DNA from: Methylacidimicrobium tartarophylax
Lineage (GTDB): Bacteria > Verrucomicrobiota > Verrucomicrobiia > Methylacidiphilales > Methylacidiphilaceae
Length of the DNA: 50,797 nucleotides
NCBI RefSeq assembly: GCF_902143375.2
Contig: NZ_CABFVA020000026.1
Coordinates: 1-50,797 of the forward strand
Direction: 5' to 3'
Positions 1 through 50,797 of this stretch are shown one piece after another; positions within the stretch are counted from its first letter, which is position 1; every line of letters starts with the position of its first letter. Made by a program: the position numbers and the translations under genes. A model generated the notes under the pieces. The model saw only the letters and a program-made list of their open reading frames with translations. It was not told the origin of the DNA and made no database searches.

Positions 1-1
1 C

Positions 2-268
2 TCGACCCGCCTCAAAGCGGGAACGGCCACGAAGCTGGTATTGAACGCACTGTCGACCATCGCAATGATTCGGACCAACCGGGTTCGGGACAACCTGATG
101 GTCAACGTGCAGCCGAATAGCGAAAAGCTTCGCTATCGCGCCCTTCGTCTCGTCATGGAACTGGTTCCCTGCGGTGAGGGGGAAGCTCTGGACCGCTTGG
201 AGCGAGCGCAATGGCGGGTGGTAGCCGCCATCGACCTGCCGAAGCAATTGCCTCCGGCGAAAGATTAG
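2..268 (+). CDS. murQ: N-acetylmuramic acid 6-phosphate etherase, C-terminal fragment (cut by window edge)
   Basis: Only the last 88 codons lie in the window; the frame is open from base 2. The visible part begins [19 protein letters not shown], then has the motif [13 protein letters not shown], which is characteristic of the sugar-isomerase (SIS) domain of MurQ. The family cleaves the D-lactyl ether of MurNAc-6-phosphate to GlcNAc-6-phosphate during recycling of cell-wall sugars in the cytoplasm. The end is the TAG at 266-268, followed by TAGCTTGC-like sequence that weakly resembles the dispersed gene-end motif described elsewhere. It converges on nth with a 6-bp gap. The start, N-terminus and catalytic residues are outside the window. 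Confidence 0.85.
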
Positions 269-274
269 CTTGCT

Positions 275-967
275 TTAACGCTGGAGCGAGGGCATGGGCG
301 GCAGTCCCTGCCGGGGACAGAGGGAGCGGAGCTCGCAGTGGAGGCAGTCCGGCTTGCGGGAGCGGCAACGCGCTCGCCCATGGAAGATCAGGCGGTTGCT
401 GAACGCGATCCATTCCCTTCGGGGAATCCGCTCCATCAGGTCCGCCTCGATCCGTTCCGGAAGCTTCTGATCGGTGAGGCCGAGCCGGTAGGAGACGCGC
501 GCAACGTGGGTGTCGACCACAATGCCGACGGGCAAGCCGAATCCATTGCCTAACACTACATTGGCCGTCTTGCGTCCCACTCCGGGCAGTTCGATCAATT
601 CCTCCATCCTCTGCGGCACCTGCCCATCCCAGCGCTCCTTCAGGATCTTTGCGGCCATCCGGATATGGCGCGCCTTAGTTCGAAAAAATCCGAGGCGCCG
701 CAGGGCATGCTCGAGATCTTCGATGGGGGCAGAGGCATAGCTGGCGGCGTTCGGGTACCGGGAGAAAAGCCCGGCCGTAACCAGATTCACCTGCCGGTCG
801 GTGCAGCGGGCAGAAAGAATCGTAGCGATCAGAAGCTCCAAAGGGTTCCGGTAATGGAGCGCCGGCCGGCTATCCGGATAGGTAGTGGCAAGTTGGCGGC
901 AGAGGGCGGCCGCTCTCCTACGCTCCTTCGGCAGCAGGTCGGAGGGAGGGGGCCGGAAAGGCTTCAC
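275..967 (-). CDS. nth: Endonuclease III (DNA glycosylase/AP lyase)
   Basis: This 230-aa protein is a base-excision repair enzyme that removes oxidised pyrimidines and nicks the resulting abasic site. Visible features are the helix-hairpin-helix with the catalytic lysine (LPGVGRKTANVV), the catalytic aspartate in VVDTHVARV, and a C-terminal 4Fe-4S cluster loop with spacing C-x6-C-x2-C-x5-C. The open frame extends much further upstream, but that extension lies under rimO. I place the start at the GTG at 965-967, because it overlaps the rimO stop as GTGA and gives the usual family length. It is the last gene of the ftsK - rodZ-like - rimO - nth run and is probably translationally coupled to rimO. 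Confidence 0.93.
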   Translation of the reverse strand: MKPFRPPPSDLLPKERRRAAALCRQLATTYPDSRPALHYRNPLELLIATILSARCTDRQVNLVTAGLFSRYPNAASYASAPIEDLEHALRRLGFFRTKARHIRMAAKILKERWDGQVPQRMEELIELPGVGRKTANVVLGNGFGLPVGIVVDTHVARVSYRLGLTDQKLPERIEADLMERIPRREWIAFSNRLIFHGRARCRSRKPDCLHCELRSLCPRQGLPPMPSLQR

Positions 968-2358
968 GAGCAACGGACACAATCGGTCTCCCTGGCGATT
1001 AGATCGTAATCGGAGGCTCCTTGGATCACCACATCGGCGAATGTTCCCGGGGCCAGCTTCGGGGAGACAAAGACCCTTCCGTCGACATCCGGCGCATCGG
1101 AGGCGGAACGGGCGAGGCCGGGAGAATCGACCAGCACCCGGATCGTTCTCCCGATGGCGTCGGCAGCCCGGCTTCGGACGATCTCCTTTTGCCGAGCCAT
1201 GAGCTTTTCCCAACGTCGCTTCTTCTCCGTAGCGGAAATCTGTCCTTCGAGCCGGGCGGAGCGGGTTCCCTCTTCCTGGGAATAGGAAAAGACACCGAGC
1301 CGCTCGAAGCGTGCCTCGCCGACGAAGTCGAGCAGTCTCTGAAAGTCGTCTTCGCTCTCCCCGGGAAAGCCGACCAGGAAAGTCGTTCGGATCGCTACTC
1401 CCGGAATCTCCCGGCGTAGAGAGGCGAGCAGCTCGCGCAATTGCGCTTCCGAGGTGCCGCGTTGCATCCGTTGAAGAACCGGATCGGAGACATGCTGAAA
1501 CGGAACGTCGACGTAGCGCACCACCTTTTGAGATGCGGCAAAAGTCTGGATAAGCCGATCGTTCCAGTGCGCAGGGTGGGTATACAGGACCCGGATCCAG
1601 AAGTCTCCCGGGATCTGATCGAGAGCGCAAAGGAGATCGGCGAGCGTTTCTCCTCGCGTGGAACCATCCGGCGCCGTTTCGCTTCTCATGCGATCCCTGC
1701 CGAAATAGGTGGAATCTTGGGAGATGAGAATGACCTCCCGGACGCCGCGGGCAATCGTCTCTTCCACCTCATGGACGAGGGAAGCGATCGATCGGCTCCG
1801 GAATCGGCCGCGGATCCGAGGGATGATGCAGAAGGTACACGGATGATTGCATCCTTCAGCAATCTTGACGTAGGCCAAGTGGCTGGGGGTTAGCGGGAAG
1901 CGTGGAGAGGAGAAATCGGGAAGAAAGCGGGAGTCGGAGGAGATCGCATCCCGGCGGAAGCCCTCGTTGCGGATGGGGAGCAGGCGAGCGACATGCTCGG
2001 CGATTTTGTCGACTTCGTCCAAGCCAAGAAAGAGATCCACCTCCGGGAGAAGAGAGGGCAGATCTTCGCGATACCGTTGGGCAAGGCATCCGGTCACCAC
2101 GATCTTCTGAGATGGGCTTCTGCCCGAGCGCTCGCGCTCCGGGTGAGAGGAGAGGACCGTACGGATCGCCTCTTCTTTTGCCGGATCAATGAATCCGCAA
2201 GTGTTAATGATGAGAACGTCCGACGACGCAGGCTCGAAAGAGACGACGGCACCCGCCTCCGCCAGCCGACCGAGCATGATCTCGGCGTCGATCAGGTTTT
2301 TTGCACACCCGAGCGGGATCATCCCGACGGTCTTCCCCTCAAGCGATAAGGGGGTCAT
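964..2358 (-). CDS. rimO: Ribosomal protein S12 methylthiotransferase RimO
   Basis: This radical-SAM enzyme adds a methylthio group to an aspartate of ribosomal protein S12. The 464-aa protein has the N-terminal MTTase domain with its three cluster cysteines (PLGCAKN, NTCGF, TGCLAQRY). The radical-SAM motif CNHPCTFCIIPRIRG (CxxxCxxC) follows near residue 170, and a C-terminal TRAM domain ends the protein. The motif set separates RimO from MiaB. The start is the ATG at 2356-2358, which overlaps the stop of the upstream rodZ-like gene as ATGA; the longer open frame would run into that gene. The stop overlaps the nth start by the same kind of coupling. Confidence 0.93.
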   Translation of the reverse strand: MTPLSLEGKTVGMIPLGCAKNLIDAEIMLGRLAEAGAVVSFEPASSDVLIINTCGFIDPAKEEAIRTVLSSHPERERSGRSPSQKIVVTGCLAQRYREDLPSLLPEVDLFLGLDEVDKIAEHVARLLPIRNEGFRRDAISSDSRFLPDFSSPRFPLTPSHLAYVKIAEGCNHPCTFCIIPRIRGRFRSRSIASLVHEVEETIARGVREVILISQDSTYFGRDRMRSETAPDGSTRGETLADLLCALDQIPGDFWIRVLYTHPAHWNDRLIQTFAASQKVVRYVDVPFQHVSDPVLQRMQRGTSEAQLRELLASLRREIPGVAIRTTFLVGFPGESEDDFQRLLDFVGEARFERLGVFSYSQEEGTRSARLEGQISATEKKRRWEKLMARQKEIVRSRAADAIGRTIRVLVDSPGLARSASDAPDVDGRVFVSPKLAPGTFADVVIQGASDYDLIARETDCVRCS

Positions 2359-3443
2359 GGGGTCGGAAGGGTAAGTTCTTGCGAAGGCGAGGCGGCGGAG
2401 GCCATCGAGACCGTCTGTCCGTCGAGGACGATATCGACGACGGAACTGTTGGCCATCTTGATCTGGAACTTGGGGCCGACAAACTCCTTGCGCTCTCCGG
2501 CGTGCAAGAGGCCCGCAAACACCTGACGGCTGTGGCCGTCTTCGATCACGTTGACGTGAATCCACGACTCCTTCTTAGCTTGGAGGACCAGATGGTAGGC
2601 CTTTGTCGGGGAGGCGAAATCGGCCGAAGGGGAAGCCGTGTCACCCGAGGTTTCCTCTTGCCCTCCTTGCTCCTCGGTCGTATCCGCTTCCTCCGCCGAA
2701 GCGGGCGGAGCCGAGGCCGAAGGTGATTCATTCTGTAGAGTACTCTGCGGAGCACTCGGTTCTTCGATGGGATGGACGGGAATCGCCCGGGCGATTCTTA
2801 CGGGGGGAGCGCTGGCGGACGCCGGCGGCTCCGAGGGCGAGGAGTTCACAGGAAGGGCCTTGCGAACCTCAACGAATTGCGGCGGCGGGGGAAGCGGTGC
2901 CCTCTTGCGGATTTCCGGTTCGACCGGCTTCCGGGCGGCCCGACCTTCGGGGGAGAGCTCCAGGCCGGTGATCTCCTTTGGCTCGGACGGCAGGGGGCGG
3001 CGATAGGAGGCTACTTGGTAGACGCGGTAGGCGCCCACCGCGCACATGAGGGCGAAGAGCCCGGCAGCCACGAGGAATGCGAAGAGTTGCGGAGTGAACC
3101 AACGCCGCGTAGCGGTCTGGGCTCGGCCTTTCAGGAGAAGCGGCTTTTCCACGGTCGGGTACGGCCCTCGACGCATCGGCCAAAACGCCTGATCCAATTG
3201 ATCGAGCAGTACCTTTTCGTCCAGGTGGAGAACTCGAGAATAGGTACGGAGGAAGTTGCGAACGTAGGCTGGCGCGGCGAAGCTAGCATAATCATCCTGC
3301 TCCAAGGCGGCAATCTGCTCGGGCAAGATCTTGGTCGCTTTGGAGGCCGTATGAATGGTCCATCCCAATGCTTCGCGCGCATCGTGCAGCTGATGGCCGA
3401 TGCTCTTCCCGGGGGGCAGTCTCTTAATGTTGTCGATTGCCAT
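2355..3443 (-). CDS. RodZ-like membrane protein (HTH, one TM helix, C-terminal DUF4115-like domain)
   Basis: The 362-aa protein starts with a cytoplasmic helix-turn-helix of the HTH_25 type (residues about 13-75; GHQLHDAREALGWTI, then TKILPEQIAALEQDDY). One transmembrane helix follows at about 119-139, then a long Pro/Ser/Ala/Glu-rich linker (about 145-275) and a C-terminal beta-rich domain (about 280-355) with W-I-H-V and a G-L-L-H-AGE-like turn, as in DUF4115 domains of RodZ. RodZ links the MreB cytoskeleton to the wall machinery in rods, so a morphogenesis role is likely by family. It lies 14 bp downstream of ftsK and overlaps rimO, a position consistent with a division/shape operon. RodZ proper is an inference; no mreB is in the window. 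Confidence 0.75.
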   Translation of the reverse strand: MAIDNIKRLPPGKSIGHQLHDAREALGWTIHTASKATKILPEQIAALEQDDYASFAAPAYVRNFLRTYSRVLHLDEKVLLDQLDQAFWPMRRGPYPTVEKPLLLKGRAQTATRRWFTPQLFAFLVAAGLFALMCAVGAYRVYQVASYRRPLPSEPKEITGLELSPEGRAARKPVEPEIRKRAPLPPPPQFVEVRKALPVNSSPSEPPASASAPPVRIARAIPVHPIEEPSAPQSTLQNESPSASAPPASAEEADTTEEQGGQEETSGDTASPSADFASPTKAYHLVLQAKKESWIHVNVIEDGHSRQVFAGLLHAGERKEFVGPKFQIKMANSSVVDIVLDGQTVSMASAASPSQELTLPTP

Positions 3444-3457
3444 GGCAGAACATGCCT

Positions 3458-5788
3458 TTATGCAGTCGGGACCGGACCGTCAAGATCAGCGAGAATTTCC
3501 CGGGGCTTGGCGCCGTTTTCCGGCCCGACTAAGCCTCGATCTTGGAGTAGATCCATCACCCAGGCAGCTCGATTGTACCCGAGCCGCAGGCGCCGCTGCA
3601 GGAGCGAAGTGCTGGCGCGTCTCTCTTGCCAGAGGATTTCCAAGCACTTTTGAACGAGTTCACGATCCGAATCCGAAAGATCGCTGGTCGGGGATTCCCC
3701 AGTAAGCTGATCGTGGAGTTCGTTCTCCATTACCGGCCCTCCTTGGGCGCGAACATAGTCCACGACCTCGGCAACCTCCTCTTCCGTAATGTATGCTCCC
3801 TGACCTCGAACCGTTTGACCCACCCCTGGAGGCAAATAAAGAAAATCCCCCTTTCCCAAGAGGTTTTCGGCACCATTTTCGTCCAGGATTACCCGGGAGT
3901 CAAGAGAACTGCTGACCTGAAAAGCGATCCGGCTGGGGATGTTGGCCTTGATGACTCCGGTGACCACTTCTCTCCGTGGGGTTTGGGTCGCGACAATCAG
4001 ATGGATCCCGGCTGCGCGCGCCTTGGCGGAAAGACGCGCAATCGCGACTTCAACGTCCGCGGACGCGGCCTGCATTAAGTCGGCCAACTCGTCCACGACT
4101 ACGGCAATCGCCGGAAGCGGCTTTGGGGGGGCTTCCTCCGGAGCTTTCTCGCCGGAATCTTCTTGGGAAGGGGGAGACGCGCTTGGTCGCCCGGAAAGCT
4201 TCTTGAGAATCTGTGCATTGTAGGCGGCGATGTTGCGCACACCCGCCGAGGCCAAAAGCTTGTACCGCTTCTCCATCTCGGTCGTCACCCACTTGAGGGC
4301 GGTAATTACCTTCTTGGGATCGACGACGACGGGTACGATCAAGTGGGGAATTCCGTTGTAGATCTGCAGCTCGACCTGCTTGGGATCGACCAGGATGAGG
4401 CGAAGCTCTTCCGGACCGAAGCGATAGAGCAGAGACAGCAAGAGAGAGTTCACGCAGACGGATTTCCCGGAGCCGGTCGCTCCCGCGATGAGCAGATGGG
4501 GCATCTCGGCGAGATCGGCGATCAGCGGTTGGCCATAGACGTCTTTCCCGAGGGCGATGGGCAGGCGAGCCCGGGTCTGCTGAAACTCAGGAAGCTCTAG
4601 GATGTCACGGAGAACCACGGCAGACTTGTTCGGATTCGGAATCTCGATGCCCACGCTGTCCTTCCCTGGGATGGGAGCGAGAATATTAATTTTCTCCGCC
4701 CGCGTCGCCCGGGCAATATCCCTTTGGAGGCTCAGGATCCGGTCGACGCGGACCCCTTCTGCCGGATAGAGTTCGAACCGGATCACCGTAGGTCCCTTGG
4801 TGATCGTTCCCAGGGTGGTTTCGATGCCGAAGCTGGCCAGGGTTTTTACCAAAAGATCCCCCGTGGTTCGGAGGTCGGCGTCTCCCGGGCCTCCTTTGCG
4901 GGGAGGGGGAGCAACTCGGAGCAGACGGAGGGGAGGAGGACAATAGTCCGTCGATCTGCCCGGGGTTGCTGCGCGGATAAACGGCTCGGCCGTGGGCTTC
5001 CGGATCGGCTCGAGAACAGCAGGAGAAGGATCACGCGGTGGAGGCGGCTCGGCCGAGTCGATGATCTTAGGGGAGGGCGCTTCTCGCCGCAAGCTGAGCC
5101 GATTCTCCTTACCGGAGAGCTTTCGGGAAAGCAGCCTCTCTTCTTCCGCGAGCTTGCGTTCGGCAAGCTCGATGTGACCCCGCACTCCCTCGCGGCGGAG
5201 ACGTTCTTCCCGGAAGGACGCCCAGCGCTCTTGGGTCCAGTGTCCGAGACGGATGAGGCTGCGAACGGGTTCCGCCTCATAGAGAATCACCAGCAGGAGA
5301 AGGCAGGCGACACCCAGAAAGATCTCATTTCCCGTTTTGCCGAGGGCAGGAGAAAGCACGGGGCGATCGAGTAGCTCTCCGACAAAGCCTCCGCTGCTGC
5401 CGATGTTCACGCGATACCGCCAGTCGTTTCCGATGTAGGGTTGAACGTTGAAGAACCCGGCTGCGGCGATTAGGAAGAGAATCGCCCAGAAGAGCTTCCA
5501 TTTCCAGACCACCCGGGCCTGCAGGCTGAAGGCCATCCCTGCGGTCAGCAGCAGAAACGGGATCAGGTAGGCTCCGAGCCCGAAGAGGGAGTAGAGGGCG
5601 AAAGCCGTATAGCCCCCCGCCGGTCCGATCGCGTTGGCGGCCTCGGTCTGATGAGGCCACTGGTTGAAGCTAATATCGCTTGGGCGATAGGATACGAGGC
5701 TTAAAAGCAGAAGAAGTGCTAGACCAAAGCAGCAGATGCTGCTGACCTCTGCCAGGAGGCGACTCTTGGCTTTCTCCCAGAGCTTCAC
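3458..5788 (-). CDS. ftsK: DNA translocase FtsK/SpoIIIE
   Basis: This 776-aa septum-located ATPase pumps chromosomal DNA during division and activates dimer resolution. The N-terminus has four hydrophobic segments (roughly residues 17-36, 60-85, 98-113 and 160-178). A charged, proline-rich linker follows, then the motor domain with Walker A GATGSGKSVCVN (about 431-442) and Walker B AIAVVVDELADLM (about 555-567). The end is a winged-helix gamma domain (from about 705; SLLQRRLRLGYNRAAWVMDLL). The linker is short compared with E. coli FtsK and more like SpoIIIE-type proteins. It is the first gene of the minus-strand run that continues with the rodZ-like gene. Confidence 0.94.
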   Translation of the reverse strand: MKLWEKAKSRLLAEVSSICCFGLALLLLLSLVSYRPSDISFNQWPHQTEAANAIGPAGGYTAFALYSLFGLGAYLIPFLLLTAGMAFSLQARVVWKWKLFWAILFLIAAAGFFNVQPYIGNDWRYRVNIGSSGGFVGELLDRPVLSPALGKTGNEIFLGVACLLLLVILYEAEPVRSLIRLGHWTQERWASFREERLRREGVRGHIELAERKLAEEERLLSRKLSGKENRLSLRREAPSPKIIDSAEPPPPRDPSPAVLEPIRKPTAEPFIRAATPGRSTDYCPPPLRLLRVAPPPRKGGPGDADLRTTGDLLVKTLASFGIETTLGTITKGPTVIRFELYPAEGVRVDRILSLQRDIARATRAEKINILAPIPGKDSVGIEIPNPNKSAVVLRDILELPEFQQTRARLPIALGKDVYGQPLIADLAEMPHLLIAGATGSGKSVCVNSLLLSLLYRFGPEELRLILVDPKQVELQIYNGIPHLIVPVVVDPKKVITALKWVTTEMEKRYKLLASAGVRNIAAYNAQILKKLSGRPSASPPSQEDSGEKAPEEAPPKPLPAIAVVVDELADLMQAASADVEVAIARLSAKARAAGIHLIVATQTPRREVVTGVIKANIPSRIAFQVSSSLDSRVILDENGAENLLGKGDFLYLPPGVGQTVRGQGAYITEEEVAEVVDYVRAQGGPVMENELHDQLTGESPTSDLSDSDRELVQKCLEILWQERRASTSLLQRRLRLGYNRAAWVMDLLQDRGLVGPENGAKPREILADLDGPVPTA

Positions 5789-6107
5789 GGCGCACTTTAT
5801 CGCGCCCGAAGGGATGCGGGCAACTCGTTTATTCGTTTGCTCCCCAAGGTCGGACGGCTCATGGCTTCGCGTCGTCGCCGGCGGGCCCGGGGAAACGCTT
5901 GGAGCAGGGTGGGAAAAAGTCCTTGCCTTTCCGGAGTGGTTGACGTTTGAGTGACTTTATACCCCGTCGGCTTCCGGTTCGCAGCGTCTTCGGTCAAAAA
6001 GGCAAGCCGAGTGCCGCGAGTACGAGGGCGCATCGGTCGGTGCCGGTTGGCGAACGGGTTCGGCAAAAGAGGTAGGAAAAACACAAAGAGCAAAAGGAGG
6101 ACTCCTT
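5789..6107. other. Intergenic region between divergent ftsK and sod genes
   Basis: This 319-bp stretch holds no convincing gene. An open frame starting at 5951 overlaps sod out of frame and looks like a shadow. The region must hold the promoters for both flanking genes. I see TTGACG at 5940-5945 and TTTATA at 5956-5961, but their spacing is too short for a normal sigma-70 promoter, so I do not call one. The AAAGGAGG at 6093-6100 is the sod ribosome-binding site, and AAGGAG/CTCCTT around it could form a very small hairpin over that site. Confidence 0.5.
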
Positions 6108-6722
6108 ATGGCATACGAAACACCTCAGCTTCCCTATTCTTTGGATGCGTTGGAGCCATACATCAATACGCTGACGATGGACTGTCACTACAACGGCCAT
6201 CACAAGGCTTACGTGAACAACCTGAACAAGGCTCTTGCCGACTATCCCGATCTGGCGGCGAAGAGCCCGGAAGAGTTGATTCGCGATCTGGCGGCCGTTC
6301 CGGAAAAGATCCGCACCGCCGTGCGCAATAATGGGGGTGGCCACGTCAACCACTCGATGTTCTGGAAGATGATGGCTCCTCGCGCCGGTGGCGAACCTTC
6401 CGGAAAGCTCCTCGAGACGTTAAAGTCCGGTTTCGGAGGCTTCGCTGAATTCCAAGCAAAGTTCGAGGCGGCGGGCCTTGCTCGCTTCGGGAGCGGCTGG
6501 GTCTGGCTGGTGCGCAACCCGGCCGGGGCGCTCGAAATCACGTCTACGCCGAATCAAGACAACCCACTGATGGAAGGGAACTATCCCCTTCTCGGATGTG
6601 ACGTCTGGGAACATGCCTACTATCTGAAATACCAGTTCCGGCGTGGCGACTGGCTGAAGGCGTTCTGGAGCGTGGTGAATTGGCGAGAAATCGAACACCG
6701 CTTCGAAACGAAGGCAGCCTAG
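6108..6722 (+). CDS. sodA: Superoxide dismutase, Mn/Fe family (Mn-type signature)
   Basis: This enzyme converts superoxide to oxygen and peroxide in the cytoplasm. The 204-aa protein has all four metal ligands: His in [12 protein letters not shown], His in [10 protein letters not shown], and Asp plus His in [14 protein letters not shown]. The glycines before the second histidine and the Gln in TPNQDNPL are residues typical of Mn-type rather than Fe-type enzymes; a cambialistic enzyme cannot be excluded. A strong Shine-Dalgarno (AAAGGAGG) sits 7-8 bp before the ATG. The gene is monocistronic and converges on the dsrE-like gene across one copy of the dispersed repeat. Confidence 0.95.
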
Positions 6723-6744
6723 GCTCTCCCGCTCCGGTCGAAAG

Positions 6745-6764
6745 TTTGTAGGAAATGCAGGCTA
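6745..6764 (+). repeat. Dispersed gene-end motif, copy A
   Basis: It matches the motif TTTGTGAGACATGCAGGCTA at 17 of 20 positions. It lies between the convergent sod and dsrE-like genes. The CTA at its right end (6762-6764) is the complement of the TAG stop of the dsrE-like gene. Confidence 0.7.
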
Positions 6765-7076
6765 GAAGGCCATAAATTCAGCGGTGCCGAGAATTAAGTC
6801 CGCAAGCAAGCCAAGTCCCCCGTAGGTGACGTCGGCCACTCGCGGGAGAGAGCGGCGCAGGCTGGCATAAGCGCATCCGAAGAGCCGTAGGCGTGGACCG
6901 ACCCGGGGAAGCAGCGTCTGGATCTCCCGAACGCCATCGTCAAGGCAGTAGAGGTACATATCGTCTCCCTGCTTGCTTCGTTCTTCCATGGTCTTGAGAA
7001 ATGCCGCAAACAAGGGATTCCTTCGATCGACGGTCAGAAGAATGCAGAGTTGTCGAGAGAAGGGAGCGCGTGGCAT
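6762..7076 (-). CDS. DsrE/DsrF-like small sulfur-relay family protein
   Basis: The 104-aa product fits the DsrE fold. An N-terminal strand (RQLCILLTVDR) is followed by a helix, then the strand-turn MYLYCLDDGVREIQTLL. Next come GPRLRLFGCAYASLRRSL, where a cysteine sits in the usual region, and the ending VADVTYGGLGLLADLILGT, which matches the family's Y/G...L..li...d pattern. DsrE-like proteins carry or sense persulfide sulfur; no sulfur-oxidation genes are adjacent, so the role here is open. The frame is open for another 139 codons upstream, but the ATG at 7074-7076 gives the normal family size. That start lies only 16 bp from the likely start of the divergent DUF192 gene. Confidence 0.65.
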   Translation of the reverse strand: MPRAPFSRQLCILLTVDRRNPLFAAFLKTMEERSKQGDDMYLYCLDDGVREIQTLLPRVGPRLRLFGCAYASLRRSLPRVADVTYGGLGLLADLILGTAEFMAF

Positions 7077-7092
7077 GGGCAGCGGGAGGTTA

Positions 7093-7680
7093 ATGCCGGA
7101 CGTTTCGTGGGAAAGCGAGGTTGAGCCGTTGCGCCGATGGGAGGGGGACGGGCATGCGAGCAATCTTCCTCTACCCGGTTCCGGGTGCAAGGGAAGATGC
7201 GGAAGAGTTGTCTTTCTGCTGCTGTTGGCGCAGCTTGGATGGATGCACCCGTTCTCGAGCGCGACGGCTGCGCAGAACGCTGCCGCCCCTTTTCGTCTGT
7301 CCGTGGGCACGGGCTGCCTGACCGTCGAGGTGGCACGCACGCATGAGGAACTTTCGCGCGGGCTGATGTACCGCCGAGCGCTGGGTGAGGATGCGGGAAT
7401 GCTCTTTTTGCTCCCGCGCGAGGGCGTAGCGTCATTCTGGATGGCGAACACCACGATTCCGCTTTCGGTCGCTTTTCTCGATCGAGACGGCATTATCCTC
7501 GAAATCCACGATCTTCAGCCGCTGGATACCCGCATCGTCTCAAGCCGGAGCGCGCGGGTTTGCTTCGCTCTCGAAGTCAATCAGGATTGGTTCACCCGAC
7601 ATCGCGTCCGAGAAGGAGAAGGGATCCAGCCGGAGGGAGTCACCTGGCAGGATCTCGCCGCCCAGAAAAGTAAGCCATGA
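7093..7680 (+). CDS. DUF192 family protein, membrane-anchored or exported
   Basis: The C-terminal 110 residues are a DUF192 domain: LTVEVARTHEELSRGLMYR, then GMLFLLPREGVASFWMANT and IPLSVAFLDRDGIILEIHDLQP. The function of the family is unknown. A hydrophobic stretch (VVFLLLLAQLGW) followed by small residues looks like a signal peptide or anchor, so the domain is likely outside the cytoplasm. I chose the ATG at 7093 because GGGAGG lies a few bases upstream (7084-7089). That leaves an unusually long 40-residue N-region before the hydrophobic stretch, so a start further downstream is possible. Its stop overlaps the start of the next gene as ATGA, implying coupling to the PHP phosphatase. Confidence 0.75.
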   Translation: MPDVSWESEVEPLRRWEGDGHASNLPLPGSGCKGRCGRVVFLLLLAQLGWMHPFSSATAAQNAAAPFRLSVGTGCLTVEVARTHEELSRGLMYRRALGEDAGMLFLLPREGVASFWMANTTIPLSVAFLDRDGIILEIHDLQPLDTRIVSSRSARVCFALEVNQDWFTRHRVREGEGIQPEGVTWQDLAAQKSKP

Positions 7681-8468
7681 ACATCTTTAGCGACTATCAT
7701 ATGCATCCTCAGGGCCATCGGCTTCAGCCGTATGGCCGTGCCCTTCTGGAGCCCTGGTCGGATGCTGCCCGCAAGAAAGGGATTCGAGAATTTGCGATCA
7801 CCGACCACGATCGTTATCACGCGGGAGTCGACTTCGACAGCTTTCGAGAATGGCGTGATCGCAATGAAGATCTGACGATTCGAATGGGAATCGAACTCGA
7901 CAATGATCCGCAGAACAGCGAAGTCGGGCTCGCTTGGGTGCAACGGAATTGGGAAAAGCTCGATTTCGTGCTAGGCTCCGTTCACTTCCTGGGCGATTGG
8001 CCGTTTGATCGTGCCGGAGAGGATGTCGGCTTTTCTCGGCGACCGATCGAGGAGATTTATCGGGAATATGCCGACGCCTTGCGGAAACTCGTTGAAAGGG
8101 GATGGATCGATTGCTTGGCTCACCTGGATTTGATCAAGATATTCGGATTTCGGCCCAAGGCCGGCTTCCTGGGCTACTTTGAAGAGGTACTGCTTCTGGC
8201 ACGGGAGAGAGACTTGGCCCTGGAGATCAGCACAGCGGGCTGGAGAAAGCCGGTGGGCGAGGCTTATCCGGACGAGGAGATCATACGGCGGGCACGAGAG
8301 ATGGGCATCCCGATTACCTTGGCTTCGGACGCCCACTCCCCCTTTCAGATCGGGGAAGACTATGAGCGGCTCTCCCTATTGTTGAAAAGGTTGGGGATCG
8401 GCGAAGTCGCCCTCTTCGAAGGACACAAGCGGAAAATCGTCCCGCTAGCCGCAGCAGAACGCTTGTGA
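7677..8468 (+). CDS. PHP-domain phosphatase, histidinol-phosphatase (HisK/HisJ) type
   Basis: The 263-aa protein carries the full set of PHP metal-site motifs: SDYHMHPQGH, ITDHDRYHAG, GIELDNDP, GSVHFLGDW, CLAHLDLIK and ASDAHSPFQIG. Together they place it in the histidinol-phosphatase branch, in which a trinuclear metal site hydrolyses histidinol phosphate. Its motifs are close to those of the HisJ-like protein at 40570-41364, so at most one of the two needs to serve histidine synthesis and the other may act on another small phosphate ester. It overlaps the DUF192 gene by 4 bp. Its TGA stop lies inside dispersed motif copy B. Confidence 0.85.
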   Translation: MNIFSDYHMHPQGHRLQPYGRALLEPWSDAARKKGIREFAITDHDRYHAGVDFDSFREWRDRNEDLTIRMGIELDNDPQNSEVGLAWVQRNWEKLDFVLGSVHFLGDWPFDRAGEDVGFSRRPIEEIYREYADALRKLVERGWIDCLAHLDLIKIFGFRPKAGFLGYFEEVLLLARERDLALEISTAGWRKPVGEAYPDEEIIRRAREMGIPITLASDAHSPFQIGEDYERLSLLLKRLGIGEVALFEGHKRKIVPLAAAERL

Positions 8469-8482
8469 GACCATTCAGGCTA
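8462..8482 (+). repeat. Dispersed gene-end motif, copy B, containing both convergent stop codons
   Basis: It matches the 20-bp motif at about 18 positions with one inserted base. The TGA of the PHP gene (8466-8468) and the complement of the hpnC TAG (8480-8482) are both inside it, so the two convergent genes end within 21 bp. Confidence 0.75.
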
Positions 8483-9415
8483 GCTGCGGCCGGCGTGTAG
8501 GAAGGGGCCGAGGGCGGCTCCCTCCGGCGACCGGGGCGAGCCGTCCCGAATACGGAAAAACGCCTTTGCCAAGAGAGTCGGAGCATCGAGAGCGCCGAGG
8601 GTAGGACGATGGTGAAGGGTGTCGAAATCGAGGTCGACGATTTTTTCGAGAATGCGCCGCCCGCTGTGCCAAGTGAGCTCGATTTCCCAGCGGAGAGGCC
8701 GGGGAAGCGTTTGCATCAATCCGTAGCCTTCGTCGAAGAGTTGAAAGGCTCTCTCCACCTCCATGGCGAGCAGTGCTCGAAAGCCGGGGCTGGCGCAACC
8801 GGCGAAAAGACTCTCTTCGGTCACTCCGAAGCGCGCCATCTCGTCCCGCGGCAGATAGATGCGGTCCTTCAGAAGATCGACGGAGACATCTTGCCAAAAG
8901 TTCGTGATCTGCAAGGCCGTGCAGATGGCGTCCGATGCGGCGAGCTGCTCCTTTGTTCGCTCTCCGTGGATCAAAAGAACGAGCCGTCCGATCGGATTGG
9001 CGCTGCGGCGGCAGTAGTCGAGAATTTCAGCAAACGAGGCGTAGCGTTGCTTTTCCACGTCCTGAGCGAAAGCGCTGAGGAGATCCAGGAAGAGTTGAAT
9101 CGGCAGGTTGAATTGCTGGATCGTGTTGTGAAGCGCCACGAAAATCGGATCCTCCGGCTCGGAGGCCGGATCGCGGACAGCGGCTTCGAAACGGCGAAGG
9201 CTCGCCAGTCGGCCCGAAACAGTCCATTCCGGCGGCATCTGTTCGGTGGCGAGGCTCCCGTATCCCTCATCCGCGATATCATCGGCTAAACGGGCAAAAG
9301 CATAGACCGCGTGGATATGAGGCCGCAAAGCGTGGCGGACTAGGAGGCCGACCGGAAAGTTCTCGTAATGATGAGCGATGCGTCGGCAGGCGGCATAGGC
9401 CATATCGAGAGTCAC
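8480..9415 (-). CDS. hpnC: Squalene/phytoene synthase family, HpnC (hydroxysqualene synthase) type
   Basis: The N-terminal signature AHHYENFPVG is characteristic of HpnC, which in hopanoid producers acts after HpnD on presqualene diphosphate to give hydroxysqualene. Both aspartate-rich motifs for diphosphate/Mg2+ are present: FARLADDIADEG and NFWQDVSVDLLKDR. The longest frame begins with a TTG at 9475. I prefer the GTG at 9413-9415, which has AAGGAG just upstream and gives 311 aa with the family-like start VTLDMAYAAC; the ATG at 9401-9403 is also possible. No hpnD, hpnE or shc is adjacent; an HpnN-like exporter is found 33 kb away. It shares repeat B with the convergent PHP gene. Confidence 0.85.
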   Translation of the reverse strand: MTLDMAYAACRRIAHHYENFPVGLLVRHALRPHIHAVYAFARLADDIADEGYGSLATEQMPPEWTVSGRLASLRRFEAAVRDPASEPEDPIFVALHNTIQQFNLPIQLFLDLLSAFAQDVEKQRYASFAEILDYCRRSANPIGRLVLLIHGERTKEQLAASDAICTALQITNFWQDVSVDLLKDRIYLPRDEMARFGVTEESLFAGCASPGFRALLAMEVERAFQLFDEGYGLMQTLPRPLRWEIELTWHSGRRILEKIVDLDFDTLHHRPTLGALDAPTLLAKAFFRIRDGSPRSPEGAALGPFLHAGRS

Positions 9416-9486
9416 GTGCTCCTTCTTTTCCGAAAGAGAGATGTTGTCAACTGGGAATGGATGGGTCGTGTGCAAACGGGATCGAC

Positions 9487-9526
9487 GCCGCGCCTCGGCT
9501 ACGAACTTTGTGAGAGATGCAGGCTA
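9487..9526 (+). repeat. Dispersed motif, copy C, with extended similarity to the right half of the 45867-45989 element
   Basis: The core 9507-9526 matches the motif at 19 of 20 positions. Similarity extends leftward: 9487-9525 and 45950-45988 agree at 36 of 39 positions by eye. It lies between divergent hpnC and coaE, so unlike most copies it is in a 5' region, just before the coaE leader. Confidence 0.75.
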
Positions 9527-9570
9527 ACCCGGCCCACCCTTCCACTGAATAGACGGGAGCGAATCTTCCT

Positions 9571-10173
9571 GTGTCCATTTCCTACCTTGGTCTGACTGGG
9601 GGGATCGCTGCCGGCAAGTCGACGATCTCGGAGCTGCTCCGGCGAGCGGGCTGGTTCGTGATCGATTGCGATGCGATTGCGCGAGAGTTGACGGCACCGG
9701 GAGAGCAAACTTGGCAAAAACTGGTTGACGCGTTTGGTGGGGGGATCTTAAATGAGGATCAGAGTATCGATCGAAAAAAGCTCGGGTCGATAGTTTTTGG
9801 TTGTTCTCAGTCGCGGAAAACGCTAAACGAGCTCACTCACCCAGCCATCCTCGAAAGGTGGCACAAGGAAGTGATCCATTTTAGGGTCCGGAACCCGAAC
9901 GGAAAAATCGCTGTTTCGGTTCCGCTCTTGCATGAAGCAGCCCTGGAAGGAGAGTTCGAGAGAGTCCTCTGCGTAGGTTGCTCCTACGCGACGCAACTGC
10001 GACGGCTCCTGGCTCGTGGTTTGGAAAGGGAGGAAGCGGAGGCACGGATCGACAGTCAGTGGCCGACGGCGAGGAAAGCGGAGCGCAGCGACGTGCTCCT
10101 GTGGAACGACGGTTCGTTGGAACTTCTTGAGCAGCAATTTTCACACTTTGCTCTCGCCTGTGAGGCGTCCTGA
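9571..10173 (+). CDS. coaE: Dephospho-CoA kinase
   Basis: This enzyme catalyses the last step of coenzyme A synthesis, ATP-dependent phosphorylation of the ribose 3'-OH. The 200-aa protein opens with YLGLTGGIAAGKSTISELL (P-loop), then DCDAIARELTAPG, and has the LTHPAILERW segment and the V-P-L-L-HE motif. The start is GTG at 9571, two residues before the P-loop strand, and no earlier in-frame start fits. It stands alone between divergent hpnC and rho. Confidence 0.93.
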   Translation: MSISYLGLTGGIAAGKSTISELLRRAGWFVIDCDAIARELTAPGEQTWQKLVDAFGGGILNEDQSIDRKKLGSIVFGCSQSRKTLNELTHPAILERWHKEVIHFRVRNPNGKIAVSVPLLHEAALEGEFERVLCVGCSYATQLRRLLARGLEREEAEARIDSQWPTARKAERSDVLLWNDGSLELLEQQFSHFALACEAS

Positions 10174-10288
10174 ATGCGTTAGCCTTCTTTCGCAGGAAAA
10201 GGACGTGCAGCGGAATCCGATCGGAGTCCAAGGGAGGTGGGCGGGCTTTTTATGAAGAGGGGAAGAGGGAAACCTCTGTGGAGAAAGA

Positions 10289-11779
10289 ATGAATGCAGAT
10301 GACATCGATCAGGAGAAGAGCGAACCCAAAAGCGAACCCAAAAGCGGGCTGAATCGGAACGCATCGGTCGGCACCGGTCCCGTGGAGCAGGACGCTCCTC
10401 CCGAAGAACAGCGGCAGTCTCGGAGCAATAACCCGGTGCGCAGCGGCGAACCGCGCGGCGGAGAGCAGCAGAACCGCAAGGAGGGAAGCGGGGAATGGGC
10501 GCGGTTTCATCCAAGCGGCCAGCCGCTGGGCTTAAGCGAGCTGCAGCGCCTCTCCTTTTCCGATCTCCAGCAGAGAGCCGCCGAATATCAGATCGAGAAT
10601 CCCGGCCTGCTGCGCAAGCACGAGTTGATCTTTGAGACGTTGCGCCGGCATGCTCAGCGAAACGGTCCAATTGTTGGAGAAGGCGTCTTGGAGGTGCTCT
10701 CCGAGGGTTACGGTTTCCTGAGGTCTCCCGCCTATAACTATTTTCCTTGCCCGGAAGATGTCTACGTCTCTCCGGCGCTTATTCGGCGCAATGGCCTCAA
10801 AAAAGGGAACCTGGTTTCTGGGCCCATTCGTCATCCCAAGGAAAAAGAGCGATACTTTTCTCTTCTGCAAGTCGAGCGAGTCGAAGGAGAATCGCCGGAA
10901 AAGGTTCGCAATCGGATTTTTTTCGACAATCTCACGCCTCTCTTCCCGAACCGTCGGATTTTTCTCGAAGGGAAGTCCAAAGATCCCTCTCTGCGAGTGA
11001 TCGACTTGGTGACCCCGATCGGCTTCGGTCAACGCGGACTGATCGTCGCACCGCCGAGAACGGGAAAGACGGTTCTCATGCAGAAGATCGCCAATGGGGT
11101 CAGCGAAAATCATCCGCAAGCGCACTTGATCGTCCTGCTCGTGGACGAGCGGCCCGAAGAGGTCACCGACATGGAGCGTTCCGTGCGGGGAGAGGTGATC
11201 AGCTCGACATTCGATGAAACCCCGGAACGTCATGTGCAGGTCGCGGAAATGGTGATCGATCGGGCGAAGCGATTGGCGGAGACTAAGGTGGACGTGGTCA
11301 TCCTGCTCGATTCGCTGACGAGGTTGGCCCGTGCTTACAACACGCTTCAGCCGCACAGCGGGAAGATCCTGACGGGAGGAGTCGACGCCAATGCCCTGCA
11401 GAAGCCACGGCGTTTTTTTGCAGCGGCAAGAAACTTGGAAGAGGGTGGGAGCGTTACGATTCTAGCCACTGCCCTGATCGACACCGGGTCCAAGATGGAC
11501 GATGTCATCTTCGAGGAGTTCAAGGGAACCGGCAATATGGAGGTCCATCTGGACCGTGCCTTGGTTGACAAGCGAATCTATCCCGCGATCAACATCGCCA
11601 AGTCGGGAACGCGGAAGGAAGAGTTGCTCTACCACCCCGACGAGATTGCCCGCATTCACGTTTTGCGCCGGGCACTCTCCTCCGTTCCTCCCGTGGAGGC
11701 AATGGAGTTGCTGCTGGAGCGTCTGCGGAAGACCAAGAGCAACGTCGAGTTTCTTATTTCGATGAATCTCAAGGATTAG
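10289..11779 (+). CDS. rho: Transcription termination factor Rho
   Basis: This hexameric RNA helicase terminates transcription. The 496-aa protein has an extra N-terminal region of about 75 residues that is polar and disordered and includes a short in-frame duplication (EPKS twice, encoded at 10320-10349). The Rho N-domain follows ([15 protein letters not shown]), then the cold-shock RNA-binding domain (about 125-200). The RecA-like motor has Walker [11 protein letters not shown] (about 250), Walker [14 protein letters not shown], and secondary-site loop [12 protein letters not shown]-terminal inserts of this kind are common in Rho of many phyla. The TAG stop is directly followed by a partial dispersed motif. 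Confidence 0.97.
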
Positions 11780-11780
11780 C

Positions 11781-11795
11781 TTTGTGAGACCCGCG
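11781..11795 (+). repeat. Partial dispersed motif, copy D
   Basis: The first 10 bases (TTTGTGAGAC) are identical to the motif and the rest diverges. It begins two bases after the rho stop. The GTG inside it (11784) is an in-frame alternative start for galE, but the ATG at 11808 fits the family better. Confidence 0.45.
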
Positions 11796-11807
11796 GAGTC
11801 CGACCAC

Positions 11808-12785
11808 ATGAAGATCCTGGTGACCGGAGGGGCGGGATATGTAGGGAGCATCTGTGTCGAGCACCTCCTGGATTCAGGCATTGCCACGGTAGTCGTCGAC
11901 AACCTTTCGGAAGGACATCGCGCCGCCGTGGATGAGCGGGCGGCGTTTCACTGTCTTGACTTGCGCGACCGCGAGCCTCTTCTGGCCTTGATGCAGAACG
12001 AGAAGCCCGATGCGGTCATTCACTTCGCGGCAAATGCATACGTAGCGGAGTCGATGCGCGATCCATCGACCTATTTTCGGAACAACGTCTCCCACGGGAT
12101 TCATCTTCTCGACGCCATGGTGGCGACCGGGGTGCGGAAAATCGTATTTTCCTCCACCTGCGCGGTCTACGGACTCCCGTTGAAAATCCCGATCGAGGAG
12201 CGAAGCGAGACGCGGCCGATCAATCCGTACGGCGAGTCCAAGCTCTGTTTCGAAAAGATCTTGCGCTGGTATGCTGAGATCCATGGGATCGTCCCCCTGA
12301 TCTTGCGCTACTTCAACGCCGCGGGAGCATCCGAGCGACGCGGAGAAGACCACAGAGAAGAACCGCACCTGATTCCACGGGTCCTGCAGGTGGCTTTGGG
12401 ACAGCGCAAATCGGTGGAAGTATGCGGAGATGGCTATGCCACATCCGATGGCACGGCAATCCGGGACTATGTGCATGTGCGCGACCTGGCGGCAGCGCAT
12501 CTGGCCGTGCTGCAAAGAGAGCAGCCGAGTCTCTACAATGTGGGGACCGGCGAAGGATATTCCGTCCTGCAAGTCATCGAAACGGCGCGCGAGGTTACCG
12601 GTTGTCCCATTCCCCATAAGCTGTGCCCTCCGCGCCCGGGCGATCCGCCTCGCTTGGTGGCCGATGTCCACAAGATCCGGCAAGAGCTTTCTTGGGCTCC
12701 GGCGCATTCCCGGCTTTCGAAAATCATCGAGAGCGCCTGGCAATGGCACCGGACCCATCCGGCTGGCTATCCGGAGCACTTCTAA
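11808..12785 (+). CDS. galE: UDP-glucose 4-epimerase
   Basis: This short-chain dehydrogenase-like enzyme interconverts UDP-glucose and UDP-galactose for surface polysaccharide or galactose use. The 325-aa protein has the NAD-binding start MKILVTGGAGYVGS, the catalytic Ser-x-Tyr-xxx-Lys region (FSSTCAVYG; NPYGESKLCFEK), LRYFNAAGA, and RDYVHVRDLA. I chose the ATG at 11808 because the Rossmann strand begins immediately after it; the GTG at 11784 would add eight residues. It follows rho on the same strand with a short gap and may be cotranscribed. Confidence 0.93.
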   Translation: MKILVTGGAGYVGSICVEHLLDSGIATVVVDNLSEGHRAAVDERAAFHCLDLRDREPLLALMQNEKPDAVIHFAANAYVAESMRDPSTYFRNNVSHGIHLLDAMVATGVRKIVFSSTCAVYGLPLKIPIEERSETRPINPYGESKLCFEKILRWYAEIHGIVPLILRYFNAAGASERRGEDHREEPHLIPRVLQVALGQRKSVEVCGDGYATSDGTAIRDYVHVRDLAAAHLAVLQREQPSLYNVGTGEGYSVLQVIETAREVTGCPIPHKLCPPRPGDPPRLVADVHKIRQELSWAPAHSRLSKIIESAWQWHRTHPAGYPEHF

Positions 12786-13072
12786 AAAAGAGAAAGGCGC
12801 GGCAGAGCGCGGGGATCAGGCAAAGAAGGGGTGTTTTGCGTCCATGCCTCGTGCTCTTCCGAAGGGGGCGGGCGCAGCCCTTCCGGAAGGAAGCATGAAT
12901 GCTGCGATCTCGCCTTTTTTCCCTTGTCGAGGGAGCCATGCGGGGGTACACGGAGACAATGGTCGGTCGAGACCGGGAGAGCCAGGGGAAGGCGTGCGCT
13001 AAGCCCTTGGTTCGGAATGGCGCCTTCTCCCTTCTGCTAGGGAGAGCGCACAATGGCCTTCCCACTGATTCC
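12786..13072. other. Intergenic region with a strong hairpin after galE
   Basis: This is 287 bp between galE and the preferred protease start. At 12856-12889, CTTCCGAAGGG pairs with CCCTTCCGGAAG (11 bp with one bulged G, loop of 11). There is no T-run after it, so if it terminates galE it is not a canonical intrinsic terminator. The protease frame is open back to 12899, so part of this stretch would be coding if an earlier start is used. Confidence 0.5.
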
Positions 13073-14242
13073 ATGGTTCCGACTCGCGATCGCGGCAAAC
13101 AGAACGACGCCGCGAGAAACGTCTGGCGCAGCTCCAAGGCGGCTCAGGCGGTCGCCGCCTTTCTGTTGGTGTCGCTGCCCATAACTGGTCTGGCGGAGAG
13201 CATCCGCCTCGACCGAGCCGATCCGCCGAACGAAGCAATCGTCCGGGTAGTCGCCTATCAACAAGGCCATGATCGCGGCATTGTCCGAATGACTGGAACC
13301 GGTTTTTTTGTCAATCCGCATGGGCAGCTCATCACGAATCGTCATCTCTTGTCGCGGGCGGTCTTCTGCTCGGTGCTGGTTCACGGCGTCGAGCCGTTCC
13401 GGGTCGATCGCATCTTGGCGGAAGCAGGAGATCTGCTCTTGGTACAGATTGCTCTCCCTCCTGGCGTAAAGGTGGGAAGTCTGCAGCTTCGCAAGAGCCG
13501 GCCGGTTCCGGGGGAACCGATCCGGATCCAAGGGTATCCTCTGGGCATCGGACCTACCACGGCCACAGGAAAGGTGATCGGGTTTCGTCAGCACCCTTAC
13601 CACGGATCTCTTTCCTTCGTTGTGGATGTCCCCACCTTTGCCGGTAATAGCGGGGGACCGGTCCTCGATGAGAAGGGGGAGGTCATCGGAGTCTCGACGT
13701 TCCGTTCGCTGGAGGGACCGAGCAGGCTCGGAGGCGCGCTCTGCCCGTACATCCTGATGGAAGAGAGCCGGGTTGTCGATCTTGCGTTTGAGGATTGGTC
13801 TCGGCGAACCAGAGGAGGAAGAGGTGCCGTCGGTTTCGCCGCAAAAGGATGGAGGGCGTTACAGCGCAGAGAAACCCGCTCGGCCCGAGTCTATTTTGCG
13901 TCGGCTCTCCGAAATCAATCCAAGGCTCCATTGGTCTATCAAGGACTTGCCGAAGCTCTCTTGGAGAGTGGAAAAGCGGAGGAAGCCGCCTCGGCTCTCT
14001 CGACCGCAATCGAGGAGAGACCGAAAGATTTCCTCGCTCACCTTCGACTTGCGTCCGTCTATCAACAGCTCGGGAAGCCGGAATTGGCAGCTTCGCAGGA
14101 AGCAATTGGCCAAAGGATCGAATGGGCGATCTACTCGCGAATCGAGACGGAGGTTGCGGCGCGCGAGGAGACCGGCCTTCCCGGTCTCTGGCAAAAGGCG
14201 CGCTTTATTTTTCAGGGACCGGCTGAGTCCCATACCGATTAA
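13073..14242 (+). CDS. Secreted trypsin-like serine protease with C-terminal TPR repeats
   Basis: A signal peptide (AVAAFLLVSLPITGLAES) is followed by an S1-type protease domain with an apparently complete triad: His in LITNRHLL, Asp in AEAGDLLLVQI and Ser in FAGNSGGPVLD. The last 150 residues form helical repeats resembling TPRs (ARVYFASALRNQSKAPLVYQ; AEEAASALSTAIEERPKDFL). No PDZ domain is visible. It probably cleaves or binds envelope proteins. The open frame begins at 12899, but the ATG at 13073 gives a signal peptide with a 20-residue N-region; the start is uncertain. Its stop codon shares the sequence TTAA with the stop of convergent rbfA. Confidence 0.75.
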   Translation: MVPTRDRGKQNDAARNVWRSSKAAQAVAAFLLVSLPITGLAESIRLDRADPPNEAIVRVVAYQQGHDRGIVRMTGTGFFVNPHGQLITNRHLLSRAVFCSVLVHGVEPFRVDRILAEAGDLLLVQIALPPGVKVGSLQLRKSRPVPGEPIRIQGYPLGIGPTTATGKVIGFRQHPYHGSLSFVVDVPTFAGNSGGPVLDEKGEVIGVSTFRSLEGPSRLGGALCPYILMEESRVVDLAFEDWSRRTRGGRGAVGFAAKGWRALQRRETRSARVYFASALRNQSKAPLVYQGLAEALLESGKAEEAASALSTAIEERPKDFLAHLRLASVYQQLGKPELAASQEAIGQRIEWAIYSRIETEVAAREETGLPGLWQKARFIFQGPAESHTD

Positions 14243-14616
14243 CCGCTTTCGGCCGGCGGGTTCTGGTGCGGGACTTGCTGCGTCTCGATTTCCTGAAGGA
14301 TGCGTAAGATGCGATCGCCTCGTTCCAGGGAATCATCGAAGCGAAACGTGAGTTGGGGAGTGAACTTGGATTGGAGCTTCTTTCCTAGGCGATGCTGCCA
14401 CTCCCTTCGATGACGATGGAGCAGGGAGAGCAACTTATCCCTCGGAATGGGAGACTCCCATGCGCTGATAAAGACGAAGGCTTCCTTTAGATCAGGGGTC
14501 GTTTCGACCGCGGAAATCGTGAGGAGCAATCCTTCGAGCAAGACCTCCCTTTGAAAGAACTGAGCAAGCTCCTTTCGGATGACTTGAGACACCCTGATGG
14601 CTCGATGTGTACCCAT
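14239..14616 (-). CDS. rbfA: Ribosome-binding factor A
   Basis: This 125-aa protein has the KH-like fold of RbfA, a 30S maturation factor that acts on 16S rRNA helix 1. Recognisable stretches are RAIRVSQVIRKELAQFFQRE near the N-terminus, LTISAVETTPDLKEAFVFIS, and LGKKLQSKFTPQLTFRFDDSLERGDRI split over the C-terminal strand. It is the last gene of nusA-infB-rbfA, with a 130-bp gap after infB. Confidence 0.9.
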   Translation of the reverse strand: MGTHRAIRVSQVIRKELAQFFQREVLLEGLLLTISAVETTPDLKEAFVFISAWESPIPRDKLLSLLHRHRREWQHRLGKKLQSKFTPQLTFRFDDSLERGDRILRILQEIETQQVPHQNPPAESG

Positions 14617-14748
14617 GGTTGCGACTCCAAACGGTTCTTGCCAAGCGAGACGAAGCAGAGGGCGGGCGAAGGAAAAGAGTGGGGAAGCGGAGGCAAGCGA
14701 GCTTCAGAAGAGCGGGCTCGGGCCGCGCTCGGCGGCAAAGCACAACCA

Positions 14749-16650
14749 TCAGAGGCTTTGAGGCACTCGCTCCAACTGATAACACTGAATGATATCGTTC
14801 GGCTCGTAATCATCGAAATTGCCGAGGCGCATGCCGCACTCCAGCCCCGCGCGAACCTCCGGGGCTTCATCTTGAAAGCGCTTGAGAGTTTGGATGCTCC
14901 CGTCGTAAATCGGCTGCTTGCCACGGAGGACCCGTGCCTGCGCTTTTCGGACCATCCGGCCCGATTGCACCAGGACACCCGCAACGGAAAACTTGTTGAG
15001 CTCAAACACCTTTTTGACGAGCGCGGTCCCAAGCACGGTTTCGCGGAGTTCCGGTTCGAGCAGTCCTGCCATCGCGTCCCGCACTTGATCGACCAGCTCG
15101 TAAATTACGCTGAAGAGCTTAATCTGGACCCCCTCGCGCTTGGCGGCGGCAGCCGCCGAACTATCGGTTTTGACATTGAAGCCAATCACGATGCCCTCGG
15201 AAGCTTTTGCGAGAAGGATATCCGATTCGGTGACGGGTCCGGCCGCCGAGTGAATCACCGAAAGTTCGACCTTTTTGCTCGGAATCTTCTCAAGCTGGCC
15301 GACCAGCGCTTCAATCGATCCCTGGGTGTCGGCCTTGAGGACTAGGTGTAAGGTCTTGCGTTGCCCTTCTGCGATTGCCGCGAAGAGATTCTCCAGCGTG
15401 ACCTTCGGACCCACTTCCTGGCGCGGGCGTTTCAACAAGGCCAGTCGTTCCTCTGCAATCTGCCTTACCCTGCGCTCATCGCTTTCTACGAGGAGCTCTT
15501 CTCCCGGAGAAGGAAGGCCGCTTAGGCCCGTTACCTTGACAGGGGTGGACGGTCCTGCTTCACGAACCGTCTTCCCGAGGTCATTGATCAGCGCCCGAAC
15601 TCTCCCCCAATAGGGGCCGCAGAGCACGACGTCGCCGGGACGCAGGGTCCCTTTCTGAACCAAGATGCTCGCCGTCGGTCCGCGACCGGTCTCCATTTGT
15701 GCTTCGATCACCCGTCCGACCGCGGGGCCGTCGAAAAGGGCACGCAGCTCGAGAACCTCGGCCTGGAGAAGAATCATCTCCAGAAGATGGTCGATTCCTT
15801 TCCCTTTCAGGGCCGACACCTCGCAGAAGATGGTTTCGCCACCAAACTCTTCGGGAGCGAGACCTCGCTCCTGAAGCTGGGTTTTAACCCGGAGCGGATT
15901 GGCGCCGGGCGCATCGATCTTGTTGATGGCGACTATGATCGGAACGTTGGCCGCTCGGGCATGATCGATCGCCTCGATCGTTTGGGGCATTGCACCGTCA
16001 TCGGCCGCCACGACGAGAACGACGATATCGGTGATCGAAGCTCCGCGAGCCCTCATCGCGGTAAAGGCTTCGTGGCCGGGCGTATCGATGAAAGTGATCG
16101 ATTTGCCTCCATGATGGATCGTGTAGGCACCGATATGCTGGGTGATCCCCCCTGCCTCTCCTGCCGCCACTCGGGTATGCCGAATCGCATCCAAAAGAGT
16201 CGTCTTCCCGTGGTCGACGTGGCCCAGGAAGGCCACGACCGGTGAGCGAAGCTGTAAGTCGGGCGTCACCTCCGGCGCCGGCGGCGGTTCTTCCACGACC
16301 TTTGGAGCCGGCGGAGGAGGCCCATGCCGTTCCTTGCGCTCCGTTTGGATCTCAAAACCCATGCGAGCGGAAACCTTTTTGGCGACATCCTCGTCCAAAA
16401 GCTGGGTCAGCGTTGGGAAGATGTTCAACTCCATCAGGTGGTGGACCATCTGGAAGGGCTTGATTCCCAATAGGCCGGCCAGATCTTTGACGGCAATCGG
16501 TCCTCGAAGGGAGATCGTCTTTCTGCCCTCCGCAGCGGAATCGGCGGGAGTCTCCTTCAGAGTTTCTTCCATGGCAGCTACCGGGCTCGCACTGCTCGTC
16601 GGAGGATCCTTTCGTTTCGGAGGAGAAATGGTCTGCTTGGTTTTCGGCAT
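14749..16650 (-). CDS. infB: Translation initiation factor IF-2
   Basis: This GTPase delivers initiator tRNA to the 30S subunit. All G motifs are present: [26 protein letters not shown] and SAL. The C-terminal C1/C2 domains follow. At 633 aa it is short: the N-terminal region before the G domain is only about 135 residues and contains one IF2-N-type domain ([22 protein letters not shown]) and a proline-rich linker. Most Gram-negative IF-2 proteins carry a much longer N-terminus. It sits 15 bp after nusA. Confidence 0.96.
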
Positions 16651-16665
16651 GAAATACTCGAGGGC

Positions 16666-17919
16666 TTAAGAAGCTTTGGCACAAAGCCGCGCGTTTTCAC
16701 GCATTTTCTTTACAGTCGCTAAATCAACTTCGGGAAGAACCGAGGCCAGATCCGTCTCTTCGCTTTCGGCTACGGCGGCCGGACTCAAAAAGCCTGCCCG
16801 TACGATCTGCTCCGCCGTCGACTGATCCACAGAGAGTGCGGTTGCCATCTCCTCGGTTGCTCGGGCCAGCTTTTGCGCAAAGTTCTCTTCCGCAGATTGC
16901 TCCCGGGCGACATCGATTTCCCACCCGGTGATCTTGCTGGCGAGCCACGCGTTCTTCCCTTTTCGTCCCAGGGCGATGGAGTAATTCTCTTCGTCCACCA
17001 CAACCTTCACGCGCTTGCGGGCCTCATCCAACTCGACGCTTTTGATCCGAGCCGGCTTGAGGGCTTCGACGGCCAACTCGGCAACATCGGGTGACCAGCG
17101 GAAGAGGTCGATCTTTTCGATGTGGAGCTCCCGCACGATATTCTTGACCCGTGCACCGCGTACGCCCACGCAGGCTCCCACCGGATCGATCTTCGGGTTG
17201 GCGCTCCATACGGCGATTTTTGTGCGAAATCCGGGCTCTCTGGCCATAGCCTTGATCTCGACCGTATGATCCGCCACTTCACTCACTTCCAGTTCCAGCA
17301 GCTTGCGAACAAAGTTGGGATGGCTGCGCGAGAGGAGAATTTGGGGCCCGTGCGGGGTGTTGTCCACCGCAACCACATAGGCGCGAATCCGATCCCCGAT
17401 CACATACTCCTCGGCGGGTACTCGCTCACGTGCCGCCATGACGCCTTCATAGCGACCGAGATCCAGGATCACATCCGAGCGCTCGAAACGGCGCACGGTC
17501 CCCATCACGATGTGATCCACACGATCCTTGAATTCGGCGAGCACCATCTCCCGCTCGATCGAACGGATCGTTTGATTGATCGACTGCTTGAAAACTTGCG
17601 CGGCGATGCGACCAAAGTCCTTTGGGGTCACCTCCACATCGATCAACTGCCCCAACTGGGCCGAGGGGTCCATCTCCTTGGCGCGCCTCAGGGAAACCTG
17701 GTCTCGGGGATCGACGACCTTCTCCACGACCTCAAGATTCGCCCTCGCCGTGATTTTGCCGGTCTTCGGGTGGATTTCTACCCGCAAATCTCGCGCCGGC
17801 CCGATACTCTTGCGGGCCGCGGCGAGGAGAGCCGACTGCATGGCTTCCAGAAAGGTTTCTCTACGAATCCCCTTCTCCCTCGCCATGTATTCGATGATGG
17901 CCAAGACTTCTTGATTCAT
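16666..17919 (-). CDS. nusA: Transcription termination/antitermination factor NusA
   Basis: This RNA polymerase-binding factor modulates pausing, termination and antitermination. The 417-aa protein has the N-terminal polymerase-binding domain ([18 protein letters not shown]), an S1 domain (about 135-200, [16 protein letters not shown]), two KH domains ([27 protein letters not shown]), and a C-terminal helix-hairpin-helix tail ([19 protein letters not shown]). The frame is open to 17943, but the ATG at 17917-17919 has GGAGAG just upstream and the canonical N-terminus. The usual upstream gene rimP is absent; the promoter and a terminator hairpin lie directly in front. Confidence 0.95.
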
Positions 17920-17945
17920 GACTCTCTCCGGCGATACTTCCAAAG

Positions 17946-17974
17946 AAAAAAGTGGAAACCCTGCAAGTTTCCAC
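17946..17974 (-). terminator. Intrinsic terminator in the nusA leader (probable attenuator)
   Basis: On the minus strand GTGGAAAC and GTTTCCAC pair perfectly over 8 bp around a 7-base loop (17952-17974). They are followed at once by six T residues (complement of the A-run at 17946-17951). It lies 27 bp before the nusA start and downstream of the nusA promoter. No gene precedes it on this strand, because lpxI diverges. It therefore can only affect transcripts heading into nusA. Confidence 0.8.
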
Positions 17975-18006
17975 CTTTCCTTTGTAGCAGAATCGCCTTA
18001 CCGAAA

Positions 18007-18035
18007 AAATTACGAACGCTTCCTCCAACGGTCAA
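18007..18035 (-). promoter_or_regulatory. Sigma-70-type promoter for nusA-infB-rbfA
   Basis: Reading the minus strand, TTGACC (18030-18035) and TAATTT (18007-18012) are separated by exactly 17 bp. The predicted transcription start is near 18000, giving a leader of about 80 nt that contains the terminator at 17946-17974. Confidence 0.7.
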
Positions 18036-18098
18036 GGTTTGAATTGTTCCGCTCCACTCCGGAGCGGTACGGAGCGAAGGAAACGAGAGCGAAGTCGA

Positions 18099-18947
18099 AT
18101 GGACGGCGGGGAGAGCATCCATGAGGACCAGCTAGGGTTGATCGCCGGACGGGGCGTCTACCCCGTTTTGTTGGCCCGAGCGGCCCGTCGCGCCGGAGTC
18201 GAGCAGCTCAACACGGTCGCCTTCGTGGGGGAGACGGATCCGGAAGTGGAGAAACTCAGCACTCGGACCGAGTGGCTGCGCGTCGGGCAACTGGCAGGCC
18301 TGCTCCGCTTCTTTCGCCGTAGCGGCGTTTCTCGCGCCGTCATGGCTGGAGCCGTGGCACCCTCTCACCTGTTTGACTTGCGTCCCGATCTGAAAGCTCT
18401 TTTACTGCTGGCCCGTCTCAAGGTGAGAAACGCGGCAACCATCTTCGGAGCCATTGCAGAAGAACTGAAGGCTTCCGGGGTCGTCCTGATGCCTGCTACG
18501 ACCTATCTGGAGGACGAGCTTGCCCCCGTGGGACATTTCGGAGGACCGTCCCTTCGGCCGAGACAGAAGGAGGATGCCGGATTCGGGTTTCGGATGGCAA
18601 AGGAAATCTCGCGGCTGGATATCGGGCAGTCCCTGGTCGTGAAGCAAGGCACGGTCCTGGCCGTGGAGGCATTCGAGGGAACCGACAAGACCTTAGAGCG
18701 CGGCGGGGTTTTGGGCCGCGGCAAGGCCGTATTGATCAAGGTCAGCAAACCGGACCAGGATTTCCGATTCGATGTTCCGGTCATCGGTTGGCAGACGATC
18801 GAAGTGGCACGAAAATCCGGGGTGGCGCTGATCGTTTGTGAAGCGCAGAAAACGTTGATCTTGGAAAAGGAGAAGGTCGTCCAACTTGCCGGGGAGATGG
18901 GGATTTCGCTTTACGGAATGAAGCAAGAAGACGGGGGGATTTCTTGA
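18099..18947 (+). CDS. lpxI: UDP-2,3-diacylglucosamine pyrophosphatase LpxI
   Basis: This enzyme hydrolyses UDP-2,3-diacylglucosamine to lipid X in lipid A synthesis, replacing LpxH. The 282-aa protein has GLIAGRGVYPVLLARAARR near the N-terminus, the mid-protein segment LARLKVRNAATIFGAIAEEL, and the conserved AVEAFEGTDKTLERGG that defines the C-terminal DUF1009 domain. The ATG at 18099 is preferred over the longer frame from 18039 because that extension reaches into the divergent promoter region. A CCGCTCC/GGAGCGG hairpin (18049-18067) lies in its leader. The next gene overlaps its stop. Confidence 0.92.
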   Translation: MDGGESIHEDQLGLIAGRGVYPVLLARAARRAGVEQLNTVAFVGETDPEVEKLSTRTEWLRVGQLAGLLRFFRRSGVSRAVMAGAVAPSHLFDLRPDLKALLLLARLKVRNAATIFGAIAEELKASGVVLMPATTYLEDELAPVGHFGGPSLRPRQKEDAGFGFRMAKEISRLDIGQSLVVKQGTVLAVEAFEGTDKTLERGGVLGRGKAVLIKVSKPDQDFRFDVPVIGWQTIEVARKSGVALIVCEAQKTLILEKEKVVQLAGEMGISLYGMKQEDGGIS

Positions 18948-19876
18948 TGCAGCGGATTCGGATCGGGGTGATTGGCGTGGGGCATATCGGCCGACATCAT
19001 GCCCGTCTTTGCGCGGAGCTTCCGCAAACCGAGCTCGTCGGCGTCTTCGATGTCGACAGGCAACGATGCCGTGAAGTAGCGGACCTGTATGGAGTTGAGC
19101 CATTTTCCTCCATGGAGGAACTCATCGCTCGCTCTGTGGCGGTGACGGTCGCGACTCCCACGGGGACGCACTTCGCGGTGACAACGGCTTGCTTGCAGGC
19201 GGGTTGTCATGTGCTCGTCGAGAAACCGATTGCAGACCAAGTCGAGGAAGCGCGGGCGCTGGTTTGCCTGTCTCGCGAGAAGGGCTTGCTGCTGCAGGTG
19301 GGCCATGTGGAGCGATTCAATCCCGCCTTCCGCGCGATGGAACCCTTTCTGAGGACTCCTAGGTTCATCGAAGCTCATCGCCTCTGTCCCTATCCTGGGA
19401 GGAATACCGAGATTGGCGTAGTCTTCGATCTCATGATTCACGATCTGGAGATCATCCTGCATCTGGTCCAGAACCCAGTGGTCGCCATCGATGCGGTCGG
19501 AGTGGCCGTCTTGAGCTCGACCGAGGATATTGCCAACGCGCGCATCCGCTTTGCGGGTGGGACCGTTGCCAATTTGACGTGTAGCCGGATCAGTCCGGAA
19601 AAGATGCGGAAGATCCGGATCTTTCAGGACGACGCCTATCTCTCCCTTAATTATGGAGACCAGTGCGGCGAGATCTACCGGAAGAAGAATGGGCGAATCG
19701 AACGGGAGGCGATTCCGGTCGAAAAGGATGAACCGCTCCGGCTCCAGATCGCCGCGTTCGTCGATTGCGTGAGATCCCAATTCGCTCCGGTCGTGGATGG
19801 AGGGAAAGGGGTTGCGGCTCTCGACTTGGCCATGCAGATTTCGGATCGGATCGGAGAGGCGGCTGCTACTCCATGA
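18947..19876 (+). CDS. Gfo/Idh/MocA family NAD(P)-dependent oxidoreductase, in the lipid A operon
   Basis: The 309-aa protein has a Rossmann start (RIGVIGVGHIGRHHARLC), the family motif VEKPIADQVEEA, and the substrate-domain region VGHVERFNPAFRAM and DLMIHDLEIILHLV with the likely catalytic histidine. It is sandwiched between lpxI (1-bp overlap, TGATG) and lpxB (ATGA overlap), so it almost certainly acts on a UDP-sugar or lipid A precursor. GnnA, which oxidises the 3-OH of UDP-GlcNAc to make 3-amino lipid A, belongs to the same family; no GnnB-type aminotransferase is present here. Function is therefore inferred only from context. Confidence 0.8.
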   Translation: MQRIRIGVIGVGHIGRHHARLCAELPQTELVGVFDVDRQRCREVADLYGVEPFSSMEELIARSVAVTVATPTGTHFAVTTACLQAGCHVLVEKPIADQVEEARALVCLSREKGLLLQVGHVERFNPAFRAMEPFLRTPRFIEAHRLCPYPGRNTEIGVVFDLMIHDLEIILHLVQNPVVAIDAVGVAVLSSTEDIANARIRFAGGTVANLTCSRISPEKMRKIRIFQDDAYLSLNYGDQCGEIYRKKNGRIEREAIPVEKDEPLRLQIAAFVDCVRSQFAPVVDGGKGVAALDLAMQISDRIGEAAATP

Positions 19877-21138
19877 TACGATCGCGTCGGAAGAGAAAAT
19901 TCTACCTGGTTGCCGGAGAGCCGAGCGGGGACACTCTGGGAGCTTTGTTAATCGAAGCGCTCCGGCGGCAGGAGCCGGAGGCGGTTTTCCGCGGCGCGGG
20001 TGGGACGAAGATGGCGGCGGCAGGCCAAAGGCAGACGGTCGATCTCACCAAGCACGCCGTCGTGGGCCTCGTAGAGGTTCTCCGGCATTACCCCGAACTG
20101 CGGAAGCTCTTCCATCGACTCGTGCGCGAAATCGAGGCTGCTCGCCCCGAGGCGGTGGTTTTGATCGACTATCCGGGATTCAACCTGCGGCTGGCTCGGG
20201 TTCTTCACCGCCGCTTACCAGGGCTGAAGGTGATTTTTTATGTCAGTCCCCAGGTATGGGCTTGGAAGCCCGGGCGTGCCGAGCTTTTAACCGAAAGCGT
20301 CGACGAGTTACTTGTCCTCTTTCCCTTCGAAAAGGAGTGGTACGTCCAGCGCGGCAGCTCGCTTCCCGTTTCCTGGGTGGGTCATCCACTCTGGGATCGG
20401 CTCCTGGACAACGAGCGGCCGAAGCTCCCTCCGGACCGGCATACCCTTGCGCTCTTGCCCGGCAGCCGGGAAAGCGAAATCCAGCGCCATCTGCCGCTGC
20501 TTGTGGGAGCCGCCGCGGAGATGCAGGGCCAACGGGACGACTTGGAGTTTCTCTGGATTCTTCCCGATGCCCGGCGGGAGGCGTACGCCCGCGAGCAGTT
20601 GGCTCTGTGCGGCTCCGGCTGCCCGGTTCGCTTGCGAGTCGGCTACCCTCTTTCCCATCTCTCCCGCTGCAGCCTAGCACTGCTCTGCTCGGGATCGGCT
20701 TCCCTGGAATGCGCCGCGGTCAGCACCCCGCAGATTCTCGTTTACAAGGCCAACCCGATTACGTACAGCGTCGCCAAGCGGGTGGTTCAGGTTCGTTTTC
20801 TGAGCATGGTGAATCTCTTGGCCGATGAGGAAATCATTCCCGAACTCGTCCAGGAAAGGCTGACTCCGGGCGCGATCGCCGAAGCGGCGTTGCATCTTCT
20901 GGCGAACCCTGGCGAGTGCTCTCGAATGGTCCATGCGATGCGCGAGACTCTACGGCCGCTTGCTGAGCCAGGAGCGAGCGCCCGGGCCGCTGCGCGCGTC
21001 TTGGCGGTGGCTACACGGACGAGCGAGAGCAACGAGGCAGAAAAGGAGACGGGCGGCGGGCGCTCCCGAGAGCGGGAGGCCTCCTCGCCCGAGGAGTCTG
21101 CCGCAGGGAGCTTTGCTTCGGAAGGCCGTCCCGGCTAG
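19873..21138 (+). CDS. lpxB: Lipid-A-disaccharide synthase LpxB
   Basis: This membrane-associated glycosyltransferase joins lipid X to UDP-2,3-diacylglucosamine. The 421-aa protein shows FYLVAGEPSGDTLGALLIEAL, FRGAGGTKMAAAG, VVLIDYPGFNLRLAR, YVSPQVWAWKPGR, LPGSRESEIQRHLP and CSGSASLECA. The start is the ATG at 19873 overlapping the oxidoreductase stop. After the normal LpxB C-terminus there is a tail of about 45 charged and Ser/Gly-rich residues with no clear domain. The tail ends at a TAG that belongs to dispersed motif copy M, suggesting the 3' end was altered by that repeat. Confidence 0.95.
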   Translation: MIRSRRKRKFYLVAGEPSGDTLGALLIEALRRQEPEAVFRGAGGTKMAAAGQRQTVDLTKHAVVGLVEVLRHYPELRKLFHRLVREIEAARPEAVVLIDYPGFNLRLARVLHRRLPGLKVIFYVSPQVWAWKPGRAELLTESVDELLVLFPFEKEWYVQRGSSLPVSWVGHPLWDRLLDNERPKLPPDRHTLALLPGSRESEIQRHLPLLVGAAAEMQGQRDDLEFLWILPDARREAYAREQLALCGSGCPVRLRVGYPLSHLSRCSLALLCSGSASLECAAVSTPQILVYKANPITYSVAKRVVQVRFLSMVNLLADEEIIPELVQERLTPGAIAEAALHLLANPGECSRMVHAMRETLRPLAEPGASARAAARVLAVATRTSESNEAEKETGGGRSREREASSPEESAAGSFASEGRPG

Positions 21139-21155
21139 CCGGCATCTCCGACAAG
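21136..21155 (-). repeat. Dispersed gene-end motif, copy M
   Basis: Read on the minus strand it matches the motif at about 15 of 20 positions. The lpxB TAG stop (21136-21138) is its outer end. It is the most diverged copy listed, but its position relative to the stop is the same as in better copies. Confidence 0.5.
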
Positions 21156-21161
21156 GATGTT

Positions 21162-21195
21162 CTTGCGGCGATCGCAAGGAGAAGCTCACTTCTCC
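21162..21195. terminator. Two adjacent hairpins between convergent lpxB and TPR gene
   Basis: CTTGCG/CGCAAG (21162-21178, loop of 5) and GGAGAAG/CTTCTCC (21178-21195, loop of 4) are both perfect stems. The second contains the stop codon of the minus-strand TPR gene. Neither has a long T-run, so they may be weak bidirectional terminators or 3'-end stabilisers. Confidence 0.45.
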
Positions 21196-22559
21196 TTCGC
21201 GGAAGGCAATCGCAGGAGTAGCTCGGGCGGCTCGGCCCGCTGAGTCTGTAGGATGCCGCTGTAAAAGAGGCGGAAGACATACCCGTAGAATCGCTGATGC
21301 GGGACGGGATGATCCAAGCGATAAGTAACCTGGAGAACCTCGACACGCTTGCCTCCCCAGCGAGGGAAGGCATTCTCGAAGCCGACGGTCACCTGAGCAT
21401 TGGTGGGCACGATGATGCCCGCATCGATCTGGTCGTAGGCGTAGAACTGGTAGCGGATCTGCCCCAAGGAGATTTTCGTCCTAGGGTCGGCTGCGATCCG
21501 AAAGCGGAAAAGTAACTCCTGACCAAACGGGCTGCCGTTGCCGTTCCGGCGCTCGACTCCAATCAGTTGAAGCGGGGTTTTGACCTGATGACGGAAGGCA
21601 GCTTCACTCGAATCGGTGCCCTCCGCTTGCGCTGCTTCTTCAAGACGGTTGCGGGCTCTTTCGTAGGCTGTCCCGGCTGCCGGCCCGATCGCAATGATCC
21701 GACTCCAGTACTCTGTAGCCCGCGCGACGTCCTTTTCTTCTTCGGCCAATGTGCCCTGTCGTTCCAGGACGGTCGGATTTTGTGGGTCGAGACCTTCGGC
21801 TTGCGAGAGGGCCGCTCGCGCTAAGGTCCGATCTCCTTCGTTTGCAAAACGCTTCGCTTCCTGGAGAAGAGCCGCCACCCGCTCGCTGTTGGTGAGAGCC
21901 GGTGGAGCCAGGCGCCCTCCACTGGAACGAGGGTCCAGGACGAGGGAGGGAAGATTACGATCGTACTGGCCGGACGAAACGGGAAGGCGAGGGCTCAGAA
22001 GAGCCGGGAGCGGCCGCTCCTGCGTCAACTGCGAGAATTGGGCGTGGGGCATCAGGGCGGGAGCGCGCGTGTCCCCTTTGATCCTGTGGCGGAGCCAGAA
22101 TACCGACAAAAGCGCCAATCCTTGGGTGACGACTACCAGAGAGGCAAACCAGAGAGACCAGGCGTAGATTTTCGGGATGACTCGTTTGAGAGGAGCGGGT
22201 GCTGGTTGCGGGGAACTGGTCGCTTTTGGGAAAAGCGGCGGGGGAGGAGGAGCCAGCACCGGTTCCTCCAGAGGCTCTCCACGTATCGTGTCCCTGGCTG
22301 GCTCCAGTTGCGGCTCCTCGGCGCCGACGCCTTCCGTAGGGGAAGAAGGGGAAGCAGTGCCCCGGGTTTCGGCGAGCAGCAGCGGCAGGCGTCTGGCGGC
22401 AGCCCGGAGAGCAGCCGCGTTGACTTTTCTCCGCGTCGCCGGCGAAGGCAAGGCGGGGGATGAGGAATCGAGAGGAGCGGTTGCCGACACGAAGGAAGAC
22501 GTTGATTCTCGATCCGGCGAGACTAAGCTATCTGCGTCAGTCCTTTTCTGATCTTGCAT
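21186..22559 (-). CDS. Single-pass membrane protein with TPR-like repeats, divergent from the sigma factor
   Basis: No specific family is recognised. The N-terminal 130 residues are low-complexity (Ser, Ala, Pro). One transmembrane helix follows (about 131-155, WSLWFASLVVVTQGLALLSV), then a TPR-like pair (about 225-295; AKRFANEGDRTLARAALSQA, then DVARATEYWSRIIAIGPAAG). A beta-rich C-terminal domain completes the protein (about 320-445). The start at 22559 overlaps the sigma-factor ATG as CATG. A GTG downstream, about 85 bp into the frame, would leave room for a divergent promoter and is a real alternative. The divergent layout suggests it belongs to the same envelope module. Confidence 0.6.
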   Translation of the reverse strand: MQDQKRTDADSLVSPDRESTSSFVSATAPLDSSSPALPSPATRRKVNAAALRAAARRLPLLLAETRGTASPSSPTEGVGAEEPQLEPARDTIRGEPLEEPVLAPPPPPLFPKATSSPQPAPAPLKRVIPKIYAWSLWFASLVVVTQGLALLSVFWLRHRIKGDTRAPALMPHAQFSQLTQERPLPALLSPRLPVSSGQYDRNLPSLVLDPRSSGGRLAPPALTNSERVAALLQEAKRFANEGDRTLARAALSQAEGLDPQNPTVLERQGTLAEEEKDVARATEYWSRIIAIGPAAGTAYERARNRLEEAAQAEGTDSSEAAFRHQVKTPLQLIGVERRNGNGSPFGQELLFRFRIAADPRTKISLGQIRYQFYAYDQIDAGIIVPTNAQVTVGFENAFPRWGGKRVEVLQVTYRLDHPVPHQRFYGYVFRLFYSGILQTQRAEPPELLLRLPSAKEK

Positions 22560-23160
22560 GGAAAAACCCACGCCGGACACTCCCATTCGAGAGCCTACCG
22601 ACCGAGAACTGGTTCTCTGTCTGCAGAACGGGGATCTTGGAGCGTTCGACCAGCTTGTCAAGCGGTATCAAGCGCGCCTCTATCGGGTGATCTACGGAGT
22701 GCTGCTCCACCACGAGGATACGAACGACGTTCTCATGGAAACATTTGTAAAGGCTTACCGCAACATGGGCCGATTCCGGATCGGGGCCTCCTTTTATACC
22801 TGGATTTATCGGATCGCGGTCAATACGGCAATTAGTCATCGGCGGAAATTTGCTCGCTTTCGGCTGGCAGGCGGCTCCGGAGAAGGGGACGACGAAGAAA
22901 GAACGCCGGAGGCGTTCGTGGACGAATCGGCGGGAAAAGAGGCTCTGCGGAGAATCGAGCTTCAGGAGCTCCATCGAGAGCTCGATCAAGCGCTTGGCCA
23001 GTTGAGCGAAGCCCATCGGGCGGTGGTCACTCTTTTCGATATTGAAGGACTAAGCCATGGGGAGATCGCCAAGATTCTCGGATGCTCCGAAGGAACAATT
23101 CGATCCCGACTCTTTTACGCACATAAACGTTTGCAGCAGCTGCTGCGTAATTATGTTTGA
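22558..23160 (+). CDS. RNA polymerase sigma factor, ECF (sigma-70 regions 2 and 4 only)
   Basis: The 200-aa protein has sigma region 2 (GDLGAFDQLVKRYQARLY, then DVLMETFVKAYRNM and FYTWIYRIAVNTAISHRRK). A variable linker follows, then region 4 with an HTH (LFDIEGLSHGEIAKILGCSE, then GTIRSRLFYAHKRLQQLL). It lacks regions 1 and 3, as expected for ECF factors. An in-frame stop lies just upstream, so the ATG at 22558 is the only ordinary start. The next gene encodes a small membrane protein in the place where anti-sigma factors usually lie. Its promoter must lie within the first codons of the divergent TPR gene. Confidence 0.92.
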   Translation: MEKPTPDTPIREPTDRELVLCLQNGDLGAFDQLVKRYQARLYRVIYGVLLHHEDTNDVLMETFVKAYRNMGRFRIGASFYTWIYRIAVNTAISHRRKFARFRLAGGSGEGDDEERTPEAFVDESAGKEALRRIELQELHRELDQALGQLSEAHRAVVTLFDIEGLSHGEIAKILGCSEGTIRSRLFYAHKRLQQLLRNYV

Positions 23161-23198
23161 CGCCGTCGGCGGTAACAGAGCAAGGTTTAGGGTCAACG

Positions 23199-23747
23199 AT
23201 GAAGGGAAAGCAAGTGATCGAGACGAAACTCAACGAGCAGTTGCGTAACTTTTTCGCCAATCGTGTAGCGGAAAAGGCAACCCCTGAGTATTTCGAGGGG
23301 ATGCTGGGGCAGGTTCACCGGCGGTTACGGCAGGAGCTTGTCGGCCGTCCGAGTTGGTGGGATCGGTTCGCGGAACTGTTCAATCTCTCCTTGCCGGAAC
23401 TCCGACCTCTGTTCGTTCGGTATGCTCTCCCGCTGGTTCTTTTCGGTGCCGTCGCAGGCTTTGCCCTGCAGCATGACCGCGTGGCCCCTTTGGCCCCTAA
23501 GGGAGCTCTTCTTGCCGCCGGTGGAACTCCATCCCTGATGGCAGACCCTTCCTTGACGCATGGTCTCGGTTCGAACCAGGATCTACTCATTGACCAGAGA
23601 GGAGCCGGGGCGCCGGCCTTCATCCGGCCGACGATTGTATGGGGAGCGGGGGAGGGAGTGGTAACCAAGGCAAAAGACCGGGAAGATGGAGGACGATCGT
23701 TCGCGAGTGTGCTTCCCGTCCGGTATGAAGCCAGCGTTGACTTTTAG
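23199..23747 (+). CDS. Small membrane protein downstream of the ECF sigma factor (candidate anti-sigma factor)
   Basis: The 182-aa protein has an 80-residue, presumably cytoplasmic, helical N-terminus (LRNFFANRVAEKATPEYFEG; LGQVHRRLRQEL). One transmembrane helix follows (RYALPLVLFGAVAGFAL), then a 75-residue outer region rich in Gly, Ala and Pro. It lacks the His-x3-Cys-x2-Cys zinc motif of common anti-sigma factors, so the role rests on position and topology only. The frame is open back to a TTG at 23157 that overlaps the sigma stop; I prefer the ATG at 23199, with AGGGT just upstream. Its end overlaps the start of the HtrA-like gene by 23 bp. Confidence 0.55.
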   Translation: MKGKQVIETKLNEQLRNFFANRVAEKATPEYFEGMLGQVHRRLRQELVGRPSWWDRFAELFNLSLPELRPLFVRYALPLVLFGAVAGFALQHDRVAPLAPKGALLAAGGTPSLMADPSLTHGLGSNQDLLIDQRGAGAPAFIRPTIVWGAGEGVVTKAKDREDGGRSFASVLPVRYEASVDF

Positions 23748-24804
23748 AGTTTCGCTTTTTGGGATTGGCGTTCTGCTATTCGCGTCGAGCGCGGTTCCAG
23801 TCTTGGCGTGGCAGGAATCCGTCGCTGCTCTCGGGACTGAAGTCAGCCGGGTATTTGGAGTCGCGCAGCATTCTGTCGTCCGCGTACGAGTTCGGAACAA
23901 CTCGGTAGATGCGGTCGGAAGCGGTTTCTTCATCGATGCGAGCGGGACGGTCGTCACGCTCGCGGAACTCGTGGGACAAGGGCAGGAGATCCGAGTGGAG
24001 TCGGAGAGCGGAAGCTTGCCCGCCGAGTTGGTGGGGCAGGATAGCCGGAGTGGGTTGGCTCTGCTGCGGACTCATCCAGGTCGGCCTACGTCATTTCTCC
24101 CTATCGCCTCCGGTAAGGAACCTCCGCCGGGAGCTTTTGTCGTCGGAGTGGGATATCCGTTTAATCTATCCGCGTCACCGATCGTAGGGGTGGTGTTGGG
24201 TTCAGACCGGCAGTTTCAGGATCGCCTCTTTTGCGTATCGCATTTACGGGTGGATGTTACCGTCAGCCCGGGAGAGCTGGGAGCGCCACTGCTCAATCTT
24301 CAAGGATCTGTCGTGGGGGTGGTGATGGCGGTCGTCAACGAGGGGAGGTGGGCGTATGCATTGCCCGGAAAGGCTACGGAGCGTATCATTGCCGACGTGC
24401 GGGAGTATGGCCGAGTCCGGTACGCATGGGCCGGGGTCGGCGTGGCCAGGGTCGGAGATGACCGAACGCAGAGCCCTGTCATCGTAACCCGGCTCTTTCC
24501 CAATTCGTCGGCTAAAGAGAGTGGACTGCAGGAAGGAGATCGGTTGGAACGGATTAACGGAAAACCGATCCATCGTTTATCGGACGTCGTCGATGCATCC
24601 TTTTACGCATCGGTTGGCGAGCCGATGAAGGTCGCTGTTTCCCGAAACGGGAAGACCAAGCATTTTTCGCTGCGTGCCGGGGAGCGGCCTTCGGATAATA
24701 CGGGAGGAGCTCCCGGCGCGCCGGCCGTCACGGTCGATACCTCCGCGGCGCAGCCTGTCACAGCACCTCCCGTCCAGAAAACGGTGGGAGGCGGCCCGAA
24801 TTAG
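23725..24804 (+). CDS. HtrA/DegP-like periplasmic protein with degenerate catalytic triad (pseudoprotease) and PDZ domain
   Basis: A signal peptide (MKPALTFRVSLFGIGVLLFA) leads into an HtrA-type chymotrypsin fold and one PDZ domain (about 225-310; VIVTRLFPNSSAKESGLQEG, then DRLERINGKPI). All three catalytic positions are changed. VVTLAELV stands where VVTNAHVV is usual (no His). DSRSGLALL stands where DxxTDLALL is usual (no Asp). PGELGAPLL stands where GNSGGPLL is usual (no Ser). The fold and PDZ signatures are otherwise intact, so this is more likely a binding or sensing protein than a decayed gene. The frame is open to 23686; the ATG at 23725 starts the signal peptide. It overlaps the previous gene, implying cotranscription with the sigma factor. 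Confidence 0.8.
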   Translation: MKPALTFRVSLFGIGVLLFASSAVPVLAWQESVAALGTEVSRVFGVAQHSVVRVRVRNNSVDAVGSGFFIDASGTVVTLAELVGQGQEIRVESESGSLPAELVGQDSRSGLALLRTHPGRPTSFLPIASGKEPPPGAFVVGVGYPFNLSASPIVGVVLGSDRQFQDRLFCVSHLRVDVTVSPGELGAPLLNLQGSVVGVVMAVVNEGRWAYALPGKATERIIADVREYGRVRYAWAGVGVARVGDDRTQSPVIVTRLFPNSSAKESGLQEGDRLERINGKPIHRLSDVVDASFYASVGEPMKVAVSRNGKTKHFSLRAGERPSDNTGGAPGAPAVTVDTSAAQPVTAPPVQKTVGGGPN

Positions 24805-24905
24805 AGCGCCCGCGTCATGGCGGCTTCCCACCTACCGATGCGGGCATCTGCACAGGCCCGGACTATAGGTAGAGGAGCAGCCGGCGGATTCCCTTGGTAA
24901 CCGAG

Positions 24906-25820
24906 ATGGAGAGTCAAGAGCCCGCCGTCGTTCCAGTCGACGTTCAAAAAGTTCGTCCGAGCGTCATCCCGTACGGCGGCATCGGCGGGCTTCTCTTCTG
25001 GATCAGCGTCTGCGTCTTTCTCGGAATCAGCACCATTCACTTCTACGGCAAGTTTACGGTTCGAGACCGGGATGTCCGAGCCCTGCAAGGCGACTCCGAG
25101 CTTCTGCGAAGAGAAAACCAAAAGCTTCACGCAGTGGTCGACCAACTGCAAACCGAACTCAGCCAGACGGGCAGTCTGTTGCGGTTGCAACAAGATCTGA
25201 TAGGACAATCTGCCGCTACGAATGGAACGGGCGATTCGAAGAGGGAAGAGCCGAGATCACGAACTCTTTCGCCCTCGGAAACCCTGGAACTCCGGACTCT
25301 GGAGGAGCGGCTGGATAAAGCTTTCGCGGCACGGACGATCGCGAAGGAAGCGGCCATCCTCCGGCGAGAAGACGGGATCGTGATCGTCCTCGACGATCAC
25401 ACCCTCTTCCCCGGAGCGGGCCTCAAAATCGGGAGTTCCGGCTTGACGCTTCTTCACGAACTGGCGGCCGGCCTGAAACCTCTTCCGCCATCCGTCGAAG
25501 TCCGGATCACGGGTTTCGCCGAGCCGTCTCCGACGCTTGCGGGCGCTCGCAAAACTCCCCTCTCCAACTGGGAAGTATCCTTGCTGCGCGCCTCGGCGGT
25601 CGCAAAACAACTCGTGGAAGGAGAACATCTCCCCGCCGAGAAAGTTATTGCTTCTTGTCGTGGGGCACAGCTTCCCTCGGCGAAGACTCCCGGGGCGGCC
25701 GCCGGACCTTCCGCCCATCCGCTCGAAATCGAACTCATCTTCAACCCGGACACCCGTGGCGACCAGAGAGAAGCGACGAGAGGAGGAGCCGGTTCTAGCG
25801 AGCGGCAAGGTGGAAGGTGA
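24906..25820 (+). CDS. Inner-membrane protein with OmpA/MotB-like C-terminal domain
   Basis: The 304-aa protein has a short N-terminal tail, one transmembrane helix (GGLLFWISVCVFLGISTIHF), a coiled coil (about 60-105, RRENQKLHAVVDQLQTELSQ) and a C-terminal OmpA-like domain (about 160-285). The segment SNWEVSLLRASAVAKQLVEG is the MotB/OmpA helix with the conserved arginine. The peptidoglycan-contacting TD motif is replaced by AEP (ITGFAEPSP) and the NRRVEI motif by HPLEIEL, so peptidoglycan binding is uncertain. The start is the ATG at 24906; a TTG at 24894 is in frame. It follows the HtrA-like gene after 100 bp and overlaps the end of convergent rpsU by 26 bp. Confidence 0.7.
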   Translation: MESQEPAVVPVDVQKVRPSVIPYGGIGGLLFWISVCVFLGISTIHFYGKFTVRDRDVRALQGDSELLRRENQKLHAVVDQLQTELSQTGSLLRLQQDLIGQSAATNGTGDSKREEPRSRTLSPSETLELRTLEERLDKAFAARTIAKEAAILRREDGIVIVLDDHTLFPGAGLKIGSSGLTLLHELAAGLKPLPPSVEVRITGFAEPSPTLAGARKTPLSNWEVSLLRASAVAKQLVEGEHLPAEKVIASCRGAQLPSAKTPGAAAGPSAHPLEIELIFNPDTRGDQREATRGGAGSSERQGGR

Positions 25821-25989
25821 ACACCTTTAACCTTGCTTCCTTCGCCTTTCGGCGTCGGCGATCGGAAGGCTTTTCGAAGGAACGCCGCGCTCGCACTTCT
25901 CGTAGCGTTCCTTCGCGGTCGAGCTTGCGCTTGAGCCGTCGTAATGCTTTGTCGATCGATTCGCCTTTTTTTACTCGGACTTCGGTCAT
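25795..25989 (-). CDS. rpsU: 30S ribosomal protein S21
   Basis: The 64-aa basic protein matches bS21: TEVRVKKGESIDKALRRLKR, then RRSFEKPSDRRRRKAKEAR. S21 joins the 30S subunit near the anti-Shine-Dalgarno region and aids initiation. The longer open frame to 26205 runs through non-S21 sequence; the ATG at 25987-25989 has GGAGG 4-5 bp upstream and gives the normal length. A 9-bp perfect hairpin (26018-26038) lies in its leader. Its 3' end overlaps the convergent OmpA-like gene. Confidence 0.92.
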   Translation of the reverse strand: MTEVRVKKGESIDKALRRLKRKLDREGTLREVRARRSFEKPSDRRRRKAKEARLKVFTFHLAAR

Positions 25990-26017
25990 TTGCCTCCAGG
26001 GTCTATTGCTTGTCGAC

Positions 26018-26038
26018 GGGAAAAGAAGCTCTTTTCCC
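26018..26038 (-). other. Perfect 9-bp hairpin between the alcohol dehydrogenase gene and rpsU
   Basis: GGGAAAAGA and TCTTTTCCC pair over 9 bp with a 3-base loop. It begins about 22 bp after the dehydrogenase stop and ends 29 bp before the rpsU start. There is no T-run, so it may be a processing or stability element, a terminator lacking a U-tract, or a structured rpsU leader. Confidence 0.5.
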
Positions 26039-26059
26039 AAAGATGGGATCCACTTTTTG

Positions 26060-27049
26060 TCAGCTGTCAGGAAATAGGACGGCCGCACCCGCGAATCGGC
26101 CCTCCCGAAGCGCACCGAGCGCCTCGTTTGCCTGCGAGAGCGGGTATGAGTGGATATGAGTACAAAAATGAACTCGCGCTGCCAAGGAAAAGAATTCTTC
26201 GCCATCTTGTCGAGTCAGATTCGCAATCGAGGCGATCTGCCTCTCTTCCCAAAGGAGATGGTAGGGGAAGGAGGGAATGTCGCTCATGTGAATTCCCGCG
26301 CAGACGACCTTCCCGCCGCGGTCGAGTACACGCAAAGCCGCTGGGATCAACTCCCCGACGGGAGCAAAGAGGATGGCCGCATCGAGAGGAACAGGAGGAG
26401 CTTCCGTCGAGGCGCCCGTCCAGACCGCGCCCAACTCTCGAGCGAGGGTTTGCGCCGCGACATCACCGGGCCGGGTAAAGGCGTAGACCTCTTTCCCTTG
26501 CGCAACGGCTAGCTGAACAAGCAGATGCGCGGCGGCTCCGAATCCGTAGAAGCCGAGCTTCTCCCCTGATTCCGCCTGCCGATACGAGCGGTAGCCGATG
26601 AGACCGGCGCAGAGCAGCGGTGCAGCCTCCCCGTCGCTGTAAGCCGGGGGCAGCGAAAAGGCAAACCGCTCATCGGCCACCAGATATTCCGCGTAGCCTC
26701 CATTGCGGGTGTAACCCGTGAATTCGGGATCTTCGCAGAGGTTTTCCCGACCGCTGCGGCAGAAGCGACAGTGCCCGCAGGTTTTGCCCAACCAAGGAAT
26801 TCCCACCCGCTGCCCGATCGCAAATCGTTTTGCCCCGGGGCCCGGGCGCACGACATTCCCAACGACCTCATGGCCGGGAATTAGGGGTAGCTTTGGTTCT
26901 GGGAGCTCGCCGTCGACTACATGGAGATCCGTCCGGCAGATGCCACAGGCGCTGACCTTGACGAGAATCTCGCCCTCTCCCGGTTCGGGCGTCGGCAGCG
27001 AGCGCTCGACAAGAGCCTTTCCTGGCCCGTCCCAGACCATGGCTTTCAT
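26060..27049 (-). CDS. Zinc-dependent alcohol dehydrogenase family protein
   Basis: The 329-aa medium-chain dehydrogenase has the catalytic-zinc cysteine in SACGICRTDLHVVDG, GHEVVGNV, and the four-cysteine structural-zinc loop CGHCRFCRSGRENLCED. It has a nucleotide-binding turn GFGAAAH, close to the GxGxxG pattern, and the ending RVHFCTHIHSYPLSQANEAL. It would oxidise or reduce an alcohol/aldehyde with NAD(P); the substrate cannot be read from sequence. The frame is open to 27124, but the ATG at 27047-27049 (MKAMVWDGPG) is the normal family start. It lies 70 bp upstream of rpsU on the same strand. Confidence 0.88.
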   Translation of the reverse strand: MKAMVWDGPGKALVERSLPTPEPGEGEILVKVSACGICRTDLHVVDGELPEPKLPLIPGHEVVGNVVRPGPGAKRFAIGQRVGIPWLGKTCGHCRFCRSGRENLCEDPEFTGYTRNGGYAEYLVADERFAFSLPPAYSDGEAAPLLCAGLIGYRSYRQAESGEKLGFYGFGAAAHLLVQLAVAQGKEVYAFTRPGDVAAQTLARELGAVWTGASTEAPPVPLDAAILFAPVGELIPAALRVLDRGGKVVCAGIHMSDIPSFPYHLLWEERQIASIANLTRQDGEEFFSLAARVHFCTHIHSYPLSQANEALGALREGRFAGAAVLFPDS

Positions 27050-27144
27050 CAATGGAAGGGCATCCTTTCCGCGTCCGACCGGACGCAAAGTCCCCACAGT
27101 ATCCCGACAGGCGCCTGCCGTCAATCGGACCTCTTTCTGGTGTC

Positions 27145-27174
27145 TTGACGAGAGCAGGGGAAAGTCCCTAGGTT
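27145..27174 (+). promoter_or_regulatory. Possible sigma-70 promoter for the host-attachment-family gene
   Basis: TTGACG (27145-27150) and TAGGTT (27169-27174) are separated by 18 bp and point at the gene starting at 27261. The -10 box is poor (4 of 6). Confidence 0.4.
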
Positions 27175-27260
27175 AAACCACTGGCTCAAAACCCGGTCCA
27201 GAGAAATGGGTCGGGAGCGGGAAGGAACGAAACCAACGAGTAGGCTAGGCGGAAGATCTC

Positions 27261-27710
27261 ATGCGGATAGATATCTTGATCACGGCGGACTTGGGACACC
27301 TGAAGGCTTACCGGGTGTCGGTGGATGAGCTTACCGGGAAGCCACATATTCAGATCCTGGCGGATCAGGTTCTTCCGGACGCGCATAAGAAACTGGGGGA
27401 CATCGAAACAGATGAGCCCGGGCGCTATTCGGTTCGAACCGGAAAGATTACGTTAGGGCGCCCCGCCGGAGAGCAGAACACCATTGAGCTGGAAATTCGC
27501 AAGCGATTGCTGGGCCAACTGGCTCATGAGATTGACGCCCTGATCCATCGGGAAGATTGCAAGCGCTGGGGCTTGGCCGCCTGCTCCGAAGTGCTTCCGA
27601 GGCTCTTGGAGAAGCTCTCGTCTGCCACCCGGGAACGGCTGATCAAGACGATTCCCTCCGATTTGACGAAACTCGATAAGGAAGACGTTCTCGCCCGATT
27701 TCTCGGATAG
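27261..27710 (+). CDS. Host-attachment-protein family (Host_attach-like), small soluble protein
   Basis: The 149-aa protein opens with a strand like that of the family (DILITADLGHLKAYRV). It has DAHKKLGDIETDEPGRY in the place of the usual D..g..G R region and a C-terminal LPRLLEKLSSATRERLIKTI, then DLTKLDKEDV. That last segment is where the family reads PP..LG.LR..L......i..eidKDLt. The family was named from plant-associated bacteria but resembles eRF1/baeRF-like folds, and its function in free-living bacteria is unknown. GGAAG precedes the ATG. It converges on pyk across a copy of the dispersed motif. Confidence 0.6.
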   Translation: MRIDILITADLGHLKAYRVSVDELTGKPHIQILADQVLPDAHKKLGDIETDEPGRYSVRTGKITLGRPAGEQNTIELEIRKRLLGQLAHEIDALIHREDCKRWGLAACSEVLPRLLEKLSSATRERLIKTIPSDLTKLDKEDVLARFLG

Positions 27711-27724
27711 GAAGGCCGGCCGTT

Positions 27725-27744
27725 TAGCCTACCTATCTCACAAG
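27725..27744 (-). repeat. Dispersed gene-end motif, copy E
   Basis: It matches the motif at 16 of 20 positions on the minus strand. It fills the 40-bp gap between convergent genes, 15 bp after the stop of the 27261 gene and 7 bp from the pyk stop. Confidence 0.6.
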
Positions 27745-27750
27745 CGCAGG

Positions 27751-29637
27751 TTAGGAACGCCGCGGCTTCCTTCGCGCCGTCGGCCTGACGGGATGGCGGG
27801 CGCCGCCTTCCTCGAAAAGGTCGGCGAGATGCAAGTGTCGGAGCATGGAGCGCTTCTTGGTCTGGTGGGCTTCCATTCGCCCTAAGACATCGTCCAGGAA
27901 GCGCAAGGCCTCTTCGAGGTGAGGCCCTTTGTTGAGCATCACGCACTCCGATCGTTCCGCCATGGCTGCGTCGGTGACTTCCGCCCGGGAAGGGAAACCC
28001 GTCGTCGCGAGGGTTTCCAGGACTTGTGTCGCCCAAATCACAGGCAGATGGGCAGCTTCCGCTACCCACAAGATTTCTTCCTGCACTTCCGCGAGCCGCT
28101 CGTAGCCGCACTCGACTGCCAGATCTCCCCGGGCGATCATGACCCCAACCGAGGGGCTGCGCATCGCCGTGAGCAGGATGGTCGGGAGCGCTTCGAACGC
28201 CTTTCGGGTCTCGATCTTGACGATGATCGGCAGCCGCTCGTCCCCGGCTCCTCGCAGAGCTTCCTGCAGCATGACGACGTCAGAGGGAGTGCGCACGAAC
28301 GAAAGGCCGATGCCATCCCCGTGCTCGATGATCCAGGGAAGCAGCGCACGATCCTTTGGAGAAAGAGGAGGCAGGTCGAGGTCGGTTTCCGGAAGATTGA
28401 TTCCTCGATTGGGGCGGAGCTTCTCTCCCCGTAGCCGGGCTCGGGTCGTTTCGATGACGACTTCCTTAGGCGTGGCGGAGCAGACGCTCCCTGCGATTCG
28501 CCCATCGTCAAACCAGACGTTCTGCCCCACGTGCAAGAACCGCAAAACCTCGGCCGGTTCCACTTCGATTGCGGGAAGCGCTCTCTTTCCCATGGGAGCG
28601 ACGCGCCCTTTTGAATCGGGCGAGACCAACCGGAAGCGGCTCCCACGATGGAGAAGCAGGAAAGAACTGCCGTCGCCCATCCCCTGGGCGAATGCGGCCC
28701 GCTGGCCGAGATGCTCCAGGCTGGGAGTCGGGTCGAAGGAGACGAAAGCGGTCTCTTCCGACACCGTCGCTCCTTGGCGAGATTCTGCCAGAAGGCCGGC
28801 TTCAAGCCGGTCAACGATCCGCAGCGAACGGGGCTTCCCGCGGATGTCGAAAAAGAGGATCTCCTTCCCCGGCGTGAGCTGCCGTACCCAATCCTCGGGA
28901 AAGAGGAGGGCGGCGCAGACCCCTTCGGGCATGCGGCCGGGGAGGACTGCGAAGAGTCCGATCCGCGCGGGCTCGATCACCCTGCCGAATCGATCGGCCA
29001 CGGGCTTCCAGGTGGTGAAGCGCGGGCCGTTCCGTATGGCGCCGGTCCGCAGCTTGGGTCCCGCGAGGTCCAGGATGATGCGAATTGGCCGACTCTCCTT
29101 CCGAGCTGCCCGGCGGAGGTTCTCCACCATCTGAAGCCAGACGGCCTCGCTGTCATGGGTGCAATTGATTCTCGCGATATCCATGCCTGCTCGAAGAATT
29201 CTGCGGGTGAACTCAGGATCCTGCGCTGCTTCCGACGGCATTGTCACCATGATGGTCGAGTTTCGACCCGCGGGCTTGGGACCGAGAAGAGAAGCCGTGT
29301 GTGCTTGGAGAAGCTCTGCTCCCTCCTGCCGGGTCAGCGGTGGGTGAACCTTGGCCAGCTGCGGGGGGACCTCTTCCCCCAGCGCATGCAGGACGGCCTG
29401 CAGACTGAAGAGCACACACCCTTCCGCCCGGCCGAGCGAAGAGAGTCCTCGGTCGGCAAGTTCCCCCTGGAGCCGGCGCAGGTCAAAGCGCCGGAGGGCC
29501 AGGTAATGGACGAGATTGCGTGCGCTCGCCTGGTAATCGGGATGAACCTTTTCGAGCAAAACCCGAAACTTCTCCTCCAGAGCGATTGCCGCGTCTCCAA
29601 TCTCGACCAGCTTTTTGATTAGATTTCGGCGGGTCAT
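27751..29637 (-). CDS. pyk: Pyruvate kinase, atypical long form with extra N-terminal domain and no C-terminal regulatory domain
   Basis: The last 490 of 628 residues form a pyruvate kinase barrel with a large B domain. Features are RAGMDIARINCTHD, ILDLAGPKLRTG, LSPKDRALLPW followed by GDGIGLSFVR, IIVKIETRKAFEALP, MIARGDLAVECG and WATQVLETL. Typical enzymes have NFSHG and MLSGET where this has NCTHD and MLNKGP. The allosteric C-terminal domain is missing. The first 130 residues are a helical domain (SARNLVHYLALRRFDLRRLQ, then ELADRGLSSLGRAEGCVL) found in a subgroup of pyruvate kinase-like proteins. Activity is likely, but regulation would differ from E. coli PykF. The start overlaps the deoC stop as ATGA. 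Confidence 0.8.
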   Translation of the reverse strand: MTRRNLIKKLVEIGDAAIALEEKFRVLLEKVHPDYQASARNLVHYLALRRFDLRRLQGELADRGLSSLGRAEGCVLFSLQAVLHALGEEVPPQLAKVHPPLTRQEGAELLQAHTASLLGPKPAGRNSTIMVTMPSEAAQDPEFTRRILRAGMDIARINCTHDSEAVWLQMVENLRRAARKESRPIRIILDLAGPKLRTGAIRNGPRFTTWKPVADRFGRVIEPARIGLFAVLPGRMPEGVCAALLFPEDWVRQLTPGKEILFFDIRGKPRSLRIVDRLEAGLLAESRQGATVSEETAFVSFDPTPSLEHLGQRAAFAQGMGDGSSFLLLHRGSRFRLVSPDSKGRVAPMGKRALPAIEVEPAEVLRFLHVGQNVWFDDGRIAGSVCSATPKEVVIETTRARLRGEKLRPNRGINLPETDLDLPPLSPKDRALLPWIIEHGDGIGLSFVRTPSDVVMLQEALRGAGDERLPIIVKIETRKAFEALPTILLTAMRSPSVGVMIARGDLAVECGYERLAEVQEEILWVAEAAHLPVIWATQVLETLATTGFPSRAEVTDAAMAERSECVMLNKGPHLEEALRFLDDVLGRMEAHQTKKRSMLRHLHLADLFEEGGARHPVRPTARRKPRRS

Positions 29638-30338
29638 CGACGGTCCGGTTGCACGATGTCAACGCCCGAAGAAGTGCCCAGCCGGGTTGCTCCGGCTGCG
29701 ACAAGCCGTTCGGCGGCGGCCCGATCCCGAATTCCTCCCGAAGCTTTGATCTGCACGTCCGGGCCGACCGCCCTCCGCATCAGGGAAACCAGTTCGGGGG
29801 TAGCCCCGCCGAAGCCGAAGCCGGTGGAAGTCTTAAGAAAAGCTGCTCCCGCTCTGGCTGCATGGACGCAGGCGGATCGAATTTCCGCTTCCGTTAATGC
29901 TCCGACTTCGAGGATGGCTTTCACCGGATGAGGAGCCGCCGCCTGCACCACAGCAGCGACGTGGGCCTCGACGCGGTTCCAATCTCCCTCTTTCGCCGCA
30001 CCCAGGGGAATGACCATGTCGAGCTCCTCGGCTCCCTCCTCGACGGCAATCTCGGCTGCCCGTGCCTTTAGCCGAAGACTCGATGCGCCGTGGGGAAAAT
30101 CGATCACCGTGCAGAGACATACTCCGCTGCCTTCAAGCCGGCGCCCCGCTTCGGGGAGCCAGAGGGGCTGAATACAGACCGAATAGAAGCCGTAAGCCAA
30201 GGCTTCCTGACAGAGCCGAGCAATCATCGCGGAGGTAGCGTCTGGCCGCAAAAGCGTCTGATCGATCATGGAGGCGAGCCTTTTGCCCGTCTCGTCCAGA
30301 GCCGCATTTTCCGTCGCGTTTTCTGTCAGGTCGGTCAT
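29634..30338 (-). CDS. deoC: Deoxyribose-phosphate aldolase
   Basis: This enzyme cleaves 2-deoxyribose-5-phosphate to glyceraldehyde-3-phosphate and acetaldehyde in deoxynucleoside breakdown. The 234-aa protein has MIDQTLLRPDAT, TVIDFPHGA, ELDMVIPLGA, VKAILEVGALTE, the Schiff-base lysine in FLKTSTGFG, and VQIKASGGIRDRAAAE with the second active lysine. The glyceraldehyde-3-phosphate product feeds glycolysis, whose last enzyme is encoded by the coupled pyk downstream. It follows the 30408-31490 gene by 69 bp. Confidence 0.94.
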   Translation of the reverse strand: MTDLTENATENAALDETGKRLASMIDQTLLRPDATSAMIARLCQEALAYGFYSVCIQPLWLPEAGRRLEGSGVCLCTVIDFPHGASSLRLKARAAEIAVEEGAEELDMVIPLGAAKEGDWNRVEAHVAAVVQAAAPHPVKAILEVGALTEAEIRSACVHAARAGAAFLKTSTGFGFGGATPELVSLMRRAVGPDVQIKASGGIRDRAAAERLVAAGATRLGTSSGVDIVQPDRR

Positions 30339-30407
30339 CTCTATTCTCTCCGGGAATTGATTCTACTTCTTTTGGCTTACAAGAGAAGGGAGTCTCGCAT
30401 GGACAAT

Positions 30408-31490
30408 TCATCCCTTGGATTCCTTGGCCGCCGCGAAACCGATCTCGCCCTGTACTTCCAGGCGTTCGGTAAATTTGGGTCTCTTCTCCACCTCGTCTAA
30501 AAAGCGGAAGAACTCGTCCGCCGTCTCGAAAAGATGGCCCTTTTCCACATAAGAATCGGTGGTAAAGGGAGAGAAACCTCCCGGAAAAATCATGTAACGG
30601 GCCTTCATGTAGTCTCGAGCATGGCCGAGCTCATCCATCATGCCCGCGGAAAGCGGCGGTCGCTCCGGATAGGGATGGATCGCGACGACGGCATGCACCT
30701 TGCCGACATACCAGTGCAGGTCGCGGTGGACGGTATAGGCGTAGATCACCTCCCGATCGATGGGAGAGTCGAACTCTCGGGCGATCTCGACCGTCTGCGG
30801 GTCGATGACGACCGCATATTCCCGCAGGCGCTGGACGATGCGGTTGATTTCGAGCCGCATGGTTGGTTCTGCGTGCGTCATCGAATAGCTGACGTAGACG
30901 ACCCAGGGTTTGGGATGGCAGACCAGCTTGTAGAGCGCATCCGCTGGTTCGTTGACGGCGAGAACGTAGTGGGGAATCCCCATATAGCGTGCCCAATCCT
31001 CGGAGAGGGAGACCTCCTCGTTCATCCAGGAAAGAATCTCGTAGATCGTGTGGTGGCGCTCTTTGAGTGCCCGCAGGAAGCGATCGGGATGATCAAGGGA
31101 CTCGAGTTCCTTCTTGATGACCCATTCGGCCTCGATCAAGGTCACGACCGCGTCCGGCGCGATGAAGTCCCGGAGGATCCGTTGGTCCTTGAACTTCCGA
31201 TTGATCCGGTTCCATTCGATGGTCGCAGGGAGGCGGACAATCACATCCGAGCAGCCGTGCTTGGCGATCTCGTAGCCGATCTTTTCGTACTCCCGCTCGC
31301 GAGTGAGCTCGAAGACATAGTCGGTCGTTCCCAAGAGACGCTCCAGAGGTTTTTTCCCATGCTTCGTAAACTCGCCCACCGCATCGAAGACCCGGATGTC
31401 TCTCCCGTTTTCCTTGCCGAGAGCAACCACCTTCCGCAGATAGGAGGCGTCACTCATGCCTGCGACCATGCCCGTGACCAGAAGTTTCAT
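30408..31490 (-). CDS. Unrecognised two-domain protein with nucleoside deoxyribosyltransferase-like C-terminus
   Basis: I do not recognise a named family. The N-terminal part (1-190) begins with a strand and glycine turn (MKLLVTGMVAGMSDASYL) resembling a P-loop kinase but without the Lys-Ser/Thr, so nucleotide binding is doubtful. The C-terminal part (about 200-335) has a strand (WVVYVSYSMTH), the segment VVIDPQTVEIAREFDSPIDR, a strand AVVAIHPYP and the helix GMMDELGHARDYM. That order and the ELxxA helix recall nucleoside 2-deoxyribosyltransferases and related TIR-like folds. Position between the SLOG-FolB gene (22 bp upstream) and deoC supports a nucleotide or deoxyribose role. The ATG at 31488-31490 is preferred over the longer frame to 31550. 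Confidence 0.5.
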   Translation of the reverse strand: MKLLVTGMVAGMSDASYLRKVVALGKENGRDIRVFDAVGEFTKHGKKPLERLLGTTDYVFELTREREYEKIGYEIAKHGCSDVIVRLPATIEWNRINRKFKDQRILRDFIAPDAVVTLIEAEWVIKKELESLDHPDRFLRALKERHHTIYEILSWMNEEVSLSEDWARYMGIPHYVLAVNEPADALYKLVCHPKPWVVYVSYSMTHAEPTMRLEINRIVQRLREYAVVIDPQTVEIAREFDSPIDREVIYAYTVHRDLHWYVGKVHAVVAIHPYPERPPLSAGMMDELGHARDYMKARYMIFPGGFSPFTTDSYVEKGHLFETADEFFRFLDEVEKRPKFTERLEVQGEIGFAAAKESKG

Positions 31491-31512
31491 AATCCGTGCC
31501 GATGGGAAAAGG

Positions 31513-32469
31513 TTACGGGACACGGAGCCGATGCGATGGCTCGTCGGCATCCTGCGCCGCCCTCCAGGCCGGGTCGGGGGACTCGCTGCGATCGCGCCAC
31601 AGCGAGACGGCGACGCCCTCCGCCTGGGGGAGCGGAAACTTTTCCAAAACGACCGAAACGCTTTTCACCTTGGGGCGGCGGAGAACCGCCGCGGCAATCT
31701 CTTCTGCCAATCGTTCGAGGAGGTTGCGGGGCCGGGCGCCGGCTACTTGTCGGACCTCTCGGGCAAGCTCGTCGTAGTCGACCGTCTCCTGGATCTGATC
31801 CGAGCGGGCGGCCTCTTCGAGGCCGCCGACCTGGAGGCGAAGAGAGACACGGAGAGGTTGCGCCCGACTTCTTTCCTCCTCGGTGATCCCGATTCGGCTT
31901 TCGAGCCAAAGCCCTCGGATCTCAATCGCGTCGCCCATCGCTCCCCTTGCGTCCTTCTGCGCTGCTTTTTTGTAAAGAAGATGGGCGAGGAAAGAAGGAA
32001 AGAAGGCCTCTTCCAGCGTAATCCAGACGAGCCGGCTGACCCCCGGTTCCCGGCTGCTCCGGGAACCGGCAACATTGAGGACGCGAATCTGGTGCTCTTC
32101 GAGGAAGGCGCGCAGTTTCTCCGCCGGGTAGGGTGTTCCTCCGTTAAGATGGACCCAAGGCTTGCGAAGACGAGCCGCTTCCTCCGCCGTGAGGCGGGAG
32201 CCCCCGCTGAGCGTCCGGTCAACGGTGAAGATGACGGTGCCATCGCTATCGCGCACGTTCCACAGAGTGCGCTCCACATAATCCTCACTCGGCGTCTCTT
32301 CCAGAGGATAGCGGTGGGGAATGGCGCCGTCTTCGGCGCGACGCCCCCGCGGGCACCAGCCTCCTGCCGCGATTCCATGGGCGAGCGCCCAATCGAGAGC
32401 CGCGCGATCGGCTCCGGTTTGCCCGCCGGAAACGATCTTTTCAAGGGGCGATCGAATCTCTTGGCGCAT
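31513..32469 (-). CDS. Fusion of a SLOG-type putative molybdenum carrier domain with dihydroneopterin aldolase (FolB)
   Basis: Residues 1-160 match the circularly permuted YpsA-like SLOG family often labelled putative molybdenum carrier (KIVSGGQTGADRAALDWALA; GGWCPRGRRAEDG; SGGSRLTAEEAARLRKPW). Residues about 178-300 are FolB: IRGLWLESRIGITEEER with the catalytic Glu region, ETVDYDELAREVRQV, ERLAEEIAAAVL, and the Lys in VVLEKFPLPQAEG. FolB makes 6-hydroxymethyl-dihydropterin for folate. The two parts share one frame with no stop. An internal ATG before the FolB part (MGDAIEIRG) has GGGGAG just upstream, so a separate FolB product is also possible. It is the first gene of the minus-strand operon ending in pyk. 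Confidence 0.8.
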   Translation of the reverse strand: MRQEIRSPLEKIVSGGQTGADRAALDWALAHGIAAGGWCPRGRRAEDGAIPHRYPLEETPSEDYVERTLWNVRDSDGTVIFTVDRTLSGGSRLTAEEAARLRKPWVHLNGGTPYPAEKLRAFLEEHQIRVLNVAGSRSSREPGVSRLVWITLEEAFFPSFLAHLLYKKAAQKDARGAMGDAIEIRGLWLESRIGITEEERSRAQPLRVSLRLQVGGLEEAARSDQIQETVDYDELAREVRQVAGARPRNLLERLAEEIAAAVLRRPKVKSVSVVLEKFPLPQAEGVAVSLWRDRSESPDPAWRAAQDADEPSHRLRVP

Positions 32470-32585
32470 AGAGGGATTTCTATCCGATCCCTTGATTCCT
32501 GGCGAGCGTCCTTGCGAAGGGAAGAGGCCGCGGGGAAGCCCTTTTCCCTTTTCGACTGCTTCGGGATCGTGGCAGAAAAAGAGCC

Positions 32586-33041
32586 ATGAGCCCCTTGCCG
32601 CCGGAGCCCCGGATCGAGACGCGCCTTAAGGTCTACTACTTCGATACCGACGCGGCGGGAGTCGTCCACAACGTGGCTTACCTGCGGCTCATCGAAGTGG
32701 CCCGTTCCGAGCTGGCGGAGACGCTCGGCTGGAGCCTTCAAGAGATGGGGAGGACGGGCCTTGTCCCTGTCCTGGTTCGGACCGAGATCGACTACTTGCG
32801 ACCAGCTCGGCTGGGCGAAGATCTCTCCATCGAGTCGAGGCTGACTCGGCTGGAACGAGTGCGCTTCGTCATCGAGAGCGTCATTCGGAAGCGGGGAGAG
32901 CCGGACGATCTCGTCCGCTGCCGTCAGACCCTCGTCACGGTGCGCCTCGCGAACGGTCGCCCCCAGGCCGTACCGGAGAGCTGGGTGATGGCCTATCCCC
33001 ACCTGTCGAGCGGGGGCACCGGATCAAGGACTGTCTCTTGA
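32586..33041 (+). CDS. ybgC: Acyl-CoA thioesterase, YbgC/4-hydroxybenzoyl-CoA thioesterase (hotdog) family
   Basis: The 151-aa hotdog-fold protein has the family signature VYYFDTDAAGVVHNVAYLRL with the catalytic Asp, then EVARSELAETLGW, and VRTEIDYLRPARLGEDL. YbgC-type enzymes hydrolyse acyl-CoA or acyl-ACP and often sit beside tol-pal; no tol-pal genes are near here. It is divergent from the SLOG-FolB gene and is followed by tRNA-His on the other strand. Confidence 0.88.
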   Translation: MSPLPPEPRIETRLKVYYFDTDAAGVVHNVAYLRLIEVARSELAETLGWSLQEMGRTGLVPVLVRTEIDYLRPARLGEDLSIESRLTRLERVRFVIESVIRKRGEPDDLVRCRQTLVTVRLANGRPQAVPESWVMAYPHLSSGGTGSRTVS

Positions 33042-33080
33042 GAGGGGAAGCTTCTTTTTCGTCCCACCGGGGGAGAGCCG

Positions 33081-33153
33081 GGCGGCCGACGGGACTCGAA
33101 CCCGCAACAGCCAGAACCACAATCTGGAGCTCTACCATTGAGCTACGGCCGCC
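33081..33153 (-). tRNA. tRNA-His (anticodon GTG)
   Basis: The minus strand folds into a full cloverleaf. The acceptor stem GCGGCCG pairs with CGGCCGC, T8-A9 follow, and the D-arm starts GCTC. The anticodon stem-loop is CCAGATTGTGGTTCTGG with GTG in the loop, and the T-arm is GCGGGTTCGAGTCCCGT. The extra G-1 (33153) pairs with C73 (33081), the hallmark of histidine tRNA. CCA is not encoded. It lies just after convergent ybgC. Confidence 0.97.
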
Positions 33154-33232
33154 GTCTGCTTCCGAGCCACCATAGGGCAGCGAGCCCCCCGGCGCAAGCG
33201 CCGGCTCCACCATCTTGCCTGCGGATCCGGGC

Positions 33233-33254
33233 CGAGAAAGCGAGGCCTTTCTCG
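33233..33254 (+). terminator. Hairpin with T-rich tail upstream of the NAD(P)HX repair gene
   Basis: CGAGAAAG and CTTTCTCG form an 8-bp perfect stem with a 6-base loop, followed by CTTGTTCTT. It may end plus-strand transcripts from ybgC. A second hairpin (CCGGCGC/GCGCCGG) is at 33189-33204, between it and the tRNA. Confidence 0.45.
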
Positions 33255-33292
33255 CTTGTTCTTAGGCGATCCCGGGGAATACTGGAGAGAAG

Positions 33293-34867
33293 ATGATCAT
33301 CCTTTCGACCTCGGCGATCCGACGGAGCGAAGAGAAGGAAATGGCCCGTGGAATTTCCGACGAAGAACTGATGGAACGGGCGGGAAGGGGGTGCGCCGAA
33401 CGGATTCTCGAGGCGTTTCCGGGAAAGAAGAGGGTGCTTGCCCTAGTCGGGCGGGGCAATAACGGCGGCGACGGGCTGGTCATTGCGCGTTGTCTCGCCC
33501 TCGCCGGTTGGGACGCAACCGTCTACCTCTCCACCGAGCGCGAGGGGCTGGGAGCGCTCTGCGCAAAAAAGCTCGGGGAGTGGGAGCGGCAAGGCGGACA
33601 GGTGGCTCCCTTCGGCTCTCCACCCTGGGCAGAGGTCGATCTCGTCCTCGATGCCCTGCTCGGCATTGGAATGAAAGGAGAGCTTCGGGGAGAGATGGCC
33701 CAGCTCGTCTCCAGCCTCAACGACGAGCGGGCCAGGCGATTTTTCCGGACGGTCGCGGTCGACACGCCCTCTGGCCTTTGGGCTGGCGCGAACGCCGCTT
33801 CCGCGGCCGTGGTGGCGGACCTCACCCTGACGGTTGGCTACGGCAAGGATTTCCTCTTTCGGGAAGCCCTTTCCCGCTTCGTGGGCCGGATCGAAATCGT
33901 GCCGATCTTCTCCGGCCGCGAAGAGTGTGGAGGCGGAGCCGAAGCGATCGTTCCCGAGGAGGTCGCCCGGTGGCTTCCGAGACGCAGCGCGCACTGCCAT
34001 AAGAATCAGTTTGGCCGGGTTCTCCTTTTGGGCGGCTCCCGCGGCTTCACCGGCGCCCCTGCCATGGCTGCGAGCGCAGCGCACCGGGTCGGCGCGGGAC
34101 TCGTGACCCTTGGCGTACGGGAGGAGGTCTATCCCGTTGTCGCCGCCCACAGCCGATTGGAGACCATGGTCTTCCCGATCTCGGATGAGTCGCTGCTCGC
34201 CTCGAACCTCTCCCGGGCGACGGTCGTCGCGATCGGTCCCGGTCTCGGCTTGGATCGAGCGGCCGAGGATCTCCTTGCCCTTCTTGTGGAAGAAAACCGA
34301 TCCCCCGCCGTCTTCGATGCGGATGCCCTGACCCTTTTCGCGAGAAATCCGGGGCTCTTGGATCGGTTACGCTTCCCGGCGGTTCTCACCCCTCATCCGG
34401 GAGAGATGAGCCGGCTTCTCGGACGGAAGATCAGGGACGAAGAGAGGGAAGAGGCGGCGCGCGAATTCGTCGAGCGGACTCCGGCGACCCTCGTTCTCAA
34501 GGGCACTCGCACGCTCGTCGTCCGGAAGGGAGAGTCTTTCTGGTACAATACAACCGGAAATCCCGGCTTGGCCGCCGGAGGATCGGGAGACATCCTTCTG
34601 GGAATCCTGGCTGGGTTGATCGGTCAGGGAATACCGCCCTGGGAGGCGGCAAAGCTGGGAGTCTGGCTCCATGGGCGGGCAGCCGATCTCCTCCTCCAGG
34701 CAAGGGAGGTCGAAGAAGGGATCCTGGCGACCGAGGTGGTCGAGAGCTTGGCTGGAGCGATCCGAAGCTTCCGTGCGGCGGCCTGCCGGGCCCTCCGCGA
34801 GCGGGAGGAGTGGTCTGCGGGCAACCTCGCTGTGGCTCCTACCACCAGCCGGGCCCCCAGCCCATGA
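33293..34867 (+). CDS. nnrD: Bifunctional NAD(P)H-hydrate epimerase / ADP-dependent dehydratase
   Basis: This enzyme repairs hydrated NAD(P)H: the N-terminal YjeF_N half epimerises R- and S-NAD(P)HX and the C-terminal ribokinase-like half dehydrates S-NAD(P)HX with ADP. The 524-aa fusion has VGRGNNGGDGLVIARCL, LLGIGMKGELRG and VDTPSGLWAG in the first half. In the second half are LLGGSRGFTGAPAMAASAA, AIGPGLGLD, LTPHPGEMSRLLG, LKGTRTLV and NPGLAAGGSGDILLG. The usual NPGMATGGSGDVL has Met and Thr replaced by Leu and Ala here. Its last 29 bp overlap the end of the convergent lipoprotein gene. Confidence 0.93.
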   Translation: MIILSTSAIRRSEEKEMARGISDEELMERAGRGCAERILEAFPGKKRVLALVGRGNNGGDGLVIARCLALAGWDATVYLSTEREGLGALCAKKLGEWERQGGQVAPFGSPPWAEVDLVLDALLGIGMKGELRGEMAQLVSSLNDERARRFFRTVAVDTPSGLWAGANAASAAVVADLTLTVGYGKDFLFREALSRFVGRIEIVPIFSGREECGGGAEAIVPEEVARWLPRRSAHCHKNQFGRVLLLGGSRGFTGAPAMAASAAHRVGAGLVTLGVREEVYPVVAAHSRLETMVFPISDESLLASNLSRATVVAIGPGLGLDRAAEDLLALLVEENRSPAVFDADALTLFARNPGLLDRLRFPAVLTPHPGEMSRLLGRKIRDEEREEAAREFVERTPATLVLKGTRTLVVRKGESFWYNTTGNPGLAAGGSGDILLGILAGLIGQGIPPWEAAKLGVWLHGRAADLLLQAREVEEGILATEVVESLAGAIRSFRAAACRALREREEWSAGNLAVAPTTSRAPSP

Positions 34868-35426
34868 CAGTCGGTTCCCAGCCGATCGGATTCCAGTATT
34901 GGTCGATGGCGCCGTATTCGTCGATCGACCCGTAGGCTGCCAGCTCCTTCTTCTGCTCTTCTTCGATCACTTTCGGCTCGTGCGGCCAGAGAGAGAAGTG
35001 AATGGCCTCCATCCGGATCGTTGGACCCGGACGGAGCGCCGGGTTGGGGAGGACGCGTCCGGCCACGACGAGCCTCTTCCCTGGGCTGTAGACCGTGGGA
35101 TCGAGTCGACCCTCGTATTCGGCGAGGATCCGGCCACCGGATTCTGCTGTCCTAAGCGGCACGTCATGGGCGCTCAGTGGTCGCTGCGAAAGGAGCACGA
35201 CGCTCCCCTTCTCGAAGAGTCGGGTCTCGATGATCCGGCCGCCGAAGACGACGATCCTGCCTTGGAAGGCGGCCGGGTCGGCTGCGATCTCCGAAAAAAG
35301 CGGCTGACCTTTGGCCTTGTGGCGCAGGGATTCCGGAACGGGGCTTAAGTTGGCGCATCCCGCCAGGGAAAACAGACAGAAGATCAAGAGGCTGGGAACA
35401 ACCAGCCGCTCCTTGCGGTTACCCAT
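34839..35426 (-). CDS. Slp family outer-membrane lipoprotein
   Basis: The 195-aa protein has a lipoprotein signal peptide (VVPSLLIFCLFSLAGC, lipobox LAGC) and an Slp-type beta domain: GQPLFSEIAADPAAFQGRIV, then FGGRIIETRLFEKGSVVLL and GRILAEYEGRLDPTVYSPGK. The family is named for the E. coli starvation/carbon-limitation lipoprotein; its molecular role is unclear. The tail is rich in Tyr, Trp and Gly (MGWGPGWW). The ATG at 35424-35426 is chosen over the open frame to 35543 because the signal peptide begins there. Confidence 0.85.
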   Translation of the reverse strand: MGNRKERLVVPSLLIFCLFSLAGCANLSPVPESLRHKAKGQPLFSEIAADPAAFQGRIVVFGGRIIETRLFEKGSVVLLSQRPLSAHDVPLRTAESGGRILAEYEGRLDPTVYSPGKRLVVAGRVLPNPALRPGPTIRMEAIHFSLWPHEPKVIEEEQKKELAAYGSIDEYGAIDQYWNPIGWEPTVMGWGPGWW

Positions 35427-35587
35427 CGCTAGAGGGGAGTGAAGCAGGCTTGCCTTTCTCGGCCAAGACCGGAATGCAGATCGAATCGGTTTGCTCGGCC
35501 GGTGAGGGAAAAAAGACTTGGCGGGCCGACGGAAAATGAGCATGAGAAGGCAGATCGGCTCCCGTGATATAGGGACTGCCCGCGAAG

Positions 35588-36487
35588 ATGTCTCGAGAAG
35601 CCATGGAATCCCGGAAACCCGTTCGCGTCGCCCTTCTCCAGGCTGGAGCGGGAAGAGATCGAGACGACAATCTCCAGCGGCAGGAGAGACTCTTTCAAGA
35701 AGCGGCGGAGCAGGGGGCGGAGGTCATCTGCACGCAAGAACTCTTCGCCGCGCCGTATTTTTGTCAGGAAGAGAATGTCGAGGCCTTCCGATGGGCCGAG
35801 GCGATCGACGGCCCGACCGTCCGGTTTCTGCGGAAGCAGGCGCAAGGAGCCAAGGCGGTGGTGATCGGCTCCTTCTTCGAACGGCGTGCCCCAGGACTTT
35901 TCCATAACACCGCCGTGGTGATCGACCCTGCCGGGACTCTACTTGGCTGCTATCGGAAGATGCATATTCCCGACGATCCCGGCTATTACGAGAAGTATTA
36001 CTTCACACCCGGGGACTTGGGCTTTCGCGTCTGGCCAACCCCCGCCGGTCGGCTGGGGGTCCTGGTCTGCTGGGATCAATGGTATCCCGAGGCGGCTCGG
36101 CTGACCGCCTTGCGAGGGGCGGAAGTGCTTTTCTACCCTTCGGCGATCGGCTGGCACCCGCACGAGAAGGAGAACGAGGGTGCCGCCCAGGCGGATGCTT
36201 GGCGGACAATGCAGAGAAGCCATGCCATTGCCAACGGGTGCTTCGTCGTTGCCGTCAATCGGGTTGGGCGAGAGGAAGGGCCGGGCGGACGCGCGATCGA
36301 GTTTTGGGGGCGCAGCTTTGTAGCCGACCCGATGGGCCGAGTCCTCGCGGAAGCCTCCGGGGAGGAGGGAGTGCTCTTAGCGGATCTCGACCTCGGCCGG
36401 ATCGAAGAAGTTCGTGTTCATTGGCCCTTTTTGCGCGATCGCCGAGTCGACGCCTACGGAGAGATCGCTGCGCGCTACTTGGGGTGA
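35588..36487 (+). CDS. aguB: N-carbamoylputrescine amidase
   Basis: This nitrilase-family enzyme hydrolyses N-carbamoylputrescine to putrescine. The 299-aa protein has the Glu-Lys-Cys triad in ICTQELFAAPYFCQ, CYRKMHIPDDPGYYEKYY and VLVCWDQWYPEAARL. The long insert with PGYYEKYYFTPGD is specific to this subfamily. The ATG at 35588 is used; ATG at 35603 is an alternative. It overlaps the start of aguA as GTGA, and together the two genes convert agmatine to putrescine. Confidence 0.95.
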   Translation: MSREAMESRKPVRVALLQAGAGRDRDDNLQRQERLFQEAAEQGAEVICTQELFAAPYFCQEENVEAFRWAEAIDGPTVRFLRKQAQGAKAVVIGSFFERRAPGLFHNTAVVIDPAGTLLGCYRKMHIPDDPGYYEKYYFTPGDLGFRVWPTPAGRLGVLVCWDQWYPEAARLTALRGAEVLFYPSAIGWHPHEKENEGAAQADAWRTMQRSHAIANGCFVVAVNRVGREEGPGGRAIEFWGRSFVADPMGRVLAEASGEEGVLLADLDLGRIEEVRVHWPFLRDRRVDAYGEIAARYLG

Positions 36488-37575
36488 GGACGAAAAACGG
36501 AGTGGAGGGCAGCAGGGAGGAGTCACAGGGAAGGAGCCCGAAGGGGACCCCTCGGGCTTTCGGGTTTCGCATGCCGCCCGAGTGGGCGCATCATCGGGCG
36601 ACCTGGCTAACCTGGCCGCGCGGGGAAGGGATCAGCTTCCCCGGGAAAGAGAAGAAGATGATCGCCTTCTGGGCGGATCTGGTCCAACTCCTCTCCTCCG
36701 GAGAGATCGTGCGGGTGAACTGCTTTTCCCGCGAGCAGCGCAAATCGGTGCAGGATCTGCTGCAAGCCCGCGGTCTTGCCCTCGGCCGCAGAGTGCTTCT
36801 CTACGAGAGTCCCGCCTACGAGCCATGGTGTCGGGATCATGGGCCGATCTTCGTTCAAAATGGCCGGGAGACCGCGATCGTCGATTGGGGCTATGACGCC
36901 TGGGGGAAAAAGTATCCGCCCTACTCGCTGGACGACCTGGTGCCGCAGCGGGCCGCCTTTTTTCTCGGAATGCGCTGTTTCGAACCCGGGATCGTCCTGG
37001 AGGGGGGAGCGATCGACACCAACGGAGAGGGAACTTTTCTCGTGGGCTCCCGCTGTCTTCTCGATCCAGTCCGCAATCCGGGAATGACGCGGGAGCGGAT
37101 GGAGTGGGCCCTGCGCGAATATCTGGGTGCGGAACGGATCATCTGGCTCGAGGCCGAAATCGTGGGGGACGACACCGACGGCCATGTGGACGAGATCGCC
37201 CGCTTCATCGACCGCTCGACGATCGTGGTCGCACGCGTCCAAGACCCCGAAGACCCCAACTACGCCCCTCTGGAAGAGAACTTCGAGCGACTTCAGGCGG
37301 AAGCGGCAAGGGGCCCCGAGAGACTTCGCCTGGTCGCGTTGCCGATGCCGGGGGCGATCTACGAGGGAGAGACGCGGCTTCCCGCCTCCTACGCAAACTT
37401 TTATTTCTCGAACGAGGCACTTCTCTTTCCCGCTTTCGGAGATCCCATGGACGCCGTCGCCGGCGAGATCTTCGGCAAACTGGTCCGCGACCGGCCGACG
37501 GTCCCCGTGCCGGCTCGCGATCTTGTTTGGGGATTCGGCGGCTTGCACTGCATCACCCAGCAGGAGCCGGAATGA
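36484..37575 (+). CDS. aguA: Agmatine deiminase
   Basis: This enzyme converts agmatine to N-carbamoylputrescine and ammonia. Motifs are FGFRMPPEWAHHRATWLTWP, EPWCRDHGPIFV, VLEGGAIDTNGEG, DDTDGHVDEIARF, and the nucleophilic Cys in FGGLHCITQQEPE. The first ATG is at 36571, but family proteins usually have residues such as GFRMP before it, and that sequence is in frame here. I therefore place the start at the GTG at 36484, which overlaps the aguB stop (GTGA) and gives 363 aa; the GTG at 36502 is an alternative. The upstream open frame to 36079 is inside aguB and is a shadow. Confidence 0.92.
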   Translation: MRTKNGVEGSREESQGRSPKGTPRAFGFRMPPEWAHHRATWLTWPRGEGISFPGKEKKMIAFWADLVQLLSSGEIVRVNCFSREQRKSVQDLLQARGLALGRRVLLYESPAYEPWCRDHGPIFVQNGRETAIVDWGYDAWGKKYPPYSLDDLVPQRAAFFLGMRCFEPGIVLEGGAIDTNGEGTFLVGSRCLLDPVRNPGMTRERMEWALREYLGAERIIWLEAEIVGDDTDGHVDEIARFIDRSTIVVARVQDPEDPNYAPLEENFERLQAEAARGPERLRLVALPMPGAIYEGETRLPASYANFYFSNEALLFPAFGDPMDAVAGEIFGKLVRDRPTVPVPARDLVWGFGGLHCITQQEPE

Positions 37576-37582
37576 GGCCACT

Positions 37583-38134
37583 ATGATCTACCACGTTTCC
37601 CTGAGCCTGACAGCCCTCGTCGTCGGCCTGCTCCACGGCCTGGGCGGGATCCTTGCCCTTCTTTTTCCCGATAGAATTCAGCGATTTGTGCAGCGGTTCC
37701 CGAGAGACCGTGCCCTTGGACGGATTCTGCTGGGAGGTGTGACCGTATGGGCAGCAATCCTCTGCGCCACGACCGATTTGGGGGAATATTCCGCATTCCG
37801 TTCGGGCCTCGTTTCGGGGTGCCTCATTCTCGGGACGCTTTCGATCTGGCTCCTGGACGACTTTCCTTCGGTCCGGGGGCTCTCCATGCTCTTCCTGCTA
37901 GCGGCCAACGTCCTGCTCGATGCCGCCTTCCTGAGCGATCGTCCCGGGAAGATCGCCCTGGTCCTCCTGGCCTACCTCTGGGTGGCTGCCGGGATCCTTT
38001 TTGTGAGCCTTCCCCATCTCTTCCGCGATCGGGTCTGTGAGCCGCTGGGGCTTCCCGGCCCCCTGCGCGCAGCCGCGTGGGCTGCCCTGGCGGTAGGCGC
38101 GGGCTTCGTCGCCTTCGGCCTTGGCCTCGGATAG
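37583..38134 (+). CDS. Hypothetical integral membrane protein, about five TM segments
   Basis: The 183-aa protein has no recognised domain. Hydrophobic segments are at about residues 6-28, 50-65, 75-93, 99-115, 124-143 and 160-180, with short charged loops such as FPDRIQRFVQRFPRDRALGR. It starts 8 bp after aguA and may be cotranscribed with the agu genes, for which it could be a transporter-associated protein, but it is too small for a known polyamine carrier. Confidence 0.7.
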   Translation: MIYHVSLSLTALVVGLLHGLGGILALLFPDRIQRFVQRFPRDRALGRILLGGVTVWAAILCATTDLGEYSAFRSGLVSGCLILGTLSIWLLDDFPSVRGLSMLFLLAANVLLDAAFLSDRPGKIALVLLAYLWVAAGILFVSLPHLFRDRVCEPLGLPGPLRAAAWAALAVGAGFVAFGLGLG

Positions 38135-38203
38135 ATGTCGACGGGGACGAAGATTGACAAGTGGCGGCTCTCCTCCGAAAGTGTACCCTCCGGTTGGAGA
38201 ACG

Positions 38204-38223
38204 CTTGGGAGACATGCAGGCTA
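38204..38223 (+). repeat. Dispersed gene-end motif, copy F
   Basis: It matches the motif at 18 of 20 positions. It lies between the membrane protein (70 bp upstream) and nifS (10 bp downstream), both on the plus strand, so here it would be in the nifS leader. Confidence 0.7.
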
Positions 38224-38233
38224 GGAATAGGAC

Positions 38234-39400
38234 GTGAGCAGGCGACTGATTTACCTGGATAACAACGCCACGACGGCGGTGCTCCCGGAGGCGGTTCGGG
38301 AGATGGTCCCTTTCCTTTCAGTCTACTATGGGAACGCTTCGAGCGCTTACTCCCTCGGTCAGGAGTCCAAAGAGGCCGTCCAGTCGGCCCGGCGCCGCGT
38401 CGCGTGTCTGTTGGGCTGTCTGGAGGAAGAAATCGTCTTTACGAGCGGAGGCACCGAATCGGACAACACCGCGCTCTGGTCTGCTCTGCGCACTTCCGGG
38501 AAACGGGAGTTGGTCACCACGGCTGTGGAGCACCCGGCCGTCTATCGTTTCTGCCAGGAGCTGGAGCGAGACGGGTATCGCGTCCGATGGCTTCCCGTCG
38601 GTTCCGACGGTCGTCTCGACCCGGCGGACGTCGCTCGGGCGATCCACTCGGAGACGGCGGTCGTCTCGATCATGTGGGCAAACAACGAGACCGGGGTGCT
38701 CTTTCCGATTCGTGAGATCGGAGAGATCTGCCGCGCGCATGGAGTTCTCTTTCACACCGATGCCGTCCAGGCAACGGCGAAGGTTCCGATCGCCGTGGCG
38801 GAAATGTCCGTCGACTTTCTCTCGGTTTCCTCACACAAGTTCGGGGGTCCCAAAGGAGTGGGCGTTCTCTACGTCCGGCAGGGAGTGCCCTTTCATCCCT
38901 ACTTTTGGGGAGGCTCGCAGGAACGTGGTCGGCGCGCGGGAACCGAAAATGTCGCTGCCATCGTGGGCATGGGCCGAGCCGCTGATCTTGCCGCGGAGCG
39001 AGTCGGGCAATTCGCGGAGCGGGTCGGGAAGCTGCGGGACCGCTTTGAGCGAACGATCCTTGCCGGCCTGACGGAGGTACGGATCAACGGACAGCCGGCC
39101 GAGCGCGTTCCGAACACCTCCAATCTCTGCTTCCACAATGTGGAATCCGAAGCCCTCCTCATGGAACTCGATCGTCAGGGGATCCAGGCGTCGGGCGGAT
39201 CGGCCTGCAGCACCGGGAGCGCCAAGCCCTCCCGCGTCCTCGTCGAGATGGGGCTGAGCGTGCGGGAGGCCTTCTCCAGCGTCCGCTTCTCGCTCGGCTG
39301 GAATAATACCGAGGACGAAATCGACCGTGCGGCGGCTGCAATCGTTGCCGCAGTGCGGCGCATTCGGGAGAAGCTCCCGGCGGCGTTGGTTGCGGAATGA
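38234..39400 (+). CDS. nifS: Cysteine desulfurase, NifS/IscS type
   Basis: This PLP enzyme removes sulfur from cysteine for Fe-S clusters or other thio-cofactors. The 388-aa protein begins IYLDNNATTAVLP, and has TSGGTESDNTAL, AVEHPAV, WANNETGVLFPI, HTDAVQATAKVP, the PLP lysine in SVSSHKFGGPKG, and the catalytic loop ASGGSACSTGSAKPS with the persulfide cysteine. The start is GTG at 38234. No scaffold (iscU/nifU) is adjacent. It overlaps the next gene, another class V aminotransferase, as ATGA. Confidence 0.92.
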   Translation: MSRRLIYLDNNATTAVLPEAVREMVPFLSVYYGNASSAYSLGQESKEAVQSARRRVACLLGCLEEEIVFTSGGTESDNTALWSALRTSGKRELVTTAVEHPAVYRFCQELERDGYRVRWLPVGSDGRLDPADVARAIHSETAVVSIMWANNETGVLFPIREIGEICRAHGVLFHTDAVQATAKVPIAVAEMSVDFLSVSSHKFGGPKGVGVLYVRQGVPFHPYFWGGSQERGRRAGTENVAAIVGMGRAADLAAERVGQFAERVGKLRDRFERTILAGLTEVRINGQPAERVPNTSNLCFHNVESEALLMELDRQGIQASGGSACSTGSAKPSRVLVEMGLSVREAFSSVRFSLGWNNTEDEIDRAAAAIVAAVRRIREKLPAALVAE

Positions 39401-40566
39401 CCATCGATCAGATCGTAAACGATGCAGATCTCCGGTCCCGGCTCTTTCCGGTGACCAAGAGGAAGATTTTTCTCGCCCATGCGGGCGTCGCTCCGATCAC
39501 CCAGGCGGCTGTCGATCGGATCCGTACCGCAGCCGAAGAGGGAGCAAGCCAGGAGCAGGAGACCGAAGGGCTTCTGCGAGAACTCGAAGAGAGCCGCCGG
39601 GTGGCTGCTCGCCTTTTGAAGGTCGATGCGAGCGAGATCGCTCTGGTCGGGCCGACAGCCTTTGGCTTGAATCTCGTGGCGCTGGGCATCGAGTTTCAAG
39701 CGGGAGACGAGGTGGTCTTCTATCCAGACGACTACCCGTCCAACGTCTATCCCTGGTTGCGACTGGAGAAGCGTGGCGTCAAGCTGGTGCGGCTCCAGCC
39801 CGTCTCCTTGGGTAGACTCACCCCGGAGCTGGTGCTGGACGCGGTCGGCCCGCGAACCCGTCTGGTCGCACTCGCCTCTTGCCACTTTCTTTCCGGCTAC
39901 CGGCTCGATTACCGAACGATCGGGGAAGAGCTTCGCCGCCGAGGCGTGCTTTTTTGCCTCGACGGGATTCAAACACTGGGCGCCGCTCCCGTGGATGCAG
40001 CTTACTGTGATTTTTTGAGCGCCGACTCGCACAAGTGGCTTTTGGGCCCCTTGGGAGCGGGCATCTTCTATGTTCGCAAAGAGCGGCAGCCCCTTCTCCC
40101 GCCGGCGCTCCTGGGCGCCTGGAACATCCGATCGCCGGGTTTTATCGCTCAGGAAACGGTCGAATGCGAGGCGGGTGCCCGTCGCTACGAATGCGGGGCA
40201 CTCAACGCATTGGGTATTTTGGGCATGCGTGCTTCGATGGAACTCCTGCTGGAGCTGGGAATCGAGGCGATTGGCGAGCGTCTCCTCTCGCTGCACACTT
40301 TCCTGGCCGAAGGACTGCGCAAGCGTGGATGGCATCTCCTCGCAGAGGAGTTTCCCGAAGAGGCCCGATCCGGGATCGTGACGGCGACCCACGACCAGCG
40401 TAATCTCACCGCAGCAGTCGAGGCTTTGAAGGAGCAAGAGATCGTCGTCTCTCTTCGGTGGGATCGGCAGGGGAAGCAGTATATTCGTTTCTCCCCCCAT
40501 TTTTACAACACTCACGCAGAACTCGCCAAGGTGGTCGGCGTCCTTGACCGGAGCGGTTTGGGATAG
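39397..40566 (+). CDS. Class V aminotransferase (cysteine desulfurase/selenocysteine lyase-like)
   Basis: The 389-aa PLP protein is related to but distinct from the upstream NifS. It has IFLAHAGVAPITQAAVDRI, LVGPTAFGLNLVALGIEF, VVFYPDDYPSNVYPW, ALASCHFLSGYRLDY, FCLDGIQTLGAAP, and the PLP lysine in SADSHKWLLGPLGAG. No catalytic-loop cysteine like that of NifS is evident, so it may be an aminotransferase or another lyase. It is coupled to nifS at its start and is followed 3 bp later by the HisJ-like gene. Confidence 0.85.
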   Translation: MTIDQIVNDADLRSRLFPVTKRKIFLAHAGVAPITQAAVDRIRTAAEEGASQEQETEGLLRELEESRRVAARLLKVDASEIALVGPTAFGLNLVALGIEFQAGDEVVFYPDDYPSNVYPWLRLEKRGVKLVRLQPVSLGRLTPELVLDAVGPRTRLVALASCHFLSGYRLDYRTIGEELRRRGVLFCLDGIQTLGAAPVDAAYCDFLSADSHKWLLGPLGAGIFYVRKERQPLLPPALLGAWNIRSPGFIAQETVECEAGARRYECGALNALGILGMRASMELLLELGIEAIGERLLSLHTFLAEGLRKRGWHLLAEEFPEEARSGIVTATHDQRNLTAAVEALKEQEIVVSLRWDRQGKQYIRFSPHFYNTHAELAKVVGVLDRSGLG

Positions 40567-40569
40567 CGA

Positions 40570-41364
40570 ATGCTCTTCGACTACCATATCCATACTCCGC
40601 TCTGCCGTCATGCCGTGGGGCATCCAGCCGAATATGTCCGGCAAGCCCGGGAGGCCGGTCTGGGCGAAATGGGATTTAGCGATCACAACCCGATGCCGAC
40701 CGCTTTCGACGATTGGAGGATGGGGCCGGAGGAGCTGCCGCTCTATCTGGCCCTCGTGGAAGAAGCGAGGGCTTCGGCGGGAGACCTTCCGATCCGTCTC
40801 GGGCTCGAGTGCGATTTTCTCCCCGGCTATGAGGATCATATCCGCTTTCTGGCCAAGCAAGCCGACTGGGACTACCTGATCGGCTCCGTCCACTACGTGG
40901 AGCCCCATTGGGATATCGACAACCCGGCGAAATTGGCCAAATGGGAAGAAAAGCCCGTCGAAGAGGTCTGGCGGCTCTACTTTGCGGCATACGCCCGCAT
41001 GGCCGCCTCGGGGCTCTTCGATTTCCTCGCCCATCCCGATCTTGTCAAAAAGTTCGGACGGAGACCCCCAGGGAATCTGGATGACTACTACCGCGACGCG
41101 GTCGACGCCATTGCGGATGCGGGATTGGCGATCGAGGTGAGTACGGCGGGGCTCCGCAAGGAAGCGCAAGAGATCTATCCGGCGAAACGCTTCTTGGAGA
41201 TGACTCATCGCCGCCACATCCCGGTGCTGCTCAGCTCGGATGCCCATCGTCCCGAGGAGGTCGCTTACCGGTTCGACTTGGCACTCAGCCTGGTGCGGGA
41301 AGTGGGCTATGAACGGCTCCTCCGCTTCGAGCGGAGAAAGCCGATTTCCGTGGCGATCGGATAG
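40570..41364 (+). CDS. PHP-family histidinol-phosphatase, HisJ type
   Basis: The 264-aa protein has all PHP metal ligand motifs: FDYHIHTPLCRHA, GFSDHNPMP, GLECDFLPG, IGSVHYVE, FLAHPDLVKKFG and SSDAHRPEEV. It most closely resembles HisJ/HisK, which dephosphorylates L-histidinol phosphate. The family also includes proteins with other substrates, and a paralogue lies at 7677-8468. It is in the nifS operon, 3 bp after the class V aminotransferase; a histidinol-phosphate aminotransferase is not of that fold type, so the pairing does not prove a histidine role. Confidence 0.86.
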   Translation: MLFDYHIHTPLCRHAVGHPAEYVRQAREAGLGEMGFSDHNPMPTAFDDWRMGPEELPLYLALVEEARASAGDLPIRLGLECDFLPGYEDHIRFLAKQADWDYLIGSVHYVEPHWDIDNPAKLAKWEEKPVEEVWRLYFAAYARMAASGLFDFLAHPDLVKKFGRRPPGNLDDYYRDAVDAIADAGLAIEVSTAGLRKEAQEIYPAKRFLEMTHRRHIPVLLSSDAHRPEEVAYRFDLALSLVREVGYERLLRFERRKPISVAIG

Positions 41365-41372
41365 CGCGAGAC

Positions 41373-41963
41373 ATGACGGCGGGCCGGAAGCTGGCCGAGG
41401 AAGAATTCCTCGTGAACGATCCGGCCGATCGGGCCCGGTTCTTTCTCGGAAAGCTCCTGATTTGCCGATCTCCCGAAGGCCGGGTCAGCGGTCTCATTTG
41501 CGAGACCGAAGCTTACGGGGGAGCCGAAGACAAAGCCTGCCACGCCTACGGAAACCGCAAGACGCCTCGCACCCGGATGCTCTTCCGTGCCGGAGGAGTT
41601 GCCTACGTCTACTTCTGCTACGGCATGCACCACCTGCTCAACTTCGTGACAGGTCCCGAAGGGATTCCCCAGGCGGTTCTGATCCGGGCCATCTGGATTC
41701 AGGAAGGCCATGCCCTTGTTCGGGAGAGAAGAGGTACCGTGCCGGAGCGGGAATGGGCCAATGGTCCGGCCAAGGTTTGCGAAGCTCTGGACATCGATTT
41801 GGGGCATAACGGCCTCTCCCTCCACGGCAATACGGTCTGGGTCGAAGACCTCGGGTTGGTTGTCCCGGAGAAGCAAATCGTGCGCACGCCAAGGATCGGG
41901 GTCCGCTACGCGGAGGAGTGGGCCGAAAAGCCGCTCCGCTTTGTCTGGCAGCCCAAGGCGTGA
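41373..41963 (+). CDS. mpg: DNA-3-methyladenine glycosylase (AAG/MPG family)
   Basis: This repair enzyme removes alkylated purines. The 196-aa protein has LGKLLICRSPEGRVSGLICE, ETEAYGGAEDKACHAYGN with the catalytic Glu, VYFCYGMHHLLNFVTGPEG and QAVLIRA, and NGPAKVCEALDI. It is the last gene of the nifS - aminotransferase - hisJ-like - mpg run (8 bp after the hisJ-like gene). It converges on the large exporter gene across a partial dispersed motif. Confidence 0.92.
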   Translation: MTAGRKLAEEEFLVNDPADRARFFLGKLLICRSPEGRVSGLICETEAYGGAEDKACHAYGNRKTPRTRMLFRAGGVAYVYFCYGMHHLLNFVTGPEGIPQAVLIRAIWIQEGHALVRERRGTVPEREWANGPAKVCEALDIDLGHNGLSLHGNTVWVEDLGLVVPEKQIVRTPRIGVRYAEEWAEKPLRFVWQPKA

Positions 41964-41968
41964 GCCGC

Positions 41969-41994
41969 GTTGTGCATCCAGGCTAGGAGGCTAG
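41969..41994 (+). repeat. Partial dispersed motif, copy G
   Basis: GTTGTGCATCCAGGCTA (41969-41985) resembles the motif with an internal deletion. GGCTAG is then repeated at 41989-41994, where it supplies the complement of the TAG stop of the exporter gene (41991-41993). Confidence 0.5.
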
Positions 41995-44867
41995 GATCGC
42001 CCGTTGCGTGCCCGAGCCTCCTCAGGCAGGCCCTCGAGCGCACCTTCCGGCGATCGGGCGAGCTCCCGCGGCTGGGGAGGGAGGGGCAGAAGCTGCTCCT
42101 CGCCTTTGCGACGGTGGCAGACGAGCCAGAAGATCTGCGGAAGTACGACGAGGCTGGCGATGAGGCAAAAGCCGATCGAGAGCGTCATGAGAAGACCAAG
42201 GCCGAAGAGGCCGCGGTAGGAGCTGATCATGAGCGACCCAAACCCGATTACGGCGGTCATTCCCGAGAGCAGGATCGCCTTCCCGGTGCTGCTGGAAAAA
42301 AGTTCGGCTCTCCCGCTCTCACAGAACCGGTCGACCGTATAGATGCCGTAGGCGACACCGGCGCCAATGGCGAGGGGAAGCGTAATGATGTTCGCCGGGT
42401 TAAAGGGGACATGAAAGAGAACCATGGTGCCGAGGGTCCAGAGGACGGCCAGGCCGAGCGGAAGGATCGCCAGAAGGGTATAGCCCAGATGCTGGAACCG
42501 GAGGAAGATCACGATCACGATCGCGAGGAAAGCCCACTGCGCCGCCTGCACATAGCTGGATCGCAAGAGCTCGATGTATTCGTAGTTCTGCACGGGGGTT
42601 CCCGTCACATTCGGATCGACCGTCCGCAGATCCCGCACGAAACGGACGTCGGCTTCCCGGTTCCAGACGTTTTCCTTGGGAAGCACCTCGATCAGGATCT
42701 TCCCGTGCGGGGAGAGATAGCGGTGCGCGATCTCCGGAGGGAGATCCGCCACGGTCACCCCTCGGCTGGTGTCCTGGGTCCGCAGCCACGAAAGGCCGCT
42801 CTGCATCGATCCGAATACCCGCTGATTGGCATTGCGAAGCCGGGAGTTGAGTTCTGCGGGCGAGAGATTTGCCATTGCGCCTTCGAGATGCTCCAGCGCG
42901 GGGATCAGCTTGCCGAAGATCTCGACCGCATCGCGTGCCTGTTGGGCTAGAGCAACGTACCGCTTGGCCGCTGCCAGACCTTCTCGCGACTTCGCCAGCA
43001 GCTCTTGCACGGCCGTTTGAACTTGCTCCCCCTTGAAGGGCGGAGGCTCCCGATCGACCGGAATCGACTGGATCCGTTGGACAATGCGGCGGACGATGGT
43101 CTGCTTCTCCTCTTGCTTTTCCGGGAGGACGGACGAGAGCGAGTGGACCTCGCCCACGGTGGGAAGCGATTCGAAGGCGGCGATCCGCTTGGCGGCCTGC
43201 TCGGAATTGTCCGCAATGGAAAGACCGAAGAGAAAAGCCCGGGCGGGGGAGTTGACGAGCGCCTCCTCCTCCTTCACGGATTCGAGCGTCGGATCCTGAA
43301 GGTTCAAGAGGTTGTAGTCAAAACCGACGCGCGGCGCAAGCCAAGCCGCCCCGGTCGCTATCAACAGTGCGCCGATCAGGATCGTTCGGGGCGCGCGGAA
43401 GAGAGCCCGATTGAGCCACGGCGGCGATGACCAGTTCGAGCGCAGGGCGGTTTCCCGGAGAGCCCCGGAGTCCTTCTTGCCATCGATCCAGGCGTATGCC
43501 GCGGGAAGCACCAGAAGAGCGCCCACCAAGCAGAAGAGAATCCCGGAGCCTGCAATGATCCCGAATTCCCGAAGACCGATGAAGTCGTTGAAGCACATCG
43601 TGAAGAAGGCGAGGGCGGTGGTGCTTCCCCCGGTCACCACGGCGACTCCCGTATGGGCCGCTGTCACCTCGAGCGCCTCGCGAACGGAGAGGCCGTTCGC
43701 CAACTCTTCCTCGTATCGGCCCATGATTTGAATGCTGAAGTCGATCCCCATACCGAGCACCATTGCTACGAATGCTTGGGAGATGATGTTCAGGTGGCCG
43801 ATGACCAGAACCGCGAACGCCAGCGACCAGAAGAGCGCCATAACGAGGACGAGCAACCCAAGCCCGGGCCGGCGAAGCTCCCGGTAGCTGAGGAGGAAGA
43901 GAAGAGCGACCAGGCCGAACGCCAGCTCCGCCGCATGGATACTGTCCACCGAACTCTGATCGAGCTGATCCTCGTCGAGGACCGGCTCTCCCGTCAGCCC
44001 GAAGGAGACCTCCGGATAGTCAGCGCCCAGGTACTTGATGATCTCGCGGATCTTGCGAATCGTCTCTGTCCGGGCAGGACCGTCCGTGGCGTTGAATCCT
44101 GGCGCAGCCGTTACGAGAAAAAGATGGCCATCCTCGTAGGAGATATACTCGTGATCCGCGATCAACTTCTGGATGTCATCGGCTCGAAGGCGGGCGAGAT
44201 CGGTGTCGGGAGCATTCCCTCCCTGTTTTCCATTCGTGACCGTTGCCGCGCTCACCGTCGGAGCCGGATTCTGGGCGACCGCATCCGCCATCTCGTTGAG
44301 CATGTCGACAAACCGGCCGATGAAAGGCTTGAACTCCGTCCAGTTCTCTTTCTTCCGCAGATAGCTGGCCTGGAACTTCTCATTGGCTTGGGAGAGCACT
44401 GAAGCGATGTTGAGCTTCATCTTCGGCTGCGCCGCCAAGGCATTGATGTAGCCACCAACCTCGGTTTCGATCTTGGCGAGCTCTTCGAGCTCCAGAAAGA
44501 GGAGGGCCCTCTTCTCCAGTCCCGAGAAATCAAACCGATAGGTCACATCCTGGACGAGAGGCTCCAGACCCTTGAGCTGCTCTCCGAGCGCCTTCGCCGC
44601 GCGCTTGTTGGTTTCCGGATCGGGAGAACGGATCGTGACAAGATACTCCTCGGCGGCACGAAATTCCTGCCTGTAGGCGAGGTAGTTGCGGTGAATGGGC
44701 GAATCGGCGCGGATCAGCGCATTAGTATCGTTGATCACACGCAGGCGAGTTGCCACCACCCAGGCTGAAAAGCCGGTGACGACCACCGCGGCTAAAAGCA
44801 CGAGGCCGGGAAATGCGACCGCGAGCCGCATCAGGCGAACCAGGAGCCACTGCAAGAGTCTCTTCAT
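41991..44867 (-). CDS. MMPL/RND family exporter, possibly hopanoid transporter HpnN
   Basis: The 958-aa inner-membrane protein has the two-fold RND plan. A first TM helix (about 17-40) is followed by a 270-residue periplasmic loop and five TM helices. A second periplasmic loop and five more TM helices follow. Motifs MVLGMGIDFSIQIMGRYEEE and GAGVAYGIYTVDRF occupy the proton-relay helices. A single-gene system without a membrane-fusion partner fits the MMPL/HpnN group, and hpnC in the window makes hopanoid export plausible. That assignment is inference; other lipids are possible. The ATG at 44867 begins MKRLLQWLLVRLMRLAV. Confidence 0.8.
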   Translation of the reverse strand: MKRLLQWLLVRLMRLAVAFPGLVLLAAVVVTGFSAWVVATRLRVINDTNALIRADSPIHRNYLAYRQEFRAAEEYLVTIRSPDPETNKRAAKALGEQLKGLEPLVQDVTYRFDFSGLEKRALLFLELEELAKIETEVGGYINALAAQPKMKLNIASVLSQANEKFQASYLRKKENWTEFKPFIGRFVDMLNEMADAVAQNPAPTVSAATVTNGKQGGNAPDTDLARLRADDIQKLIADHEYISYEDGHLFLVTAAPGFNATDGPARTETIRKIREIIKYLGADYPEVSFGLTGEPVLDEDQLDQSSVDSIHAAELAFGLVALLFLLSYRELRRPGLGLLVLVMALFWSLAFAVLVIGHLNIISQAFVAMVLGMGIDFSIQIMGRYEEELANGLSVREALEVTAAHTGVAVVTGGSTTALAFFTMCFNDFIGLREFGIIAGSGILFCLVGALLVLPAAYAWIDGKKDSGALRETALRSNWSSPPWLNRALFRAPRTILIGALLIATGAAWLAPRVGFDYNLLNLQDPTLESVKEEEALVNSPARAFLFGLSIADNSEQAAKRIAAFESLPTVGEVHSLSSVLPEKQEEKQTIVRRIVQRIQSIPVDREPPPFKGEQVQTAVQELLAKSREGLAAAKRYVALAQQARDAVEIFGKLIPALEHLEGAMANLSPAELNSRLRNANQRVFGSMQSGLSWLRTQDTSRGVTVADLPPEIAHRYLSPHGKILIEVLPKENVWNREADVRFVRDLRTVDPNVTGTPVQNYEYIELLRSSYVQAAQWAFLAIVIVIFLRFQHLGYTLLAILPLGLAVLWTLGTMVLFHVPFNPANIITLPLAIGAGVAYGIYTVDRFCESGRAELFSSSTGKAILLSGMTAVIGFGSLMISSYRGLFGLGLLMTLSIGFCLIASLVVLPQIFWLVCHRRKGEEQLLPLPPQPRELARSPEGALEGLPEEARARNGRS

Positions 44868-45269
44868 CTCTTCCGAATGACACCGCTTCCGAAAAGACGC
44901 CCCAGGGCAAAAACTTCCAAGATCGATCGCCTCCTCAAGCGATGAGCCGATGGCGGCTCGTTTTCCAGCTATGGCCGTCTATGTTCGATTCAATGCGAAA
45001 GAACGGCTCGGTCTCGGGCACTGGATCAGAAAACCGGCTGTTCGGCAAGGAGCGACACAACCCGTCGCGCTACGACGGAATTCCGAACCATGTTGCGGCA
45101 GGGTAAACCATCGAAAAACGGAGGAATCAGCGCCTCCCTCCGCTGCACCTTCCACGGCATCATCTTTTACTCTTTCAGATGGCAACCATCCAGGCAAGAG
45201 CGAAACACATCACTGTCTTTGCCTTGACACGGCGATCCATAGTCGGTATCGAAGAGAACCGGTAGGTCG
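44868..45269. other. 402-bp intergenic region between divergent exporter and HNH genes
   Basis: I see no convincing gene. An open plus frame (44950-45273) and a minus frame (44979-45197) have no recognisable motif and poor starts. The right end holds a good promoter (45224-45252) for the HNH gene. A short hairpin GGAGG/CCTCC lies near 45119-45138 and a small GATGG/CCATC one near 45179-45192. The exporter promoter must be on the left but is not obvious. Confidence 0.5.
45224..45252 (+). promoter_or_regulatory. Sigma-70-type promoter for the HNH endonuclease gene
   Basis: TTGACA (45224-45229, perfect -35) and TATCGA (45247-45252) are separated by 17 bp, 18 bp ahead of the ATG at 45270. The -10 is imperfect, and the implied 5' leader is very short. 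Confidence 0.55.
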
Positions 45270-45869
45270 ATGACGGCCCTGGATACCTCCGTACTCGTGC
45301 TCAACCGCCTCTGGCAGGCGGTGAATCTCTGTTCCGCCCGGCATGCATTTGGGCTTCTCTATCAAGGACACGCCCATGTCGTGCATGCCGAGGAGAGCGA
45401 CTTCTACTCTCTGGACTTCGCGCACTGGGCGGAACATTCTCGCGATTATGCCGGAACCGACGTTGTCCACACCGTATCCGCTCGGCTTCGAGTTCCTCGT
45501 GTCATCCTGCTTGTTCTTTTTGAAAGGATTCCGAATAAGGACGTGAAGTTTACCCGGCGTAACGTCTTTGAGCGCGACAACCATACCTGCCAGTATTGCG
45601 GCCACCGATTCGACAACCGCTCGCTGAATCTCGATCATGTTGTTCCACGCGAGCGTGGAGGTAAGACAGTCTGGGAAAATATCGTCTGCTCCTGTATCTG
45701 GTGCAATAGCCGCAAGGGAAATCGCACGCCGCAGGAGGCGGGGATGAGGCTCCTGCGCAGGCCACGTCGGCCCCGCTGGCGCCCGCTCGTCGCATCCGAG
45801 ACCGCCGGCGTCCCCGAGGCTTGGCGACGGTTCGTCGATGTCGACTCCTGGACGGTCGAGCTCAGTTAG
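45270..45869 (+). CDS. HNH endonuclease family protein
   Basis: The 199-aa protein has a C-terminal HNH domain with two zinc CxxC knuckles: TCQYCGHRF, LNLDHVVPRERGG (the HN(H) core), WENIVCSCIWCNSRKGN. The N-terminal half (VLVLNRLWQAVNLCSARHAF) is the DUF-type extension common in stand-alone HNH proteins of environmental bacteria, whose DNA target and role are unknown. It is monocistronic with its own promoter; no methyltransferase or toxin partner is adjacent. Its TAG stop forms the left tip of the inverted-repeat element at 45867-45989. Confidence 0.85.
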   Translation: MTALDTSVLVLNRLWQAVNLCSARHAFGLLYQGHAHVVHAEESDFYSLDFAHWAEHSRDYAGTDVVHTVSARLRVPRVILLVLFERIPNKDVKFTRRNVFERDNHTCQYCGHRFDNRSLNLDHVVPRERGGKTVWENIVCSCIWCNSRKGNRTPQEAGMRLLRRPRRPRWRPLVASETAGVPEAWRRFVDVDSWTVELS

Positions 45870-45989
45870 CTTGCCTGTCTCACAAGCGTTTTCCTGCGGC
45901 TTGCGAAATGGACCAGTCTGCTTCGTTGGCCTTGCATCCAGGCCCATCCGCCGCGCCTCGGGTACGAACTTTGTGAGACAGGCAGGCTT
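45867..45989. mobile_element. MITE-like inverted-repeat element (dispersed motif copies H and I)
   Basis: Two motif copies face each other. H, on the minus strand at 45867-45886, matches at 17 of 20. I, on the plus strand at 45970-45989, matches at 18 of 20. About 83 bp lie between them, containing CCTTGCATCCAGGCCC in the middle. It has no open reading frame for a transposase. Its right half is shared with 9487-9526 and its left half with 50745-50790, so it behaves as a multi-copy unit. No target-site duplication is evident. It fills the gap between convergent HNH and purH genes. Confidence 0.6.
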
Positions 45990-46015
45990 TGCCGAGATGG
46001 GGCCTAGCCAAAGCT

Positions 46016-47548
46016 CTAGTGGCGGAAGTGCCGCCGCCCCGTGAAGACAAGGGCGAGTCCGCGCTCATCCGCCGCGGCAATCACCTCCGGGTCCCGAATG
46101 CTTCCTCCCGGTTGAATCACCGCCGTCGCCCCCGCGTCCGCGGCGTGGAGAAGAGAATCGGCAAAGGGAAAGTAGGCATCAGAGGCGACGGCACTTCCGG
46201 CCAGAGAGAGGCCGGCATGGCCGGCCTTGGCAATCGCCAGGCGAGCAGCGTCGACGCGGGACATCTGGCCGGCTCCGATTCCGAGGGTTCGATCGGCCGC
46301 CGCAAAGACGATGGCATTGGAGCGCACATGCTTGCAGACCCTCCAGCCGAACTCCATTGCCTCCCACTCCGCCGGAGTCGGAGAGCGGCGGCTGGCCACC
46401 TGCCGACTCTCGGTGGAAATCGAAGCGGTGTCAGGCTCTTGAGCGAGGACCGAATCGCCTAGGATCGACCGGAAGGAAAATCGGTGACGCGGAATCTGAG
46501 CGAAGTCGGCGGAAAGGAGCCGCAGATTTTTCTTTTTCTGTAAAAGCGCCAATGCTTCTCGATCGAATTCCGGCGCCACCACTACCTCGGTGAAAATTCC
46601 CGAGAGGGTCTCCGCAAAAGAGAGATCGAGGGGACGATTCACCGCAACCACTCCTCCGAAGGGAGCTTCTCGATCGGTCGCCAAGGCTTTTTCCCATGCT
46701 TCCCGAAGCGTGTCGGCCGAGCCGATTCCGCAAGGGATGCCGTGCTTGAGAATGGCCACGGTCGGCCGGTCGGTAAAATCAGCGAGAAGTCCGACCCCGC
46801 TGTCAATATCCAGCAGGTTGTTGTAGGAGAGCTCCTTCCCGTGCAACTGCTGGAAGTGGCGCCAGAACTCTCCGTAGAGGGTTCCTCGTTGGTGAGGGTT
46901 TTCCCCATACCGGAGCGCTTGGCCGTTCTCGAGCGGCAGACTCCAAGCGGAAGGAAGCTCGGTAATCCCGAAGCGTTCTTGCAGATAGCCGGCAATCGTC
47001 GCGTCGTAAGCGGAGATATGCCCAAAGGCCTTGACGGCCAGCCGCTGACGCAATTTGAGGCTCGTCTCCCCCGATCGGACGATCTCCCCAGTGACTTCCT
47101 CGTAATCCTTGGGATCGACCACCACCGTCACATGACGGTGATTCTTGGCGGCGCTACGAGCCACCGCACAGCCGCCGATATCGATCTGTTCGATCGCGTC
47201 CTCGAGGCTCACGTCCGGCCTTCGAATCGTCTCCCGGAATGGATAGAGGTTGACCACCACGAATCGAATGTCGGGAAGGCCGAAGGCTCTCCGCTGGCGA
47301 TCCTGTTCTTCATCGTCGCGAAGCCAGAGGATGCCTCCGTGGATCTTCGGATGCAGTGACTTGACTCGACCGTCCAAGATCTCGGGAAAACCCGTGACAT
47401 CCTTGAGCTCCTGTACGGCGACGTGCGCAGCCCGAAGGGCTTTTGCCGTCCCCCCGGTGGCGAGGATCGTGACGTCGGCCTGGGTGAGGGCCTGAGCGAA
47501 CGGGACGAGCCCTGTTTTATCCGATACGGAAATCAGCGCGACGCTCAT
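46016..47548 (-). CDS. purH: Bifunctional AICAR formyltransferase / IMP cyclohydrolase
   Basis: This enzyme catalyses the last two steps of purine synthesis. The 510-aa protein starts VALISVSDKTGLVPFAQALT and has ILATGGTAKALR and DGRVKSLHPKIHGGIL (cyclohydrolase half). The formyltransferase half has LRYGENPHQRGTLYG, KHGIPCGIGSADTL, RSNAIVFA, GAGQMSRVDAARLA and ASDAYFPFADSL. Its ATG overlaps the stop of the upstream PHP gene as ATGA. Confidence 0.96.
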   Translation of the reverse strand: MSVALISVSDKTGLVPFAQALTQADVTILATGGTAKALRAAHVAVQELKDVTGFPEILDGRVKSLHPKIHGGILWLRDDEEQDRQRRAFGLPDIRFVVVNLYPFRETIRRPDVSLEDAIEQIDIGGCAVARSAAKNHRHVTVVVDPKDYEEVTGEIVRSGETSLKLRQRLAVKAFGHISAYDATIAGYLQERFGITELPSAWSLPLENGQALRYGENPHQRGTLYGEFWRHFQQLHGKELSYNNLLDIDSGVGLLADFTDRPTVAILKHGIPCGIGSADTLREAWEKALATDREAPFGGVVAVNRPLDLSFAETLSGIFTEVVVAPEFDREALALLQKKKNLRLLSADFAQIPRHRFSFRSILGDSVLAQEPDTASISTESRQVASRRSPTPAEWEAMEFGWRVCKHVRSNAIVFAAADRTLGIGAGQMSRVDAARLAIAKAGHAGLSLAGSAVASDAYFPFADSLLHAADAGATAVIQPGGSIRDPEVIAAADERGLALVFTGRRHFRH

Positions 47549-48258
47549 GGGTTCCTGCTTGGCGAGGCGGAAATGCGATAATGGCGAAAGCGAAAGACAT
47601 TATGCCAGGTCTTGCGCAAGGCCGCTTGTGCCTTGATGTAGTGCTCTTCGCGCTTCACGGGCCCTTTGCGAAGCGCGGCAAAGACCCCCGCCACGGAGAA
47701 TTCCTCCGCCTCCAAGATCACATAAGCGGTCCCGATCGCGTCGGCCTCGTGAGAGTCGCTCGCCGCCACCATCGGAAGCCCCCGCGCCTTGGCGCTACGA
47801 AATGCTTGCCGATTGCTCCGGCGCAACGTAGCCGCCGCGTTAAAGACCTCGATCGCGTCCACAGGCAAGGTGTCGAGCGTCCGGCTACGGATCCCGGCAC
47901 GAAAATAATCGAACGGATGCGGGGCGATCGAGAATCCCCCTTGGCTGCGGATCAGGGCGACGGCCTCCGCAGCCGAAATTCCATGGAGATCCGGCAAACG
48001 CAAGCCCAGGGCCAGCAGATGACCTTCCCGCGTGCTGATCTCCTGACCCGGAATGACCAGGAATCCATCGACCGGAGTCCCCTCGGGGCGAAGCAGGCCC
48101 TTCGACTCAAGATAATCGACTCCCGCGCAGCTATTGTGATCGGTCAGGGCAATGGCGTTCAAGCCCTTCTGCCGAGCGACACGGATCAACTCCTCGGGCG
48201 GAGCGACCCCATCGGCTGAAAAATAGGAGTGGCAGTGGAGATCCGCTCGAATCTGCAT
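47545..48258 (-). CDS. PHP-domain protein, TrpH/YciV-like
   Basis: The 237-aa protein has IRADLHCHSYFSADGVAPPE, ALTDHNSCAG, IPGQEISTREGHLLALG, IAPHPFDYF, and ASDSHEADAIGTAY. This pattern fits the TrpH-type PHP family, whose members include nucleotide 3',5'-bisphosphate or RNA 5'-end hydrolases, rather than HisK. The ATG at 48256-48258 has AGGGA upstream and is preferred to the ATG at 48273. It is coupled to purH, and the context suggests nucleotide metabolism. Confidence 0.82.
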   Translation of the reverse strand: MQIRADLHCHSYFSADGVAPPEELIRVARQKGLNAIALTDHNSCAGVDYLESKGLLRPEGTPVDGFLVIPGQEISTREGHLLALGLRLPDLHGISAAEAVALIRSQGGFSIAPHPFDYFRAGIRSRTLDTLPVDAIEVFNAAATLRRSNRQAFRSAKARGLPMVAASDSHEADAIGTAYVILEAEEFSVAGVFAALRKGPVKREEHYIKAQAALRKTWHNVFRFRHYRISASPSRNP

Positions 48259-48397
48259 ATCCGTCCCTACCATACCACAGGGGTGTCAGCGAACTCCAAG
48301 GTCTTTCGCTATCAGTTTCCTGTGCCCATCCTTCTCTTCGCTTGCGCTCCCTTGCTCGGTGCGCCAGCATGGGCGGTAGTTCTCGGAAACGTTGTTC

Positions 48398-49198
48398 ATG
48401 GCCCCTTCCCCCCAGCCACGCCCGCTTTCGGTGGAGGATTGTCCGAAAACGGCCGGATCGATGGGCGAGCTCTTCGATTCGGTCGCGCAGCACTACGACT
48501 TTCTCAACCATCTCTTGAGCCTTGGGACCGATTGGTGGTGGAGAGAAAGGGTTGCCGCCTCCGTGCGCCGGCGCGGACCCCAGCGGCTACTCGATCTCGC
48601 GACCGGTAGTGGAGACCTCTTGCGGCTACTCGAGCGGCGCATTCCCGGACTCGAGGAAGCTTGGGGGGTGGACGTTTCTCCCTCGATGCTCGCCGTGGCC
48701 CGCGGCAAGGGTCTATGCCGCTTGCTCCAGGCCGATGCTCTGGCGCTGCCCTTTCCCGATGGGAGCTTCGACGTCGTTACCGTCGCCTTCGGGCTGCGCA
48801 ACTTTCCGGAACGAGGCCGAGCCTTTGCCGAGATGCAACGCATCCTCCGGCCGGGAGGGGCTGCTTTCATCCTCGAATTCTCCCGTCCCTGGGCCTGGCT
48901 TGCTCCGGCCTATTTTTTCTACCTCAGGTCGATCCTTCCGGAAATCGCCCACCTCTTCGGAGCGCCACGCGAAGCCTACCGGTATCTCGCCTCCTCGATC
49001 GCCGCTTTTCCCGGGGCAGAGGAGCTCGCCGAGGAGATGGAGCGCGCCGGGTTTGGCTCCGTCCGCTTTCAGCGGCTGACCGGTGGGGTGGTCGCCCTGC
49101 ATGAGGCAGAGGCGGGAGGCGTCGGAGCCGTTCCCGAGCAGAGCGACCAGAGTCGCCGCTCCTCTTCCGGAACGAACTTTGTGAGAGAGGCAGAGTAA
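48398..49198 (+). CDS. ubiE: Demethylmenaquinone/ubiquinone methyltransferase (MenG/UbiE)
   Basis: This SAM-dependent enzyme methylates the quinone ring in the final menaquinone step or a late ubiquinone step. The 266-aa protein has FDSVAQHYDFLNHLLSLGTD, LLDLATGSGDLLRLLE (SAM motif I), DALALPFPDGSFDVVTVAFG, RNFPERGRAFAEMQRILRPG and AYRYLASSIAAFPGAEELA. The ATG at 48398 is used; a TTG at 48392 is in frame. The last residues (TNFVREAE) and the TAA stop are encoded by dispersed motif copy J, so the original C-terminus has probably been replaced or extended by the repeat. Confidence 0.9.
   Translation: MAPSPQPRPLSVEDCPKTAGSMGELFDSVAQHYDFLNHLLSLGTDWWWRERVAASVRRRGPQRLLDLATGSGDLLRLLERRIPGLEEAWGVDVSPSMLAVARGKGLCRLLQADALALPFPDGSFDVVTVAFGLRNFPERGRAFAEMQRILRPGGAAFILEFSRPWAWLAPAYFFYLRSILPEIAHLFGAPREAYRYLASSIAAFPGAEELAEEMERAGFGSVRFQRLTGGVVALHEAEAGGVGAVPEQSDQSRRSSSGTNFVREAE
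49178..49197 (+). repeat. Dispersed motif copy J, inside the ubiE 3' end
   Basis: It matches the motif at 16 of 20 positions, with the shared left flank CGAAC. It is translated in frame as part of the ubiE C-terminus and overlaps the TAA stop. Confidence 0.6.
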
Positions 49199-49472
49199 AG
49201 GTCTGCCCCATTCCCCTCGACCGTTGCCAATGCCATGGGCGAGTAAGAAAGGCGGATTTCTTTCTCTGGAGAAGGGAGAGAGAGAAACTTTCTCCTTGCC
49301 GAAGCACGGGTCGCCTCGTTATGTTGCATATAAGTCTGTGAAGGTTCGCTTGCTGTTATCCCTATGGTCACCCCTTCGGGAAACAGTTCGGCATTAATTA
49401 ACCGCCCCATTCAAGGGGTTTCGTCTACCGAGCCGTCTGTTCGGCGCGCCTAGGGGAATACCACAGCACCGA
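49199..49472 (+). other. 274-bp region upstream of the DEAD-box helicase (possible long leader)
   Basis: No gene is seen. It includes an AT-rich spot (TGTTGCATATAAG near 49322-49334) that could hold a -10 box, and a small CCCC/GGGG hairpin with a 6-base loop followed by TTTCG near 49404-49418. DEAD-box helicase genes often have long structured leaders, but no specific element is recognised here. Confidence 0.35.
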
Positions 49473-50744
<1,272 letters not shown>

Positions 50745-50747
<3 letters not shown>

Positions 50748-50797
50748 CTTGCATGTCTCCTAAGAGTTCTCCTGCGGGTTGCGCTTAATCACGCGCA
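50745..50797 (-). repeat. Dispersed motif copy K and left half of a second 123-bp-type element, cut by the window edge
   Basis: 50745-50764 matches the motif at 16 of 20 positions on the minus strand. The following 25 bp (CTCCTGCGGGTTGCGCTT region) also match the left interior of the 45867-45989 element (TTCCTGCGGCTTGCGAAA). A right arm would be expected just outside the window. Confidence 0.6.

Follow-up and report, generated by a model that had tools for sequence, protein, structure and literature searches.

The rimP-leader (Naville and Gautheret 2010, PMC2965389) is a short terminator with a GGGc...gCCC stem that stands before rimP-nusA-infB, and it was described there as the most widespread attenuator. 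NusA was proposed as its effector, and the paper cites repression of the E. coli operon by NusA. The same description left undecided whether RimP or NusA is the sensor. In E. coli the sequence GGGCTTTAGGCCC-T7 precedes rimP. For B. subtilis, NusA-stimulated termination in the leader of nusA is among the statements made in PMC12288461. In the rimP-nusA operon of S. agalactiae both short and long transcripts have been mapped, and the leader stop lies 31 nt after the start site (PMC4448216).

How does the nusA leader of Methylacidimicrobium tartarophylax compare? We analysed a stretch of 50,797 nucleotides, referred to below as the window. As in the rimP-leader, a short promoter-proximal intrinsic terminator lies between the promoter and the first gene of a nusA-infB operon; because rimP is absent, that first gene is nusA itself. 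The two also share a G-rich 5' arm and a C-rich 3' arm, the lack of an antiterminator, a signature unique to the operon and NusA as the proposed effector. They differ in that the window contains no rimP gene, and in that its stem reads GGA/TCC and so departs from the GGGc(...)gCCC signature. As far as PMC12288461 describes the B. subtilis nusA leader, whether transcription reaches the gene is there, too, decided by a stop within the 5' leader; however, that operon starts with rimP (ylxS), and NusA dependence was tested there whereas we infer it here. With S. agalactiae (PMC4448216) the predicted leader has in common that its RNA would be very short, that transcription would stop some 30 nt from where it starts, and that NusA feedback is proposed; in that organism the RNA ends were mapped and rimP is present.

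A device of this kind has thus been known since 2010, and its interpretation as an attenuator is well supported and not new. Three things are added here: a phylum in which no rimP was detected has kept the device immediately ahead of nusA, the signature of the stem has drifted, and a helix can enclose the terminator.

Promoter, terminator and operon

The operon lies on the minus strand. It consists of nusA (16669..17919, ATG at 17919), which encodes a protein of 417 aa with NusA_N and NusA-type KH domains and is both the regulated gene and the likely effector, followed by infB (14752..16650), which encodes IF2, and rbfA (14242..14616). Among named organisms, Methylacidimicrobium cyclopophantes and Verrucomicrobia bacterium LP2A are the closest relatives. 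The neighbouring gene lpxI (LpxI_N, LpxI_C) diverges from nusA on the plus strand. A bidirectional terminator was rejected, since all that the plus strand offers after the hairpin is CTTTCC, which would make a poor tail for a terminator. An insulator against upstream transcription was rejected as well, since there is no co-directional gene upstream and the terminator lies downstream of the operon's own promoter.

The -35 element TTGACC (18030..18035, minus strand) and the -10 element TAATTT (18007..18012, minus strand; TAnnnT in relatives) are separated by a spacer of 17 nt. They match the consensus at 5/6 and 3/6 positions, respectively. Because the -10 box matches at only three positions, a simple consensus scan does not list this promoter, and the case for it rests on conservation. 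The -35 box is kept in the genus and in the order: TTGAC stands upstream of the hairpin in all leaders of the order read with a hairpin, except L029 (TTGCCG). Enrichment extends across the phylum, where TTGAC and TAnnnT at a spacing of 15-18 nt precede 67 of 106 hairpins, against 0.9 expected. The genus alignment shows hardly any change in the -35 box, hairpin and U-tract or in the segment just ahead of the ribosome-binding site, while the bases around the -10 box vary.

From the position of the -10 element we place the start site near 17999, which gives a predicted leader of about 80 nt (17920..17999, minus strand) and a predicted terminated form of about 50-58 nt. TAATTT (18012-18007) is separated by 32 nt from the start of the hairpin at 17974, and about 25 nt would lie between the start site and the hairpin. 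The terminator hairpin, GTGGAAAC-TTGCAGG-GTTTCCAC (17952..17974, minus strand), is supported by sequence, conservation and a covariance model. Its 5' arm GTGGAAAC (17974-17967) and 3' arm GTTTCCAC (17959-17952) form eight perfect pairs around the loop TTGCAGG. There follows the U-tract TTTTTTCTTT (17942..17951, minus strand), which is kept in the genus: T6 at 17951-17946, then CTTT. The nusA ATG lies 27 nt from the end of T6. The original prediction had named a TTGACC-N17-TAATTT promoter on the minus strand, an 8-bp perfect hairpin with six T residues, and the nusA start 27 bp further on; read directly, these coordinates and counts are correct, and the promoter box is conserved in relatives.

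Might the leader also form an antiterminator? In the leader folds no competing structure precedes the U-tract, and hence no antiterminator is visible. One candidate, the upstream GGAAAG, was rejected; it could form no more than about 5 pairs with the 3' arm, and relatives have not kept it (L005 and L007, for example, have GAAAAGG). The sequence GGGAACUC may resemble the NusA KH site in the rrn leader of M. tuberculosis.

Conservation of the terminator

Conservation of the hairpin in related genomes was set beforehand as one point on which the prediction might fail. The stem is kept: we read the leader in 49 other genomes of the order, and 48 have the hairpin at the same place. In a first set of 30 nusA loci, which included that of the window and reached down to 58 percent NusA identity, every locus has a GTGG.../...CCAC hairpin with a T-run. 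The same holds for 19 of 20 further leaders of the order, the exception, L042, having degenerate arms. Conservation across the order excludes a chance origin of the hairpin.

The signature belongs to this operon. The strict hairpin pattern has one site per genome, and this is invariably the nusA leader. In 37 of 60 genomes of the order we found GTGGRAAC..GTTYCCAC, each time as a single copy and at nusA only; the backwards control occurs in 4. With a covariance model of 27 leaders, the site at 17942-17981 reaches 51 bits and the next unrelated site in the same genome 19 bits. Because the model was built from leaders of the order, their own scores are not independent, while the absence of other sites is; as a search for a regulon, the model gave no second strong site in the window's own genome. 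Matches away from nusA appeared in two genomes of genus g12 (G026:C9:263981-264017, 33 bits; G034:C197:4373-4411, 30 bits).

Rfam, at gathering and at permissive thresholds, returned nothing credible for the nusA leader. The family RF01770 (rimP), which represents one form of the rimP-leader, has no match in the genome at E <= 10; of 14 control genomes, a single one scores above the family's cut-off. Within the window Rfam matches nothing but a tRNA gene at 33081-33152 on the minus strand.

Is it the pairing or the sequence of the stem that is conserved? In the alignment of 27 leaders 89 percent of the cells pair, and pairing falls to about 60 percent when the partner is slid by one column. 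Covariation scores 0.226, compared with 0.169 for shuffled alignments, and none of 500 shuffles came as high. The column pair 12-30 forms a series, with A-U in 12 leaders, G-U in 8 and G-C in 7; three G-C pairs are invariant and thus uninformative on pairing. Since related sequences can exceed shuffles without structure, these values support rather than prove that selection acts on the stem pairing. Columns 8, 10 and 11 are invariant across the 27 leaders.

Of 134 leaders from across the phylum, 106 have a terminator-like hairpin no more than 200 nt from the nusA start, where dinucleotide-preserving shuffles would give 15.5. These leaders are not independent of one another, as several belong to the same genera. 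A sequence-anchored search (GYGGD, its complement and a T-run) also returned 106 leaders, against 0.2 expected from mononucleotide shuffles, an optimistic expectation in that the pattern was picked after seeing the data. The phylum stems are mostly GTGGG/CCCAC. Among 80 distinct stems the third pair is G-C in 57, G-U in 13 and A-U in 10, so that the usual core is GGG/CCC; relatives within the phylum thereby carry the core of the rimP-leader. In the window's family the core is GGA/TCC, and relatives show G-U at the same pair. On this comparison of sequences, the family's stem has drifted from GGG/CCC to GGA/TCC through G-U intermediates.

No terminator was detectable in about 20% of the phylum leaders, including those of both 0.9-Mb genomes of family f14; the device can therefore be lost. 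In these two reduced genomes (L118 and L127) the TTGAC box is kept before nusA, and no T-run terminator was seen.

Absence of rimP and the choice of effector

A search with RimP domain profiles found no match in the genome. RimP_N matched none of 288 Verrucomicrobiota genomes, and RimP_C none of 115; of the 14 control genomes, 10 gave matches to both profiles. Conceivably there is a RimP that has diverged beyond the reach of either profile. The claim that rimP is missing and that the device adjoins nusA agrees with these searches, in the genome itself and phylum-wide (0/288). Elsewhere rimP is widespread, and 30S maturation in the Verrucomicrobiota must manage without RimP or through a diverged replacement.

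What, then, does the device sense? Since it is kept directly before nusA in the absence of a detectable rimP, RimP is unlikely to be the effector. The Verrucomicrobiota resemble a rimP deletion made by nature in which the leader before nusA was kept, so that the device would answer to NusA or to another product of the operon. By analogy with the systems described above, NusA would be the effector.

In our view the leader probably serves the nusA-infB-rbfA operon as a transcription attenuator, acting in negative feedback by NusA, where both the dependence on NusA and termination in vivo are what we infer. RNA polymerase would start near 17999 and, within about 50 nt, make the weak hairpin and the U-tract. 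With NusA plentiful, the polymerase would pause at the hairpin and release a short leader RNA. With NusA scarce, it would read through and more NusA would be made, a negative feedback that needs no antiterminator. Conservation together with close precedents (PMC2965389, PMC12288461, PMC4448216) strongly supports the originally predicted promoter-proximal attenuation of nusA. A literature search found no RNA-end or biochemical data for verrucomicrobial nusA leaders and no transcript maps for Methylacidiphilum. The leader offers a compact template, of about 80 nt, for tests of NusA feedback outside the Proteobacteria and Firmicutes.

The conservation of stem sequence bears on two other readings. 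The invariance of columns 8, 10 and 11 in the 27 leaders, which goes beyond pairing, could reflect another RNA-binding protein: the attenuator might answer to NusG, IF2 or a ribosomal protein, for example, that recognises the GTGG(R)AAC stem, and a sequence-recognising protein was argued for in the same way for the rimP-leader (PMC2965389). We regard this as unlikely, given that the device abuts nusA in a phylum where no rimP was detected, and given the NusA feedback stated for other bacteria in PMC12288461 and PMC4448216. Alternatively the terminator might be a fixed, unregulated brake, a weak terminator that lets a constant fraction of transcripts of a strong-promoter operon read through. 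The leader, just 80 nt or so in length, has neither a ligand domain nor an antiterminator, as such a brake would have it. But a brake has no need of a conserved stem sequence, and since NusA generally stimulates intrinsic terminators in B. subtilis (PMC8060035), some feedback would be hard to avoid; we judge this reading quite improbable.

The helix enclosing the terminator

In many leaders the segment upstream of the hairpin can pair with a segment past the U-tract, closing just before the ribosome-binding site. In the window the 5' half is GGCGAT (17992..17997, minus strand) and the 3' half ATCGCC (17930..17935, minus strand), which follows the U-tract and immediately precedes the ribosome-binding site. 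The fold is supported by invariance in the genus and by shuffles (p 0.01-0.05). The halves are GATTACGGCAC/GTGCCGTGATC in L022 and GTCCGGCA/TGTCGGGC in L108. When flanks were shuffled, 19 of 63 leaders reached p<0.05; when flanks were re-paired at random between leaders (swap test), the order gave z=6.6 (p=0.0002) and the remainder z=3.7 (p=0.0004). Leaders of family f12 have no enclosing helix. The helix occurs in many Verrucomicrobiota lineages, whereas PMC2965389 reports no larger conserved element for the rimP-leader.

By the time the polymerase makes the 3' half of the enclosing helix it has already left the U-tract behind, so this helix cannot decide termination and can act on read-through RNA only. 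In such RNA this second helix would close around the terminator, leaving the ribosome-binding site single-stranded just beyond it. The read-through leader folds as one long hairpin, extending from about 2 nt from the inferred 5' end to the ribosome-binding site. That the helix serves in 5'-end protection or in RNase III processing of the mRNA is our guess as to its function.

Could the hairpin chiefly be a stabiliser of the mRNA 5' end or an RNase III site, its T-run incidental? The single long fold and the swap test within the order would suit such a role, and the E. coli operon has RNase III sites (PMC6511841). However, hairpin and T-run are kept together throughout the order, while some lineages, such as family f12, have no enclosing helix, and this explanation seems to us very improbable. 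The attenuator may still have a second layer: a NusA-sensed terminator inside a helix that forms only upon read-through and sets the stability or translation of the nusA mRNA, kept across a phylum without rimP. We put this forward tentatively, as a possibility. If true, one element would control both transcription and the fate of the message.

In L017-L025 (genus g13, family f9) the sequence CGGTCCGCGCCTGCGGTGGGA is near-invariant upstream of nusA; it could pair with sequence past the U-tract, though part of the terminator stem would have to open for this.
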